DNA of 64,000 bases, from contig JAOAPV010000064.1 of assembly GCA_025463055.1 (NCBI GenBank), positions 62,001-126,000 of the forward strand, given 5' to 3'. A program made the position numbers and the translations under genes. This document shows, piece after piece, positions 1 to 64,000 of the stretch (positions within the stretch are counted from its first letter, which is position 1; every line of letters begins with the position of its first letter). The DNA is from Candidatus Acidiferrum typicum. Its GTDB lineage: Bacteria; Acidobacteriota; Terriglobia; Acidiferrales; UBA7541. The notes below the pieces were generated by a model. It worked only from the letters and a program-made list of their open reading frames with translations. It searched no databases and was not told the origin of the DNA.

Positions 1-404
1 ACGAGGCTAACGGCAATGGGATAGTGTGGGCGGTGCTGAATCCGGCCTATACGCGCCTGGCTATGCAGCAGCTCGCGCCGGAAGTCGAGCAGTTTCCGGA
101 AGCTGCGAAGCTCGTCTCGCGCATGCAAAACATGATCATCAACGTGAACGCCAGCAGCGGCATCGACGGAAAGTTTCAGGCCATCTGCGGTTCACCTGAA
201 GATGCCAACACGATGGCGCAGTTGCTGCAGGCGGGCCTGCTCTATAAGCGATATCAGGCGGCTAAGGACAATCCGGAGATGGCGGATATGCTGGACAAAG
301 CGCGCGTCGCGCCGTCGGGCGATCGCTTTATCCTCAACTTGACGCTCACCGACGATCAGATGGCTTCGCTGATCAAACACAACACATTCGCGTTGAAGAT
401 GTAA
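1..404 (+). CDS. C-terminal part of a hypothetical protein (5' truncated by window edge)
   Basis: Frame is open from base 3 through the listed GTG at 24 to the stop at 402-404; no recognised family. Confidence 0.55.
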   Translation, partial: EANGNGIVWAVLNPAYTRLAMQQLAPEVEQFPEAAKLVSRMQNMIINVNASSGIDGKFQAICGSPEDANTMAQLLQAGLLYKRYQAAKDNPEMADMLDKARVAPSGDRFILNLTLTDDQMASLIKHNTFALKM

Positions 405-431
405 GAGAGAAAGCGCTCACGCTGCGAGGCG

Positions 432-845
432 CTAACAGCGAGGCGTGGTCGGCGCGATATATTTCGTCAGCCGGGTGACCGCGATGCCATCTCTCGTTTC
501 ATACTGTACCCGATCGACTCCTCCCAATACTGGTGAGCGACCCTGAGGTTTTCCTTGCGGGTTCCCGCTTTGTGGTGCAAGACCCGCGAGCGAGTCGAGA
601 CCCACAGCCGGTGACGTGTCCCCTTCGCGAGACAGCGCTACTTCCAATCGGTCCGCCAAGCGCGTGAAGCTCACATCCAGGTGGGGATGCTCCTGCGTTA
701 AATGCGCGAATGCTTCTTTGCAGGCGGCGACGACGGCAGTCTGCCAATCCGTAATGGCGGGACCTTCCAGTCCGGCTGCATCGGCAAAATAACGTGCTGC
801 TCCGCCCGCGGCGGCCGCCAACCGCGCGTCCGCTTCAATCTGCAT
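432..845 (-). CDS. Possible anti-sigma regulatory/ATP-binding-like protein (RsbW-like, weak)
   Basis: MQIEADARLAAAAGGAARYFADAAGL... from internal ATG at 845; the longer ORF N-term overlaps the next gene out of frame. Confidence 0.45.
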   Translation of the reverse strand: MQIEADARLAAAAGGAARYFADAAGLEGPAITDWQTAVVAACKEAFAHLTQEHPHLDVSFTRLADRLEVALSREGDTSPAVGLDSLAGLAPQSGNPQGKPQGRSPVLGGVDRVQYETRDGIAVTRLTKYIAPTTPRC

Positions 846-855
846 GTGAATACTC

Positions 856-1041
856 CTAGCTTCGGTAGCCACGGGTGTTCGCCAGGGGAACATCGCAGGC
901 TTCCCGGCAATCAGGACAGTAGTGGAGCCCATCTGCGCAGAGGCGCACGTTGTGCTGGCCTTTGCAGATGGTGCAATACTTCTCGCAGGAGCAATGTTCT
1001 TCCGTCTTGTCGCACATGGCGCAGACGACGGGACCGGGCAT
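856..1041 (-). CDS. Small Cys-rich zinc-ribbon protein
   Basis: MPGPVVCAMCDKTEEHCSCEKYCTICKGQHNVRLCADGLHYCPDCREACD: several CxxC motifs; start chosen at internal Met. Confidence 0.6.
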   Translation of the reverse strand: MPGPVVCAMCDKTEEHCSCEKYCTICKGQHNVRLCADGLHYCPDCREACDVPLANTRGYRS

Positions 1042-1287
1042 GGGAGCCTCCAAGCAAAACTGTACCTGACGATGGCGACGCGCGGCAAGGCGCACGTCTT
1101 CTTAACGGGGCGAGTCCGCCTACGCAGCAGGTCAGCGTTCCCGCCCCGGTTGTCGATACCGCAATTGTAAGATTGCATTTTGTGACCGCGACATCGGCCC
1201 TTTGTGAGTTAGGTTACTCATAAGATTGGTGGGCCAAACTCTGGGGTAACGTTCAACTCGCCGTTTTCTATACTGACGTAATCGACG

Positions 1288-2637
1288 TTGAACAGGAGCA
1301 GAGCAGTCCATCCATTGGTAGTGGGCTCAATGTCTATGTCATTGCAAGCATGGAACAATGCAAGGTCCGCTCGTAAGCTTCTTCTCGTAACGGGCAGCTT
1401 ACTTCTTGCAGGAACCTTTTTGATTGGCGCGCGCGCTTTGGATTTCACAGTGCCGTATCTGCCTCTCGCGATCGCCGGTGGTTTTGTTTTTTACTTACGC
1501 GCTTCTGCGAGGAGGGCAGAGATACTGCTTTGGCTTCTGCTTTCCGTTCTGTTCGGTTTAGCCGTAAGCCTACCGCTAAACGGCGATTGGATTCTTTTGG
1601 GCTCCGCCGTTCTTGCTTTGCCCGGACTGGCGGGGCTATTGCTACTCGCCTTGAGGTGTCTATGGTCAGAAGGACCAGAGCGGAGAACCGCGTATGGGTT
1701 CCTTGCCCCTGCGGCGTCCATGGTTTTCTTTGTGTTTTCCGCGCAGCGCGTTCTTAGCCTAGCCAATCTGCTCTATCCCAAGACGTTTGATCTCTACCTT
1801 TTTGCGGCGGACGGCTCATTTAGATGGCAGCCAAACTATGCCCTTTCCCGGGCAATGGTCCACTTTCCAATCTTCGCAATCATAGTAAAGCTAGCTTATG
1901 TTTCACTGCCCTTTGTGATGGCCGTGATCTATGCAATGCGTATCCCGAAGAACACAAAGCGTCCGTCATGGGACATGATCACAGTCTTTCTGCTTGCCGG
2001 ACTTGTTGGTTCCGTCCTTTATAACGTATTGCCGGGCACTGGACCACTCTACGCATTCCGTGGCTTTTTCCCATGGCAATCACTTCCGTATGAAACTCTG
2101 GGGCGGCTACGGTTGGAGCGTATCTTCGTTCCCTTAGACGTACCTCGAAACGCTATTCCATCACTGCACGTCGCGTGGGGGATTCTACTCTGGTGGAACT
2201 CACGAAGGCTCTCAGTGCCCATGCGAGTTTTTACGGGCGCTTACTTCGTGCTGACCATTGTTTCGACGCTAGCGACCGGGGAGCACTATATTGTCGATAT
2301 CGTGGCAGGAATTCCCTTCGCTCTTTGTGTTCAGGCCATTGTTTCACCAGAAAATCGGGCATTAAAGTGGGCGCCGCGCGCGCGCATATCATTGTTAGGT
2401 CTGGGATTGACTCTGATCTGGATGCTGCTCATCCGGTTTGAAAATAGATGGCTCTTGATCAGCCCGATTGTTCCGTGGGCACTTCTCACCTTCACACTTG
2501 GCAGCGTGGCGTTTCTAAACAGAAAGCTAGCCGACGAGGATGATGCGTCAAAAACCGCCCTCGAGGTTGCGCCGATCGGGAGTCTAACTCTGCCCGGCAC
2601 TGCATCGGAGATAGCTTGCAATCCGCCAACGCTCTAA
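1288..2637 (+). CDS. PAP2-superfamily (phosphatidic acid phosphatase-like) membrane protein
   Basis: Multi-TM; IPSLHVAW ... GEHYIVDIVAG, PAP2-like motifs. Confidence 0.75.
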   Translation: MNRSRAVHPLVVGSMSMSLQAWNNARSARKLLLVTGSLLLAGTFLIGARALDFTVPYLPLAIAGGFVFYLRASARRAEILLWLLLSVLFGLAVSLPLNGDWILLGSAVLALPGLAGLLLLALRCLWSEGPERRTAYGFLAPAASMVFFVFSAQRVLSLANLLYPKTFDLYLFAADGSFRWQPNYALSRAMVHFPIFAIIVKLAYVSLPFVMAVIYAMRIPKNTKRPSWDMITVFLLAGLVGSVLYNVLPGTGPLYAFRGFFPWQSLPYETLGRLRLERIFVPLDVPRNAIPSLHVAWGILLWWNSRRLSVPMRVFTGAYFVLTIVSTLATGEHYIVDIVAGIPFALCVQAIVSPENRALKWAPRARISLLGLGLTLIWMLLIRFENRWLLISPIVPWALLTFTLGSVAFLNRKLADEDDASKTALEVAPIGSLTLPGTASEIACNPPTL

Positions 2638-2783
2638 CCTGACCTTTTGCCCCTCGGTCTTTGTTAACTCAACTTATTCAACTCGCGGTTCATGAGTTCG
2701 GCTGCATTTTCGCGGCTTACGCTCTTTTTTTGACGCATGTGGAGGTGCATGCTAGTATCGATTTTCTGCCTTGAGCCATCGGA

Positions 2784-3983
2784 ATGGAAGCCACCAACTC
2801 GCCCACTCTTAGTGAAGTCCGCAAAACGCCGCTGAACGCGTTGCACCGCCGCTTGGGCGCGAAAATGGTTAATTTTGGCGGTTGGGACATGCCTGTTGAG
2901 TACCCGGCGACGGGCGGATTGGTCGCGGAGCACAAAGCGGTGCGCGGTAGTGTTGGACTCTTCGACGTGAGCCACATGGGCGACATTCGCATTCGCTCTG
3001 GGCGCACGCCGGGGAGCGCGCTCGCGGCGGTACAGCACATCAGCATGAACGATGCTTCGCAACTTGCGATTGGCCAAGCTCACTATTCAGCGATGCTGTA
3101 TCCGCAAGGCACGTTTGTTGATGACGTGATTGTGCATCGTTTGGGCGAAGACGACTTTCTCCTGGTGATTAATGCCGGAACGCGCGAGAAAGACATTGAG
3201 TGGGTACGGCAGAACACGGCGAACTTCGACTGCGTGGTGGAAGAACTAAGCGACGCTTACACGCAGCTCGCGATTCAAGGGCCGCGCGCGGCTGAGCTTC
3301 TGCAAAAGCTTACGGACGCGGATCTCGGTAAAATTAGGAACTACTGGTTTACGCATGGCACCGTCTGCGGCTTGAAGAATATTTTGATCGCGCGAACCGG
3401 TTATACCGGCGAGGACGGTTTCGAAATTTATGTGCCATCCGATCAGGCTACGAGCGAGCGGGTCTGGGCGAAGGTGATGGAAGCCGGACGCGAATTCGGC
3501 ATTGTTCCCTGCGGGCTCGGCGCGCGCAACACGCTGCGCCTGGAAGCCAAGATGGCGCTTTATGAGCACGAGATCAGCGACAGGATCAACGTGTGGGAAG
3601 CGGGATTGGACCGCTACTGTAAGATGGAGAAGGGCGACTTTATTGGCCGTGCCGCTCTGGAGCGCGCGAAATCAGCGGGATTAAAACGCACGCTGGTCGG
3701 CCTGGAAATGGTGGAACGCGGAATCGCGCGCGACGGCTACTGCTGCTGCAATGAAGCCGGCGAAACGATTGGCGTGGTGACCAGCGGCTCGCCCTCACCG
3801 ACGCTGGGCAAGAATATTGCGCTTGCGTACGTGCCGCCTGCGATGTCTGCGATTGGCACGCCGGTCTACGTGGAGATTCGTAGTCAGAAGGCTAAGGCGC
3901 AGGTGGTTCCGACACCGTTTTACAAACGCGCAAGGAAGTCAGCGCCGCAAGCAGTGGCATCGTCCACGGCCAAGACGCCCTAA
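2784..3983 (+). CDS. gcvT: Glycine cleavage system T protein (aminomethyltransferase)
   Basis: Full-length GcvT-like sequence (MVNFGGWDMPVEY, RTGYTGEDGFEIY), followed by gcvH and gcvP. Confidence 0.95.
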   Translation: MEATNSPTLSEVRKTPLNALHRRLGAKMVNFGGWDMPVEYPATGGLVAEHKAVRGSVGLFDVSHMGDIRIRSGRTPGSALAAVQHISMNDASQLAIGQAHYSAMLYPQGTFVDDVIVHRLGEDDFLLVINAGTREKDIEWVRQNTANFDCVVEELSDAYTQLAIQGPRAAELLQKLTDADLGKIRNYWFTHGTVCGLKNILIARTGYTGEDGFEIYVPSDQATSERVWAKVMEAGREFGIVPCGLGARNTLRLEAKMALYEHEISDRINVWEAGLDRYCKMEKGDFIGRAALERAKSAGLKRTLVGLEMVERGIARDGYCCCNEAGETIGVVTSGSPSPTLGKNIALAYVPPAMSAIGTPVYVEIRSQKAKAQVVPTPFYKRARKSAPQAVASSTAKTP

Positions 3984-4034
3984 GCAAAAGCAGTTCGGCA
4001 TTACGGTAAGCAGCAGTCCCAGAGGAGCAAACAG

Positions 4035-4436
4035 ATGGCGTACCCGGCAAACTACCGCTACACGAATCAGCACGAATGGGTCGATGCAAAGGGCGACGTG
4101 GCAACTATCGGTATCACCGATTACGCGCAGCACGAGCTTGGTGATGTTGTTTTCGTGGAACTGCCGAAGCTGGGCACGAAGGTGGCCGCCGGCAAATCTT
4201 TCGGCACTGTCGAGTCTGTGAAAGCGGTCAGCGACATTTATGCGCCGGTTTCGGGCGAAGTGGTTGAAGCCAACGGCGATCTACAGAGTGCGCCAGAGAA
4301 GATTAATTCCGATCCGCACGGAGCTGCTTGGCTGATCAAAGTGCGCCTCGCCAATACCGCAGAACTAAACTCGCTGATGGATGCCGCTGCGTATGAAGCC
4401 TTCGTCGCGACCAAGGGCAAGGAAGCTTCGGCCTGA
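4035..4436 (+). CDS. gcvH: Glycine cleavage system H protein
   Basis: YTNQHEWV, GTVESVKAVSDIYAPVSGEV lipoyl-lysine motif. Confidence 0.96.
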   Translation: MAYPANYRYTNQHEWVDAKGDVATIGITDYAQHELGDVVFVELPKLGTKVAAGKSFGTVESVKAVSDIYAPVSGEVVEANGDLQSAPEKINSDPHGAAWLIKVRLANTAELNSLMDAAAYEAFVATKGKEASA

Positions 4437-5782
4437 TGCGCTATCTCCCTAAGAGTCCAGCCGAGCGCCAGGAAATGCTTTCTGCGATTGGCGCCAAATC
4501 GATTGAAGAGCTTTTTTCCAGTATTCCGGAACGTTATCGCTTGCGCGAGGCGTTGAAGCTGCCGGGGCCTCTTTCCGAAGCAGAAATCATTCGATATTTC
4601 AGCGAGCGCGCCGGAGAGAATTCGCGGGGCTACACGAGTTTTCGAGGCGCCGGCGTTTACAATCATCTGCGCTCGGTGGTAACGGACGCGATTATTCAAC
4701 GCGGAGAATTTCTCACCTCCTACACGCCGTACCAGGCGGAAATCTCGCAGGGCACGCTACAGGCAATCTTTGAATTTCAAACTTTGATGTGCCAGCTCAC
4801 GGGCCAGGAAGTCGCAAATGCTTCCATGTGGGATGGCTCAACCGCGACTACCGAAGCGGTGCTGATGGCCGAACGGATCACCGGGCGGCGACGCGTGCTC
4901 GCGGCCCATTCTTTGCATCCGGAATACCGCGACGTGCTGCGGACTTATGCGAAAAATTCCGGGTTGCAGGTGGAAGAGCTTCCCTTCTCCAAAAGCGGCA
5001 CTCTGGATGAGAAGGTTTTGAGGTCAGCCCTTCGCGACGATGTGGCAGCAGTGGTCGTGCAGTCACCGAATTTTTTTGGGTGCGTTGAAGCTGTACCCGC
5101 GCTGGCTGAAATCGTTCGCTCGGCTGGCGCCCTTTTGGTTGTGGCCATCACCGAGGGAGTTTCGCTTGGCGCTTTGCGTCCTCCCGCAGAAGCGGACATT
5201 GTTGCGATGGAAGGGCAAAGCTTCGGCTTGCCACCTAGCTATGGCGGGCCTTTTGTGGGAGTAATTGCCTCGCGCGACAAATTTGTTCGCCAAATGCCCG
5301 GGCGCCTCGCCGGCCAGACGACGGATCTCGACGGCCGCCGCGGCTTCGTTCTCACCCTCGCCACGCGCGAGCAGCACATTCGCCGCGAGAAGGCGACTTC
5401 AAACATTTGCACAAATCAGGCGCTCTGCGCGCTTGCAGCTACTGTGCACCTGACGCTCCTGGGCAAAGACGGGCTGCGCGAAATGGCGCAGCAGAATCTC
5501 TCGAAAGCGCGCTTCGCATTGGCCGAGCTTACAAAGATTCCCGGCGTGCGCCGCGCCTTCGATGCGCCGTTTTTCAATGAATTTACGCTGGAGTTCCCGC
5601 GCTCCGTAAAAATCATCAATGCGGAGTTGCTCCGCGAGAAAATTGTGGGTCCAGTAGTGCTTGGCACTCCGTACCCAGAGCTGACTAAGCACGCACTGGT
5701 CTGCGTCACAGAAACAACAACGCGTACCGACATTGAGAAATTGGCCGCCGCTGTAGAGCGTGCTTTACAGCAACCGTTATAG
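4436..5782 (+). CDS. gcvPA: Glycine dehydrogenase (decarboxylating) subunit 1
   Basis: MRYLPKSPAERQEML..., FRGAGVYNH; overlaps gcvH stop. Confidence 0.95.
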   Translation: MRYLPKSPAERQEMLSAIGAKSIEELFSSIPERYRLREALKLPGPLSEAEIIRYFSERAGENSRGYTSFRGAGVYNHLRSVVTDAIIQRGEFLTSYTPYQAEISQGTLQAIFEFQTLMCQLTGQEVANASMWDGSTATTEAVLMAERITGRRRVLAAHSLHPEYRDVLRTYAKNSGLQVEELPFSKSGTLDEKVLRSALRDDVAAVVVQSPNFFGCVEAVPALAEIVRSAGALLVVAITEGVSLGALRPPAEADIVAMEGQSFGLPPSYGGPFVGVIASRDKFVRQMPGRLAGQTTDLDGRRGFVLTLATREQHIRREKATSNICTNQALCALAATVHLTLLGKDGLREMAQQNLSKARFALAELTKIPGVRRAFDAPFFNEFTLEFPRSVKIINAELLREKIVGPVVLGTPYPELTKHALVCVTETTTRTDIEKLAAAVERALQQPL

Positions 5783-5842
5783 CCGCTGAACACAACCGAA
5801 ACTGAACAGCCGCAAAGGCTGTTTCACAAGGACAAGAAAGAC

Positions 5843-7408
5843 TTGAACCGCAGAATAAAAAAAGCATCGCGCCACACCAACCAGAACGAGGGTCTCATCT
5901 TCGAGAAGTCCTCGCCTGGCAAGCGCGCCTTTGAATTGCCGCCGCTCGACGTCCCAAACATTGATCCCACAGAAGCGCTCGGTGAAAATCACCGCAGCGA
6001 GGGTATCGGCGGATTTCCCGAAGTCAGCGAAATCGAAGTCATTCGCCACTTCACGCGGCTTTCCACTTGGAACTACGCGATCGATTACGGCATGTATCCG
6101 CTCGGCTCCTGCACGATGAAGTACAACCCGCGCGTCAATGAATTTGTAGCGCGGCTCGACGGCATCGCCACCGAGCATCCATACCAGCCCCAAGAGCTAT
6201 CGCAGGGATGCCTCAAAATCCTGCGCCTGCTTGAACAATGCTTGCTCGAAATCACGGGCATGGATAACATCACGCTGCAGCCCGCTGCCGGAGCGCAAGG
6301 CGAGCTCACCGGATTGCTGCTGATCCGCGCCTATCTCGAAAAGCAGGGCAATCCGCGCAAGAAAGTTTTGATCCCCGACTCCGCGCACGGCACCAATCCC
6401 GCGACAGCTGTCATTGCCGGCTACGAAGTTGAAAACATCAAGTCCGAATCCCACGGCCAGATCGACGTAGACAAACTGCGCGAGCTGGTCACGCCTGATG
6501 TCGCCGCGCTGATGATCACCAATCCTTCCACGCTCGGCATTTTTGAGCAGCGCATCCCGGAGATCGCGAAGATTTTGCACGACAAGGGCGCGCTTCTCTA
6601 CATGGACGGCGCCAACATGAACGCTCTCGCCGGCGTCACGCGACCCGGCGATCTCGGCGTCGACGTGATGCACCTGAATCTTCACAAAACTTTTTCCACG
6701 CCGCACGGTGGTGGCGGCCCAGGTGCCGGCCCCGTGGCCATGAAGAAAATTCTCGAGCCGTTTCGCCCTGTTCCGATCCTCGTAGAAAAAGAAGGCGGCC
6801 GACTCGCACTTGAATCCATTCGCCCCGACTCGATCGGCCGGGTAAAAGCGTTCTCCGGCAATTTCGGCGTCCTGGTGCGCGCTCTCGCCTACATCCTCGC
6901 GTACGGCCCCGGCATCCGACAGGCCACGGAAGACGCCGTGCTCAACGCCAACTACATCCGCAAGCATCTCGAAGGCGCCTACGATCTTCCCTATTCCCTA
7001 CCATCGATGCACGAGGTTGTCTTCAGCGACGCGCACCAAAAGAAGAACGGCGTCAACACCATGGACATTGCCAAGCGCCTGATCGACTACGGCTTCCATC
7101 CGTATACCACCGCGTTTCCGCTAATCGTTCCGGGCGCGCTCATGATCGAGCCCACCGAATCGGAATCCAAGGAAGAGTGTGACCTCTTCATCGACGCCAT
7201 GCGCTCCATCGCCGAAGAAGCTGCTACGAATCCGGAGTTAGTGAAGACGGCGCCGCATTCGACGCGCGTACGCCGCCTCGATGAAGTCGGCGCTGCACGC
7301 AAGCCGATTTTGCGCTGGGATCCGTCGCGCCAGGAACCACAGCCAGACTCCGCTGAGCACAGAAAGCGCAAACACCTGGAGCCCACGCCAGTAATTCCAA
7401 CGGCATAA
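5843..7408 (+). CDS. gcvPB: Glycine dehydrogenase (decarboxylating) subunit 2
   Basis: LNLHKTFSTPHGGGGPGAGP PLP-lysine motif; downstream of gcvPA. Confidence 0.95.
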   Translation: MNRRIKKASRHTNQNEGLIFEKSSPGKRAFELPPLDVPNIDPTEALGENHRSEGIGGFPEVSEIEVIRHFTRLSTWNYAIDYGMYPLGSCTMKYNPRVNEFVARLDGIATEHPYQPQELSQGCLKILRLLEQCLLEITGMDNITLQPAAGAQGELTGLLLIRAYLEKQGNPRKKVLIPDSAHGTNPATAVIAGYEVENIKSESHGQIDVDKLRELVTPDVAALMITNPSTLGIFEQRIPEIAKILHDKGALLYMDGANMNALAGVTRPGDLGVDVMHLNLHKTFSTPHGGGGPGAGPVAMKKILEPFRPVPILVEKEGGRLALESIRPDSIGRVKAFSGNFGVLVRALAYILAYGPGIRQATEDAVLNANYIRKHLEGAYDLPYSLPSMHEVVFSDAHQKKNGVNTMDIAKRLIDYGFHPYTTAFPLIVPGALMIEPTESESKEECDLFIDAMRSIAEEAATNPELVKTAPHSTRVRRLDEVGAARKPILRWDPSRQEPQPDSAEHRKRKHLEPTPVIPTA

Positions 7409-7531
7409 TCGCGTAGGAGAGCACGTAACGATTCATTTCACAGCACAGTGAGGCCATCTCGCGCGTAGCACGGGCTGCGCCCCTGATACACTTACTCTCA
7501 TCTGTCGGAGTCGCTTCATTCGCATTTCAGT

Positions 7532-9241
7532 ATGACCCCCGCGCTAAACGCCTGGCTGCCTAAATCCGTAATCTTGCTGCGCGACTACGATCGCCAGAAA
7601 TTTGTTTCGGACCTCATTGCCGGCATCACGGTTGGATTGGTCGCCCTGCCGCTCGCCATGGCCTTCGCGATTTCGTCCGGCGTATCGCCGCAAGCCGGAA
7701 TCTACTGTGCCATCGTCACCGGCTTTATTATTTCCGTGCTAGGCGGCTCCAAAACGCAAATTGGCGGGCCGACTGGCGCCTTCGTGGTCGTCGTCTCCGG
7801 CATCATCGCCAAGCACGGCATCGATGGCCTCTTCACCTGCACCATGATGGCCGGCGTTCTACTGGTCCTTCTCGGCGTCACGGGCATGGGTACCGCCGTG
7901 AAGTATTTTCCCCGCCCCGTAATTGTCGGTTTCACCAACGGCATCGCCATCCTCATCGCCAGCACGCAGATCCGAGATCTCTTCGGCCTGCGCATGGACC
8001 ATGTTCCCGGCGATTTCTTCCACCGCATGCAGGCCTTCGCGCAGGGGGCCAGGACAATTTCCTGGCCGGCGACAGCCGTTGCGCTCGCTTCCATCGCGAT
8101 CATGATCGCGTGCCTGAAATACGCCAAGCACGTCCCTGGCGCGATCATCGTCACCTTTGGAGCGACTGCCGCTGTCACGCTCCTTCATCTCTCGGTCGAA
8201 ACCATCGGCACGCGATTTGGCGGCATCCCCAAAGGCTTGCCAACCCTCGCCCTCCCCAAGCTGCACTACGACGTCTTCCGCCAACTTCTATCGCCGGCAT
8301 TTACCGTGGCGATGCTTGGCGCGATCGAGTCGCTCATGTCCGCAGTCGTCTCCGATCGCATGAGCAGGGACAAACACAATCCTAACGTCGAGCTGATGGC
8401 GCAAGGCGTCGCAAACATCGTGTCGCCGCTCTTCGGGGGACTGCCCGCAACCGGAGCGATCGCGCGCACAGCTACCAATGTACGCGCCGGAGCAAAGACG
8501 CCCGTCGCAGGGATGATTCACTCGCTAACGCTGCTCGCCATCGTGTTATTCGCGGCGCCTCTGGTGAGAAACGTTCCGCTCGCCGCGCTCGCCGCAATTC
8601 TGATGGTCGTCGCTTATAACATGGGTGAATGGCAGGAGATCCCGGAAATCCTGAAGCTCAGCGCCGCCGATATCGCCGTGTGGCTCATAACCGTGACCCT
8701 GACAGTCGTCACGGACCTCACGTTTGCCGTGGAAGTCGGCATGGTTCTTGCCGCACTCATGTTCATCCGCAAAGTTTCACGCACCACCACAGTCACGCGC
8801 GTCACCCGCGATTACATCGAAGACAGCCGCGTGCACATTCTGCAAGGTAAGGACATTCCCGATTACGCGACGGTGTTCCGCATCCACGGACCATTTCTTT
8901 TCGGCGCAACGGACAAGTTCGCTGACATTCTTGATGCGCTGAACACTCTGCCGCCCATCGTCATCCTGCGCCTGCGCAACATGACCGCCATCGACGCCAC
9001 CGGGCTCGGCGCCATCGAAAATCTCGCGGATCAACTTCACGAATCGGGCCGCTCGCTTCTGCTCTGCGGTGCGCGCGAACAACCCGCTCACCTTATGAGC
9101 CAAGCCGAATTCGAGCGCCACGTCGGCGCCGAAAATATTTGCCCCAGCATCGCGGAAGCCCTCGAACGCGCCGCGGAGGTGTACCAGCAACACACCGCCG
9201 CTGTAGGGCACACGACAAACTCGATCATTGAAAAGATGTAG
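7532..9241 (+). CDS. SulP-family anion/sulfate permease with C-terminal STAS domain
   Basis: SulP N-term signature (GLVALPLAMAFAISSGVSPQAGIYCAIVTGF) plus STAS-like C-term (RLRNMTAIDATGLGAIENL). Confidence 0.92.
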   Translation: MTPALNAWLPKSVILLRDYDRQKFVSDLIAGITVGLVALPLAMAFAISSGVSPQAGIYCAIVTGFIISVLGGSKTQIGGPTGAFVVVVSGIIAKHGIDGLFTCTMMAGVLLVLLGVTGMGTAVKYFPRPVIVGFTNGIAILIASTQIRDLFGLRMDHVPGDFFHRMQAFAQGARTISWPATAVALASIAIMIACLKYAKHVPGAIIVTFGATAAVTLLHLSVETIGTRFGGIPKGLPTLALPKLHYDVFRQLLSPAFTVAMLGAIESLMSAVVSDRMSRDKHNPNVELMAQGVANIVSPLFGGLPATGAIARTATNVRAGAKTPVAGMIHSLTLLAIVLFAAPLVRNVPLAALAAILMVVAYNMGEWQEIPEILKLSAADIAVWLITVTLTVVTDLTFAVEVGMVLAALMFIRKVSRTTTVTRVTRDYIEDSRVHILQGKDIPDYATVFRIHGPFLFGATDKFADILDALNTLPPIVILRLRNMTAIDATGLGAIENLADQLHESGRSLLLCGAREQPAHLMSQAEFERHVGAENICPSIAEALERAAEVYQQHTAAVGHTTNSIIEKM

Positions 9242-9542
9242 TAAAAGTTTGAGCAATTCAAAATACGCGATCGAGCCGCGCTAGTAGCTTCAGTACCGCG
9301 CTACCCTCTCAATCGATCAATCGTTTTACACGAACGATACTCGTCATTCTCCTTCCCGCACGGCCAGTCGCCCATTGACCCGACACGCTTCCACCCCATC
9401 CCCGGCCATCTCTCTCCTGTGGCTCGCCGATCCGAGCCAGACGGGCAAGGCGGTTGCAGGCTGTTCGCATCGAAGGCACGCAAGTGCTTCCCGGCGTCGA
9501 CCTCCACTCTGATCGCGAGTAGCGCATCGCTCCTCGTAAAAC

Positions 9543-9585
9543 AAATCGGGCGTCCCGAGTGTCGGGACGCCCGATTTTCTTTCTT
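9543..9585 (+). terminator. Rho-independent terminator
   Basis: aaatcgggcgtcccga-gtg-tcgggacgcccgattt: perfect 16-bp stem, 3-nt loop, then tctttctt. Confidence 0.85.
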
Positions 9586-9852
9586 GGCACGCTTCCAGTA
9601 CTTCCCTACTTCTGCGGACTGATTCTCATTTATTTATCGGATTTTTATAAACTCATCGTGTTTCCATCGGTTAGCCCACCAAAATCTTCAAGGTCCACCC
9701 TCGTCTGTGACAGTGCTTTTACTGCCCTGTCGGGTGTAGTATTTGGCTCCAATATCCCGAAACACAGATCGCAGGCTAACCGTCGGAGAACGAGATCGAC
9801 GAGGTGGGGTATAACGACGGGCTCGGAAGTCTGCTCCATCGGTGAGGCGAGC

Positions 9853-10683
9853 ATGAACACCAGTCCATGTGTTTGCCAAGGATCCAACGAGAATTGCCGT
9901 TATTGCGCTGGTCGGGGCTACGTGGAAGCCGGAAAGGGCCTTCCCGCCAGCATCGGGCAGCAGAAACTAAGCATAAGTGGCGGATGGGGTCGAGGACGTG
10001 CAAAGCCTACTCTCCCCTGTCCAATTTGCGGATGCCTAGTAATTAAATTGCAGAGACATCTAAACAGAAAGCACGGAGGAGCCCACCACGGATCCCCACT
10101 TTCTAGCGCCGAAACCCAACTGGCCATTTCTTCTACGAGTGGAAATCGACACCCTAGTCCACAGCCGGTGGAGCGTCCAGTACTGCCGATAAATGCAAAC
10201 ATTGGGCCGGCCTCTGTTCGTCATTTGACCACTGAACTGAAACCCACGTGTAGTGGTGGCGTTAGATGTCCGCGGTGCCTTGCTCTTTTCGACGGGCGAG
10301 AAACTTTAAGAATTCATCTGCATGGCAACTGCAGTGAGGCTTCCTTGAAAATCGAACGGCGAGCCGCGTTGATAAGGTGTCCCGGGTGTGGGAGTTCCGT
10401 AAAGCAGAGCCGCCTTCAAAAACACCTCGTAAGTAAATGCCCTTCGAGGCTCGTAAGCAAGGCTGAAAAAGATACGTCCGCAACGGCTGCCACACGGACA
10501 CTTTCAGGTCACGCTAGGAACCCTGTTGCCAAAAAACCATCATCTGGGGCCACGTGGGCGGAGGTAAACAGCAGAGACAAGCTCGACCACACGAAAAATT
10601 ACGCTCATCCCTACCGTGAAAGTGGCAAATACGGTTCCCACTCAATGCATGACGGTTTTGATGATGAATCCGGGCCAGACTGA
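9853..10683 (+). CDS. Multi-zinc-finger protein of unknown function
   Basis: N-term CVCQGSNENCRYCAGRG; three C2H2-like units (CPICGCLVIKLQRHLNRKH, CPRCLALFDGRETLRIHLHGNC, CPGCGSSVKQSRLQKHLVSKC); start set at internal ATG because the longer ORF begins inside the terminator hairpin. Confidence 0.7.
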   Translation: MNTSPCVCQGSNENCRYCAGRGYVEAGKGLPASIGQQKLSISGGWGRGRAKPTLPCPICGCLVIKLQRHLNRKHGGAHHGSPLSSAETQLAISSTSGNRHPSPQPVERPVLPINANIGPASVRHLTTELKPTCSGGVRCPRCLALFDGRETLRIHLHGNCSEASLKIERRAALIRCPGCGSSVKQSRLQKHLVSKCPSRLVSKAEKDTSATAATRTLSGHARNPVAKKPSSGATWAEVNSRDKLDHTKNYAHPYRESGKYGSHSMHDGFDDESGPD

Positions 10684-10829
10684 ACGGGTTCGGTATCAAT
10701 CAATCCCGAGCAACTCAACTCCGTTGGAAGGAACGGACCGAGCTTCTTCCTCCTCCTCCAGGATGACGAGTAAGAAAGTGCTGGCTGAAAATGAAATAAG
10801 GGCGCCCCGGAACTCTCTGTGTTCCTCCC

Positions 10830-12212
10830 TTATTTTGCTAGCCTGACGGTATCCAGCACCGCAGTAAACGTCTTCTCGTATTCTGGAAACGCCGCCCTCG
10901 GCGCCACGCACAAAAAAGAAACCAACCCTTGCGGCCGCAACACAGTTACCAACCAATCGGTCTCCTCGGTGCCGTTCGGCGATTCATTGCTCAAGTACGT
11001 CGACAATCCCGGCTGCCCGTTCAGTTCGATGCGCGCTGGTTCGCGAGCTACCTTGAGCCCCGGATTGGTCCTGGCCAATTCTCCAATCAGGGCTCGCGTC
11101 GCATTCTCCAGCGATTGCTCACTCCCATCGGTTTGCACCTGGTTGACGCTAACGATCATGCCGTACGCCAGCCCACCTTTTTGCGAGATGCCACCGTCCG
11201 GCGCAAACGTGACACTTCCGTTGTCCTCATACCTGTTCCAATTCTGGGGAACCTTCAATGCAAATCCGTTCCCTTGGTAGTCCACAAAATTCCCTGACGG
11301 CGACGCCGGAGGCGCATTCCCGGCCGAAGCAGGCGGAGTCTTCACCACCGGCAGTGACATTACTTCCCGCTTGATGGCCTCGAATTCGGCGGAGTCTCTC
11401 TTTGCGTTGGGCGGTACGCCTCCCAACTTATCGATCTCTTCGTTCACGCGCTCAACTCGATTGCCGGGATTGGGGTGATCGGACAAAAACTGCGGTGGAT
11501 TCTTCCCTTTCGTCTCCGCTTGCAATTTCTCGAAAAACTGCGCCATGGCCCGCGGGTCGTATCCCGCGTCATACAAGGCCTGGGTACCCAGCACGTCTGC
11601 CTGCGTTTCGTCCGACCGCGAATAGCGCAGCAGCAGGCCACCGGCTCCCAACGCCACGCCCTGCGAGAGCAGCGCCCCGCTTGCGCTTCCGCCGAAGATT
11701 CCACCAAAGATTCCCGCCGCACCCTGCATGAGCTGCGCCTTCGAGGCTTGCGCGGTACCGTGTCGCAACACCACGTGGGACAATTCGTGCGCCATCACGG
11801 CAGCGAGCTGAGCCTCGCTGTCCGCCGCCTCAATTGCTCCCCGATTCACGAATACATATCCACCCGGCAGCGCAAATGCATTAATCTCCTTGCTGTTCAC
11901 GCAGTGGAATTCCCACGGGTATTGCACGCCGCGATTAGGCATCTTGGCCACTAGTTTGAGGCCAAGCTGTGTCAGGTAAGCATCCACCTTAGGGTCGTTG
12001 CAGAGCGGCAGGCGCTTCGCAAGCATTTGGGCGTTTTGCTTACCGACTTGAATATCGGTCTGCGGCGAATACATGTTCCAGGGTGGCTTCAACTTGCTGC
12101 GCTGGCCCCAAAGACCCGGAGCGCAAACGAGAGCCAGCACCAGCGTCACCGACGCCTGCAATATCCTGCGCCATCTGGATTTCGCTTCTCTCTCCCCAAC
12201 TCGCATCAACAC
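10830..12212 (-). CDS. M48-family zinc metalloprotease, secreted/lipid-anchored
   Basis: HELSHVVLRHGTAQ (HExxH), DETQADVLGTQALYDAGYDPRAM, N-term signal-like segment. Confidence 0.9.
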   Translation of the reverse strand: MLMRVGEREAKSRWRRILQASVTLVLALVCAPGLWGQRSKLKPPWNMYSPQTDIQVGKQNAQMLAKRLPLCNDPKVDAYLTQLGLKLVAKMPNRGVQYPWEFHCVNSKEINAFALPGGYVFVNRGAIEAADSEAQLAAVMAHELSHVVLRHGTAQASKAQLMQGAAGIFGGIFGGSASGALLSQGVALGAGGLLLRYSRSDETQADVLGTQALYDAGYDPRAMAQFFEKLQAETKGKNPPQFLSDHPNPGNRVERVNEEIDKLGGVPPNAKRDSAEFEAIKREVMSLPVVKTPPASAGNAPPASPSGNFVDYQGNGFALKVPQNWNRYEDNGSVTFAPDGGISQKGGLAYGMIVSVNQVQTDGSEQSLENATRALIGELARTNPGLKVAREPARIELNGQPGLSTYLSNESPNGTEETDWLVTVLRPQGLVSFLCVAPRAAFPEYEKTFTAVLDTVRLAK

Positions 12213-12282
12213 TCCAACACGACCCAGATAAGATGAAGAACCACCTCGTCAGGGACTACTTTACACCGGCGGGGTGCCAAAG

Positions 12283-12312
12283 AAAAAAGCCCGAGCGCGG
12301 ATGCACTCGGGC
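12283..12312 (-). terminator. Rho-independent terminator downstream of AAA+ gene
   Basis: On minus strand GCCCGAG-TGCATCCGCG-CTCGGGC-TTTTTT. Confidence 0.8.
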
Positions 12313-12341
12313 CTGTATGAATACCTAAGTGTCGGGCCGGA

Positions 12342-13505
12342 CTAGCGGGCCACGCGAGGAGTTGGCTCCGCGGCGGTAGTCGAGGCAGGCGCATCGACGG
12401 ACTTCCCGCTGTGCGCCTTCGCCAAGCGTGGTGGCGCCGCAGGCTCGAGCCGGCGTGCCGGCATTGCCAGGTTTTCGCCTTCCCGAATGAACGTCAGGCG
12501 GTCCTGATCGCGATCCCAATCGATGCAAACCAGGTCTCCCAGATGAATTTGTTCGGTAGCCAACAGGTTCGCCAACGGATACACAACATGGCGCTCAATA
12601 GCCCGCTTCAGATGCCGCGCGCCATAGCGCTGGTCGGTACCTTCCTGAAGCAAAAACTCTTTCCCTGGCTCCGTCACACGGAATAGGAACTGACCCTTAG
12701 CCGTTTCCAGCACGCGCTGCTGCACCTGTCCCAACTCGATATCCAGGACTTGTTGCAACTGCTCGCTCCTAAGCGGATGAAAGCAAACCACCTTATCCAG
12801 GCGGTTCATGAATTCGGGCGAGAACTTGCGCCGCGCAGCTTCCACGGCGGTCCGCTCCACTTTTTGGTCCAGTCCGGCCGCCGGCTTATCTTTTGGCTGG
12901 ATGAAACCCATGCCGCCATTCATCAATTCTGTGATCTCGCCGCCACCCAGGTTCGAGGTTAGAAAAATGACGGTCTGCGACAGATCGACTCGGCGATTGT
13001 CGCCCAAGGTTAGAGTGGCCTTATCGAGCATCCCCAAAAGCAATTGCCACAGCGCATCCGACGCTTTCTCGATTTCGTCGAAGAGCAAGAACGACAGCTT
13101 CAGCTTGTCCGTGTGGCTCTTAGCCAACTCTTCCTGCGTAATCAATGGATGGGTTTCGCGATGACCCAGGTAGCCCGGAGGCGATCCGATCAGCTTCGCA
13201 ATCTCATGAGAATGCTGGAATTCCGCGCAATCTACCTTGATTACGGCGCGTGAATCCCCGAACAAAATCTCCGCGGCCGCTTCCACAATGCGCGTCTTGC
13301 CCGATCCCGTCGGCCCCAAAAATAGCAAATTTCCTACCGGCCGGCCCGGTGAGTTCAACCCGGCACAGAAAACCTGGTACAGCTCCACCAGCGCTTGCAC
13401 ACCCTCTTCTTGCCCGACTATTTTCGCCCGCAACGCCCCTTGAAAGTCCCGGGTATCGTTGCTCCGGATGGTGGGATCCAACTGTTGTCGGACGGCTGCT
13501 TTCAT
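12342..13505 (-). CDS. Stand-alone AAA+ ATPase resembling the second (D2) AAA module of ClpA/ClpB
   Basis: Walker A GPTGSGKT, Walker B LLFDEIEKAS, GAR(H)LKRAIE sensor-2-like C-term; no N-domain or D1. Confidence 0.88.
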   Translation of the reverse strand: MKAAVRQQLDPTIRSNDTRDFQGALRAKIVGQEEGVQALVELYQVFCAGLNSPGRPVGNLLFLGPTGSGKTRIVEAAAEILFGDSRAVIKVDCAEFQHSHEIAKLIGSPPGYLGHRETHPLITQEELAKSHTDKLKLSFLLFDEIEKASDALWQLLLGMLDKATLTLGDNRRVDLSQTVIFLTSNLGGGEITELMNGGMGFIQPKDKPAAGLDQKVERTAVEAARRKFSPEFMNRLDKVVCFHPLRSEQLQQVLDIELGQVQQRVLETAKGQFLFRVTEPGKEFLLQEGTDQRYGARHLKRAIERHVVYPLANLLATEQIHLGDLVCIDWDRDQDRLTFIREGENLAMPARRLEPAAPPRLAKAHSGKSVDAPASTTAAEPTPRVAR

Positions 13506-13666
13506 ATGATCTATCCTCAGTGGCGTCCAGCTCCCCCGAACGCGATTGCATCTCAGGACGTCGCAAGCGTGAAACGTTGCATGGGGCGTGCCATTTTCAT
13601 ATCTTCCACTTTTCGGCGAAACCCGTGCAAATTCATAGAGATACCAATTTCAGGATTTTCAATGTT

Positions 13667-13683
13667 GTCTCATGCGTTGAGAC
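13667..13683. promoter_or_regulatory. Inverted repeat upstream of AAA+ gene 12342-13505
   Basis: GTCTCA-TGCGT-TGAGAC, perfect 6-bp arms. Confidence 0.35.
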
Positions 13684-13740
13684 GATGTTTCATTGCTGCA
13701 AAAATGAGAGAGCGGAAACAGTTTGTGTCAGCGGCATAAA

Positions 13741-13778
13741 GACGAAAAGGGGCAGCAGAGTGTTGATTCTGCCACCCC
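13741..13778 (-). terminator. Probable terminator downstream of second AAA+ gene
   Basis: On minus strand GGGG..GCAGAA..TCTGC..CCCC then TTTTCGTC; stem has an internal mismatch. Confidence 0.55.
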
Positions 13779-13803
13779 AATAGACTGTGCGAGGTAGAAA
13801 TTT

Positions 13804-15012
13804 CTAGCGCTCCGGCTTCTTGCGCGCTTGCGGAGCCGCCGCAGGGGCCGCCGCCGCAGGAGCAGAGCGCGGCTTCTTTCCTTCTGTCACGGCTTCCGCC
13901 GGTATTTCGGCCTTGCGGCCATCCTTCGCTTCGGCACCCGAAGCAAGTTGCTCGCTCTCCGGATGATTCTGTACCAGCGCGCCCTCACCCTCGCGAATAA
14001 ATGTTAGCTGCGAGTGTTCGCGGTCCCAATCGATGCAAACCAGATCGCCCAGATGCACTTGCTCCGTAGCCAGCAGATTCGCCAGAGGATAAACCACGTG
14101 CCGCTCAATGGCTCGCTTCAAGTGCCGCGCGCCATACCGCTGATCTGTGCCTTCTTTCAACAAGAAGTCGCGCCCAGCGGTAGTAACGCGGAACAGAAAC
14201 TGGCCCTTTGCCGTTTCCAGCACGCGCTGCTGCACCTGGCCAAGCTCGATATCGAGCACCTCTTCCAGTTGTTCGCGCCGTAAAGGATGGAAAACAACCA
14301 CCTTATCCAACCGGTTCATGAACTCAGGTGAGAACTTGCGCCGCGCCGCCTCTACAGCGGTGCGCTCCACTTTTTGGTCCAGCCCAGCGTCAGGCTTGTC
14401 AGTCGGCTGGACGAAGCCCATGCCCCCATGCATTAATTCGGTAATTTCGCCGCCACCCAGGTTAGAAGTAAGAAAAATCACTGTTTGCGACAGGTCGACC
14501 CGGCGATTGTCGCCCAAGGTCAATGTCGCCTTATCCAAAATCCCAAGGAGCAGTTGCCAGAGAGCATCGGAAGCCTTTTCGATTTCGTCGAAGAGCAAAA
14601 ACGACAGCTTCAGCTTGTCCGTATAGCTCTTGGCCAATTCTTCCTGGGTGATTAGCGGATGAGTCTCCCGATGCCCCAGGTAGCCTGGGGGTGAGCCGAT
14701 CAACTTCGCAATCTCATGAGAATGCTGGAATTCCGCGCAGTCTACCTTGATCAAAGACCGCGCATCGCCAAATAGAATCTCCGCGCCCGCTTCCACGATG
14801 CGCGTCTTGCCCGAACCCGTCGGCCCCAAGAAGAGCAAATTACCCACTGGCCGCCCCGGAGAATTCAATCCGGCGCAAAACACCTGGTACAAGTCGACCA
14901 GCGCCTGCAGACCTTCGTCCTGCCCGACGATTTTCGACCGCAGCGCCGTCTGAAATTCCAGCGTATCGGTGCTTCGTTGGTTTGGATCAAGTGGCAATAT
15001 ATGTTCTCCCAT
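13804..15012 (-). CDS. Stand-alone AAA+ ATPase (ClpA/B D2-like), paralog of 12342-13505
   Basis: Same core as neighbour with Walker A/B; start at internal Met MGEHILPLDPN. Confidence 0.88.
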   Translation of the reverse strand: MGEHILPLDPNQRSTDTLEFQTALRSKIVGQDEGLQALVDLYQVFCAGLNSPGRPVGNLLFLGPTGSGKTRIVEAGAEILFGDARSLIKVDCAEFQHSHEIAKLIGSPPGYLGHRETHPLITQEELAKSYTDKLKLSFLLFDEIEKASDALWQLLLGILDKATLTLGDNRRVDLSQTVIFLTSNLGGGEITELMHGGMGFVQPTDKPDAGLDQKVERTAVEAARRKFSPEFMNRLDKVVVFHPLRREQLEEVLDIELGQVQQRVLETAKGQFLFRVTTAGRDFLLKEGTDQRYGARHLKRAIERHVVYPLANLLATEQVHLGDLVCIDWDREHSQLTFIREGEGALVQNHPESEQLASGAEAKDGRKAEIPAEAVTEGKKPRSAPAAAAPAAAPQARKKPER

Positions 15013-15022
15013 GGCCGCCTCC

Positions 15023-15463
15023 CTAGCGCCTCCGCAACTGCGGCGACGCTTGACTAAATCGACCCCGCCCTTGGTCAAACTGTGCCAGCTTGACCTGGAG
15101 CGTGGACTGCAGGAGCCGCAACTGTACGAGCAACTCCCGCGCCACTGCGGGTGATTCAGAAATTCGGAGTATCGGCGGAAACAGATCCGCGAGATCGAGA
15201 TTCAAAGTTCGCAAAGCTCCCACCAGTTTCTGCACCGCCGGCGAATTTGGATCCGCGAGGTCCACATGACTGTTGACCTGCTCGCGCAATGCCCGCCAGT
15301 TGAGCTCGACGAACGGGTGTTTCTTCGAGACCTCGCGTACCACTCGCTCGGTGATCCGCGCGCGGTCTCCCAAACGCGCAAGGTGCAGTTGCCGCACTTT
15401 GCCGCCGCGGCGCACGTTGTGCACCAAGTAAAAAGCATTTCCTTTGCGGCGAACGAAAGCCAT
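15023..15463 (-). CDS. Hypothetical protein associated with AAA+ pair
   Basis: MAFVRRKGNAFYLVHNVRRGGKVRQLHLARLGDRARI...; 11 bp upstream of AAA+ ORF, same strand. Confidence 0.65.
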   Translation of the reverse strand: MAFVRRKGNAFYLVHNVRRGGKVRQLHLARLGDRARITERVVREVSKKHPFVELNWRALREQVNSHVDLADPNSPAVQKLVGALRTLNLDLADLFPPILRISESPAVARELLVQLRLLQSTLQVKLAQFDQGRGRFSQASPQLRRR

Positions 15464-15491
15464 ACAGCTCACCCCGCGACTTCCAACATGA

Positions 15492-15518
15492 CTGTAGTGT
15501 AATGCACTTCCACTACAG
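15492..15518. promoter_or_regulatory. Inverted repeat upstream of AAA+-pair operon
   Basis: CTGTAGTG-N11-CACTACAG, perfect 8-bp arms. Confidence 0.45.
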
Positions 15519-15955
15519 CATTCAACGTCTGTTTCATACAGTCGTGCGAATTTGCTTCTAAAACGTTAACCCTACCGCCGATCTCTCCACGCTTCGCACC
15601 GCTGTTCACGTTTTGCATAGAGAAATTCCTTGTTGGACTGGAAGATACGCGAACGAATTCAGCTTTCTTCATTAATTTTCTTGCTTGGTTTCATTCGTTT
15701 TGCGCATCCACCATCTGCGCATCGACCAGTTCAGGTTTCCCCTACTCTTCCTTAGATGCGTCCCAGCGCAATATGCTTCCTGTAGCGCATCCTTCCTTTT
15801 CCTGTATTCTGTAGGCCTCCTAACCCTTTGGTCTTGTTCCGCATTCTTAGCTCAAAAGATTAAACCCCGCTCCCGCTATTTTGTCGTTGCTGCAAAGCAA
15901 CAACTTCGAAAATTTAGTAGGATGCTTCGGCATACCTGAAACGGTTGTATCCGAA

Positions 15956-16315
15956 ATGTCTTGGGATATCGTTTATCGGTTGGTGAAACAAATTCCGCGC
16001 GGCAGGGTCTTATCGTATGGCGCGCTGGCGAAGGCTCTGCGCCTTAGCGGAGGCGCGCGAAGCGCCGGACGCGCTATGGCCGCCACTCCGACCGGAAAAG
16101 GCATTCCCTGGCATCGCGTCGTGGGCGAACGCGGCAAAATCCTCATCCGCGAGCCATACGCCTCTCTTCAAAAGAAGCTTCTCGAATCAGAAGGCGTAAA
16201 GATTACCGAATCTCGCGTCGATCTAAACTCCCATCGCTGGAAGCCAGATAAGAAGAGCTTGGCCAAAAAGACCGCAGCGACGAAAAAACGCCCTCGCCGC
16301 GCCCCTCAGAAATAA
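15956..16315 (+). CDS. Alkyltransferase-like (ATL) protein, MGMT DNA-binding-domain family
   Basis: IPRGRVLSYGALAKALRLSGGARSAGRAMAATPTGKGIPWHRVVGERGKI; PWHRV in place of PCHRV. Confidence 0.85.
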   Translation: MSWDIVYRLVKQIPRGRVLSYGALAKALRLSGGARSAGRAMAATPTGKGIPWHRVVGERGKILIREPYASLQKKLLESEGVKITESRVDLNSHRWKPDKKSLAKKTAATKKRPRRAPQK

Positions 16316-16331
16316 GCCGAGACCTTCCGTT

Positions 16332-17948
16332 TCACCCAAAGCGGCGGAATTTCCGCCAGAACTCCGGCCAACTTTCCCGCAAGTGACGGCAAACCAGAAT
16401 ATCCGGATGGTCGCGGGACTCCTCGTTTACCACATTGTAGGGATTCGTGTTCTTCGCGGCCACGCGGCAGCTTGAAAAGAGCTCGTCAGCCTCGTCCAAG
16501 TCAAAACCAATCACAATAACCGTCTCCGGCGGCGGTTCCGTATAGCCGCGATACCAAAATGAATTGGTTCCGGCCATGGCGCGCGGCAAACCAAGCCCTG
16601 GCCCGTACAGATTCAGCGCTCCTCCCTCGCCGTAATTCCCGGTGAGGATTCCGGTGCGCGCCTGCTCTTCTGCAGGCAGTGACTTGTACACACGCGCCAC
16701 CGTTTGCGCCAAGTCCGTCCAGCCGATCTCCTCGCGAAACTGGTCATGCACTTTGCTGGTGAACTTCCACAAGCCGGACCCGAACGGCGCCAGCGGCATG
16801 GTCGTCAGCGCAAAAATCACCGCACCCGCCACCATTGCGGTCCACAGGACCGCCTGCGCTGCTCGAAAACTGGCAGGCCGCAGCGACTTTAGCCACTCTC
16901 CCCACAACACGCTCCCGCCTGCGAGCAAAACGGGATACATCGGCGCCAGATAGTAAAAGCGCGCCTTTGCGACCACAAAGATCGCCAGCGTAACCGCATA
17001 CATCCAGCACAGCGCCCGGTAACGCTTCCCTTCCTCGCGGGCGAAGTAGAACCACAAGCCCAGGAAGACCAGCGGAATCGTAGCGGGATTGACGCAAAAC
17101 AGAAGCTGCTGCAGCAGGAAACCGTGTGCGCGCCCCTGACTCACATCGCGTGCGTGAATGTGCCTCAAGAATTCCAGAGAAATAAAATGATGCTGCACCT
17201 GCCAAACCAAGTTCGGCAGAAAAATCAGCAGCGACACGGCCACGCCCGCCCATAGCCACGCGCTCCATAAATACAGGCGCGCCCTTGCCAGCACCACTCC
17301 GCTCACCAGCCCGATGGCAAAGAACGCCATCGTGTACTTCGTTTGCATGCCCAAACCAATGAGGGCGCCAATCGCCAGCCACCAGCGCGCGTCCTCCGTT
17401 TTCAGCAATCGCACCAGAAAATACGTCAGTAGCACGCACCACAAATAATCGAACGACACGTACTGAAATACCGCGCCCTGCGACAAGGAAACAGGCGAGA
17501 TGCCCGTAGCAATCGCCGCCAGCACCTGCTCGCGCCTCCCCCCGCCCAGCTCCTTGGCGATCAAGCCGGCGAAAACCATCGCGGCACTCACCGCCACTGC
17601 CGCCAGCAACCGGAATCCGACCAGCGATGTTCCGCACAGCACTAGCTCCAGACGCGCTAGCAGCGGCACGACCGGAGGGTAAGCAACGAATCCCCAATCG
17701 AGGTGCCCGGCATCGTCCAACGTCTGGAGTTCGTCGCGGTGAAAGCCGTAATGCCCGTTCGTCAGGATATGCACCACGACCCGGACGATGGCTAGCAGCA
17801 CGAGCAGTCCGACGTCGCTCTTAAACCAGGAAAATATCCGGCTGTTCACGCCTGCGTTCCCTCTAATTTGTTTGTTCTCGGTGATGGTGTCGCTCTCGCG
17901 CACGGGCGGCGTTCGTTTGCAGGCAGCAGAGTGTACCCGAGAAAACAC
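16332..17948 (-). CDS. Glycosyltransferase family 39-like membrane protein
   Basis: Multi-TM, GYHGFHRDELQTLDDAGHLDWGFVAYPPVVPLLARL GT39/PMT-like N-term; exact start uncertain. Confidence 0.75.
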   Translation of the reverse strand: MFSRVHSAACKRTPPVRESDTITENKQIRGNAGVNSRIFSWFKSDVGLLVLLAIVRVVVHILTNGHYGFHRDELQTLDDAGHLDWGFVAYPPVVPLLARLELVLCGTSLVGFRLLAAVAVSAAMVFAGLIAKELGGGRREQVLAAIATGISPVSLSQGAVFQYVSFDYLWCVLLTYFLVRLLKTEDARWWLAIGALIGLGMQTKYTMAFFAIGLVSGVVLARARLYLWSAWLWAGVAVSLLIFLPNLVWQVQHHFISLEFLRHIHARDVSQGRAHGFLLQQLLFCVNPATIPLVFLGLWFYFAREEGKRYRALCWMYAVTLAIFVVAKARFYYLAPMYPVLLAGGSVLWGEWLKSLRPASFRAAQAVLWTAMVAGAVIFALTTMPLAPFGSGLWKFTSKVHDQFREEIGWTDLAQTVARVYKSLPAEEQARTGILTGNYGEGGALNLYGPGLGLPRAMAGTNSFWYRGYTEPPPETVIVIGFDLDEADELFSSCRVAAKNTNPYNVVNEESRDHPDILVCRHLRESWPEFWRKFRRFG

Positions 17949-18068
17949 GTCCTAACAAAGCTTTAGCCCGGAAATCGCCGACCACCCTCATAGACGCGCA
18001 GTTAGTTCATCCTCAGGTTTATCCGGCGGGAGCGCATCAGCAGACTTTGCTGTACACTAAATCGTTTT

Positions 18069-18989
18069 ATGTCCGATGCCGTCCTGCAAGTCGATAACCT
18101 GGTGAAGCATTACGGCGATGTGCAAGCCGTGCGCGGCGTCAGTTTCAGCGTCGAAGAAGGGGAAGTTTTTGGCTTGCTCGGCCCCAATGGCGCCGGTAAG
18201 ACCACAACCGTCGAAATCCTCGAAGGTTTGCGCAATCCAGACGGCGGTTACGTCCGCGTTTGCGGCTTCGATCCGCAAGTCAGCGCCCGCGAGCTGAAGC
18301 ACGAAATCGGCGCGTCGCTGCAGTCCACTTCCCTGCCCGACAAATTGCGCGTGATAGAAGCGCTCCGCCTGTTCGCCGGCTTCTACAAACGAAGCCGCGA
18401 CCCAGAAGAGCTGCTCAAGCGCTTTGGGCTCGAAGAAAAGCGCAATACCTTCTATAGCAAGCTTTCCGGCGGACAGAAGCAGCGCCTCGCCCTGGCCATG
18501 GCTCTCATCAACAATCCGCGCGTCCTCTTTTTCGACGAGCCCACCGCCGGCCTGGACCCGCAAGTCCGCCGCGAAATTTACGACATCATCGAAGAGCTTC
18601 GCCGCGAAAAGAAAACCATCCTCATGACCACGCATTACATCGAGGAAGCCGAGCGCCTCTGCGACCGCGTCGCCATTGTCGATCACGGGAAAGTGATAGC
18701 CTGCGGCTCCCCCCGCGAGCTGAAGCAGCGCTCCGGCGGCAACACGCGCATCGAGGTGAAGCTGGCCAAGCCCGCCGCCAACGGCACTCTGAAAAATCTT
18801 GAAGGTGTCGTTGACGTGCGCGAGGTCGACGGTACCTACGTTCTGCACACCCAGCGGCCGCCGCAAGCCATCGTCTCGCTCGTCAAGCATCTCGAATCCG
18901 AAGGCAACGAGCTTGTCAGCCTCGAAATCGCCACGCCTTCCCTGGAAGACGTCTTCATCGAAATGACCGGCAGGAGGCTACGCGATTGA
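18069..18989 (+). CDS. ABC transporter ATP-binding protein
   Basis: GPNGAGKTT, LSGGQKQRLALAMALI, LFFDEPTAGLDPQ. Confidence 0.95.
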   Translation: MSDAVLQVDNLVKHYGDVQAVRGVSFSVEEGEVFGLLGPNGAGKTTTVEILEGLRNPDGGYVRVCGFDPQVSARELKHEIGASLQSTSLPDKLRVIEALRLFAGFYKRSRDPEELLKRFGLEEKRNTFYSKLSGGQKQRLALAMALINNPRVLFFDEPTAGLDPQVRREIYDIIEELRREKKTILMTTHYIEEAERLCDRVAIVDHGKVIACGSPRELKQRSGGNTRIEVKLAKPAANGTLKNLEGVVDVREVDGTYVLHTQRPPQAIVSLVKHLESEGNELVSLEIATPSLEDVFIEMTGRRLRD

Positions 18990-19930
18990 AAAACTTTGTC
19001 AGCCTCACCCGCATGCGCATTCAACTCGCGCTGCGCAACAGAATGTTTTTCTTCTTCAGCGTAATCTTCCCGCTCGGCATGCTTTTCCTGTACGCCGGAA
19101 TTTTCGCGAAAGGCAATCCTCGCATGGTCAGATTCTACCTCGGCCCGGTAATCGCCCTGAACGTAATGGGTAGCTTCTGGGGCCTGAGCGCCATGCTCGT
19201 CACGTTCCGCGAGCAGGGAATCCTTCGCCGTTTTCACGTTACTCCGGTTAGCGCCACCGATATGCTCGCCTCCAGCATTCTCGCCAACTATTTACTCACG
19301 ATCCCCACTGTGTTAATCGAATTGATCCTCGCTCGCGTGGTTTTCCACGTCACAGATCTCGGCGATCTCTTATCGCTCTTTGTGCTCGTCACCGTCGGCA
19401 TCGTCTCCTTCGCATCGCTCGGCTTAGTAGTAGCCAGCGTCACCAACACAATGCAGGAAACGCAAGTCCTCAACCAACTCATTTGGCTCCCGCTGATTTT
19501 TCTTTCCGGTGCGACCCTGCCTATCGCTTACCTGCCGAAGGCGGCGCAGAGCGTCGCCGTGTTCCTCCCCGCCACTTACCTCGTTACCGGCCTGCAGGGC
19601 GCTATGTACTCCTCGTTTTCTATCAGGAAGCTGCTCACGCAAATCCTCGCTCTCGCCTTGTGGACCATTCTTACTTTTTTCGTGGCTGCGCAGCTTTTCC
19701 GCTGGGAGCCGGAGTCCAAAATCTCTCGCAGCGCCAAACTCTGGGTCCTGGCCACTGCTCTTCCTTTTTTCCTACTCGGAGTTTGGGAAAACAAGAACGG
19801 CCAGATTCTGACGCAAGCGCAAGCGGCCTACCGTTCGCTGGACCGCCCATCTAGCACAGAGCAGCCCAAGCCGGATTCGCCCTCCATGGGCAACCTGCCA
19901 AAAAAGAGAGACAGCCGGCCGCAGCAGTAG
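18986..19930 (+). CDS. ABC-2 type transporter permease
   Basis: Six-TM ABC-2 pattern; overlaps ATPase gene by 4 bp. Confidence 0.9.
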   Translation: MKNFVSLTRMRIQLALRNRMFFFFSVIFPLGMLFLYAGIFAKGNPRMVRFYLGPVIALNVMGSFWGLSAMLVTFREQGILRRFHVTPVSATDMLASSILANYLLTIPTVLIELILARVVFHVTDLGDLLSLFVLVTVGIVSFASLGLVVASVTNTMQETQVLNQLIWLPLIFLSGATLPIAYLPKAAQSVAVFLPATYLVTGLQGAMYSSFSIRKLLTQILALALWTILTFFVAAQLFRWEPESKISRSAKLWVLATALPFFLLGVWENKNGQILTQAQAAYRSLDRPSSTEQPKPDSPSMGNLPKKRDSRPQQ

Positions 19931-20149
19931 CGGGCACCTGTAGCGCAGGGCAGAGTCCGCGCAGCCCTGCGGCTTTCTCCGGCCCCACAGCGAACAACAC
20001 TCGCGCGAAATTGTCGAGGCCCAGCACAGCTCTGCGGGAGCACAGCGCCAATTTGTCTTTCTGCTCTCCTCCGCTGGTACTTTCCGCCGATTTACGCTTT
20101 TCGGCCACTCCCGTATTCTGCAAATGCAAACGCCACGCGAGGAGCGCAA

Positions 20150-21097
20150 ATGCCCATAACCAAGACCGAAAAAATCTGGCACAACGGAAAATTCGTCAAC
20201 TGGGACGACGCCACGCTACATGTCCTCTCCCACGTCGTGAGCTATGGCTCCGCGGTCTTCGAAGGCATTCGCTGCTACGACACCAAGCAAGGCCCCGCCA
20301 TCTTCCGCCTGCGTGAGCACATGCAGCGCCTAATCAACTCCGCGAAAATCTATCGCATGGAGCTGCCCTACTCAGTCGATGATTTCTGCAACACCGCCAC
20401 CGAAGTCGTGCGCCTCAACAAGCTCAACGCCTGCTACGTCAAGCCCATCGTTCTTCGCGGCTATGGCGAAGTGGGCGTGAATCCGCTTAGCTCCCCGATT
20501 GATATTTACATGGCCTGCTGGTCGTGGGGCGCGTACCTTGGCCCGGAAGCTCTCGCGAAAGGTGTCGACGTCGGCGTTAGTTCCTGGACGCGCATAGCTC
20601 CCAACACTTTGCCCGCGATGTCCAAAGCTGCCGCGAACTACATGAACTCGCAGCTCATCCGAATGGAAGCCAGTTTCAACGGTTACGCCGAAGGCATCGC
20701 GCTCGATACCGACGGCCACGTCAGCGAAGGTTCCGGCATGAACGTGTTTCTCGTGCACGACGGTACGCTCTACACTCCGCCGCTCGCGACCAGCATCCTC
20801 CCGGGCATCACTCGCGACACTGTCGTGAAAATTGCCGAAGACTTGAAAATCCCCGTGAAGGAACAAGTAGTCCCGCGCGAAATGCTCTACATAGTGGACG
20901 AAGTCTTCTTCTGCGGAACCGCCGTCGAAATCACGCCGATTCGTTCGGTCGACCACATCCAGGTCGGAAAAGGCGTCGCCGGCCCCATCACGCGCAAGCT
21001 GCAAGAAGAGTTCTTCGCCATAACCAGCGGCACCAAGCCCGACCGCCACAACTGGCTAACCCCCGTAAGCGCCCCAGTCTCCGCAGCATCGCGCTAA
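20150..21097 (+). CDS. ilvE: Branched-chain amino acid aminotransferase
   Basis: VVSYGSAVFEGIRCYDT, EGSGMNVFLV, fold-type IV PLP aminotransferase. Confidence 0.93.
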   Translation: MPITKTEKIWHNGKFVNWDDATLHVLSHVVSYGSAVFEGIRCYDTKQGPAIFRLREHMQRLINSAKIYRMELPYSVDDFCNTATEVVRLNKLNACYVKPIVLRGYGEVGVNPLSSPIDIYMACWSWGAYLGPEALAKGVDVGVSSWTRIAPNTLPAMSKAAANYMNSQLIRMEASFNGYAEGIALDTDGHVSEGSGMNVFLVHDGTLYTPPLATSILPGITRDTVVKIAEDLKIPVKEQVVPREMLYIVDEVFFCGTAVEITPIRSVDHIQVGKGVAGPITRKLQEEFFAITSGTKPDRHNWLTPVSAPVSAASR

Positions 21098-21106
21098 CGC
21101 CCCGTA

Positions 21107-21152
21107 GGGGCGCAGCTTTATCCCGAGTGCAGCCGAGGGAACGCTGCGCCCC
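21107..21152. repeat. Intergenic inverted repeat with GGGGCGCAGC arms
   Basis: GGGGCGCAGC (21107-21116) ... GCTGCGCCCC (21143-21152); the same core recurs at 36600-36622. Confidence 0.6.
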
Positions 21153-21287
21153 AGCTGGGCAAGATGTAAGCTCGCTTTACGAAACGTGTTTGCCTTTCTT
21201 CTCGGTGGTCTCAGTGTCCACCCTCTGCGCACTCTGCGTTAATTCTTTTTCCTTCATCGCCGTTTCCTCGGCTAAAATCTCCCCGCC

Positions 21288-21977
21288 ATGTACACCACAT
21301 TCCAAAAATTCGCCGCGGAATTCCTCGGCACCTTCGCTCTCGTGTTCTTCGGCGCGGGGGCCGTTTGTGCCGACCGCTACCTGCAAAGCTCCGGCGGCAT
21401 TGGCCTTCTCGGCATCGCTTTAGCTTCCGGCCTCGCCATGGCCATTATGGTCTCCGCCCTCGGGCACATCTCCGGCGGCCATTTCAATCCCGCCATCAGC
21501 ATCGGGTTCTGGGTCACCAAGCGTATCGGCACCGTGGAAGTCTTCCTCTATTGGGCTGCACAGATACTCGGCGGCGTCGCCGCGGCATTTCTGCTCAAGG
21601 CCATCATCCCCGAGGAAACCTGGCGCGCCGTCGCGCTAGGCACTCCAGAGTTGGTTCGCGATTTCTCCCGGCTCTCCGCCATGGTCCTCGAAGCCGTCGC
21701 CTCGTTCTTCCTGGTTCTCGTCTTCTTCGCCACTGCAGTCGACGAGCGCGGCACCTTTCGCGCTATCGCCGGCTTCGGGATCGGGCTCACCCTTACGCTC
21801 GGAATCCTCGTGATCGCTCCCTTCACCGGAGCCGCGATGAACCCAGCCCGCGCCTTTGGTCCCGCCCTCGCCTCCACTCACTGGACCAACTGGGGCGTCT
21901 ACTGGATCGGTCCTCTAGCCGGAGGCTTCCTAGCCGGCCTCCTCTACGACTCCCTCTACCTAAAAAAAGCGGTCTAG
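21288..21977 (+). CDS. Aquaporin (MIP family)
   Basis: SGGHFNPAISIGF and GAAMNPARAFGPAL NPA boxes. Confidence 0.93.
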   Translation: MYTTFQKFAAEFLGTFALVFFGAGAVCADRYLQSSGGIGLLGIALASGLAMAIMVSALGHISGGHFNPAISIGFWVTKRIGTVEVFLYWAAQILGGVAAAFLLKAIIPEETWRAVALGTPELVRDFSRLSAMVLEAVASFFLVLVFFATAVDERGTFRAIAGFGIGLTLTLGILVIAPFTGAAMNPARAFGPALASTHWTNWGVYWIGPLAGGFLAGLLYDSLYLKKAV

Positions 21978-22233
21978 CATCGCCGTGAGCTAAGACTGTC
22001 ATCCCGACCGGAGCGACCAGCATTTTCCTGCGCTCGCATTTTGAGCGCTGGTTTACCCCGAGCGAGTGAGGGGCCGCGGCGTGGCGGGACCGTGGCTTAA
22101 TTTCAACATCTGCAGCCAACAAATGAGCCGGACCCAGTAACTACCGCGCAACCGGCCAACTCACATTCCTTGTCCCCCTCCCGCGCGAATGCTAACGTCG
22201 AAAAAGTCGCTCACTTAGCGGAGCCCACACGAA

Positions 22234-23379
22234 ATGTCACTGAGCATTGACGATCTCCTGCGCCGCGCGGTCGAAAGCAAAGCCTCCGACTTGCACCTCA
22301 AGGTCGGCAATCACCCCTATCTCCGCGTCGACGGCCTTCTAAACGCCATCACCGACGTTCCCCGCGTCACTCCCGAAGAAATGCTCTCCATGGCGTTCAG
22401 CATGATGACCAATCGCCAGAAGCAAAAGTTTAAGGAAACCGCCGAGCTAGACATGGCCTACGGCGTTGCGGGCCTCGGCCGCTTTCGCGTCAACGTCTTC
22501 CAGCAGCGTGGCAACGTCGGCATGGTCCTCCGCGTCATTCCCACGAAGATCCGCACGACCGACGAGCTAAATCTTCCCGCCGTCATCAACCGCATTTGCG
22601 AAGAGCAGCGCGGTCTCGTTCTCGTCACTGGCACCACTGGTTCCGGTAAATCCACCACGCTCGCCGCTATGGTCGACCGCATCAACGCCAACCGCTCCGA
22701 CCATCTCATCACCATTGAGGACCCGATCGAGTTCTTGCATCGGGATAAGCGCAGCTTCATCAACCAGCGCGAAGTCGAAGTTGACACCGCGAACTTTTCC
22801 ACCGCCCTGCGCGCCGCGTTGCGTCAGGATCCCGACGTAATCCTCGTCGGCGAAATGCGCGACCTCGAAACCATCTCCACCGCGCTCCTCGCCGCGGAAA
22901 CCGGACACTTGGTTTTCTCGACCTTGCATACCCTCGACGCCACGGAAACCATTCAACGCATCATCGCCGTCTTCCCGCCGCCCGAGCAAAAGCAAATCCG
23001 CTTGCAGCTCGCCGCCACGCTGAAAGCCGTCGTCTCCCAGCGCCTCGTCCGCCGCGCCGACGACAAGGGCCGCGTCCCCGCTTGCGAAGTCATGATCAGC
23101 ACCGGCTACATCCGCGATTGCATCATCAATCCGGACAAAACGCGCCTCATTCACGATGCCATCGCCGCCGGCACCAGCCAGTACGGCATGCAGACCTTCG
23201 ACCAATCACTCTTCGATCTATACAGCAAGCAGCTGATCATGCTCGACGAAGCCCTGGCGCGCTCCTCCAACCCAGACGAATTCAAGCTCCGCATCCAAGG
23301 CATCCGCTCCGCCTCCGACTCCGCCCGCGAAGAAATGGAACGCCAAATGGCCGACTTCGAGCGCTTCGCCCGCAAGTAG
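22234..23379 (+). CDS. pilT: Type IV pilus twitching-motility ATPase PilT
   Basis: GTTGSGKSTTLA, IEDPIEFLH, GEMRDLETISTAL. Confidence 0.95.
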   Translation: MSLSIDDLLRRAVESKASDLHLKVGNHPYLRVDGLLNAITDVPRVTPEEMLSMAFSMMTNRQKQKFKETAELDMAYGVAGLGRFRVNVFQQRGNVGMVLRVIPTKIRTTDELNLPAVINRICEEQRGLVLVTGTTGSGKSTTLAAMVDRINANRSDHLITIEDPIEFLHRDKRSFINQREVEVDTANFSTALRAALRQDPDVILVGEMRDLETISTALLAAETGHLVFSTLHTLDATETIQRIIAVFPPPEQKQIRLQLAATLKAVVSQRLVRRADDKGRVPACEVMISTGYIRDCIINPDKTRLIHDAIAAGTSQYGMQTFDQSLFDLYSKQLIMLDEALARSSNPDEFKLRIQGIRSASDSAREEMERQMADFERFARK

Positions 23380-23405
23380 CGCAGAGCTTCGCACTGCCTA
23401 TCCCA

Positions 23406-23939
23406 ATGCCATTTCCCCAGTCCCAAGTCGAGTGGATGCTCGCCAACCGCTTGAAAATTCTCCGCTATGCCTTTGTGCCTCAGTTTCTCGTCGCGGTAGC
23501 TTTACTTTCGATCGCGTACTTCACGGGCAAGACCGACGTCCATCTTCTCCTCAAGGGCGCCCGCACGCGGGGCAAAATTGTCGGCTTCCAGCGTCGAGAG
23601 CTTCACACGCATCGCAACCCCAGCTCGAACGGAATGTACGGCCGCATCGTGTACCTGCCAATTGTCGAATTTGAGGCGCAGGGCACCATTGTTCGGTTCG
23701 AGGAGCCCAAACTTGTCTCTCATGGCGAGAATATCGGCTGGCCCGTCGCCGTTCTCTATGATCCCGGCAACGTATCCCTGGCCATGATTGATCGTCCCTT
23801 CTGGAACTGGATCCCCTGGGCCCCCGCTCTCGCCATCGGCGTTCTCCTCGCCTTCGTCTCCCTCAAAGGCCTCTTCGCCTCCCTCGCTTTGTCTCAGCGT
23901 GCCCCCACCTTTGCAAACCCACACAACCCAATTAATTGA
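23406..23939 (+). CDS. DUF3592-like membrane protein
   Basis: Two TM segments flanking GARTRGKIVGFQ...GRIVYLPIVEFEAQG...LYDPGN; start at MPFPQSQVEW. Confidence 0.65.
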   Translation: MPFPQSQVEWMLANRLKILRYAFVPQFLVAVALLSIAYFTGKTDVHLLLKGARTRGKIVGFQRRELHTHRNPSSNGMYGRIVYLPIVEFEAQGTIVRFEEPKLVSHGENIGWPVAVLYDPGNVSLAMIDRPFWNWIPWAPALAIGVLLAFVSLKGLFASLALSQRAPTFANPHNPIN

Positions 23940-24026
23940 TTACGCCGGCTGTCCAAATCGCCCGGTCCCAAGCGTCATTGTAGTGGCGGCACATTTAGCC
24001 GCTACAATCCAAAACGGAGGTTTCCC

Positions 24027-24401
24027 ATGCAATATCTGTTGATGCTCTATGCGAACGAGACTGGTTGGTCCAACCTGACGAAAGCCCAGCAGGAGCAAGG
24101 AATGGCGGCCTACACGGCTTACACCGAAGCACTGAAGAAAGCGGGCGTATGGAAGGGCTCAAACCGCCTGCAGCCGATTAACTCCGCGACGACGGTCCGC
24201 GTCGCAGACGGCAAGTCGCAGGTTCTCGACGGCCCCTACATCGAGACGAAAGAGCAGATCGGCGGCTACTACCTCATCGACGTCCCCGACCTGGACTCCG
24301 CAATCTCCTGGGCCGCGCGTTGCCCGAGCGCAAGCCACGGTGTAGTCGAGGTGCGTCCAGTCTGGGCCATGCAGGCCTCATCTGCCGCGCCCGCGTCGTG
24401 A
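24027..24401 (+). CDS. YCII-related / DGPF-domain protein
   Basis: MQYLLMLYANE...VLDGPYIETKEQIGGYYLIDVPDLDSAISWAARCPSA. Confidence 0.9.
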   Translation: MQYLLMLYANETGWSNLTKAQQEQGMAAYTAYTEALKKAGVWKGSNRLQPINSATTVRVADGKSQVLDGPYIETKEQIGGYYLIDVPDLDSAISWAARCPSASHGVVEVRPVWAMQASSAAPAS

Positions 24402-24405
24402 ACAC

Positions 24406-25656
24406 ATGAACGTCCGCGAAGGCGACGCGCAAGCCCGTAGCACTGCGGAAGCGGTAGCGCGACGCAGCTACGGCAAGCTCGTCGCCTTCCTCGCGGCTCG
24501 CACCAGAGATGTGGCTGCCGCCGAAGACGCCCTGTCCGAAGCCTTCGCGTCCGCCCTGGCGGATTGGCCAACCAAAGGTTGCCCGTCCAATCCCGAAGGA
24601 TGGCTGCTGACCGTCGCGCGCAGAAAGGTAATCGACATGTACCGAGGACGCCGTCGCGCCGAGATCGCCTCCGAGCGCATACAGATCATGGCCGAAGGCC
24701 TGGACGCAGCCGCCGCCGACGCCGACATCCCCGACCAGCGCCTCGCGCTAATGTTCGCCTGCGCCCACCCGGCGATCGACCCCAGCATCCGCGCGCCGCT
24801 GATTCTGCAAGCGGTGCTAGGACTCGATGCAAAAACAATCGCCTCCGCATTCCTAATGTCCCCAGCCGCCATGAGCAAGCGACTCGTCCGCGCCAAGGAC
24901 AAAATCCGCCAAGCCGGCGTCCCCTTCACCGTCCCCGAGCGCGAAGAGCTTCCCCACCGGCTCGACACCGTCCTCGACGCTATCTACGCCGCCTTCGCAG
25001 AAGGCTGGACCGACCCCGGCGGCACCGATCTCGCCCGCCGCGACCTAGCCGAGGAAGCCATCTTCCTGAGTCGAGTAGTAACCGAGCTGCTGCCATCCGA
25101 GCCGGAAGCGCTAGGCCTGCTCGCCCTCCTTCTTCACGCCGAAGCCCGCCGCCCAGCCCGGCGCAATCCCAATGGTGACTACGTGCCGCTAGTCGAACAG
25201 GATCCCGCGCTCTGGGACCACCAATTGATCGACGAGGCCGAGGCCGCGCTAAATCGCGCCAGCGCAATGGGCGCGATCGGCCGCTATCAGCTCGAAGGCG
25301 CATTGCAGTCAGCCCACGTGCATCGCTGCCGCACAGGTCAAGCCAACTGGGCAGAAGTGGTGCAGCTATACGACGCACTCTTCGCAATCGTTGGCTCCCC
25401 TGTGGTAGCAATCAATCGCGCCCTAGCCATAGCCGAGCTGCATGGCGCCAGCGCCGCTCTCGAGTCCATGCAAGCGGTAGCCGCCGACGAGCGAGTCGCG
25501 GAATACCAACCCTACTGGGCAGCCCGAGCAGAGCTGCTTGCAAAGGCTGGCGCGCACGATGAAGCCCGCCAAGCCTACGAAATCGCAGTAGGCCTAGAGC
25601 GCGACCCCGCCGTCCGCCGATTCCTACAGCAGCGCCAGTCCGCGCTAAATCCGTAA
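24406..25656 (+). CDS. RNA polymerase ECF-type sigma factor (DUF6596-type, SigJ-like)
   Basis: Long ECF sigma with extended C-term; adjacent to YCII gene, a typical pairing. Confidence 0.88.
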   Translation: MNVREGDAQARSTAEAVARRSYGKLVAFLAARTRDVAAAEDALSEAFASALADWPTKGCPSNPEGWLLTVARRKVIDMYRGRRRAEIASERIQIMAEGLDAAAADADIPDQRLALMFACAHPAIDPSIRAPLILQAVLGLDAKTIASAFLMSPAAMSKRLVRAKDKIRQAGVPFTVPEREELPHRLDTVLDAIYAAFAEGWTDPGGTDLARRDLAEEAIFLSRVVTELLPSEPEALGLLALLLHAEARRPARRNPNGDYVPLVEQDPALWDHQLIDEAEAALNRASAMGAIGRYQLEGALQSAHVHRCRTGQANWAEVVQLYDALFAIVGSPVVAINRALAIAELHGASAALESMQAVAADERVAEYQPYWAARAELLAKAGAHDEARQAYEIAVGLERDPAVRRFLQQRQSALNP

Positions 25657-25777
25657 CCACCCGCGTAGCGGGCCGCCAATGTAGCGGCCGCGGCGCTTTC
25701 CCCGCGGGCGCCTTTGAATTCTCTCCGCGCTCCTCGACGTTCTCGGCGTCTCCACATCGAATCTTTTCATTCACTCT

Positions 25778-26332
25778 TTGACTCTCGACTCTTCCCCTCT
25801 TACACTCGCCTCCGTGTTCAAGCCCCGCACCATCGACTCCGAGCCCGCCCTCTACGACGCCGCCATCAAAATCTTGATGCGCCGCGCCCATTCCGTCTCC
25901 GAAATGAAAAAAGCGCTAATCCGCCGCACCGCCGACGAAGACCTGATCCAAAAAGTAATCGCCCGCCTGAAACAAAACGGCCTGATCGACGACGCCCGCT
26001 ACGCCAAACAATTCGCCCGCCAGCGCACCGAAATCCGCCACCAAGGCAAGTATCGCGTAGCCCGCGAACTCCGTGCCCGCGGCGTCCCCGACCATCACAT
26101 CGAAACCGCAGTAGAAGAAGCCACCGCCAACACCGACGAAGGCGCCCAAGTCCGTCAACGCATCGACCGGAAACTAAAATTTCCTCGCGGTGAAGTAGAC
26201 GACCGCAAGATCGCCTCCCTCTACCGCAGCCTGCTCCGCGCCGGCTTCTCCTCCGAAACCATCCGCCGCGAACTAAAACGCGCCACAAGTGACGACATCC
26301 CCGACCTCGACCCGCCAGACGAGACCCCGTAG
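25778..26332 (+). CDS. recX: Regulatory protein RecX
   Basis: RRAHSVSEMKKALIRR, LIDDARYAKQFARQR; true start may be the downstream MFKPRTID-like region. Confidence 0.8.
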   Translation: MTLDSSPLTLASVFKPRTIDSEPALYDAAIKILMRRAHSVSEMKKALIRRTADEDLIQKVIARLKQNGLIDDARYAKQFARQRTEIRHQGKYRVARELRARGVPDHHIETAVEEATANTDEGAQVRQRIDRKLKFPRGEVDDRKIASLYRSLLRAGFSSETIRRELKRATSDDIPDLDPPDETP

Positions 26333-26388
26333 CGGCAGGCTTCACCCTGGCGCTCCCCGTCAGGGCACGGTTTCAACCGTGCCGCTAC
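26329..26388. repeat. Structured intergenic repeat overlapping recX stop
   Basis: GTAGCGGCA...TGCCGCTAC outer arms enclosing CCCTG...CAGGG and GCACGG-TTTCAA-CCGTGC hairpins. Confidence 0.55.
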
Positions 26389-26485
26389 TGCGCGCCCCCC
26401 ACAGGTTGTCATCCGAACCCGCTCGCGCTTCGCGAGCGGTGTGAGGGATCTGTTTTTCGCTTTTCGCTTTTTGCTTTAACGAACT

Positions 26486-27040
26486 TCACTTCCCCACCGC
26501 ATAATGCAACTCCACCACCCCATCCGCAAACTTCCTGGACGAAATCAACCCCAGCGGCACCGTCCGCCGGCCAGCCGCAATCAACGGAATCCCTTCCCCA
26601 ATAAACGTGGGAATCACGTGAATCACAAACTCGTCGATCTCTTCCTCGTCCAGAAACGATGCAATGATCCCAGCCCCACCCATCATCCAAATGTCCTTCC
26701 CCTCTTCAGCGCGCAAACGCCCCGCAAATGTCTTGACCGGCTCGTTCACAAACTCCACGCCAGCCGGCACTATCGATGGCGGCAGACTCCGCGTAAACAC
26801 ATAGTTCTTAACTCGCGTATCGAACGCCGACCCGGCCACGCCTTTCTTCTGAAACTCCAGCGCCATGTCGTACGTCTTCCGTCCCCAGAGGATCGTGTCG
26901 ATCGACGCATAGAACGCGCCCATCCCGTAATTATCCTCAGGCATCGGCCGCTCCAGCCAGTCGACCGACCCATCGCTCCGCCCAATGAAACCGTCAGCGC
27001 TCGTCGCAATCTGAACAATAATTTTTCGCTCCCGATCCAT
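26486..27040 (-). CDS. Dihydrofolate reductase/RibD C-terminal-domain family protein
   Basis: MDRERKIIVQIATSADGFIGRSDGSVDWLERP...WGRKTYDMALEF...MGGAGIIASFL; start at internal Met. Confidence 0.88.
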   Translation of the reverse strand: MDRERKIIVQIATSADGFIGRSDGSVDWLERPMPEDNYGMGAFYASIDTILWGRKTYDMALEFQKKGVAGSAFDTRVKNYVFTRSLPPSIVPAGVEFVNEPVKTFAGRLRAEEGKDIWMMGGAGIIASFLDEEEIDEFVIHVIPTFIGEGIPLIAAGRRTVPLGLISSRKFADGVVELHYAVGK

Positions 27041-27147
27041 AGCGCCTCCACGCGCAAAACGCAACTGATCAATCGTATGTCGTTCCGAAGGCGGTTTTCG
27101 CCGAGGAATCTGCTTTCCTCTTCGATTCGCCCCCCCCATTGACGCGC

Positions 27148-27381
27148 CTAGTTCTTGGCTGCCAGCATTTCCTGGATATTCGCCAGCCGCTCCTCCAACC
27201 GATTCTCGGTCTCAGTGTTCTTTTGCGCCATCAGAATCAGCTTTACCGACACGAGAAACACTCCCGCTTCCAGCAGCAGTTCGTGTGTAAAGCCTTTGAT
27301 GAACAGAGCCACAACGAACAACCCAACGCTCAGCGCAATAATGATGACCGTCCACGGGTCCGAAGACTTGGAGCTTTTCAT
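27148..27381 (-). CDS. Small single-TM hypothetical protein
   Basis: MKSSKSSDPWTVIIIALSVGLFVVALFIKG..., TM plus coiled tail. Confidence 0.55.
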   Translation of the reverse strand: MKSSKSSDPWTVIIIALSVGLFVVALFIKGFTHELLLEAGVFLVSVKLILMAQKNTETENRLEERLANIQEMLAAKN

Positions 27382-27587
27382 GTCGATCTACCTCCGTGCG
27401 GCGCCGTTTGCCGCTTTGGACTGTGGCGGCATAGCCGCCGCTTTCGTAACCCAATTTATCAGGCACTCTCCCTCGTACAGATGTGGCCAAGACTGGAATA
27501 AGGGCCTCCGTGATAGACTCCGCCGATCAAGACATAGAACAAAATTGAGGTCGTGGCTCGGTCGCAGCGGGGCTGAAAGGAATCGCC

Positions 27588-27965
27588 GTGAGCGCCAGCT
27601 TAGCAAATTCGTCGGCAATCCTGGCTTTTGTCGCAATTCCCAGCGAGGTGCGTTGGTCGTATTTCGCCGGCGGAATGACTCTTGCAATCGGGCTGGTCGG
27701 GATTTTTCTCCGCGGCGATTGGCAAAAAGCGCGAGGCTTCGACAAGCCGATTCTGTTAGGGCCGCTCTTTTACGCAGCGCCACTCGCGGCATTCGGCACC
27801 GAACATTTCACGCTGACGAACGCCGTCGCGTCGATCGTACCGAAGTGGATTCCGTGGCATCAGTTTTGGGCGTACTTCGTAGGTGCACCAACAACCGCAC
27901 GAGTGCTCGCTGCCTCGCTTGCCGAGTGCCGCATCCCTTGTGACTTTCAAGCGTGCGGATTTTGA
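27588..27965 (+). pseudogene. Apparently C-terminally truncated DoxX-like membrane protein
   Basis: Hydrophobic, coherent to ...WIPWHQFWAYFVGA, then unrelated PTTARVLAASLAECRIPCDFQACGF running into dispersed repeat. Confidence 0.45.
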
Positions 27966-27975
27966 ATTTTGTTTT
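27926..27975. repeat. Dispersed repeat copy 1
   Basis: gtgccgcatcccttgtgactttcaagcgtgcggattttgaattttgtt; shares 18 identical bp then near-identity with 30116-30165. Confidence 0.7.
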
Positions 27976-28000
27976 GGCCAACACTCGTGAGGGCGCATTT

Positions 28001-28384
28001 TCATTCGCCTTCATATGTTCGATGGAGATGAATTGCGGCTGCCGCCAGCACGGAACCCACCAGGGTCGCTATTAACCAGTACCGAGCAAATTCCGACTCG
28101 ACCAGGACAAGGACTATCATCGCGGCAACGGACGCATAAGCTCGGGGGATTTCGCGACGGGGCTTTGCCCACCATCTCTCATTGTGTTTCTTCACGAAGG
28201 ACTGGATTTGGCGATATAGCAGCTCAAGAGCGATCATCAATAGAACAAAAAACGCGGCAACGGTTACCCAGCCGAGCGTCTTGAACAGCGCGACAGAGAG
28301 GGCGAACAACAAGACACCAATAAATAGGTACCCTCGCTGGTGTCGTTCCCACAAAGCGCGAAAGACTCTCTTGTCGTGCGCCAT
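28001..28384 (-). CDS. Small membrane protein, hypothetical
   Basis: MAHDKRVFRALWERHQRGYLFIGVLLFALSVALF..., four hydrophobic segments; start at internal Met. Confidence 0.55.
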   Translation of the reverse strand: MAHDKRVFRALWERHQRGYLFIGVLLFALSVALFKTLGWVTVAAFFVLLMIALELLYRQIQSFVKKHNERWWAKPRREIPRAYASVAAMIVLVLVESEFARYWLIATLVGSVLAAAAIHLHRTYEGE

Positions 28385-28434
28385 CCCGAGCGTCCTGCGG
28401 GTTCCGTCTGGTCCACCCCGCCAAGGCACCAGAC

Positions 28435-29994
28435 CTATTCCCGAACCCTGAAATAATCCCTCCAAGCTACTTCTTCGCCAACTATCACATCAGCTCTGTA
28501 AAGACCCGGCTGCATCACAAGGGGAACACTCCAAGTCCGTTCCTGTGTTTCGCCGCTCCTCAGATTAATCTTTATTGAATCACTGCGACTGAGAACGTGA
28601 TTGTCGACGTCGTAGACTTGTAACTGGGCTGTACCCTTCCAAGGTTGAATCCCTTGGAACGCGATCACCACCGCTGCGAACTCATCGCGTTGTGTGAAAT
28701 CGACTTTCATTTCCTTAGGACGAAGACCCTTAGCTTTTTGCGACTTGCCTTGGGTAATCATTCCGAACGAAATATCGCGAAGGGCCGTGACTGGACTTGT
28801 GAATTGGCCTGTGGTCCATAAAGTTTGGATTGGTGTGAGCGAAGTATTTGAGGCCGGACTAACTAACCCGACTGGAATCACAGTACTGGTCAGAGTGAAT
28901 GTCTCTCCTCCCCTCCGTCCCCGGATCTCTGGAAGCGCTTCTCCAAGAAGACCCAACACAGCGCCTTGTTCGTTCAATACCGGCCCACCCAATGCCGCTG
29001 AGTTGAATGGTCCTGAGATGCTCAGCCTTTCGCCCCAACCAGCATGATCTTCTTTCCCCACAATTTGCCCCTCAGAGATCACGCGCGCTGCATCGGCTTT
29101 CGCGTCCAGCCAGTAACAGTGATCTCCTATGTTCACAGATGCGTCGGTCGCTCTTGGCAGTTCAGGACTTTTCCCAGTCTCGATTTTCAGGAGGGCCCAA
29201 TCCTGCCGACGATTCCAACCAAGGAGTGAGTCCGATTTTGCATAGTTGCCATTGGCAAGCCGTATCCGGAGCGCGCGGGCCCCGTCAATCGCGTGGAATG
29301 CTGTCGCCACGAGGCCGTCATCAATAAAAAAGCCCGAACTTGCATCGAATGGCTGTCCCTTCGAATCTAGCTTCTCTATAAAAACGCTTGCCGCGACAGC
29401 CCGGGCGTAAATTTCCGCCGACGTCAGCGGCAGCAACGCTTTTCCTTTCAAGACATCGGCGGGTCTCTTGGCGGACACAATCTCGAAGCTCAAGGTGCCG
29501 GCGGACTCTCCGTCGACATGCGACTCGAAGGTCCACACTCCGGCGGTGGTGTTTTCCAAGAGAGGTACCGTCCAGAATCCTCCGAATCTTGGTTCCGTGG
29601 CTGGGTAGTCGAAGCTTGACATGACGGCAAGCTGACCGTTGGGTCCGCGGAGCGTACCCTCGCAATGGTGCGTGCCACGCGGCGCCTCCCATTCAAAATA
29701 AATGATGACTTGGCGGTCGTCAGGGACAAAGAACGTAGTTCGTGGATCGCTCATCACGAATGCAGCGCCGCGGGGCTCACCTTTCGTGCCTGCTACGGAG
29801 CGGACCATTTTGACTCTGGGTCCGGATGCCGGAACTCCGCCTTGCTGCGCGCTAAGAATGCTTTCAGCCGTAATGAATGGTAAGAAAAAAGCAAAAACCA
29901 ATAGGCAAATTACCTTTTCTCTTCGCCACTGATTTCGCCTACCTAATTCTCCAAACATAGATTGCCTCGTGGGCGCAGGTTTGGAAAAGACACT
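28435..29994 (-). CDS. Secreted trypsin-like (S1) serine protease-related protein
   Basis: SSGFFIDDGLVATAFHAIDGA (His box), RRQDWALLKIE (Asp box), NSAALGGPVLN where GNSGGP is expected; signal-like N-term. Confidence 0.75.
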   Translation of the reverse strand, partial: SVFSKPAPTRQSMFGELGRRNQWRREKVICLLVFAFFLPFITAESILSAQQGGVPASGPRVKMVRSVAGTKGEPRGAAFVMSDPRTTFFVPDDRQVIIYFEWEAPRGTHHCEGTLRGPNGQLAVMSSFDYPATEPRFGGFWTVPLLENTTAGVWTFESHVDGESAGTLSFEIVSAKRPADVLKGKALLPLTSAEIYARAVAASVFIEKLDSKGQPFDASSGFFIDDGLVATAFHAIDGARALRIRLANGNYAKSDSLLGWNRRQDWALLKIETGKSPELPRATDASVNIGDHCYWLDAKADAARVISEGQIVGKEDHAGWGERLSISGPFNSAALGGPVLNEQGAVLGLLGEALPEIRGRRGGETFTLTSTVIPVGLVSPASNTSLTPIQTLWTTGQFTSPVTALRDISFGMITQGKSQKAKGLRPKEMKVDFTQRDEFAAVVIAFQGIQPWKGTAQLQVYDVDNHVLSRSDSIKINLRSGETQERTWSVPLVMQPGLYRADVIVGEEVAWRDYFRVRE

Positions 29995-30115
29995 CATGAC
30001 TCTGATGCGGAGGTTCGTGTTCGGTCGTGGAATATACCACAGAATTAACTCCACCCATCGCGTCTCTGCCGTGGTTAACACTCCATTCACCCAAAGCGCA
30101 CAAAACTACGACTGG

Positions 30116-30165
30116 GTGCCGCATCCCTTGTGATTTCAAGGGTCCGGATTTTGATTTGTTGTTCC
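30116..30165. repeat. Dispersed repeat copy 2
   Basis: gtgccgcatcccttgtgatttcaagggtccggattttgatttgttgtt; same orientation as 27926-27975. Confidence 0.7.
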
Positions 30166-30537
30166 GAGCAGGAACCACCGCACTTTCCGAGAGTAAAAAA
30201 AATCGGTCACCTGCATCTAAACCGTCCCTCCGACCAGTTGTCCTGGCGTACCCCCTGCCGTACGCTACTCAATGAAACCTGGTCGCTACGGCGACTAAGC
30301 GCTGCGGCTTCCCTGCTCGCCCACTTCGAGGCGACCTCGACGCAAAGCGAGAAAGAATCTCCCGCCGAGCCCCCGAATCGCGAATACAAATATCGCGACC
30401 CCAGCGCCAACAACGATGCCGACGCCAAGCTCCCTTCCTCAACGATCTCGCATCAATCTGCTCAGCCCTCGATCATCAAGCCCTAACCGGCGCTCGCCTC
30501 TTCACATTCGCCACTCGCCACAACATCTCCTAAGTCC

Positions 30538-30605
30538 CTTTAGAATGAACACTTGCAAAAGTGTATCAAAACAAAGGACTTTAACTATCTTTAGAATGAA
30601 CACTT
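30538..30605. repeat. Short tandem-spaced direct repeat CTTTAGAATGAACACTT
   Basis: 17-bp identical copies at 30538-30554 and 30589-30605, both followed by (at)gcaaaa; 51-bp offset. Confidence 0.7.
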
Positions 30606-30944
30606 ATGCAAAACCCGGGGGAGGGGGTACCCAGGGATACCCTCGCACACTGTATCAGTCGGGTTCGGCAACCATCGATTTGCTTCTCCTTTGTTTTCAC
30701 ACTCTTATGAGTTGCTTTTTTCGCAAGTACTTTATTTTGATAACGATCTGCGTTGCCCCCTGTGTTTTCTGCCGATCCGACGAGGATCGGCATCCCGACA
30801 GAGCGCAGCGACGAGGGACCTTTCCCCGCCCCGGCACTCGTTCACCCCTCGCACCATTTTTCCACCGAGTTCCGGATCTTCGGCGATTTTCATTTTCCGT
30901 ACCCGCGTGTTATCGTCGCCCTCACATCGCAAGGGGGATTTTAA

Positions 30945-31427
30945 ATGTCAGTGAATAAAGTCATTCTCGTTGGCCGTCTCGGCCGCGATCCGGAAACGCG
31001 CTACACCGGCGGCGGTCAGGCCGTCGCCAATTTTTCCGTGGCCACCGACGAAAGCTACAAAGATAAAAACGGCGAGCGCCAGAAGCGTACCGAGTGGCAC
31101 AAAATTGTCGTGTGGGGCAAGCAAGCCGAAATCGCCCAGCAATATCTGAAAAAGGGCTCACTCATTTTCATCGAGGGACGCATTCAATCGCGCGAGTGGC
31201 AAGACAAAGAAGGCCAAAAGCGCACCAGCTTTGAAATCGTCGCCAGCAATTTCCGAATGCTGGGCGGCCGCGCCGACGGCGCCGCAGCCGGTGCCGGTGC
31301 AGGCGCAATGGGTGGCAGCGCCCCGCGCGGCGGCGATGACTTCGACGTCGCGGGCGGACACGACGAGCCCGCAGCACCGGGAGGCGGCGCCGGCCCCGAA
31401 ATCTCCGACGAAGACATCCCGTTCTAA
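30945..31427 (+). CDS. ssb: Single-stranded DNA-binding protein
   Basis: [23 protein letters not shown]-fold and acidic DEDIPF C-terminal tip. Confidence 0.96.
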
Positions 31428-31513
31428 ACATGATTGTGAAGCACCAATCATGTTTACCCTGAGGCACGAAGGATCCGTGCAGCCGAACGAAGCATGAGAG
31501 CAAACCAGCCATC

Positions 31514-32521
31514 GTGGCCCAGACAAATCGCCGACTGATTCTTCGCGCGCGCCCCAAAGGTTTGCTCGCGCCCGGCGATCTGCAGCTCGTCGAATCGCCG
31601 GTGCCAACGATCGCAGATGGTCAAGCGCTCGCGAAAGTGAAATATCTCTCCATCGATCCGACCATGCGCGTCTGGATGTCGGTTGACAGCTACTTGCCCG
31701 TCGTGCCCCTCGGCGAAGTGATGCGCGCAGCGGGCCTCGCGGAAGTGGTCGAATCGCGCCACAAAAAGTTCAAGAAGGGCAAGAAAGTTCTCGGGCTCAC
31801 CGGCTTGCAGGAGTATTGCGTGATCGATGCAGCGGACAAGCGCGGCAGCTTCCGGAAAGTTCCGCCAATTCCCTTCCTTTCGGACACGGCATTTCTCGGC
31901 GTGCTCGGCGTCACCGGCGCCACCGCATATTTCGGCATGATGGACATCGCCAAGCCGCAAAAGGGCGAGACGCTGGTGGTCTCCGCGGCGGCCGGCGCCA
32001 CCGGCAGCATCGCCGGGCAGATCGGCAAAATTCATGGATGCCGCGTGGTCGGCATCGCCGGCGGGGCGGAAAAATGCAAATGGATCACCGAAGAACTCGG
32101 CTTTGACGCCGCGATCGATTACAAGCAGCCGGATTGGAAAGAGAAATTAGCGGCGGCCACGCCCAAAGGCGTCGACATCGATTACGAAAACGTCGGCGGC
32201 GAAATCATGCACGAAGTTGTGCAGCGCATGAACCTTCACGGCCGCATTGTACTGTGCGGGCTGATTTCCGGTTATACCAAGGAAGATCCGGCCCTCGAGA
32301 GCTTCGCCACGATTTTGAGGAAGCGCCTGCGCGTGCAGGGCTTCATCGTGCTCGATTACCTCGACCGCTTCATGGAAGCCGCTACGCAGCTCGGCAAGTG
32401 GAAGATGTTCGGCAAGCTCAAAGACCGCGAAACCATCGTCGAGGGCATCGAGAAAGCTCCCGAAGCCATCAACATGCTCTTCACCGGCGAAAACATAGGC
32501 AAGTTGATCGTGAAAGTGTGA
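31514..32521 (+). CDS. NADP-dependent oxidoreductase, MDR family (CurA/prostaglandin reductase-like)
   Basis: VSAAAGATGSIAGQIGKI cofactor motif, VDIDYENVGGEIM. Confidence 0.9.
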   Translation: MAQTNRRLILRARPKGLLAPGDLQLVESPVPTIADGQALAKVKYLSIDPTMRVWMSVDSYLPVVPLGEVMRAAGLAEVVESRHKKFKKGKKVLGLTGLQEYCVIDAADKRGSFRKVPPIPFLSDTAFLGVLGVTGATAYFGMMDIAKPQKGETLVVSAAAGATGSIAGQIGKIHGCRVVGIAGGAEKCKWITEELGFDAAIDYKQPDWKEKLAAATPKGVDIDYENVGGEIMHEVVQRMNLHGRIVLCGLISGYTKEDPALESFATILRKRLRVQGFIVLDYLDRFMEAATQLGKWKMFGKLKDRETIVEGIEKAPEAINMLFTGENIGKLIVKV

Positions 32522-32556
32522 GGCGCGGGAACTTTTTCAGGAGCTGTCGGGAAGAA

Positions 32557-32964
32557 TCAGCGAGGAGGGAGCGGGTTGCGTTTACGTTCTTCATCGAAAC
32601 GCTTAAGAAATTCTTCGAATTTCGGCTTTTGCTCCGGAGTAAGAATCGAGCGGACTTCGTTGCGGCCTTTTTGACGAATGGCCTCGACTTGCGCGTCACT
32701 TTGGTCGTGAATGGTTTTCGTTTCGCCATGCCAGTGCAGCAAGATGCTGTCTAGTTCTTGCGTCTGCTGCGGCGTCAGCGATAGCTGTTTGGTAAGTTCC
32801 GCAACCCGCTGGGCACGCCGCTCAGGTTCGCTGAGCGGAGGATTGGCAGCACTCACCGGCCTGTGCGCGAACGTATAGCCGAGCACACCGCCCAGCGCCG
32901 CACCGAGCAGGAATACGACGCCGACCCACAGAGCCGCTTTGCGCGTAGCGGCGGTATCGGTCAT
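32557..32964 (-). CDS. Spy/CpxP-like periplasmic protein
   Basis: Single N-term TM, LSLTPQQTQELDSIL and ILTPEQKPKFEEFL repeats. Confidence 0.75.
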   Translation of the reverse strand: MTDTAATRKAALWVGVVFLLGAALGGVLGYTFAHRPVSAANPPLSEPERRAQRVAELTKQLSLTPQQTQELDSILLHWHGETKTIHDQSDAQVEAIRQKGRNEVRSILTPEQKPKFEEFLKRFDEERKRNPLPPR

Positions 32965-33470
32965 TGCGCCATCTCCATCGACGGCAGAACGTCGTCGGGT
33001 GCTTGCGATTGTGGTGAGTCAAAAATGGATTCAACGCCCGTTTGGGTGACGGAAGTCTGCGCGACCTTCGGCGACTCATACAGCCAGCCGCCAGCCAGCA
33101 GCAGGGCCAGTGCAGAAATCCACGTAAGGCGCGCGGCAAAGCGGGGTACCGCAGCCCAAGCCTCGAAAGACTGCCTCAGCTCCGATTCGCGCGCAGCAAT
33201 GGCAGCCATCACGCGGGGCGCAAACCACGGCCCGGGCAGCGTCGCCGACGCAGGCACGTCCCTGAAAATGGCGCGGCTCATCGACATGTCGTCCGCGACG
33301 GATTTGCATTCCGGGCAAGCCGCCAGATGGTCTTTCTGCTCGGCGGAAAGTACCGCGGGCCCGGTGAAGTCCTCGAGCAAGTCGCGGAGGCTTCTACAAT
33401 CGTCCTGCTGCCTCAACTTTTTCAATGTCCACATACGACCTCCCAAGTTTAGATGCTTCGTCTGTTTCAA
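32961..33470 (-). CDS. Putative anti-sigma factor with zinc-finger (zf-HC2-like)
   Basis: HLAACPECKSVADDMS HxxxCxxC motif, one TM, adjacent to ECF sigma. Confidence 0.8.
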   Translation of the reverse strand: MKQTKHLNLGGRMWTLKKLRQQDDCRSLRDLLEDFTGPAVLSAEQKDHLAACPECKSVADDMSMSRAIFRDVPASATLPGPWFAPRVMAAIAARESELRQSFEAWAAVPRFAARLTWISALALLLAGGWLYESPKVAQTSVTQTGVESIFDSPQSQAPDDVLPSMEMAQ

Positions 33471-33532
33471 TTTGGAACGTTCTCAACGGCAATCAACTCT
33501 GAATCGCAATCAGATTCGTCTCCCAATCGCAA

Positions 33533-34177
33533 TCAGCTTCCGTCCTTGCGCTTGCGCACCTGATTCACGATTCTGCGTCGGGCGCGAAACAGACGGACCT
33601 TTACGGTATTTGCGTTCAGCTCCAGAATCTCGGCAATTTCTTCGATGGCGAAGCCCTCTACTTCTTTCAAAATAAGCATCATGCGGTCGCGTTCGTCCAA
33701 GCCCTCCAAGAGGAGCTCCACCTGCTGCTGGGCTTCGAGTTTGTCCGAAATGTCCTCGGCGTCGCTCGCAACCCTTTCGGCGGCGCCGAACTGCTGGGCC
33801 TGCTCTTCGCTGAGATCCGATTCATACAGAAGCGGCCTAACCTTCTTCTTTCTCAACAGATCCCAGCATTCGTTGACTGTAATCTTATACAGCCAAGTGC
33901 TAAAGGCGGCCCGTTGATCGAAACGCTTCAGCGAAAAGTACGCTTTGACAAAGACTTGCTGCGCGATATCCTCGACGTCTTCGCGGCGACGAAGGATCCC
34001 GCCGGCTACGGCAAAAACGCGATGCTGATGGCGCCGGACCAACTCCTCGAAGGCCTCCTTGTCTCCGCCTTGGGCGCGCCGAACCAGCTCCCGGTCATCC
34101 GGAGCGCCTGCCGCCTTGGCCGCCGGTTTCAGAACCGCGGTGGGGCCGAAAGGCTCTACTTTAGGGACGCGTGGCAT
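33533..34177 (-). CDS. ECF sigma-70 factor
   Basis: GDKEAFEELVRRHQHRVFAVAGGILRRREDVEDIAQQVFVKAY; region 4 AIEEIAEILELNANTVKVRLFRARRRI. Confidence 0.93.
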   Translation of the reverse strand: MPRVPKVEPFGPTAVLKPAAKAAGAPDDRELVRRAQGGDKEAFEELVRRHQHRVFAVAGGILRRREDVEDIAQQVFVKAYFSLKRFDQRAAFSTWLYKITVNECWDLLRKKKVRPLLYESDLSEEQAQQFGAAERVASDAEDISDKLEAQQQVELLLEGLDERDRMMLILKEVEGFAIEEIAEILELNANTVKVRLFRARRRIVNQVRKRKDGS

Positions 34178-34293
34178 GGCTTCCAGGTTACGCTCTCCTG
34201 AACCCGCGTTTCTGAGCCCGCACCATCTGTTTCATTTTCAGGTATGGCAACTTTATACTTGCAGGGCCCTTAACTACATGCAATAATATCTGC

Positions 34294-34665
34294 ATGATTA
34301 TTGGTGACCGCCTCCGCGCACTGCGTGAGGAAAAGAAACTCTCCCAGGGTGATATCGAAAAGCGTACGGGTTTGCTTCGCTGCTACATTTCCAGAGTAGA
34401 AAATGGCCATACAGTACCGGCCATCGAAACACTGGAGAAGATGGCCCGCGCTCTCGAATGCCCACTCTATCAACTGTTCTACGACGGCGAAGAGCCGCCC
34501 GTACTGCCAAACCTGCCCAAGCGAAAGTCTTCGGACGACATCGCGTGGGGCACGAGCGGCAAAGAGGCGCGCTTTCTCAACAAGCTTCGCAGGTTGTTGG
34601 GCAAGGCCGACGAAGAAGATCGTAAGCTCATTCTATACATGGCCCAGAAAATGGCCAACCGCTAG
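34294..34665 (+). CDS. XRE-family HTH transcriptional regulator
   Basis: LRALREEKKLSQGDIEKRTGLLRCYISRVENGHTVPAIETLEKMARAL. Confidence 0.93.
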   Translation: MIIGDRLRALREEKKLSQGDIEKRTGLLRCYISRVENGHTVPAIETLEKMARALECPLYQLFYDGEEPPVLPNLPKRKSSDDIAWGTSGKEARFLNKLRRLLGKADEEDRKLILYMAQKMANR

Positions 34666-34851
34666 TTCCGGAAGCCTTCACTTCCTGGAATTGCCGGTTA
34701 GAATGACAAATCTCAAGAGGGCCGCGCCAACCCGCGCAGCGCGGCCTGATTCTGAGAATCCCTACCGGTATCCTCAAATAAGCCCTCGATCCTGACAAAA
34801 TCGCTTTTAAGTGCTTCCCCATTATTTCCTTAGCCGACCGCTTTCAGTTCC

Positions 34852-36462
34852 CTATTCCCACTCGATGGTGCCCGGCGGTTTTGAGCTGATGTCGTAAACA
34901 ACCCGCGTAACGCCGGGAACCTCATTAACGATGCGGGTGGAGATGCGCTCGAGAACGTCGCCGGGTAGGCGCACCCAGTCCGCAGTCATGGCATCTTCAG
35001 ATTCGACGACGCGCACTGCGATGGTGAGACCATAGGTGCGGTAATCGCCCATCACGCCGACGCTGCGCACGGGTAGAAGGACAGCGAAAGCCTGCCACAC
35101 CTTTTCATAGAGGCCGGCGCGGCGGATTTCGTCCACTACAACTGCATCCGCCTCGCGGAGAGTTACCAGACTTTCAGCATTTACCTCGCCAAGTACCCGT
35201 ACGGCTAAACCTGGGCCGGGAAACGGATGTTTCACTAATAGCTCGTTTGGCAGGCCGAGATCGCGACCGATTCTGCGGACTTCGTCCTTGAACAAGTCGC
35301 GCAACGGTTCAATGAGCGCGAAGGGCATTTTCTCCGGCAGCCCGCCTACATTGTGATGCGTTTTGATGGTCGCGGAGGGGCCTTTTACGGAGACGGATTC
35401 GATTACGTCCGGGTAGAGAGTTCCCTGCACTAAGTAGGCGATTTCGCCGTGGGCCTCGTTCTTTTGCAGCTCCATAGCTTGGTCCGCGAAGACGGAAATG
35501 AATTCCGCGCCGATTAGCTTGCGCTTGCGCTCGGGCTCGGTGACACCCTTTAGTTGAGAGAGGAAGCGCTCGGAAGCGTCGACACCGATCACGCGGAGGC
35601 CGAGGCGGTCGCGCAGCATTTCGAGCGTGTCTTCAAATTCATTTTTGCGCAGCAGTCCGGTATTGACGAAGATGTTGGTCAGGCGGTCGCCGATGGCGCG
35701 ATGCACGAGGACGGCGGCGACTGTGGAATCGACACCGCCACTTAGGGCGCAAATTACGCGGTGATTCCCTACTTTCGTTCGAATCGCTTCGGTGGTTTCT
35801 TCGATGAAGGCGGCGCCGCTCCACTTCTTTTCGGCCTTGCAGACGCGGAACAGGAAATTGCGAAGAATTTCGGTACCGCGGTCGGTGTGGCGCACTTCAG
35901 GGTGAAATTCGACAGCGTAAATTTTGCGCTGAGCGTCTTCCACGGCGGCGACGGCGTTTTGCGTGCGGCCTACGGTTCGAAAGCCAGGAGGCAGTCCGAC
36001 GACGTGATCGCCATGACTGTTCCAGATGCGCAGCGACTTGGGAAATTCCGCGAAGAGTTCGGATTTGTGATCGGTGTTTTCGATGTTCAGAACGGCGCTG
36101 CCGTATTCGCGGCGCTCGGCAGGCTCTACCTTTCCGCCGAGATGGTGGGTGAGCCATTGCATGCCGTAGCAGATTCCGAGCACTGGAATGCCGAGCGCGA
36201 GAACATTTACGTCACACTTGGGAGCTTGGGGATCGTAGACGGAGCTGGGGCCGCCGGACAAAACGATGCCGGAGGGTTCGAACTTGCGGATTTCGTCGAG
36301 CGTGGTGGTGCATGGGAGAACGGAGGAGAAGACTTGCTGTTCGCGTATGCGGCGGGCGATGAGCTGGGTGTATTGGCCGCCGAAGTCGAGAACGACTACG
36401 CCGCCGAGTTCGGAGTTGGGGCGTTGCTGCTGTGTTTGCTGCATTTGCGCTCCGCTGGACAT
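34852..36462 (-). CDS. guaA: GMP synthase (glutamine-hydrolysing)
   Basis: GICYGMQ class I GATase, [13 protein letters not shown]-term KPPGTIEWE; start at internal Met MSSGAQMQ. Confidence 0.96.
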
Positions 36463-36599
36463 TGTCCTCCTCAGAAGCAAACTAAAAAACGAAGAACTTG
36501 GCGCCACCGGGCACGCCCCGATTAGTCCTACTTTAAACCCCCCAGGTCCACAAACCGGACCTGAGCTACAGGTAGCAAAATTGGCGACCCTGCCAAGCT

Positions 36600-36622
36600 G
36601 GGGCGCAGCAGTGCTGCGCCCC
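36600..36622. repeat. Perfect palindrome GGGGCGCAGCA-G-TGCTGCGCCCC
   Basis: 11-bp arms, 1-nt centre; between leuS stop and guaA start. Confidence 0.65.
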
Positions 36623-36639
36623 TACGTAGAACCTGAATT

Positions 36640-39132
36640 TTACGCGACAACTAGGTTCACCAGTTTATCGGGAATCACGATTTGTTTTACTACGCGCTTG
36701 CCGTTTATGTGTTGGGCTACGGCTGGCTCGGCTAGTGCCTTCGGGACCAAGTCGGCTTCGCCGAGTCCGGCGGCTACTCTCAGCCGGGCGCGCACGCGTC
36801 CGTTCACTTGCACGACGACTTCGACTTCTTCGTCGCGTGCTAGTTCGGGATCGAAATCGGGCCAAGGAACGGTCCAGAGGCCTTCGTTATGTCCGAGCAT
36901 TTCCCAGAGTTCTTCCGCGAGATGCGGAGTCATGGGCGCGAGCATGAGCATCAGGGTTTCGAGAATGTGCTTGGTGATTTCGGGCTGCACGCCTTTTTCC
37001 AGAGGCGCGTGGATTTCATTGTAAAGATCCATGATCAGGGCGATGGCGGAGTTGAAATGCCAGCGCGTTTCGATGTCCAGAGTGACGCGGCGGAGTGCCT
37101 GATGGGTTTTGCGGAGCAGCTTTTTTTCAACGTCCGAGGTTGAGGCCGGGATGCCACTTTTGACGTCGCGGAGTGACTCGGCCAGGCGATCGACCAGGCG
37201 AAAGACGCGATTGATGAAGCGCCATGCGCCTTCGATACTTTCTTCGCTCCACTCCAGGTCCTTTTCTGGGGGGGCGGCGAATAGCGTATAGAGGCGACCA
37301 GTATCGGCGCCGTATTTCTCGGCCATTTCCATGGCGCCGACGACGTTACCTTTCGATTTGGACATGGCCACGCCGCCCTTTTGCACCATGCCTTGCGTAA
37401 AGAGCCGAGCGATCGGTTCGTTGTGCTTTACGAGACCAATGTCGCGCATGACCTTGCACCAGAAACGGGAATAGAGCAGGTGCAGGATGGCGTGGGTGAT
37501 GCCGCCGATGTACTGATCGATCGGAAACCAGTAGGCGACCTTCGCGGGATCAAAAGGGGCTTTGTCGTTGTGAGGATCGCAGTAACGATAAAAATACCAA
37601 GAGGAATCGACGAAGGTATCCATCGTGTCCGTTTCGCGGCGCGCAGGACCGCCGCACTTTGGGCACGTGGTGTTCACAAATTCCGGAGTCGCAGCGAGCG
37701 GCGAGCCGCCTTCGCCGGTAAGCTTGGCATTTTCGGGCAGCACGACCGGAAGATCGTTGTCGGGGACAGGAACGATTCCATCTTTCGCGCAGTAGACTAC
37801 CGGGATGGGCGTGCCCCAATAGCGCTGGCGCGAGATACCCCAATCTCTGAGTCGAAACGTGGTTTCGCGCTGGCCAAAGCCCTTGGCTTGCGCGTGCGCG
37901 GACATGGCCAGGATGGCATCGTCAACGGACAGACCGTCATAGGGGCCCGAGTTAACGAGCTTGCCGCGCTGATGCTCCTCGAACGCCCCAGTCATTTTCT
38001 CCACAACTAGCGGCTCTTCATCGACAGGCTGCACGACAACGCGAATGGGCAGACCATACTTGCGGCAGAACTCGAAATCGCGCTGATCGTGCGCTGGAAC
38101 GGCCATGATGGCGCCCGTTCCATACTCCAACAGGACGAAGTTCCCTACCCAAATGGGAAGCTTCTCTTGATTAAAAGGATTTGTGGCATAGCGCCCGGTG
38201 AAGAAACCGACTTTTTCGGCGGTGGCGAGATCTTCCGCCTTCACCGACGCCTGGCGCATCTGGGCGAGCTTGGCTTCGGCATCTTTTTGCTCTGGCGAGC
38301 CGGCGATGAGCTTCTGCACCAGTGGATGCGTGGGCGCGAGAATGATTGCAGTGGCGCCGTAGATAGTATCAATGCGGGTGGTGAAGACTTCGATGGGATC
38401 GACGCCAGCGACATCCGCAACAGGAAATTTAACTCGCGCGCCGATCGATTTACCGATCCAGTTGCGCTGCATGGTGATAACGCGCTCCGGCCAGCCGCCT
38501 TCGAGCTCCTTCAGGTCCTCTAGGAGTTGGTCGGCATAATGCGTCGTCTTTAGGAACCACTGCTCAATTTCGCGGGATTCAACCAGCGTGTCTTCATGGC
38601 GCCAGCAATACCCGCCGTTGACGACTTGCTCGTTGGCCAGCACAGTGCAGCACTTGGGGCACCAGTTGACGCGGCTCTTTTTGCGATAGGCGAGGCCGCG
38701 TTCGAGCATGCGCAGGAAAAACCACTGGTTCCAGCGATAGTATTCCGGCTCGCAGGTGGAGATTTCGCGGCGCCAGTCGTAGCTGAAACCGAAGCGGCGC
38801 AGGACGCGCTGGAATTCGGCGATATTGTTATTGGTCCAGGCGCGCGGATGCGTCTTGTTCGCGATGGCGGCGTTTTCGGCGGGCAAGCCGAAAGCATCCC
38901 AGCCCATGGGATGAAGCACGTTGAATCCGCGCATGCGCTTGACGCGGGCCACCACGTCGCCAATCGTGTAGTTGCGCATGTGGCCCATGTGCAGGGTGCC
39001 GGAAGGATAGGGCAACATCTCCAGCGTGTAATATTTCGGTTTTGCGGGATCTACTTCCGTTTCGAAGACGCGCGCTTCGGCCCAGCGCTTTTGCCATTTG
39101 GCTTCGATCTCTTGTGGGTTGTAATCGGCCAC
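36640..39132 (-). CDS. leuS: Leucyl-tRNA synthetase
   Basis: [19 protein letters not shown] (HIGH), MSKSKGNVV (KMSKS), editing domain. Confidence 0.97.
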
Positions 39133-39138
39133 GCCTGG

Positions 39139-40332
39139 CTATCCCTTTTTGCGTTTTGCTGGCTTCGCGGGTGATTTTCTTGGCGGCCTCGAACTGCGCC
39201 CGCCACGGTCGGCGGCCGCTACGGTTGCACGCATCTTACGGTCCCTCGCTTGACTAGCACTCTTCTGGGATTTTACTTGCTGCGCTACCTTTTTCTTGGC
39301 AGCGGCGGTTAGCATCGAGAAGCCTTTTGCAGCTTCGGGGGCTTGGTCCTTCAGGCCGGCAAATTCCCAGAGCGCGGCAACATTGCGGCGGTCGTCGCCG
39401 GGATCGTCGATTGGTGTCTCGGCCAGGAATGCACGGCCGATGAGGCCTTCGGGTGCGGCGGAGCTGAGACGCGGATGGGTGAGAAAACGGCGAAACGCTT
39501 CCTGGCCGATTTTGCCCTTGCCGATGTGCTCGTGGCGATCCACACGGCCGCCGAGCGGAATTTTGGAGTCGTTGATGTGAAAGACTGGGACGCACTCGAG
39601 GTCAATGGCCCGGTCAATCAGTTCGAGTGTGGAGGCAAGACCGGCTTCGCTCTTGATGTCGTAGCCCGCAGCAAAAAGATGCGCGGTGTCGATGCACGCG
39701 CCGACTTGAAGATTTCTCAGTGCGTGCAACACCTCGCCGAGTTCTTCCAAGCGCGCGCCGAGTGCGGTGCCCATGCCTGCGGTGTTTTCCAGCAGGATGC
39801 GAAGCGAAGTAGGCGGGAGATTTTTTGCGGCCTGCTTGACCGATTCCACCGCGAGCCGCGCGGCTTGGTCGGGCCTGCAATCGCCGCACGCGCCGGGATG
39901 CACGACCACGAAATCCGCGCCAAGCGCGATACCACGAACGAGCTCGTCGTGAAAGGCCTGAATCGAGCGGGTGCGCAGCATGGGTTGCTGTGCCGCTAGA
40001 TTGATCAAATAATTTGCATGGATGACGAGAGGGCCCAGGCCGAGGGCTGCTCGGCGGGCGCGAAACGCAGCGCCATCCACTTCGGTTACGCGTGACGGAC
40101 CGCCAGCCCACATGCGCGGGTTGGTCGAGAAAATTTGCAAAGCGTTGCAACCGAGCTTGTGCGCCGACTCCAGCGCGTTGAGGTGGCCGCCCGCGATAGA
40201 GGTGTGAATCCCGATGCGCATGCTGCCGTCCATCCAGTTCGGCGGCGCGGGCTCGGGTTCAGGTTCGGGGCGGTACTCGTCTTCCGGGTCGAATTCGATG
40301 ACGTTTGTGAGGGGCTGTTCAGGCATTCCCAA
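39139..40332 (-). CDS. nfo: Deoxyribonuclease IV (AP endonuclease IV) with N- and C-terminal extensions
   Basis: MRIGIHTSIAGGHLNALESAHKLGCNALQIFSTNPRMW, CIDTAHLFAAGYD, HINDSKIPLGGRVDRHEHIGKG. Confidence 0.92.
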   Translation of the reverse strand: MGMPEQPLTNVIEFDPEDEYRPEPEPEPAPPNWMDGSMRIGIHTSIAGGHLNALESAHKLGCNALQIFSTNPRMWAGGPSRVTEVDGAAFRARRAALGLGPLVIHANYLINLAAQQPMLRTRSIQAFHDELVRGIALGADFVVVHPGACGDCRPDQAARLAVESVKQAAKNLPPTSLRILLENTAGMGTALGARLEELGEVLHALRNLQVGACIDTAHLFAAGYDIKSEAGLASTLELIDRAIDLECVPVFHINDSKIPLGGRVDRHEHIGKGKIGQEAFRRFLTHPRLSSAAPEGLIGRAFLAETPIDDPGDDRRNVAALWEFAGLKDQAPEAAKGFSMLTAAAKKKVAQQVKSQKSASQARDRKMRATVAAADRGGRSSRPPRKSPAKPAKRKKG

Positions 40333-40399
40333 TGAGAATTTCTGCTCCGTACTAAACTCACTATTCTAGCATACAGGGCGAATGGGCGCGTTTTTGCGC

Positions 40400-40760
40400 A
40401 TTTAGGGGTAGTGGGTCAGCTCGAACTGGCGGTGTGTGGACGGTGGGGTAATTGGCTGGGCTGTTGGTGCATAATGCGGCTGAGGCACTGGCATGAAGTT
40501 AGGGATGAACTATACGCACTATGATTCAGGACAACTAGGGGTGGGCGTGTTTTTCGTTGCCTTTGCCATTACTGGGGCGATTCTCTTACTACCTGGAGCA
40601 GCGAAGTCATCTTCTGCCGTTCTGTACATACTCATCTTCGGTGGCTTGTTTGTGGGAGTTCCGGCAACGCTCGGTCTCGGAGTAATTCTGGCACAGCTCA
40701 AACTCCGGAAGAATCAGTACCGACGGGAAAAAACTTCAAACTGACCCACTACCCATTTAG
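40400..40760. mobile_element. Small TIR-bounded element (MITE-like) with cargo ORF; body 40406-40754, TSD ATTTAG
   Basis: GGGTAGTGGGTCAG (40406-40419) and CTGACCCACTACCC (40741-40754) perfect 14-bp TIRs, flanked by ATTTAG at 40400-40405 and 40755-40760. Confidence 0.75.
40493..40744 (+). CDS. Small two-TM hypothetical membrane protein carried by TIR element
   Basis: 83-aa ORF with two hydrophobic helices; TGA stop (40742-40744) lies within right TIR. Confidence 0.55.
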   Translation: MKLGMNYTHYDSGQLGVGVFFVAFAITGAILLLPGAAKSSSAVLYILIFGGLFVGVPATLGLGVILAQLKLRKNQYRREKTSN

Positions 40761-40954
40761 GGTTGAAAAAGCCTCAGGTCCAAAAAGCGACCCTTCGAAA
40801 CTCAGGGTAAGCCTGAGCCACAGGCTCTTGTGTCAACGTCGGTAGCGGGGCTAGCACCGTAAAAGCGGGAGCAAGACTGGCGCACTGCAAAATTTGCGGG
40901 GGTGCGGTGGGTAGCTTACAGTAGAGGTTTACCGAATCAGCTTAGGAGTAAGGG

Positions 40955-41983
40955 ATGCTCGTGGTAATGCAGTCGCATGCTTCGGAGGAGCAGGTGCGCG
41001 CGGTTTGCCAGCGCATCGAGAGTCTTGGGCTGAAGGCGCATCCGATTCCGGGAACGATTCGGACGGCTATAGGCATTACGGGTAACAAGGGCGCGGTTGA
41101 TTTGGGCGTGCTCGAGTCGCTGCCTGGCGTGATCGAGTGCATTCCGGTCAGCAAGCCGTACAAGTTGGTGAGCCGCGACGCGAAAGAGGAAGATAGCGTT
41201 CTGCGCATCCCGACGCCGTCGGGCGACGTGATCGTCGGTGGGGACAAAATTGCGCTAGTCGCGGGTCCGTGCGCGGTAGAAAGCGAAGAGCAGGTATTTG
41301 CGATCGCGGAGCGCGTGGTGAAGAGCGGCGTGCGGCTGTTTCGCGGCGGCGCTTACAAGCCACGCACTTCCCCGTATAGCTTTCAGGGCCTGGGCGAGCC
41401 GGGGCTGAAGATTTTGGCGAAAGTTCGTCAGAAATTTGGATTTGGGATTATCACCGAGGCTATCGATAACGAAAGCCTGGACCTGGTCGAGGAATACGCG
41501 GACGTGATCCAGATTGGCGCGCGGAATATGCAGAATTTTTCGCTGCTGAAGCGCGCTGGGCGAGCCAAGAAACCGGTGCTGCTGAAGCGCGGGATGTCCG
41601 CCACCCTGGATGAGTTTTTGATGGCGGCGGAATATGTGCTGTCCGAGGGAAATTACAACGTGATGCTTTGCGAGCGGGGCGTGCGCACGTTTGCGGATCA
41701 TTCGCGGAACACGCTGGATTTGACGATTGTGCCGGCGGTGAAGAAGCGCAGCCATTTGCCGATTCTGGTTGATCCATCGCATGGGACTGGGAAGCGGCAT
41801 AAGGTGCTGCCGCTTTCGCGGGCGGCGATTGCCGTGGGCGCAGACGGCTTGCTGGTCGAGGTGCATCACGAGCCGGACAAGGCGCTTTCGGACGGGATGC
41901 AATCGATTTTGCCGGAGGAATTTGCCGAGCTTACGGAAGAAGTGCGGCAGATTGCTGCGGTGCTGCACCGCCAGGTGAATTGA
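40955..41983 (+). CDS. aroF: 3-deoxy-7-phosphoheptulonate synthase
   Basis: [46 protein letters not shown]. Confidence 0.95.
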
Positions 41984-42021
41984 TCTTTCGAGAGGACAGC
42001 CAAAAATGGCTGTCCCACTGA

Positions 42022-43182
42022 TTGGCACAAAGACTCCTCTTGAAAAATCCATTTCGAAACGTGCGGGTAGTTTTATTGACGGCGGTGCTGCTGGTGGGCG
42101 CTGCGATTCTTTTGCTGCGTGAACAGCGAGCCTCGTTTTTGCGGCCGGGGTTGCGGCTGAACGCGTATGTCAGCACTGCGGATGGGAACGTATCGGTGGT
42201 CGATTTGGTGCGGCTGCGGGCGATTGCGCGGATTGCCGTGGGACCTGGGCTGTCCGGGATGCGCGAACATCCTACGCGCGCGGAAGTCTGGGGCGTCAGT
42301 TCACAGGGCGGATATGCTTGGGTGCTAAACGCGCGCGTGAATCAGATAGTGGCGCGCGTTCCCGTGGGCGCGATGCCGTTTGCCCTGGATTTTTCGGTGG
42401 ACGGCAATCGCGTGTACACCGCGGTTTCCGGGAGCGACGCCGTGGTGGCCATCGATTGCCAGACGCATGCCGTTGTGGCGCGCGGGCGCACGGGTCACGA
42501 ACCTGTGCTCGCGCGGGCGACTCCCAACGGGAAGAGCGTGCTGGTGGTGAACCGGCGCGATGCGTCGCTGGGAATTCATGACGCGGCCACGCTTTCGCTG
42601 CGCGGCAGCGTGGCGGTGGTGGCGCAACCGGAAGATGTCGCGGTGATGGCGGACAGCTCTGTGGCCTTTGTGTTGAGCCGGACGGAGCCGCGGCTTTCTG
42701 TCGTAGATTTGCGGCGCCGTGTGCTGCTGACGAACCTGCAGCTTGCCGGGAGGCCGTCGGAGATGCTGCTGAAGCCGGATGGGGGCGAGCTGTACGTGAT
42801 TTCACCGGAGGCGCACGGGCTGCAGGCGATCAATACTTGGACGCACGAGGTTGGCGATTACGTGCTGCTGGGGTCGGCTCCGACACACGGCGTGCTGTTT
42901 CCCGACGCCAGCGAGATGTTTGTGACGGACACCGCGGCGGGACGCGTGGCGCCGGTGGATATTTACAATCGTCGTGTGGGGCGGCCCATTTCCGCAGGCC
43001 AGACACCGGAGGCTTTGCGGTTCGATTCGAGCGATCCGGATGTGAAACCGAATTTGCTGCTGGTGGTGAATGAGGGCTCGGGCGATCTCTCCGTGATTGG
43101 GCTGCGCGGTGGTAGCGAGAGTTTGCTGACGATGATTGCAGTGGGAGAGCGACCGCGGGACCTGGCGGTTAAGCTTTTCTGA
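42022..43182 (+). CDS. YVTN-type beta-propeller repeat protein with N-terminal TM
   Basis: Repeated VSVVDLVRLRAIARIAVG / VVAIDCQTHAVVARG style blades; TTG start at 42022 is uncertain. Confidence 0.8.
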   Translation: MAQRLLLKNPFRNVRVVLLTAVLLVGAAILLLREQRASFLRPGLRLNAYVSTADGNVSVVDLVRLRAIARIAVGPGLSGMREHPTRAEVWGVSSQGGYAWVLNARVNQIVARVPVGAMPFALDFSVDGNRVYTAVSGSDAVVAIDCQTHAVVARGRTGHEPVLARATPNGKSVLVVNRRDASLGIHDAATLSLRGSVAVVAQPEDVAVMADSSVAFVLSRTEPRLSVVDLRRRVLLTNLQLAGRPSEMLLKPDGGELYVISPEAHGLQAINTWTHEVGDYVLLGSAPTHGVLFPDASEMFVTDTAAGRVAPVDIYNRRVGRPISAGQTPEALRFDSSDPDVKPNLLLVVNEGSGDLSVIGLRGGSESLLTMIAVGERPRDLAVKLF

Positions 43183-43220
43183 GATCTCACTGCCTGTGAG
43201 TTGTGTTGAGGCGAAGCAGC

Positions 43221-45416
43221 TTACTCTTCCACAGGCCAGGAGTACTGCTCGTCACCGAGTGGGATTTCGAGGAAACCTTCCGCGGGCAGCACATCGACCG
43301 GTAAGCCGCCGTGCCACAGCGCTACGCCTAGCCGCAAGGTCTTCTGCCCTTTCAAGCTGAGTTCGCTGCGATTGACGGAAACTTCGAGGATGCGATCGAA
43401 AGCGGCTTGTGCAAGGTCGTTGGGACTCAACAGGCAGACTCGGCCTTTCTCGACGGCGAACTCTTTCATGCGGCCGCGCGCGAGCTTGACCATGACGGTC
43501 AACTCTTCGGCCGAGCCGATAGTAACGCGAAATTCGGGATCTTCCAGTTCGGCGAGAGCTTCCGGAAAAAGATCGACACGTATGCTGAAACGGTCCTCTT
43601 CGAATCCGTAACGCAGCTCGCGCAAATGAAAAATGCGGCCGTGCATGGAGCCGCCGCGGCGCTCGGGCGAATACAGACCGGAGCCGAGCCACTCGAAATA
43701 CGAAGTGTCGCGGCCATCGACTTTCGTGGTGAGAAAGCCGGTGGGCTGAACTTGCAGGGCGTGCTCGGGCTTGCGCTTGATGGGCTTGGCGAGTTCTTCT
43801 GGCGCGACTTGGCCGAGCGCGAGGTACACGCCGGTGAGGTGCTTGCGATACAGCGCGTCAAACTCGGCATCGTTTGCGGTGCTGTGCTCTGGACCGAACC
43901 ACCAGCACCAGTCGCTGCCTTCCGCGGCGAGGAGCGACTCGTAGGCTTGATTCAACGCGGTCTCGGTTGGCGCGTCGGCGCGGGCTTGCTTGCGTGCTTC
44001 GGCGGCTCGCGCGTAGGCCTGGCGGGCGTCCCAGAGGAGTTCCCAAGCTGCTACGTCTTCGTCGTGGCCAATCCAAACATCGAAGTTTGCGTTGATCCAC
44101 GAGGCCGGAAAAATTCCGTTCGTGGCCGGGACTTCCTTGGCGGCTGCGATGGCTTCGCTGGCTGTTAACGCGCGAAAATCCTGATCCTTTTCGATGCGTT
44201 TGTAGAATTCGCGAAGGAATTCGCGGCCGTTGCCGGCGTAATACTCCCAAGCATTTTCACCATCGAGAAACAGGCAGACGGTCAGCGGCTGCTGGCTGGG
44301 CACGCGTTCTCCAAGAAAGCGCAAACGGCCGTGCAGGTCGGCGGCCGCGGCTTTGGCGTCCATGCGGCTGTAGACGAAGCCGATCAGGTCCGATAGATGG
44401 TGATCGCGGAACAATCCGTTGATGGAGCTTCCCGCCAACTGAACGCGATAGGGCTTGTACAGGCGCTCGGAATTAGCGGGGAGGCTGCTGGTGTCGCGAA
44501 AGAAACCTACGTTGAGTGTGCGGCCTAGGACGCCTTCATCGGTGCCGAACCACTGAAACCCTTCTTCCATCGCGATCGTAAGGGCTTGGTCCGAGACAGA
44601 ACCTTCGGAGGGCCAGAGCCCGGCAGGCTTCGCTCCGAAGATGCGCTGGTGATACTCGCGCGCGCGGCGCAACTGCTCTCGCGCATCGTCCGGCTGGCGA
44701 AAGGCGCGGCGCGGGAGCGGCGTTCCGGGATTCGCCACGCGCGCAATATCTGAATCGCACAGCAGCGGCAGAATGGGATGATAAAAAGGCGTCGTGCTGA
44801 TTTCGATCTGTCCGCGTTGCGCCGCTTCGCGATAGGCGGGGAGCACTAAGCCGAGAAGCTCGAGCTGCTTTGCCTTCAGAGCCGCCTTGTCGCGCTCGGT
44901 GAAATCCTTGCCCTTGTTGGCGAGGCGGCTGACTACCTCGTCTTTCGCGAGCCAGATTTCGTCCATCCATGCGAGCTGGGAAAGAACCTGTAGGTCGCGC
45001 CAGTCGCGCGCCGTAAATGTCACCCGTGCTTGCGCGCCTCCCGCCGGCCGCGACCACTCGAACAACTCGACGAAGCGCGGCCACCGCGACATCAATCGCT
45101 CATGATTGAGTTGAAACGCGCGCGCAAGAATTTCCGCCTTATCTTCACGCGTAAGCTCGTCGGTCGGCTTGAACGCAAGCGCAAACCAGGGCTCGCTGAA
45201 TTTGCCGCTGGCGTATTCCTCGAGCTGGATGCCCAGTGCCGGAACGACGTTGAAGGTGGCGTGGAATCCCGGCACTTCGCTAAGCACCTGCACCATACCC
45301 CAGTAATCTTTCACGGCGTGCAAGCGCGTCCACGGTAAAACGTACTGCCCGGTTTCCGGGTCGCGATACTGCGGCTGGTGCATGTGCCACAACACGACCA
45401 AATTCACGCGATTCAT
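43221..45416 (-). CDS. Glycoside hydrolase family 57 protein
   Basis: MNRVNLVVLWHMHQPQYRDPETGQYVLPWTRLHAVKDYWGM; GLWPSEGSVSDQAL. Confidence 0.92.
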   Translation of the reverse strand: MNRVNLVVLWHMHQPQYRDPETGQYVLPWTRLHAVKDYWGMVQVLSEVPGFHATFNVVPALGIQLEEYASGKFSEPWFALAFKPTDELTREDKAEILARAFQLNHERLMSRWPRFVELFEWSRPAGGAQARVTFTARDWRDLQVLSQLAWMDEIWLAKDEVVSRLANKGKDFTERDKAALKAKQLELLGLVLPAYREAAQRGQIEISTTPFYHPILPLLCDSDIARVANPGTPLPRRAFRQPDDAREQLRRAREYHQRIFGAKPAGLWPSEGSVSDQALTIAMEEGFQWFGTDEGVLGRTLNVGFFRDTSSLPANSERLYKPYRVQLAGSSINGLFRDHHLSDLIGFVYSRMDAKAAAADLHGRLRFLGERVPSQQPLTVCLFLDGENAWEYYAGNGREFLREFYKRIEKDQDFRALTASEAIAAAKEVPATNGIFPASWINANFDVWIGHDEDVAAWELLWDARQAYARAAEARKQARADAPTETALNQAYESLLAAEGSDWCWWFGPEHSTANDAEFDALYRKHLTGVYLALGQVAPEELAKPIKRKPEHALQVQPTGFLTTKVDGRDTSYFEWLGSGLYSPERRGGSMHGRIFHLRELRYGFEEDRFSIRVDLFPEALAELEDPEFRVTIGSAEELTVMVKLARGRMKEFAVEKGRVCLLSPNDLAQAAFDRILEVSVNRSELSLKGQKTLRLGVALWHGGLPVDVLPAEGFLEIPLGDEQYSWPVEE

Positions 45417-45469
45417 AGACGCGCTTTCCATTGGAAATCGGCGCTCGTGTTACACTCACCCTTCTCGAC

Positions 45470-47791
45470 ATGCGCATCCTGGACCGCTACATTGTCCGCG
45501 AAATTTTCCGTCATGCCTTCCTTGGACTCGTGGTTTTCACGTTTGTTTTTTTCGTTCCGCAACTCGTTCGCTTGATGTCGCTGTTTGTCCGGCACAGCGG
45601 CTCCGGCAGCCAAATTCTCAAATTATTTCTATGCATCTTCCCCGGCGTATTTACGTTCACCATTCCGATGGCCGTGCTGATCGGCGTCCTGCTGGGCCTG
45701 GGCCGCATGTCCGCGGACAGCGAAATCATCGCGCTGACCGCTTTGGGCATAGGCCGCCGACGGATACTGGTGCCGGTTGCGGTGTTAGCGCTCGCCGGCA
45801 TGCTCGCGACCTTAGTGATGACGGTCTGGCTTGGTCCCGTAGCGCTGCGCACCTTTCGCGCACTCGAGGCGGACCTGATCTCCTCGCAAGTGAGCTTCCA
45901 GGTGCAACCGCGCGTCTTCGACGAACGCTTCCCACGACTCGTGCTGTACATCAACGACGTTTCAGCCAGCGGCACGCAATGGCACGGCGTGTTTCTCGCG
46001 GAAGCCGGTGGAGAGAACGGCTCGCGTGTGACCCTGGCGGAGAATGCGATTGTAATTGCCGAGCCGAAGCAGGGCAAGCTGGAGCTGCATCTGCAAGGCG
46101 GCAGCACGCACGAATTCGACCGTTCGGACCCCGACCATTATTCGGTTACGGCGTTTGGTCAAAGCGATTGGCCTATTGAGGTCAGCGGACTTGTGCCGCT
46201 TAGGCCGCGGCAGCTCAGCAATCCGGAGCGGCCGCTCCGCGCACTCGCGCGCGACGACACTCCTGGTTGGCGCGAGGCGCGTGTGGAGATGTATCGGCGA
46301 TTTGCGTTCCCCGTAGCGTGCCTCGCATTTGCTCTAATCGCCGTTCCGCTAGGTGCGCAACCGCGACGCGGCGGCCGTGCCGCGGGATCGCTGATTGCAG
46401 TCGTGCTCATCGCCTCATACTACCTGCTATTGATCATGGGCGCAGGAATGGCGCGTCAGGGCACTGTGCCACCGGTTATCGGAATGTGGATTGCCGACGG
46501 GGTGCTCGTGCTTGCGGGACTGGCGCTTCTCCCGCGGATGGAACAGTTCCGCGGCGAAATCCGCTGGCTGAAGCCGTTCGGCCGCTTCAAAACTTGGATA
46601 CGCCTGATTCGCGTGCGCACCGTGCGCGTCAGGACGGCAGCGGCACGCATCGCGAACGGAAGCCGCACGCAGGGAGACTCGGTGGCTCGCTCCAGCGGCA
46701 GCTTGCCTTTGCTGATGGATTTGTACCTGCTCCGAAGGTTCTTCGCCTATTTCGCGATACTCATGTTGGTGTTCGTCTTTTTGTTTGAGGCTTTCACCTT
46801 CTTCGAGCTGCTCGACGACATTGCGCGCCATCGCATCCCCTTTGTGGTGGTGATGGATTACTTTTTGTTCCTCACGCCTTTTTTAATTTATCAGCTTGCT
46901 CCCCTGGCGGCGCTCGTCGCAATCCTGGCAACGCTTGGCATCATGAGCAAGAACAATGAAATCGTGGCCTGTAAGGCGAGCGGAATCAGCCTCTACCGTC
47001 TTGCGGTGCCTCTGTTACTTGCGGGATTGGCGCTTGCGGGCAGCATGATCCTCCTGGACGATACGTTTTTGCCTTACGCGAACCAGCGGCAGGACGCCTT
47101 GCGCAACCAGATCAAGGGCCGCCCTGCGCAAACTTACAAACAACCGGAACGCTGGATTTTTGGCCAAAATTCAAAAATCTACAATTACGATCTGTTTGAC
47201 CCAGCGCAAAATCTTTTTGGCGGCTTGACCGTGCTGGAGATTGATCCCCTGACCTTCGAGATTCGTCGCCGCGTTTTTGCCGCGCGCGCGCAATGGTCCG
47301 AGCAGCAAAAACTCTGGCTGCTGGAATCCGGCTGGGTGCGGGAATTCTCCGGCGGCGCGATCGTCCGTTACGAGCGCTTCAACGTTAAAGACTTGCCGGA
47401 GCTAACCGAGCGGCCCAGTTATTTCAATCGCGAGGTGCTGCCGGCCATCCAGATGAGCTACCCGCAGTTGCGCCGCTATATAGACGACCTGCACCGCGCC
47501 GGTTTCGACGTCTCTGGATTAACGGTGCAATGGCACCGCAAGCTGGCCTTCCCGCTGATTGCTCCCATCAGTATGCTGTTGGCTTTCCCGTTCGCGTTTT
47601 TGGTGGGCACGCGAGGCGCGATCGGGGGTGTGGCCATCGGCATCGCCATCGGGATTATCTACTGGCTCGGTGCGGAGCTGCTCGCCGCAATGGGCGGCGT
47701 CGGCCAGCTCCCGCCCCTGCTGGCCGGCTGGTCGCCCGACATCATCTTCTTCTTTCTCGGCCTCTACTTCTTTTTCAAGATGCCAACTTGA
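45470..47791 (+). CDS. Fused LptF-LptG family lipopolysaccharide export permease
   Basis: Two YjgP/YjgQ-like halves (MRILDRYIVREIFRHAFLG... and MDLYLLRRFFAYFAILML...) in one ORF. Confidence 0.88.
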   Translation: MRILDRYIVREIFRHAFLGLVVFTFVFFVPQLVRLMSLFVRHSGSGSQILKLFLCIFPGVFTFTIPMAVLIGVLLGLGRMSADSEIIALTALGIGRRRILVPVAVLALAGMLATLVMTVWLGPVALRTFRALEADLISSQVSFQVQPRVFDERFPRLVLYINDVSASGTQWHGVFLAEAGGENGSRVTLAENAIVIAEPKQGKLELHLQGGSTHEFDRSDPDHYSVTAFGQSDWPIEVSGLVPLRPRQLSNPERPLRALARDDTPGWREARVEMYRRFAFPVACLAFALIAVPLGAQPRRGGRAAGSLIAVVLIASYYLLLIMGAGMARQGTVPPVIGMWIADGVLVLAGLALLPRMEQFRGEIRWLKPFGRFKTWIRLIRVRTVRVRTAAARIANGSRTQGDSVARSSGSLPLLMDLYLLRRFFAYFAILMLVFVFLFEAFTFFELLDDIARHRIPFVVVMDYFLFLTPFLIYQLAPLAALVAILATLGIMSKNNEIVACKASGISLYRLAVPLLLAGLALAGSMILLDDTFLPYANQRQDALRNQIKGRPAQTYKQPERWIFGQNSKIYNYDLFDPAQNLFGGLTVLEIDPLTFEIRRRVFAARAQWSEQQKLWLLESGWVREFSGGAIVRYERFNVKDLPELTERPSYFNREVLPAIQMSYPQLRRYIDDLHRAGFDVSGLTVQWHRKLAFPLIAPISMLLAFPFAFLVGTRGAIGGVAIGIAIGIIYWLGAELLAAMGGVGQLPPLLAGWSPDIIFFFLGLYFFFKMPT

Positions 47792-47821
47792 GGCAGGCCT
47801 TCCACGGGCGAGAAAAATCTG

Positions 47822-47842
47822 TGTATACTTAGCGTATATACA
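47822..47842. promoter_or_regulatory. Candidate VapBC operator
   Basis: TGTATA-N9-TATACA inverted repeat 22 bp upstream of the antitoxin start. Confidence 0.5.
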
Positions 47843-47863
47843 TTTACGTCCGGAGTTAAGACG

Positions 47864-48094
47864 ATGGCTACAGCAAAGGTATTTCGGTCCGGAAACAGCC
47901 AGGCGGTCCGGCTGCCCAAACAATACCGCCTCAAGAGCAAAGAAGTAGAAATCTATCGCCGGGGCGAGGAGATCGTGCTCAGAGAAACACCGGGCAACAT
48001 GGCCCGCGCTTTCGAGATAATTGCGAACCTGCCGGAAGACGTGCTGGTCCGCCCCAAGAAAAAGGATCTTCCGCAAAAGCGCAAGGGTTTGTAG
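47864..48094 (+). CDS. vapB: VapB-type antitoxin (AbrB/SpoVT fold)
   Basis: MATAKVFRSGNSQAVRLPKQYRLKSKEVEIYRRGEEIVL. Confidence 0.92.
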   Translation: MATAKVFRSGNSQAVRLPKQYRLKSKEVEIYRRGEEIVLRETPGNMARAFEIIANLPEDVLVRPKKKDLPQKRKGL

Positions 48095-48502
48095 ATGGAA
48101 ACGCGCTTCCTGCTGGATACCAATACTCTCATCTATATACGACGCAATCGCCCGGCCCGTGTGTTAGCGCGATTTCAAAAGCTCTCCTACGGCGAGGCTG
48201 CGTTCTCCGTGATTACATTCGGCGAGTTGGCCTACGGCGCTGCGAAAAGCGTGAGACGGAGCGAAGCGATTGCACAATTAGATGAGCTAAGGAGCGCTCT
48301 TCCCATAATAGCGCTGCCAGAAACCGCAGCCGAAATATACGGCGTTATTCGCGCCGACTTAGAAGGCCGAGGCCAACAAATCGGGAATAATGACCTATGG
48401 ATCGCGGCGCATGCCGTCGCGGCCAACCTAATATTGGTCACTAACAATGAAACAGAGTTCGCCCGCGTCAAGGGCCTCAAGGTACAGAACTGGGCGGTTT
48501 AA
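48095..48502 (+). CDS. vapC: VapC-type PIN-domain toxin
   Basis: FLLDTNTLIYI...NDLWIAAHAVAANLILVTNNETEFARV; starts directly after vapB stop. Confidence 0.94.
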   Translation: METRFLLDTNTLIYIRRNRPARVLARFQKLSYGEAAFSVITFGELAYGAAKSVRRSEAIAQLDELRSALPIIALPETAAEIYGVIRADLEGRGQQIGNNDLWIAAHAVAANLILVTNNETEFARVKGLKVQNWAV

Positions 48503-48556
48503 TTCCACCGAGAAGCTGCAGGAGCCATCCACCTTTTCAAACGCTTTTTTCTCAGG

Positions 48557-49789
48557 TCAAGCCTCTTCGATTGCGTCCTCGGGGGCCGCTAGCTTCGGCA
48601 ACGTTTCTGGAATGGCGACACCCATTAGGCAGAATGCCACCAACGCGACGCCAGCTAAACCCAGAAAGGATGCACGATATCCTAACTTTTGGATCAGCAG
48701 ACCGCCTATCGCATTGCTGAGGGCCGCTCCGACTCCCACTGTAGTCGCCAGAACGCCAGCTGCCAGGTTGAAACGACCGGTACCCTGCGTCCGGTCTTTA
48801 ATCACGAGAATCGCCACTACTACGAAGACCGCGTTCGCGATCCCGTCCAACGTCTGTATCGCAATCAAGAGGGCTGGGCGATGCACCAGCGTGTAGAGAA
48901 CCCCGCGTACGGGCAGGACGCCGAATCCCAAGAGTAAGAGCAGTTTCCTGCCTTTCGTGCTTGCTAGCTTCCCAAGCCATGCTGCGGAGATAGCGATAAT
49001 GACTTGCGTGACGATGATGCATGCGGACATGAACGGTGCAGCCGCGCGTGGATTATCCCTTGAAAGCATTTCTCCGAGTTGCGGCAACATCGCCGCGTTC
49101 GCTGAATGAAACAGGAGCACGGCCACGAGGAATTTCAGCAAGACACGATCCCTCAGCAAATCGGAGATACGTTCCGCTTTCCCGCTGCCTTTCTCGACCG
49201 AAATGCCACGCGCGCGCGCGTAATTGATCTGCCTGTCATCAATGCCCAGGACGCAGGCTGCGGCCGGAATCGCGAATAGTGCCGCGACGACGAAAATGGC
49301 TCGGTAACCAAACTTGTAACTGGCCCAAGCCACGAGTATGGCCGTAAAGACATTGCCAGCGGAATTGAAGGCCTGATTCTCGCCAAATTGCCTGTCGAAG
49401 CCTGCGTTGCCGATAATGCCCAGAGTGATGGCGGCGACCGTCGGCGCCAAGAATGGCGCCGCGCCTCCGATGAGCAATTGCGCACCGTACACAGACGCCA
49501 CGCTCGGCCGCTGTATAAGTAAAATTGCGCCGCAGACAAGCACGCCGAGGCTTGTAATAAGCAGAAATCGTTTGCGGCGTGTGGCGTCGATCGCTGCGCC
49601 TGCTGGCGTTTGCATGGCGACCGTAACCAAGCCGCCAAATGTCAGCGCGAACCCGACGCTTCCTGGGTTCCAACCGCTGGAAACGAGGTACGCAGCCACG
49701 AACGGGCCCAAGCCCGTTTGAACATCGGCTAAAAAAAAATTCAGCCACTGGAGAAATCGCACGCTTCGCGTCTGAGGGGAATGCTTCAC
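48557..49789 (-). CDS. MFS transporter
   Basis: 12-TM MFS pattern; QTPAGAAIDATRRKR loop motif. Confidence 0.88.
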   Translation of the reverse strand: MKHSPQTRSVRFLQWLNFFLADVQTGLGPFVAAYLVSSGWNPGSVGFALTFGGLVTVAMQTPAGAAIDATRRKRFLLITSLGVLVCGAILLIQRPSVASVYGAQLLIGGAAPFLAPTVAAITLGIIGNAGFDRQFGENQAFNSAGNVFTAILVAWASYKFGYRAIFVVAALFAIPAAACVLGIDDRQINYARARGISVEKGSGKAERISDLLRDRVLLKFLVAVLLFHSANAAMLPQLGEMLSRDNPRAAAPFMSACIIVTQVIIAISAAWLGKLASTKGRKLLLLLGFGVLPVRGVLYTLVHRPALLIAIQTLDGIANAVFVVVAILVIKDRTQGTGRFNLAAGVLATTVGVGAALSNAIGGLLIQKLGYRASFLGLAGVALVAFCLMGVAIPETLPKLAAPEDAIEEA

Positions 49790-49856
49790 GCGGGTGGTCC
49801 GTTCTACATCGGATGCTGATGGTTGCGCGGTTAACGGCTAGGTCTTTGGAAAGCGC

Positions 49857-49893
49857 GACGAGTCGGCCAACTCCCGCAGCTGGCCGACTCGTC
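49857..49893. terminator. Strong intergenic hairpin (13-bp perfect stem)
   Basis: GACGAGTCGGCCA-ACTCCCGCAGC-TGGCCGACTCGTC; no immediate T-run on either strand, so terminator role uncertain. Confidence 0.45.
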
Positions 49894-50003
49894 ATCCGAC
49901 ATCGTCTTCTTTTTTCCTCGGCAGCCCCTACCAGCGTCGCAACCGACAACCTCAAGTAACACTTGATGTTATTGAGCTATGCCGAGGTGCCGTCCGAAAT
50001 TGG

Positions 50004-52706
50004 CTACTTCCGTTTTTTCTTGCCTTCAAGTTTTTCTTCAATTACGGCCTGGGCCGCGGCGAGGCGTGAAATCGGCACGCGGAACGGTGACGCGCTCACG
50101 TAATCCATGCCGATTGCGTGGCAGAACTTCACGCTGTCTGCGTCGCCTCCGTGCTCGCCGCAGATGCCCACTTTGAGCTTTGCGCGCGTTTTCCGACCTT
50201 TCTCAATTCCCCAGCGCATCAACATACCGACGCCTTTGATATCGAGTGACTGGAAGGGGTCGGCGGTGAACACGCCGGCCTTCTTTTCGTCCACGTAATC
50301 CGGCAGGAACCGACCGGCATCGTCGCGCGAAAGACCCATCGTGGTCTGCGTAAGGTCATTCGTGCCGAAGGAGAAAAAGTCCGCCACCTCCGCAATCTCA
50401 TCAGCAAGCAAGGCTGCGCGTGGCAACTCGATCATCGTCCCGACAAGGTACGGCAGCTTGATGCCAGCCTTCTTAATCAGGTCATCCGCAACACGCCTCG
50501 TCGCTTGCTCGAGTATGGACATCTCTTTTCGGTCGAGAGTGAGGGGAATCATGATCTCAGGTAATACTTTAACTCCGCTCTTCTGGCATTCAATCGCCGC
50601 TTCGATGATCGCGCGCACCTGCATCTCGAGAATTTCCGGATACGTGATGCACAAGCGGCAGCCACGATGACCCAACATCGGGTTGGCTTCATGTAATTGT
50701 TCAACACGCCGAGCCACTTTCTCGACGTCGAGCTTCAATTCTTTCGCCAGTTCCTCTTGCTTGGCGCGCTCATGCGGCACGAACTCGTGCAGCGGCGGAT
50801 CGATGAGACGGATGGTCACCGGAAAGCCGTCCATAGCTTTGAAGATGCCGATGAAGTCGCGCCGCTGGAACGGCAGCAGCTTATCGAGCGCCGCCACCCG
50901 CGCTTCCCGCGTGTCCGCCAAGATCATTTCTTGAATTGCGCGCTGGCGTTCGTGGCTGCGTTCCGGTTGCTCGAAGTCTGTAAAGAACATGTGCTCCGTG
51001 CGGCACAGGCCGATGCCTTCCGCACCGAACTCACGCGCCTTGCGCGAGTCCTGAGGCGTGTCCGCATTCGTGCGCACACCGAGCCGGCGCGTTTCATCGA
51101 CCCACTTCATCAGCGTGTCGTACGATTTCGGGAGCTGCGGCACAACCAGCGGCATTTCCCCGGTGTATACGACGCCTTCGCTGCCGTCCAGCGTGAGCCA
51201 GTCACCTTCCTTCACCACTTTGCCGTTGGTGGTCATCACACTCGTCTTGTAGTCAATGTTCAACGCATCCGCGCCGACCACGCAGCACTTGCCCCATCCG
51301 CGCGCGACCACCGCGGCGTGACTTGTCTTGCCGCCCGTAGCGGTGAGAATGCCCTGCGCGACGGCCATTCCCCCCACATCCTCCGGACTGGTCTCTCGAC
51401 GCACGAGAATTACCTTGTCGCCCTTTGCGGCCCAATTCTCCGCCTTGTGCGCGGAGAAAACCACCTTACCGACTGCGGAGCCAGGCACCGCGTTGATGCC
51501 CTTCGCTAAGATCCTGGACTCGAGCGAGCGCTTATCAACCTTGGCGTCGATGATGGGATAGAACAGGCGCTCAATATCTTCCGGCTTGATGCGCTCGATG
51601 GCTTCTTCTTTCGAGATGAGTTTCTCGTTCGCCATGTCTACTGCAATGCGAAACGCCGCGGCAGGCGTGCGCTTGCCGGTGCGTGTCTGCAACATGTAGA
51701 GCGTGCCGTCTTCAACCGTGAACTCCATGTCCTGCATGTCGCGATAATGCTTCTCAAGTTTTACTCGAACTTTCTCGAGCTGCGCGTACACCTTGGGCAT
51801 GGCGCGTTTCATCTCGCTCAGGTGCATCGGTGTGCGAATGCCGGCGACAACATCTTCGCCCTGCGCATTCACAAGGTAATCGCCGTAGAAAATCTTTTCG
51901 CCGGAGCTAGGGTCGCGCGTGAAGCAAACGCCCGTGCCAGAAGTATCGCCGGTGTTTCCGAATACCATCTGCACGACGTTGACCGCCGTGCCGAGCAGCC
52001 CGGTGATTTTCTCCACGCGGCGATAGGTCACCGCCTTCTCAGCCATCCACGAACCAAACACCGCGCCGATGGCTCCCCACAATTGTTCGATGGGATCCTC
52101 GGGAAAATCCTTTCCGGTCTTTTCGTGGAAGTTGGCTTTGTACTCCTTCACCAATTCTTTCCAGCCGCTCGCCGGCACGTCCGTATCCAGCTTGACGCCG
52201 AGCTTTTCTTTCATCGCGCGCAAGCGATGCTCGAGATCTTCCTTCGGCAATTCCATCACTACGGTGGAATACATTTGGACGAACCGCCGATACGCGTCAT
52301 AAGCGAAGCGTTCATTCTTGGTGGACTGCGCCAGCCCTTGCACCGAGCGCTCATTGAGCCCGAGATTCAGAATCGTCTCCATCATGCCGGGCATGGAGCG
52401 CGCCGAGCCGGAACGAACGCTGACGAGCAGCGGATTCTTCGGGTCCCCGAGCTTCTTACGCGTGACTTTCTCAAGACGCGCCACCTGTTCGGCAACTTGC
52501 TTCTTCAATTCAGCTGGATACTTTTTGCCGTTCTTGTAGAAGTAGTCGCAAGCCTCCGTCGAGATCGTAAAGCCGGCCGGCACCGGTAAGCCGATCCTGG
52601 TCATCTCGGCCAGGCCCGCACCTTTTCCGCCGAGCAAATCGCGCCATGTGCCATCGCCCTCTGCTTTACCTGCACCAAAAAAATAGACCCATTTCGTCAC
52701 TGTCAT
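50004..52706 (-). CDS. ppdK: Pyruvate, phosphate dikinase
   Basis: GGKGAGLAEMTRIGLPVPAGFTI, TGGKTSHAAVVARGWGK, GLCRTEHMFF. Confidence 0.97.
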   Translation of the reverse strand: MTVTKWVYFFGAGKAEGDGTWRDLLGGKGAGLAEMTRIGLPVPAGFTISTEACDYFYKNGKKYPAELKKQVAEQVARLEKVTRKKLGDPKNPLLVSVRSGSARSMPGMMETILNLGLNERSVQGLAQSTKNERFAYDAYRRFVQMYSTVVMELPKEDLEHRLRAMKEKLGVKLDTDVPASGWKELVKEYKANFHEKTGKDFPEDPIEQLWGAIGAVFGSWMAEKAVTYRRVEKITGLLGTAVNVVQMVFGNTGDTSGTGVCFTRDPSSGEKIFYGDYLVNAQGEDVVAGIRTPMHLSEMKRAMPKVYAQLEKVRVKLEKHYRDMQDMEFTVEDGTLYMLQTRTGKRTPAAAFRIAVDMANEKLISKEEAIERIKPEDIERLFYPIIDAKVDKRSLESRILAKGINAVPGSAVGKVVFSAHKAENWAAKGDKVILVRRETSPEDVGGMAVAQGILTATGGKTSHAAVVARGWGKCCVVGADALNIDYKTSVMTTNGKVVKEGDWLTLDGSEGVVYTGEMPLVVPQLPKSYDTLMKWVDETRRLGVRTNADTPQDSRKAREFGAEGIGLCRTEHMFFTDFEQPERSHERQRAIQEMILADTREARVAALDKLLPFQRRDFIGIFKAMDGFPVTIRLIDPPLHEFVPHERAKQEELAKELKLDVEKVARRVEQLHEANPMLGHRGCRLCITYPEILEMQVRAIIEAAIECQKSGVKVLPEIMIPLTLDRKEMSILEQATRRVADDLIKKAGIKLPYLVGTMIELPRAALLADEIAEVADFFSFGTNDLTQTTMGLSRDDAGRFLPDYVDEKKAGVFTADPFQSLDIKGVGMLMRWGIEKGRKTRAKLKVGICGEHGGDADSVKFCHAIGMDYVSASPFRVPISRLAAAQAVIEEKLEGKKKRK

Positions 52707-52749
52707 CCTCGCTTTGAGATTTTATCTGATACGTTGTGATTCCTCGAAC

Positions 52750-52784
52750 AATGTCGGCGTGCCGACCTCGACTTAGCCGACATT
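52750..52784. repeat. Intergenic inverted repeat AATGTCGGC...GCCGACATT
   Basis: 9-bp perfect arms, 17-bp spacer, between glyS stop and ppdK start. Confidence 0.5.
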
Positions 52785-52808
52785 ACATATTTAAAGTAAA
52801 ACTTGATG

Positions 52809-54983
52809 TTACTCGCTCGCGCCTATTTCTGAAAAATCCGCGACGGTCGTGAACTCTCGAAGCAGTTCCGCCAGCAGCGCCAAGCGATTTTTTCGTACTG
52901 CCTCGTTCTCCGCCATCACCATCACTTCATCGAAGAAGCGGTCGATCGATTTGCGCAGTCCGGCGATACGCTCCAGCGCCTGCTCGTACTGACCGGCGCG
53001 CTTTTCCGTTTGCACCTTGGCCGCTGCGGCTCGACCTGCGGTGAACAGTTCCCGCTCCGCCTCGCTCTCGAAGAGTTCGGGCTGCGCTGCAAGGCCGTCG
53101 CTCTTCACGTTGGACTTCTCGAGGATTTTGCGAATGCGCTTGAAGGACACCGCCAGCGGCTCGAAATTTTTCGACTTGCGAATCGAGCGCAACGCGGCCA
53201 GGCGCTTCTCCGCATCCAGCAGGTCGTCGGCGCCGGCGCGAAAGACGGCACTGACTTCGTCATAGCCGTAACCGGCACGCTCGCGAAAGACGTAACGCGC
53301 GCGGTCCAGGATGAAATCCAATATCTGGGCTTCTTGCTTCGGAGTGACACCCTTCTTAGGTGGACTGGTCAGAAGCGCTTTCGCGGCGGCGCCTACTGCT
53401 GATGACAGAGAGAGCGGAAGCTTTTTGTCGAGGATGATTTTCACCACTCCCAAAGCCGCGCGGCGCAGTGCGTAGGGGTCGCTCGAGCCCGTTGGCACGA
53501 GGCCCACGGCAAAGCAGCCGACGATGGAGTCGAGCTTGTCGGCCATCGCGACTGCACAGCCGATCAAGTTTCTGGGAATGGGATCGTCGAGCCCGACCGG
53601 TCGATAATGATCGTAGATCGCGTCGGCAACGTCGTCCGCCTCGCCCTGGGCACGCGCGTAGAGTCCGCCGACGATACCCTGCAGCTCGGTGAACTCGCGC
53701 ACCATTTCCGTGGAGAGATCGCATTTGGCGAGCTCCGCGGCGCGGTCTGCGTCCGCCACGTGGGCCTGCATCATGCCGAGATTGAACCATTGCTCCATCA
53801 GCCAGCGGGCTGTGGCGCGGATGCGCTCCACCTTGTCGCGATAGCTGCCCAGGCGGGATTCGTAGGTGATCTTTTCGAGTTTGGGAAGATAGTCGGCGAG
53901 CCGACATTTCTGGTCGGCGGCCCAGAAGAACTGGGCGTCGGCGAACCGGGCGCGCAGCACTCGCTCGTGTCCGGCGCGCACCAAGCCCTTCGTGTCCTTT
54001 GCCAAGTTAATTACCGCCAGGAACGCCGGCGCGAGTTCCTCGCCGCGCTTCTCCAGGGCGAAATACTTCTGGTGGTCGCGCATCACGGTGATCAGGATCT
54101 CGTCCGGGAGGCTCAGGAATGCCGGGTCGAACTTCCCCTGGATCACGGTCGGAAATTCATTCAGATACGTGACGAGGTCCAGCAGGTTCGGGTCAGCGTG
54201 GAGTCGCAGTCCGGAGGCCTTGGTCTGTGCCGCCAACTCTTTTTCAATCTTGGCGCGCCGCTCTGCGGGGCGTACGATCACGCCATTCGCGCCGAGCTTC
54301 TTTTCGTACTCCGCGAAGGTGCGCACGCGGATCGACTGTGCTCCCAGAAAACGATGGCCGCGGGTCGTGTCTCCCGCGACGATCCCGGCACAGGTTAGCT
54401 TCAGCGGCTTGCCGTCGAGCACCGCCAGGATCCAACGAATCGGTCGGATAAAGCGCGGGCCATCCAGGCCGGTCCAGGTCATTGAGCGCGGCCACGCGAG
54501 ATCGTGAACCGCTCGAGGTAGGATGTCGGCCAGAATCTGCTCGACGGTGCGCCCGCGCTTCACCTGCTTCGCCGCCAGGTATTCGCCTTTGGGGGTCGTG
54601 ACCAGGAAGACTTCGTGCAGCGCAACGCCCTGCTTCTCCGCAAAGCTTACGGCCGCGCGTGTCGGCTCGCCGACCGAATCGTAAGCCACCGACTTCGGCG
54701 GCCCAGTCACCTCATTGACCACGTCCACCTGCTTGCGTGGCAAGTTTTGCGCCCACAGAGTCAGCCGCCTCGGGCCGCCGAATGTCTCGACCGTGACGCC
54801 GTTCCCTACGCTCTCCGCCGTCAACAGTTTCTCGATGTACGCCTTCAGATCCTCGGCGGCCTTCGCCACCATCCCTGCCGGGATCTCTTCGCAGCCGATC
54901 TCGAAGAGCAGCTCCATTCTCTTTTCGGGCTGCGCCTGCGGCAGACCCGTGGTTCGTGAATTTTTCTTCGCGACTGGGCTCAT
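52809..54983 (-). CDS. glyS: Glycyl-tRNA synthetase beta subunit
   Basis: [16 protein letters not shown]; start MSPVAKKN gives 4-bp overlap with glyQ. Confidence 0.95.
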
Positions 54984-55933
54984 ACGCGCACCTCTGCCCG
55001 CATGTCTCGCCGCTGTGGTGTACCGCCAATTTGTTCCAGGTAAGAGGCTGCCGTGCGGCACGCCAATCCGCGCACGCGAGCCATCAGCGCTGCGCGCTCC
55101 GTTGTGGAGATCACGCCGCGCGCGTCCATCAGATTGAAAAGGTGTGAGCACTTCAGGCAGTGATCGTACGCTGCCAGCACCGGATAGCGCTTGCGCTCCT
55201 CTCCTTCCACGCCGGCAAAGCCTTCAAGTAGTTCTTTAGCTTGCCGCTCGTGCAACTCGAACTCCGCGCGAATGGCCGCCGCGTCACTGCGATCGAAGCT
55301 GTACACGGAAAGCTGCTGCTCTTCCGCAAGGCGAATGTCTCCGTAGCTCTTGTCCTCTGACCAGCGCAGATCGTAGACGCTCTCGACACCTTGCAGAAAC
55401 GCGCAGATGCGCTCGAGTCCGTAAGTAAGCTCTACCGAGATGGGGTCCAGGTCGATTCCCCCACTCTGCTGGAAGTAGGTGAACTGTGTAATCTCGAGCC
55501 CGTCGAGCAGTACCTGCCAGCCGATCCCCCAAGCGCCGAGGGTCGGCGACTCCCAATTGTCTTCTTCAAACCGAATGTCGTGCTCCTTGAGATTGATTCC
55601 GATCGCGGCGAGGCTCTTCAGGTAAACGTCCTGGACGTCGACCGGCGACGACTTGAGGATCACTTGAAACTGTAAATGCTTGTATAGCCGGTTGGGATTT
55701 TCGCCGTAGCGCCCGTCGGCGGGCCGACGGCTCGGCTGTGCATACGCAACGCGATAGGCTGCAGGTCCGAGCACGCGCAAGAACGTTTCCGGGTGCATCG
55801 TCCCTGCCCCAACTTCCACATCGTACGGCTGCTGCAGCACGCAGCCTTGCCGCACCCAAAATTGCGACAGTTTCAAAATCAAGTCTTGAAATGTGATTCC
55901 AACTCGCTTCTCAAGTTTTACTTTAGGTTTCAA
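54980..55933 (-). CDS. glyQ: Glycyl-tRNA synthetase alpha subunit
   Basis: [44 protein letters not shown]. Confidence 0.97.
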
Positions 55934-56670
55934 GTCGTCTCCAAAAGCTCTCGCGCCTTCAGCTTCCTATCGCTATTGTGCTCGATCCAGTTCAGACCTG
56001 CCTCACGCAACTCAGTTAAAGCTTTACTTGAACTTCTGAGACTCTCGATCCGGTCGAGCCGTTCGCCCGTGAATCGCTCCGCCAGCTGACGGGCCTCCAG
56101 GTGCAGCGGCTTCATTCCCGGACGTCGGCACTTCTCGCAAAGCAATCCGGGCTCCCACGGCGCATGATATGCGGCACCGACCCCGAACTCTGCACCGCAC
56201 AACGAACAGCGATCAAATCGCGGCAGCCACCCACCGAGACGCACCGTCCAGAACGCGAAGTACGTCAGCGGGAGCGACCAATCTCCTGTCCGCTCGATCT
56301 CTCGCGCGGCCAACAGGATCAGGCGGAACATCGGCTCGGCGACTTCGTGGTCCGGCAGCACCAACTCCGCGGCTTCGCTAATCACCGCAAGCCCGGTGCT
56401 CAACTCATAATTACTCTGCGCCTTATTGAAGGACTCCAGCAACTCACACTGCTGGATTCGCACCAACTCTCGCGTTTCCTTCTCCACGTACCAGATTTGC
56501 ACGTGAGAAAGAACCTCCAGCGTCGAGCCGTAACGGTTCTTCACGCGGCGCGCGCCTCCGGCCACTCCACGAACCCGGCCAGACGTACGTCCAAGAAAGC
56601 TCACCAGGCGGTCGGCCTCGCCCAGCGGAAAAGTCTTCAAGATAATGGCTTCCGTTTCCCGGGCGGGCAT
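55930..56670 (-). CDS. recO: DNA repair protein RecO
   Basis: [38 protein letters not shown]; Cys zinc site CSLCGAEF...CEKCRR. Confidence 0.93.
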
Positions 56671-56877
56671 TTCGCTGTCGGCGCGCCGACGCTGCGTCGA
56701 ACTCCAACCGAACGGGTGAGACTACGTCCGAATCGCACGCACACGCAGAGCTAAGTTAATTATCACACGCGCTCGCCCCGCGCAAATCATTCTGCACGTT
56801 TCTCGAGGGCACATTGAGGCAGGAGCTGCTGATTGAACTTTAGGCGTCAATTTGAGGGAGGTGCAGACCAAGCGCGC

Positions 56878-57126
56878 TTACATCACCGGATAAGAATAAA
56901 AGGTGCCGTAGATGATTGCGTTTGGATTAGCCCTAGTTCTCTCCAACATGTCTTCGACTTCCTCGCTAAATTCGCCGTCTTCCGGTACGGGATTAGCTCG
57001 TTCAGCACCGAGCAGTTTCCATCCGTAGCTCTCCACCATCCGGATGCACTTCTTGCGAAACTCTTCAGGGCTAACCGCCCAAGTTGTGACGACGCTGAAC
57101 GCAGGCCGGAACACATCTGGCCTCAT
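56878..57126 (-). CDS. Small conserved-looking hypothetical protein
   Basis: MRPDVFRPAFSVVTTWAVSPEEFRKKCIRMVESYGWKLLGAERANPVPEDGEFSEEVEDMLERTRANPNAIIYGTFYSYPVM. Confidence 0.6.
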   Translation of the reverse strand: MRPDVFRPAFSVVTTWAVSPEEFRKKCIRMVESYGWKLLGAERANPVPEDGEFSEEVEDMLERTRANPNAIIYGTFYSYPVM

Positions 57127-57571
57127 CTCATCCGCCCGCCCAACTAATCTCAATAGTGCCAATCCAAATGGCAGGCTGCTGCCTCACGGCCCCTCCCCTC
57201 CGTAGGTTATTACAAAAAAGGGAGAACGTAGCCTGAGAAACAAGCCTGCCGGAAATCCTGGTTTGATTTGTTAAACGTGGAGCTCGTGCTCCAACGTCAG
57301 ACTCTGTCGTGCCATTCCTCCGCTTGCGCGCGCAACAACGTACTTTCTGGGAACGCCGCTGTACGCGCTGAACAGCCCCGGAACGATCAAGGCAGCTAAC
57401 AAAGCACCGAATGCGCTCCCGCCCGTCCATCCCTCGCAAATTGAGCGCCTTGCGGGCACTCCAGATTATGTTAATCATGTCGGCGCGACGACAATATTAT
57501 CGGACGCACCTCCCTGCCCGCGGCTTGCAATTCCGGCCGTTTCCGGTACTCTGCAATTCCCATTCACGCTC

Positions 57572-58267
57572 ATGTTTATCCCTCTCAAGGACCTGAATCC
57601 TCGCCGCACCTACCCAATCGTCAACAACTCGCTCATCCTGCTGAACGCCCTCGTTTTCCTCTACCAATACACGCTTCCACCGCAGGTCTTTAAGTCGTTC
57701 ATGATCACCTACGCCACAATCCCCGCCCGCTTCCCCGCCTGGCTCTCCGGCCACGCTCCCTTTGAGGCTGCGTTCCTGCCGCTGCTCACCAGCATGTTCC
57801 TGCACGCCGGAATCCTGCACATCGCTGGCAACATGCTTTTCCTGTGGATTTTTGGCGACAATGTGGAGGACTTCTACGGCCACGTCACCTACCTATTCTT
57901 CTATCTGCTTTGCGGACTCGGCTCCGGCCTGCTGCACGTCCTGTTCAACATGAATTCGCCCGTTCCCGCGTTGGGTGCCAGTGGAGCCATCTCGGGCGTA
58001 ATGGGCGCGTACGCAATCCTCTATCCCCGCTCGCGGATCCTGACCCTCGTCTTTGTTTTCCTCGTGCCAATTCCCGCCGTGCTGATTCTCGGCTACTGGT
58101 TCATCCTGCAATTTCTGTCGGCATTCGGTTCGCTGGGCGCGGTCGCATCCGGCGCGTCCGGCGGAGTCGCTTGGTGGGCCCACGTTGGAGGGTTCTTGCT
58201 AGGAATGCTGATTACAACAATGGCGCGCGGTCAACAAAGGTCCGCCCGCTGGCAGTCATCTGAGTAG
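57572..58267 (+). CDS. Rhomboid-family intramembrane serine protease
   Basis: GASGAISGVMGAY (GxSG) and WWAHVGGFLLGML catalytic His. Confidence 0.93.
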   Translation: MFIPLKDLNPRRTYPIVNNSLILLNALVFLYQYTLPPQVFKSFMITYATIPARFPAWLSGHAPFEAAFLPLLTSMFLHAGILHIAGNMLFLWIFGDNVEDFYGHVTYLFFYLLCGLGSGLLHVLFNMNSPVPALGASGAISGVMGAYAILYPRSRILTLVFVFLVPIPAVLILGYWFILQFLSAFGSLGAVASGASGGVAWWAHVGGFLLGMLITTMARGQQRSARWQSSE

Positions 58268-58316
58268 CTAAAGTGATGCTTCAGTTTCCAACAACCGGCA
58301 ACAGGAACGCGGAAGA

Positions 58317-59279
58317 ATGAAGGGCGCAATCCTGCATGAGCTTGGCAAGCCTCCCCGGTTCGAGGATTTCGCCGACCCCACGCCCGGCAACGAAGAAGCG
58401 CTCGTTCGTGTTCGCGCTGCCTCCCTGAAATCGGTCGACAGACAACTCGCCAGCGGCTCGCATTACGCCAGCCCTCGCGAACTGCCGGTGATCTGCGGAA
58501 CGGACGGCCTGGGGATACTCGAGGACGGCACGCGCGTATTCTTCGGCGGCCCGAGACGTCCTTACGGCGCAATGGCCGAGCGCACCGTGGCGCCCCGCGC
58601 ATTCTGCTTCCCAGTCCCTTCCGAGATCGATGATGCGACCGCAGCGGCGCTGCCCAATCCGGCTGTTTCGGCATGGCTGTCGCTCACCCTGCGCGCGAAA
58701 CTTGCCCCGGGCGAGACTGTGCTGATCCTTGGCGCGACGGGAGTAACCGGGCAGCTGGCCCTGCAGATCGCGAAGGTGCTCGGTGCCAAGCGCGTAATCG
58801 GTGCAGGCCGCAACGAGCAAGTGCTCAAACGACTGCGGGAACTGGGCGCGGACGTGACGATCCAGCTCGACCAGCCTGGGAATTCCCTCAAGGCCGCCTT
58901 TGCGCGCGAGGGGGGAGAGGCAGGCTTCGACGTGATCATTGACTACGTGTGGGGACGTCCTACGGAGGTCTTGGTGGCGGCTATTACAAAATCGGAATTC
59001 GCCGCAGCAACAAAGCCAATGCGCTTGGTGCAGGTAGGCGAAAGTGCTGGGCCAACCATCTCGCTGCCGGCTGCGGTTCTGCGCAGTACGCCCCTGACAA
59101 TCCTCGGAACGGCCGGGATACCCTCACGCGAGATTTTGACGGAGGCCATGCGACAGGTCATGACGCGGGCCGCTCGCGGGGAACTTCGCATCGAGACCGA
59201 GCGCGTTCCACTAGCTGACATCGAGCGGGTGTGGCAACGTCCCGAACAATCTGGCCGAAGAATCGTTGTTATTCCATAA
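58317..59279 (+). CDS. Zinc-type alcohol dehydrogenase/quinone oxidoreductase-like MDR protein
   Basis: LILGATGVTGQLALQIAKVLGAKRVIGAGRN. Confidence 0.88.
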   Translation: MKGAILHELGKPPRFEDFADPTPGNEEALVRVRAASLKSVDRQLASGSHYASPRELPVICGTDGLGILEDGTRVFFGGPRRPYGAMAERTVAPRAFCFPVPSEIDDATAAALPNPAVSAWLSLTLRAKLAPGETVLILGATGVTGQLALQIAKVLGAKRVIGAGRNEQVLKRLRELGADVTIQLDQPGNSLKAAFAREGGEAGFDVIIDYVWGRPTEVLVAAITKSEFAAATKPMRLVQVGESAGPTISLPAAVLRSTPLTILGTAGIPSREILTEAMRQVMTRAARGELRIETERVPLADIERVWQRPEQSGRRIVVIP

Positions 59280-59333
59280 CGGCGCACTCGGCCCTAGGCA
59301 GCCTTTGAGCTTATCTCTGAAGGGAAGCTTCTC

Positions 59334-60431
59334 TCAAGCGCCAGCGGTTTTGGACACCCGCTCGGCGATCCAATCACCAACCTCAGTCGTTTTCTTCGTC
59401 CCGCCAAGGTCCGGGGTCAAGTAGTTCTTTAACAGCGCCTCTTTCACAGCGGTATGCACGGCTACTGCTTCCGTCTTCCAGCCTAAAAACTCCAGCAGCA
59501 TTCCCGCGGTCAGCACCGAGCCCAACGGATTCGCGATGCCTTTACCTGCGATATTCGGCGCGGACCCGTGCACCGGCTCAAAGAGCGACGTCCGCCCAGG
59601 GTGAATATTCCCCGAAGGTGCCAGCCCCAGCCCTCCGGCCAACTGCGCACCCAGGTCGCTGATAATGTCCCCAAACAAGTTGCAGGTCACGATCACATCG
59701 AACTGCCGTGGGTCGCGCACAATCTCCATCGCCAAGGTGTCAATATAAAGGTGCCGGGAATCGATGTCCGCATACTCCTGCCGCACTTCCTTGAACACGC
59801 GCTGCCACAGGTCGTGCGCGAACGTCATGGCATTGGATTTGTCGCTCATGCAGACGCGCTTCAGTCCGTTTTTCCGCGCATACTCAAACGCGTAGCGAAT
59901 GATGCGCTCCACGCCTTTGCGCGAGTTAACGTCCTCTTGTACCGCAATCTCGTCAGCCGTGCCCTTCTTGAAGAACCCGCCGACGCCGACATACAGCCCC
60001 TCAGTGTTCTCCCGGAAGACCATGATCCGGACATCTTTCTCTGTCCGGTCACGCAAAGGCGTCAGCCGCTCATGCAGCAGCTCGACCGGCCTCGCGTTCA
60101 CGTACAAATCCAGCTTGAATCGCAAGCCCAGCAATATATCGGCAGCGTGCTGGTTGGAAGGAACGCGCGGATCGCCGAGCGCCCCAAACAGGATGGCGTC
60201 GAACTCGTCCCGCAACATCTCAACTGCCCCGGCCGGGAGCGATACTCCGTCCCGCAGGAACTTGTCCGCTCCCCAATCAAACTCGACAAATTCCAGCGAC
60301 CGCTTCCCTACAGTGGCAACGGCCCTCAGCACCTTCACGCCCTCGGGCGTAACTTCCTGGCCGATCCCGTCGCCCGGAATAACTGCAATCCGCGCTGCCG
60401 ACCCGCCCGCACGCATAGGAATGTTCGCCAC
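59334..60431 (-). CDS. leuB: 3-isopropylmalate/isocitrate-type beta-decarboxylating dehydrogenase
   Basis: AVIPGDGIGQEV, FRENTEGLYVG, CNLFGDIISDLGAQLAGGLGLAPSGNI; substrate class not resolvable by eye. Confidence 0.85.
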   Translation of the reverse strand: MANIPMRAGGSAARIAVIPGDGIGQEVTPEGVKVLRAVATVGKRSLEFVEFDWGADKFLRDGVSLPAGAVEMLRDEFDAILFGALGDPRVPSNQHAADILLGLRFKLDLYVNARPVELLHERLTPLRDRTEKDVRIMVFRENTEGLYVGVGGFFKKGTADEIAVQEDVNSRKGVERIIRYAFEYARKNGLKRVCMSDKSNAMTFAHDLWQRVFKEVRQEYADIDSRHLYIDTLAMEIVRDPRQFDVIVTCNLFGDIISDLGAQLAGGLGLAPSGNIHPGRTSLFEPVHGSAPNIAGKGIANPLGSVLTAGMLLEFLGWKTEAVAVHTAVKEALLKNYLTPDLGGTKKTTEVGDWIAERVSKTAGA

Positions 60432-60487
60432 GAGCTTCTTCTCCAGTCCGTCTTCAACGCCCGTACGTTAGCACAAGCCGGTGTGAC

Positions 60488-61396
60488 CTACGGTTCTCGT
60501 CCGGACTCAACCCAATACACCCCGCCCAGCGCCAAAACCCCGCCAACAATCTGCATGGCCGACCCACGCTCGCCCAGCCACAGAATCCCCAAGATCACCG
60601 CCAGCACCGGCAGCAAATACGTGAACGCGCTCAGCTGCGAAGCCTCCAAATACCGCAGCAGCCAAAAATAAAAGAGATACGCCATCGCCGAACTGCAAAC
60701 CGCCATATATAGCAACGCTGTCCAGCCCTGCCATGGAATCGCGCACCACCTCGAAAAGGGCCCGAGCGCCCGCGCCTGATGCAGCGCCACGGGCAAAATA
60801 ATAATCGCGCCCGCGAAATGATTGAACGCCGTCATCGTCAGCGCGTCATACCGCCCCGCCACCCTCTTCCCCAGCACCGCATACGTCGCAAACCCAATGG
60901 AACCGGTCATCGTAATCGCATCGCCCAGCAGCGATGGGGAACGCGGCGAAATCCCATTCTCCGAAGCGAGCACGGCCACGCCAACAAACGCGATCGCCAT
61001 GCCCACCACCTTGTGCCAAGTGGCCCGCTCCAGCCGAAACAGCACGGCCAGCGCCAATGTATAAATCGGACCCATGCCGACAATTACCGCCGCGTGGCTC
61101 ACCGATGTGTAGCGCAGCCCCATCGTGAAGCACATCTGATTGACGACCACGCCGAAAAATCCCAAGTAGGAAAATGTCCAGAGGTCGCGGGGGGTAAGTC
61201 CTTGCAGGCGCGCGCGCCGCGCATCCGCAAAAGCCGGCAATCGTGAGCAGACGAAGTAGGCAGGCACCATGGACAGCCCGGCTATCGTCACGCGAAAGGA
61301 TGCCATGGTCACAGGAGGCAGGTAGCGCAGCCCGATCTTCGCGGCGATAAAGTTCACCGCCCAGACGACCACGACCAGGCCAATCGACGCCGCCAT
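60488..61396 (-). CDS. EamA/DMT-family transporter
   Basis: Ten-TM EamA pattern; start at MAASIGLVVVVWAVNF to limit overlap with menC. Confidence 0.9.
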   Translation of the reverse strand: MAASIGLVVVVWAVNFIAAKIGLRYLPPVTMASFRVTIAGLSMVPAYFVCSRLPAFADARRARLQGLTPRDLWTFSYLGFFGVVVNQMCFTMGLRYTSVSHAAVIVGMGPIYTLALAVLFRLERATWHKVVGMAIAFVGVAVLASENGISPRSPSLLGDAITMTGSIGFATYAVLGKRVAGRYDALTMTAFNHFAGAIIILPVALHQARALGPFSRWCAIPWQGWTALLYMAVCSSAMAYLFYFWLLRYLEASQLSAFTYLLPVLAVILGILWLGERGSAMQIVGGVLALGGVYWVESGREP

Positions 61397-61445
61397 GACT
61401 AGGCGATTGGGTGCGCGCCCCGCCGAACTCTCAACGTACACCGAA

Positions 61446-62552
61446 TCAGGCCAGCCGCTCTGTGCGCACGGTGAACTGCTCGATGCGGTCCAGCCGGGGT
61501 GCAAAACCGATCCCCGGACCGGTCGGCACACGAACGGTTCCCTGCGCCGAGACGGTCACTTCCGGCTCGATGATGTCCTCATGCCAATAGCGCCGGCTGG
61601 CTGTAACGTCGCCCGGCAAAGTAAAATTCGGCAAGGTCGAAAGCGCAATATTGTGCGCCCGCCCGATCCCGGACTCCAGCATCCCGCCGCACCACACCGG
61701 AATCGCATTTGCCTCGCATAGATCATGAATCTGCTTCGCCACCGTGTAGCCGCCCACGCGCCCCATCTTTATGTTGATAATCTTGCACGCCCCCAGCGCG
61801 ATCGCGGCCTGCGCGTGCTCCAGACTGTGAATGCATTCATCCAGGCAAATCGGAGTTTGCAGCTTTTTCTGCAGCTCCACGTGACCGTACAGGTCGTCCC
61901 AGCCCAATGGTTGCTCGATCATCATCAAGTGGTACCCGTCAAGCTGCTTCAGCAGCGGCCAATCCGAAGCTCGATACGCCGAATTGGCGTCCACCATCAG
62001 CTTGATCCGAGGGAAATCCTGCCGCAGCCGCTTCACTTGCTCCACATCCTTGCCCGGCTTGATCTTGATTTTGACCCGCTGATACCCGGCGGCCAACTCG
62101 CACTTCACCGCGGCGGCCAGTTCGTCCAACGACCCTTTGATTCCAATCGACACGCCGGAAGCAATCTCTTCGCGCACCCCGCCCAGCAGCTTGGCCAGCG
62201 GCACGCCCTTTTGCCTGGCCTCGGCGTCCCAGATGGCCGCTTCGAGCCCGGCCTTCGCCATGTTGTGTCCGCGAACCGGTTGCAGCATTTCCCAAATTTT
62301 TGCCGCCGAGGAGAATTCCTTACCCTGCACCAGCGGCCAAAGATGATCGCGCAAAATGTGCCAAGCCGTCTCCGTAGTTTCCGGGCTGTACCCCGGCGTT
62401 TCTCCGGCCACGCATTCGCCCCAGCCCGTCACTCCATCGACATCCGCCTCCACCAAAATGATGCGCCTTTCGTCCGTGCGCATCGTGCTGGTCTCGAACG
62501 GCGCGATCAGCTTCATCCTCAACTCGCGGAGCCTAATCTCTCGAATTCGCAT
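61446..62552 (-). CDS. menC: o-succinylbenzoate synthase-type enolase superfamily protein
   Basis: WGECVAGETPGYSPETTETAWHIL, VKIKIKPGKD, VDANSAY, LDECIHS. Confidence 0.88.
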   Translation of the reverse strand: MRIREIRLRELRMKLIAPFETSTMRTDERRIILVEADVDGVTGWGECVAGETPGYSPETTETAWHILRDHLWPLVQGKEFSSAAKIWEMLQPVRGHNMAKAGLEAAIWDAEARQKGVPLAKLLGGVREEIASGVSIGIKGSLDELAAAVKCELAAGYQRVKIKIKPGKDVEQVKRLRQDFPRIKLMVDANSAYRASDWPLLKQLDGYHLMMIEQPLGWDDLYGHVELQKKLQTPICLDECIHSLEHAQAAIALGACKIINIKMGRVGGYTVAKQIHDLCEANAIPVWCGGMLESGIGRAHNIALSTLPNFTLPGDVTASRRYWHEDIIEPEVTVSAQGTVRVPTGPGIGFAPRLDRIEQFTVRTERLA

Positions 62553-62600
62553 TCTCGACGGGTTCCTTTCCCCTTTTATCCGATTTAACAATCGTCCGAC

Positions 62601-63389
62601 CTAAAAATCGCTCCAGGGCGCCAGCAAATACTCCGTGCTCTTCCCTCCTGCCCGCACGGCGATCGCAGCGTACCCGCGTGCGAACCAGTTCGTGAACTCC
62701 GCGCGCACCCTCGTTTGCACCACCTGTACGCGCTGGGCGTCGTCTTGCTTCCACTGCTCAAGCTCCGCAGGCAGCGCAATCTCGGCAGGGGCATTCTTCG
62801 TGCTTGGCGCTAAATTTTCAATCGCCGCAACAACGCGCGGCGAGTCCAGCCACCATTCCGCAACCAATCGATCCGTATCGATCCCTCGGTGCAAAGGACT
62901 CGTCGTCACCCCGTAAAGGTTTGGAATGTATCGCCGGCAAATAGCGCCCAGGCGGTTCAAATTGAAATGCGCGTTCTTCAACTCCAGCGGATCGAAAGTC
63001 CATTCCACAAGCCGAATTCCGCGTGCCAGCGCGTCCTCGCGCTGGAATAGCTTCAGCATTCGCCCGACGCCGCGATCGCGATAACCCGCGCTTACTCCGG
63101 TCTGGTGCGAGTGCAGATACGGAACGTTTTGCCGCAGACCCACCACTGCCATCGTGAATCCCACCATCGTGTCGCCGTCAAATGCCCCCAGCACCTGCCC
63201 GCCGGTAATCGATGCCACTACAAACGTGGTCGCAGGCTCCAGCTCGAGATCGGCTTCGCGCCAAATTTCGCGTTGCAGCTCCACGCAAGCCTGAAACTCC
63301 TGCAACGCAACGCATTTTCTAATCACGACGCCCTGGCCCGGGTTCGCCGCGCCTGACCGTTGACGGCCGATCTTTGTTTCCTCGCTCAT
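62601..63389 (-). CDS. GNAT-like predicted acetyltransferase
   Basis: SHQTGVSAGYRDRGVGRMLKLFQREDALARGIRLVEWTFDPLELKNAHFNLNRLG. Confidence 0.82.
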   Translation of the reverse strand: MSEETKIGRQRSGAANPGQGVVIRKCVALQEFQACVELQREIWREADLELEPATTFVVASITGGQVLGAFDGDTMVGFTMAVVGLRQNVPYLHSHQTGVSAGYRDRGVGRMLKLFQREDALARGIRLVEWTFDPLELKNAHFNLNRLGAICRRYIPNLYGVTTSPLHRGIDTDRLVAEWWLDSPRVVAAIENLAPSTKNAPAEIALPAELEQWKQDDAQRVQVVQTRVRAEFTNWFARGYAAIAVRAGGKSTEYLLAPWSDF

Positions 63390-64000
63390 CGCTTCCGCGC
63401 CGCCTCGCTCTTCGCAGGTTGCCGTTCGCCCCGCCGCTCCTCACGACGTTTCGCCACTTCCCACAGTTCTTCCTTCCCCGCCCGCGGAATCTCCGCGAAA
63501 GTCTGGCCATTCTCAGCCGATAGTCGCTCCATCTCGCGGAAGCGCCGCGCAAATTTCGCGTTGGCGTTCTTCAGCGCGATTTCCGGATCGACTTGCAAGA
63601 AGCGCGCCAGGTTCACGGCCGCAAAGAGGAGATCACCCATTTCCTCTTCCGCTTTCGGCGCATTGTTTGCTTGCGAGGCGTGCCGAAGCTCCTCGATCTC
63701 TTCGCGCAACTTCTCAAAGACTCCCTGTGCGCTCTCCCAGTCAAACCCCGCGCGCGAAGCCTTCCGCGTCAACTGCAATCCTTCCATCGTGGCGGGCAGG
63801 CCGCGCGGCACGCCGTCTAGCAGCGATTTCCGCTCCTCTTCTTTCTTTGCCGCGCCGCTCGACCGCGGTTCTCGCGCCCCCTGCCGTTCTTGGGCCTTGA
63901 TCTGCTCCCAATTGCGAAGCACCTCCGCCGCATCCTTCGCGCGCTTCTCCCCAAAAACGTGCGGGTGCCGCCGCACCATCTTCTCGTGCACTTCCCGAAT
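63386..64000 (-). CDS. mazG: Nucleoside triphosphate pyrophosphohydrolase MazG (5' part beyond window)
   Basis: VRRHPHVFGEKRAKDAAEVLRNWEQIK...KLREEIEELRHA...EEEMGDLLFAAVNLARFLQVDPEIALKNANAKFARRFREME. Confidence 0.92.
   Translation of the reverse strand: MREVHEKMVRRHPHVFGEKRAKDAAEVLRNWEQIKAQERQGAREPRSSGAAKKEEERKSLLDGVPRGLPATMEGLQLTRKASRAGFDWESAQGVFEKLREEIEELRHASQANNAPKAEEEMGDLLFAAVNLARFLQVDPEIALKNANAKFARRFREMERLSAENGQTFAEIPRAGKEELWEVAKRREERRGERQPAKSEAARKR

Follow-up and report, generated by a model that had tools for sequence, protein, structure and literature searches.

The element and its insertion site

The window, a stretch of 64,000 nucleotides from Candidatus Acidiferrum typicum (contig JAOAPV010000064.1, positions 62,001 to 126,000), contains a short element located between an nfo-like gene coding for a xylose-isomerase-like TIM barrel (minus strand) and a DAHP-synthase gene (plus strand). 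The initial annotation, made from the sequence alone, described this region as a compact segment bounded by inverted and direct repeats. Reading of the bases confirmed the inverted repeats at the proposed positions, and the body of the element is indeed less GC-rich than its surroundings, at 52% compared with about 60% for the genes on either side. The element also lacks a transposase, as had been noted; its sole sizeable open reading frame (ORF), of 83 amino acids, has no transposase match.

The bases at the two ends fit two readings, namely a 14-bp terminal inverted repeat (TIR) with a 6-bp target site duplication (TSD), or a 13-bp TIR, GGTAGTGGGTCAG, with an 8-bp TSD, CATTTAGG, because the duplication starts with C and finishes with G. 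We analysed 76 TIR pairs comprising all ends in the fetched loci that carried at most a single mismatch, every end being joined to its nearest partner and the flanks being ignored in this choice. Exact flank identity was observed at 8 bp in 37 of the 76 pairs (chance expectation 0.001), at 7 bp in one and at 4 bp in one, while none of these unselected pairs had exact identity at 5, 6 or 9–14 bp. Since 8 bp alone is enriched in the family, the 8-bp reading was adopted, and the element spans positions 40407–40753 (347 bp; Table 1). The G at 40406 and the C at 40754, which form the outer base of the 14-bp repeat, are part of the duplication, and so are the C at 40399 and the G at 40761. The 14-bp repeats and 349-bp segment originally proposed were therefore correct in location, with an extent that has to be reduced to 13 and 347 bp, and the 6-bp ATTTAG duplication gives way to the 8-bp one set by the family pairs. 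The weak similarity seen inward of the repeats proved to be a decayed form of the family consensus CAGTTTGAA, the left end of the window element reading CAGCTCGAA.

Table 1. Positions of the element and its parts in the window, and loci of complete relatives and of recurrent passenger ORFs
Feature	Position or locus	Strand	Description
Whole element	40407..40753	.	347 bp, 52% GC, without transposase; missing at the orthologous site of congener G022; single copy in its own genome
Left TSD, CATTTAGG, 8 bp	40399..40406	.	same as 40754–40761; the family TSD length is 8 bp; CATTT occurs once in the G022 empty site
Left TIR, GGTAGTGGGTCAG, 13 bp	40407..40419	+	exact inverted match to 40741–40753; decayed similarity to about 40427
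GAGG, possible ribosome-binding site	40482..40485	+	7 nt ahead of the ORF ATG, read directly
83-aa ORF, two predicted transmembrane helices	40493..40744	+	putative gene; stop TGA at 40742–40744 within the right TIR
Right TIR, CTGACCCACTACC, 13 bp	40741..40753	-	inward extension TTCAAA agrees with the family consensus
Right TSD, CATTTAGG, 8 bp	40754..40761	.	same as 40399–40406
Complete element with IS1-like ORF	L118		ends identical or nearly so, perfect 8-bp TSD CCGGGACA
Complete element with IS1-like transposase	L119		as above, TSD AAACTTTG
Complete element with IS1-like transposase	L117		as above, TSD TGGCGCGC
Complete element with IS1-like transposase	L090/L120		as above, TSD CGTCAGCG
Complete element with IS1-like transposase	L212		as above, TSD GAGATGCA
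Complete element with IS1-like transposase	L234		as above, TSD AAAATTCT
Complete element with IS1-like transposase	L259		as above, TSD CGGCATCG
Small basic passenger ORF	L122:2739–3017; L118:318–545; L212:4393–4671; L259:4702–4950; L268:3689–4078		

A search with positions 39900–41300 recovered the nfo-like/DAHP-synthase region, at least partly, in all 36 genomes of the genus. In the congener G022, both flanks adjoin on one contig with 81–83% identity, and the matches are separated by 10 bases, compared with 365 in the window; the pairwise alignment reads ...TTTTTGCTCATTT, followed by the downstream flank. Removal of the element and of one TSD copy from the window leaves a sequence of the G022 length, CATTTAGGGTTGAAAAAGCC in the window and CATTTTGTGCGGGAGAAGCC in G022 (20 bases each), a comparison that was read by eye, the aligner having put the ten G022 bases inside the element. 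The G022 locus is thus a natural unoccupied site, with a single target copy that has diverged after CATTT, of the kind that the initial annotation had suggested looking for in close relatives. In G006, G007 and G010, the matched flanks are too close together to hold the element.

An intergenic repeat some 60 bp long and dispersed in the genome (CCTCAGG...CCCTTCGA..CTCAGGGT..CCTGAGC) starts a few bases past the right TSD, at window positions 40766–40824. It was also found elsewhere in the window's own genome (G000; C45:7948–8007 and C41:15050–15106) and on the G022 contigs C149, C263, C240 and C564.

Elements with the same ends and their transposase

The end motif AAANTGACCCACTACC was detected in 48 of 89 family genomes, compared with 2 of 89 for a reversed control pattern. 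Two-ended elements were gathered from the family loci and from a scan of named genomes, which over all loci gave 62 TIR pairs that span 51 bp to 4.4 kb and are spread over several phyla, a set selected for a perfect 8-bp TSD in which a few pairs are overlapping composites; the family loci contributed 43 pairs when one TSD mismatch was allowed. Carriers of these ends include Acidobacteria, Nitrospira, Mesorhizobium, Pseudorhodoplanes, Deltaproteobacteria, and Zixibacteriota. The elements fall into gene-free MITEs of 51 bp and of 66–69 bp, single-gene cassettes of about 275–1000 bp, and elements of 1.9–4.4 kb, mostly with a transposase. MITEs of 66–69 bp with the same ends are present in many relatives (L006, L020, L036, L049, L005 and L007), several of them without a recognisable duplication.

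Same-ended elements with duplications of their own, proposed at the outset as a check on mobility, therefore exist, and more than a hundred such ends surround different bodies. The same check applied to the window element's own body gave a negative result: the exact body is present once in its own genome and in none of 40 relatives, and a BLASTN search of plasmids with the element returned no match. A literature search on the end sequence yielded nothing on bacterial mobile elements, and the end family was not met in the open-access literature searched, which does not show that the family is undescribed. The single-copy body would be compatible with an immobile intergenic sequence in which a chance inverted repeat happens to coincide with a chance direct repeat; however, this explanation is refuted by the empty site in G022 and by the statistics of the 8-bp TSD, as well as by the recurrence of the ends around different bodies, and its probability is negligible. 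Mobility of the window element is well supported by these comparisons.

In L004, the first relative found, the right end is located at the 3' end of an ORF matching DDE_Tnp_IS1 (PF03400) above the cut-off, while the match to the NCBIfam IS1 model (NF033558) was below it, with 55.9 of 100 bits. All transposases tested from complete relatives match PF03400 above the cut-off. Besides the L004 enzyme, eleven transposases were aligned that are 55–66% identical to it. Residues D62, D134 and E198 (numbered after the first sequence) are kept in the motifs CDEIWSF, TTDG and SYVERQN across the aligned transposases and probably constitute the catalytic triad. At least seven elements have a transposase gene whose stop codon is the TGA of the right repeat, 9 nt from the element end. 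Autonomous elements with matching TIRs, which the initial annotation had suggested looking for, were thus identified in other genomes, those given in Table 1 being a non-exhaustive selection. An early assignment to IS21-type ends, based on resemblance, was dropped, the transposases of the complete elements being IS1-like.

No homologue of the IS1-like transposase was detected in the window's own genome, a 146-contig draft, either by a single-sequence search, which recovered 34 relatives, or by a second search run without a positive control. The element would therefore have moved in trans, or the source of the enzyme has been lost or left unassembled. We infer that the same IS1-like transposase moved the window element and that the enzyme was encoded by an element that has since disappeared from this genome or is missing from its assembly. 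The enzyme, supplied in trans, would have inserted the element between the nfo-like and DAHP-synthase genes, making staggered cuts 8 bp apart in the target and leaving CATTTAGG duplicated. Mobilisation by an enzyme from a different transposase family whose ends are similar would also accord with the lack of the enzyme in this genome, and neither the end sequence nor the TSD length is by itself proof of the enzyme, but the same IS1-like transposase recurs in the larger same-ended elements whose ORFs were inspected, which makes another family improbable.

Altogether, we interpret positions 40407–40753 as a non-autonomous IS1-type transposable element with IS1-like ends and no transposase, mobilised in trans, with a probability of about 0.93. 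The lack of a second copy of the body, the lack of a transposase in the same genome and the NCBIfam IS1 match below the cut-off were counted against this reading. The guess made from the raw sequence has thereby become an insertion demonstrated together with its empty site.

The 83-residue ORF and the cargo of related elements

The ORF of the window element, its two hydrophobic helices and its TGA stop inside the right TIR were all found as first described. The predicted product has hydrophobic stretches at about residues 12–39 and 36–71 and a basic C-terminus, and the stop codon lies 9 nt from the element end, the position at which the transposase genes of complete elements terminate. ORFs of two sister elements, L038 (203 aa) and L039 (66 aa), end at the same place. 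If it is a gene, the ORF would encode a small two-helix membrane protein whose final codons and stop are supplied by the right repeat.

Its coding status is unproven, with the chances near even. Alternatively, the same mobile element could be a MITE-like remnant in which the ORF is accidental, a possibility that is a variant within the best explanation and not a competitor to it, and that we rate slightly short of an even chance. When the element was shuffled by dinucleotides, 194 of 2000 sequences contained an ORF of equal or greater length, and the size of the 83-aa ORF is therefore not significant by itself; its GC3 is 0.50 against 0.68–0.73 in the neighbouring genes, a promoter scan found no sigma-70-like site, and MITEs of 51–152 bp without genes are numerous among the sister elements. 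Nor was a convincing homologue of the 83-aa protein recovered by the tBLASTn search that the initial annotation had recommended: genomes of the class (399), the order (95) and the phylum (396) gave only weak matches of the membrane-segment type, plasmids gave none, and comparison with Pfam, NCBIfam, PHROGs and PADLOC gave nothing above the cut-off. On the other hand, the ORF takes up most of the element and is preceded by a plausible GAGG, its translation shows two well-formed hydrophobic helices and then a basic tail, it stops where the transposases and at least two cargo ORFs of sister elements stop, and transposase-free sister elements do hold recognisable genes. The proposal of a non-autonomous element with a cargo gene hence stands as regards the non-autonomous mobile element, while the cargo gene is unproven.

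The recognisable genes of transposase-free cassettes encode a glyoxalase-like protein (L026, from the same genome as the window), an outer-membrane barrel (L025), and MOSC (L071) and RibD_C (L075) proteins. Transposase-bearing elements carry P63C, HTH plus M78, and AAA genes. The best PADLOC matches, to SoFic (L123:240–1385), PD-Lambda-2_B (L261:4939–6084) and HEC-04 (L205:1961–3445), are profile matches to individual genes and not demonstrated defence systems; judging from these profiles, transposase-bearing relatives may spread phage-defence genes. Locus L139:240–1385 contains an ORF like the SoFic-matching one of L123. A small basic passenger ORF of about 75–130 aa recurs beside the transposase in many complete elements (Table 1), with MPDRSKKRPRDPN... 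in some and a C-terminus of ...AAKARW or similar.

Adjacent elements and comparison with known systems

Some elements of this set are arranged side by side. Among 252 unique exact ends with enough flank, another outward end lies exactly 8 bp away in seven cases and 7 bp away in two more, at least one of the latter (L038) being an 8-bp duplication with a shifted end, while all other gaps from 0 to 69 bp account for two cases together. A second element is 8 bp off at about 3.5% of ends, a rate that applies to loci collected via their ends and is not a genome-wide estimate, because the collection was built by searching for ends. Two chains were resolved as TSD-A-TSD-B-TSD with three identical TSD copies, L019:1493–2546 (GCCTGTCC) and L295:444–1065 (GAAAATAG). 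On contig C23 of the window's own genome (L026:1493–2270, L063), the glyoxalase cassette is followed by ATCAGTTG and then by a decayed end; a third copy of the duplication was not found there. Other side-by-side pairs sharing a single 8-bp duplication are L055, L273, L038, L033 and L046, the junctions of L297 and L033 being weaker (11 of 16). L081 was left out, since it resembles a chance 8-bp spacing.

In the simplest reading, chains arise when an element inserts at the junction of one already resident, which is not unheard of, since IS30 likewise inserts beside its own inverted repeats (PMC9333248). One could speculate further that soil bacteria and other bacteria of the environment share a general system of single-gene cassettes made up of these elements, in which new copies prefer the TSD of a resident one and cassettes come to line up as TSD-A-TSD-B-TSD, much like integron arrays but driven by a transposase, with the window element as one solitary cassette; we consider this rather unlikely.

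The window element itself is ordinary in kind, a non-autonomous IS1-type element, and the interest lies mainly in the surrounding family. Same-ended elements are widespread and many carry single genes. The analysis ties the window element to a large IS1-type set with common ends and widely differing genes (glyoxalase-like, MOSC, RibD-like, outer-membrane barrel, SoFic-like, PD-Lambda-2-like), offers GGTAGTGGGTCAGTTT plus an 8-bp duplication as a search key for small mobile cassettes missed by gene-based annotation, and raises the testable question of insertion beside resident ends.

ISAba3-like IS1 elements have a TIR of GGTGGTGTTTCA... and an 8-bp TSD (PMC6382973). The complete relatives of the window element resemble this IS1 family in the PF03400 DDE transposase, the GGT(A/G)GTG...TCA ends and the 8-bp TSD; the IS1-type DDE enzyme is found in same-ended complete elements, and the TSD is within about 8–9 bp. 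In contrast to IS1 family members, the window element has no transposase, the enzymes of its relatives fall under the NCBIfam IS1 cut-off, and most of its complete relatives measure 1.9–4.4 kb and contain passenger genes. Transporter insertion sequences (tIS) carry passenger genes besides a transposase (PMC9330008); the autonomous relatives, with both between the shared ends, fit this description, whereas the window element, without a transposase, counts as a derivative rather than a tIS proper.

MITEs such as MITEAba12 of Acinetobacter, which has near-constant bodies of 111–114 bp, ISAba12 ends and a 9-bp TSD (PMC6382973), are likewise short and non-autonomous, with a TSD and with the TIR alone shared with the parental IS. 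Unlike in MITEAba12, bodies in the present set vary in nearly every copy and some carry genes. MITEs are short, gene-free and repeated in near-identical copies, while the window body occurs once in its own genome; the sister elements of 66–69 bp fit the MITE description better. Mobile insertion cassettes (MICs) are defined by IS-like ends, a TSD, a gene replacing the transposase and movement in trans (PMC3913671). The window element has IS-related inverted repeats, a TSD and no internal transposase gene, in common with MIC231 of Bacillus cereus and mic-qnrD of Proteeae. MIC231 is moved by the IS231A transposase, and mic-qnrD has 24-bp repeats and a 2-bp duplication, whereas the window element has IS1-like ends, an 8-bp duplication, a putative gene and a presumed mobilisation in trans. 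The window element would thus be MIC-like if the ORF is a gene, and MITE-like otherwise.
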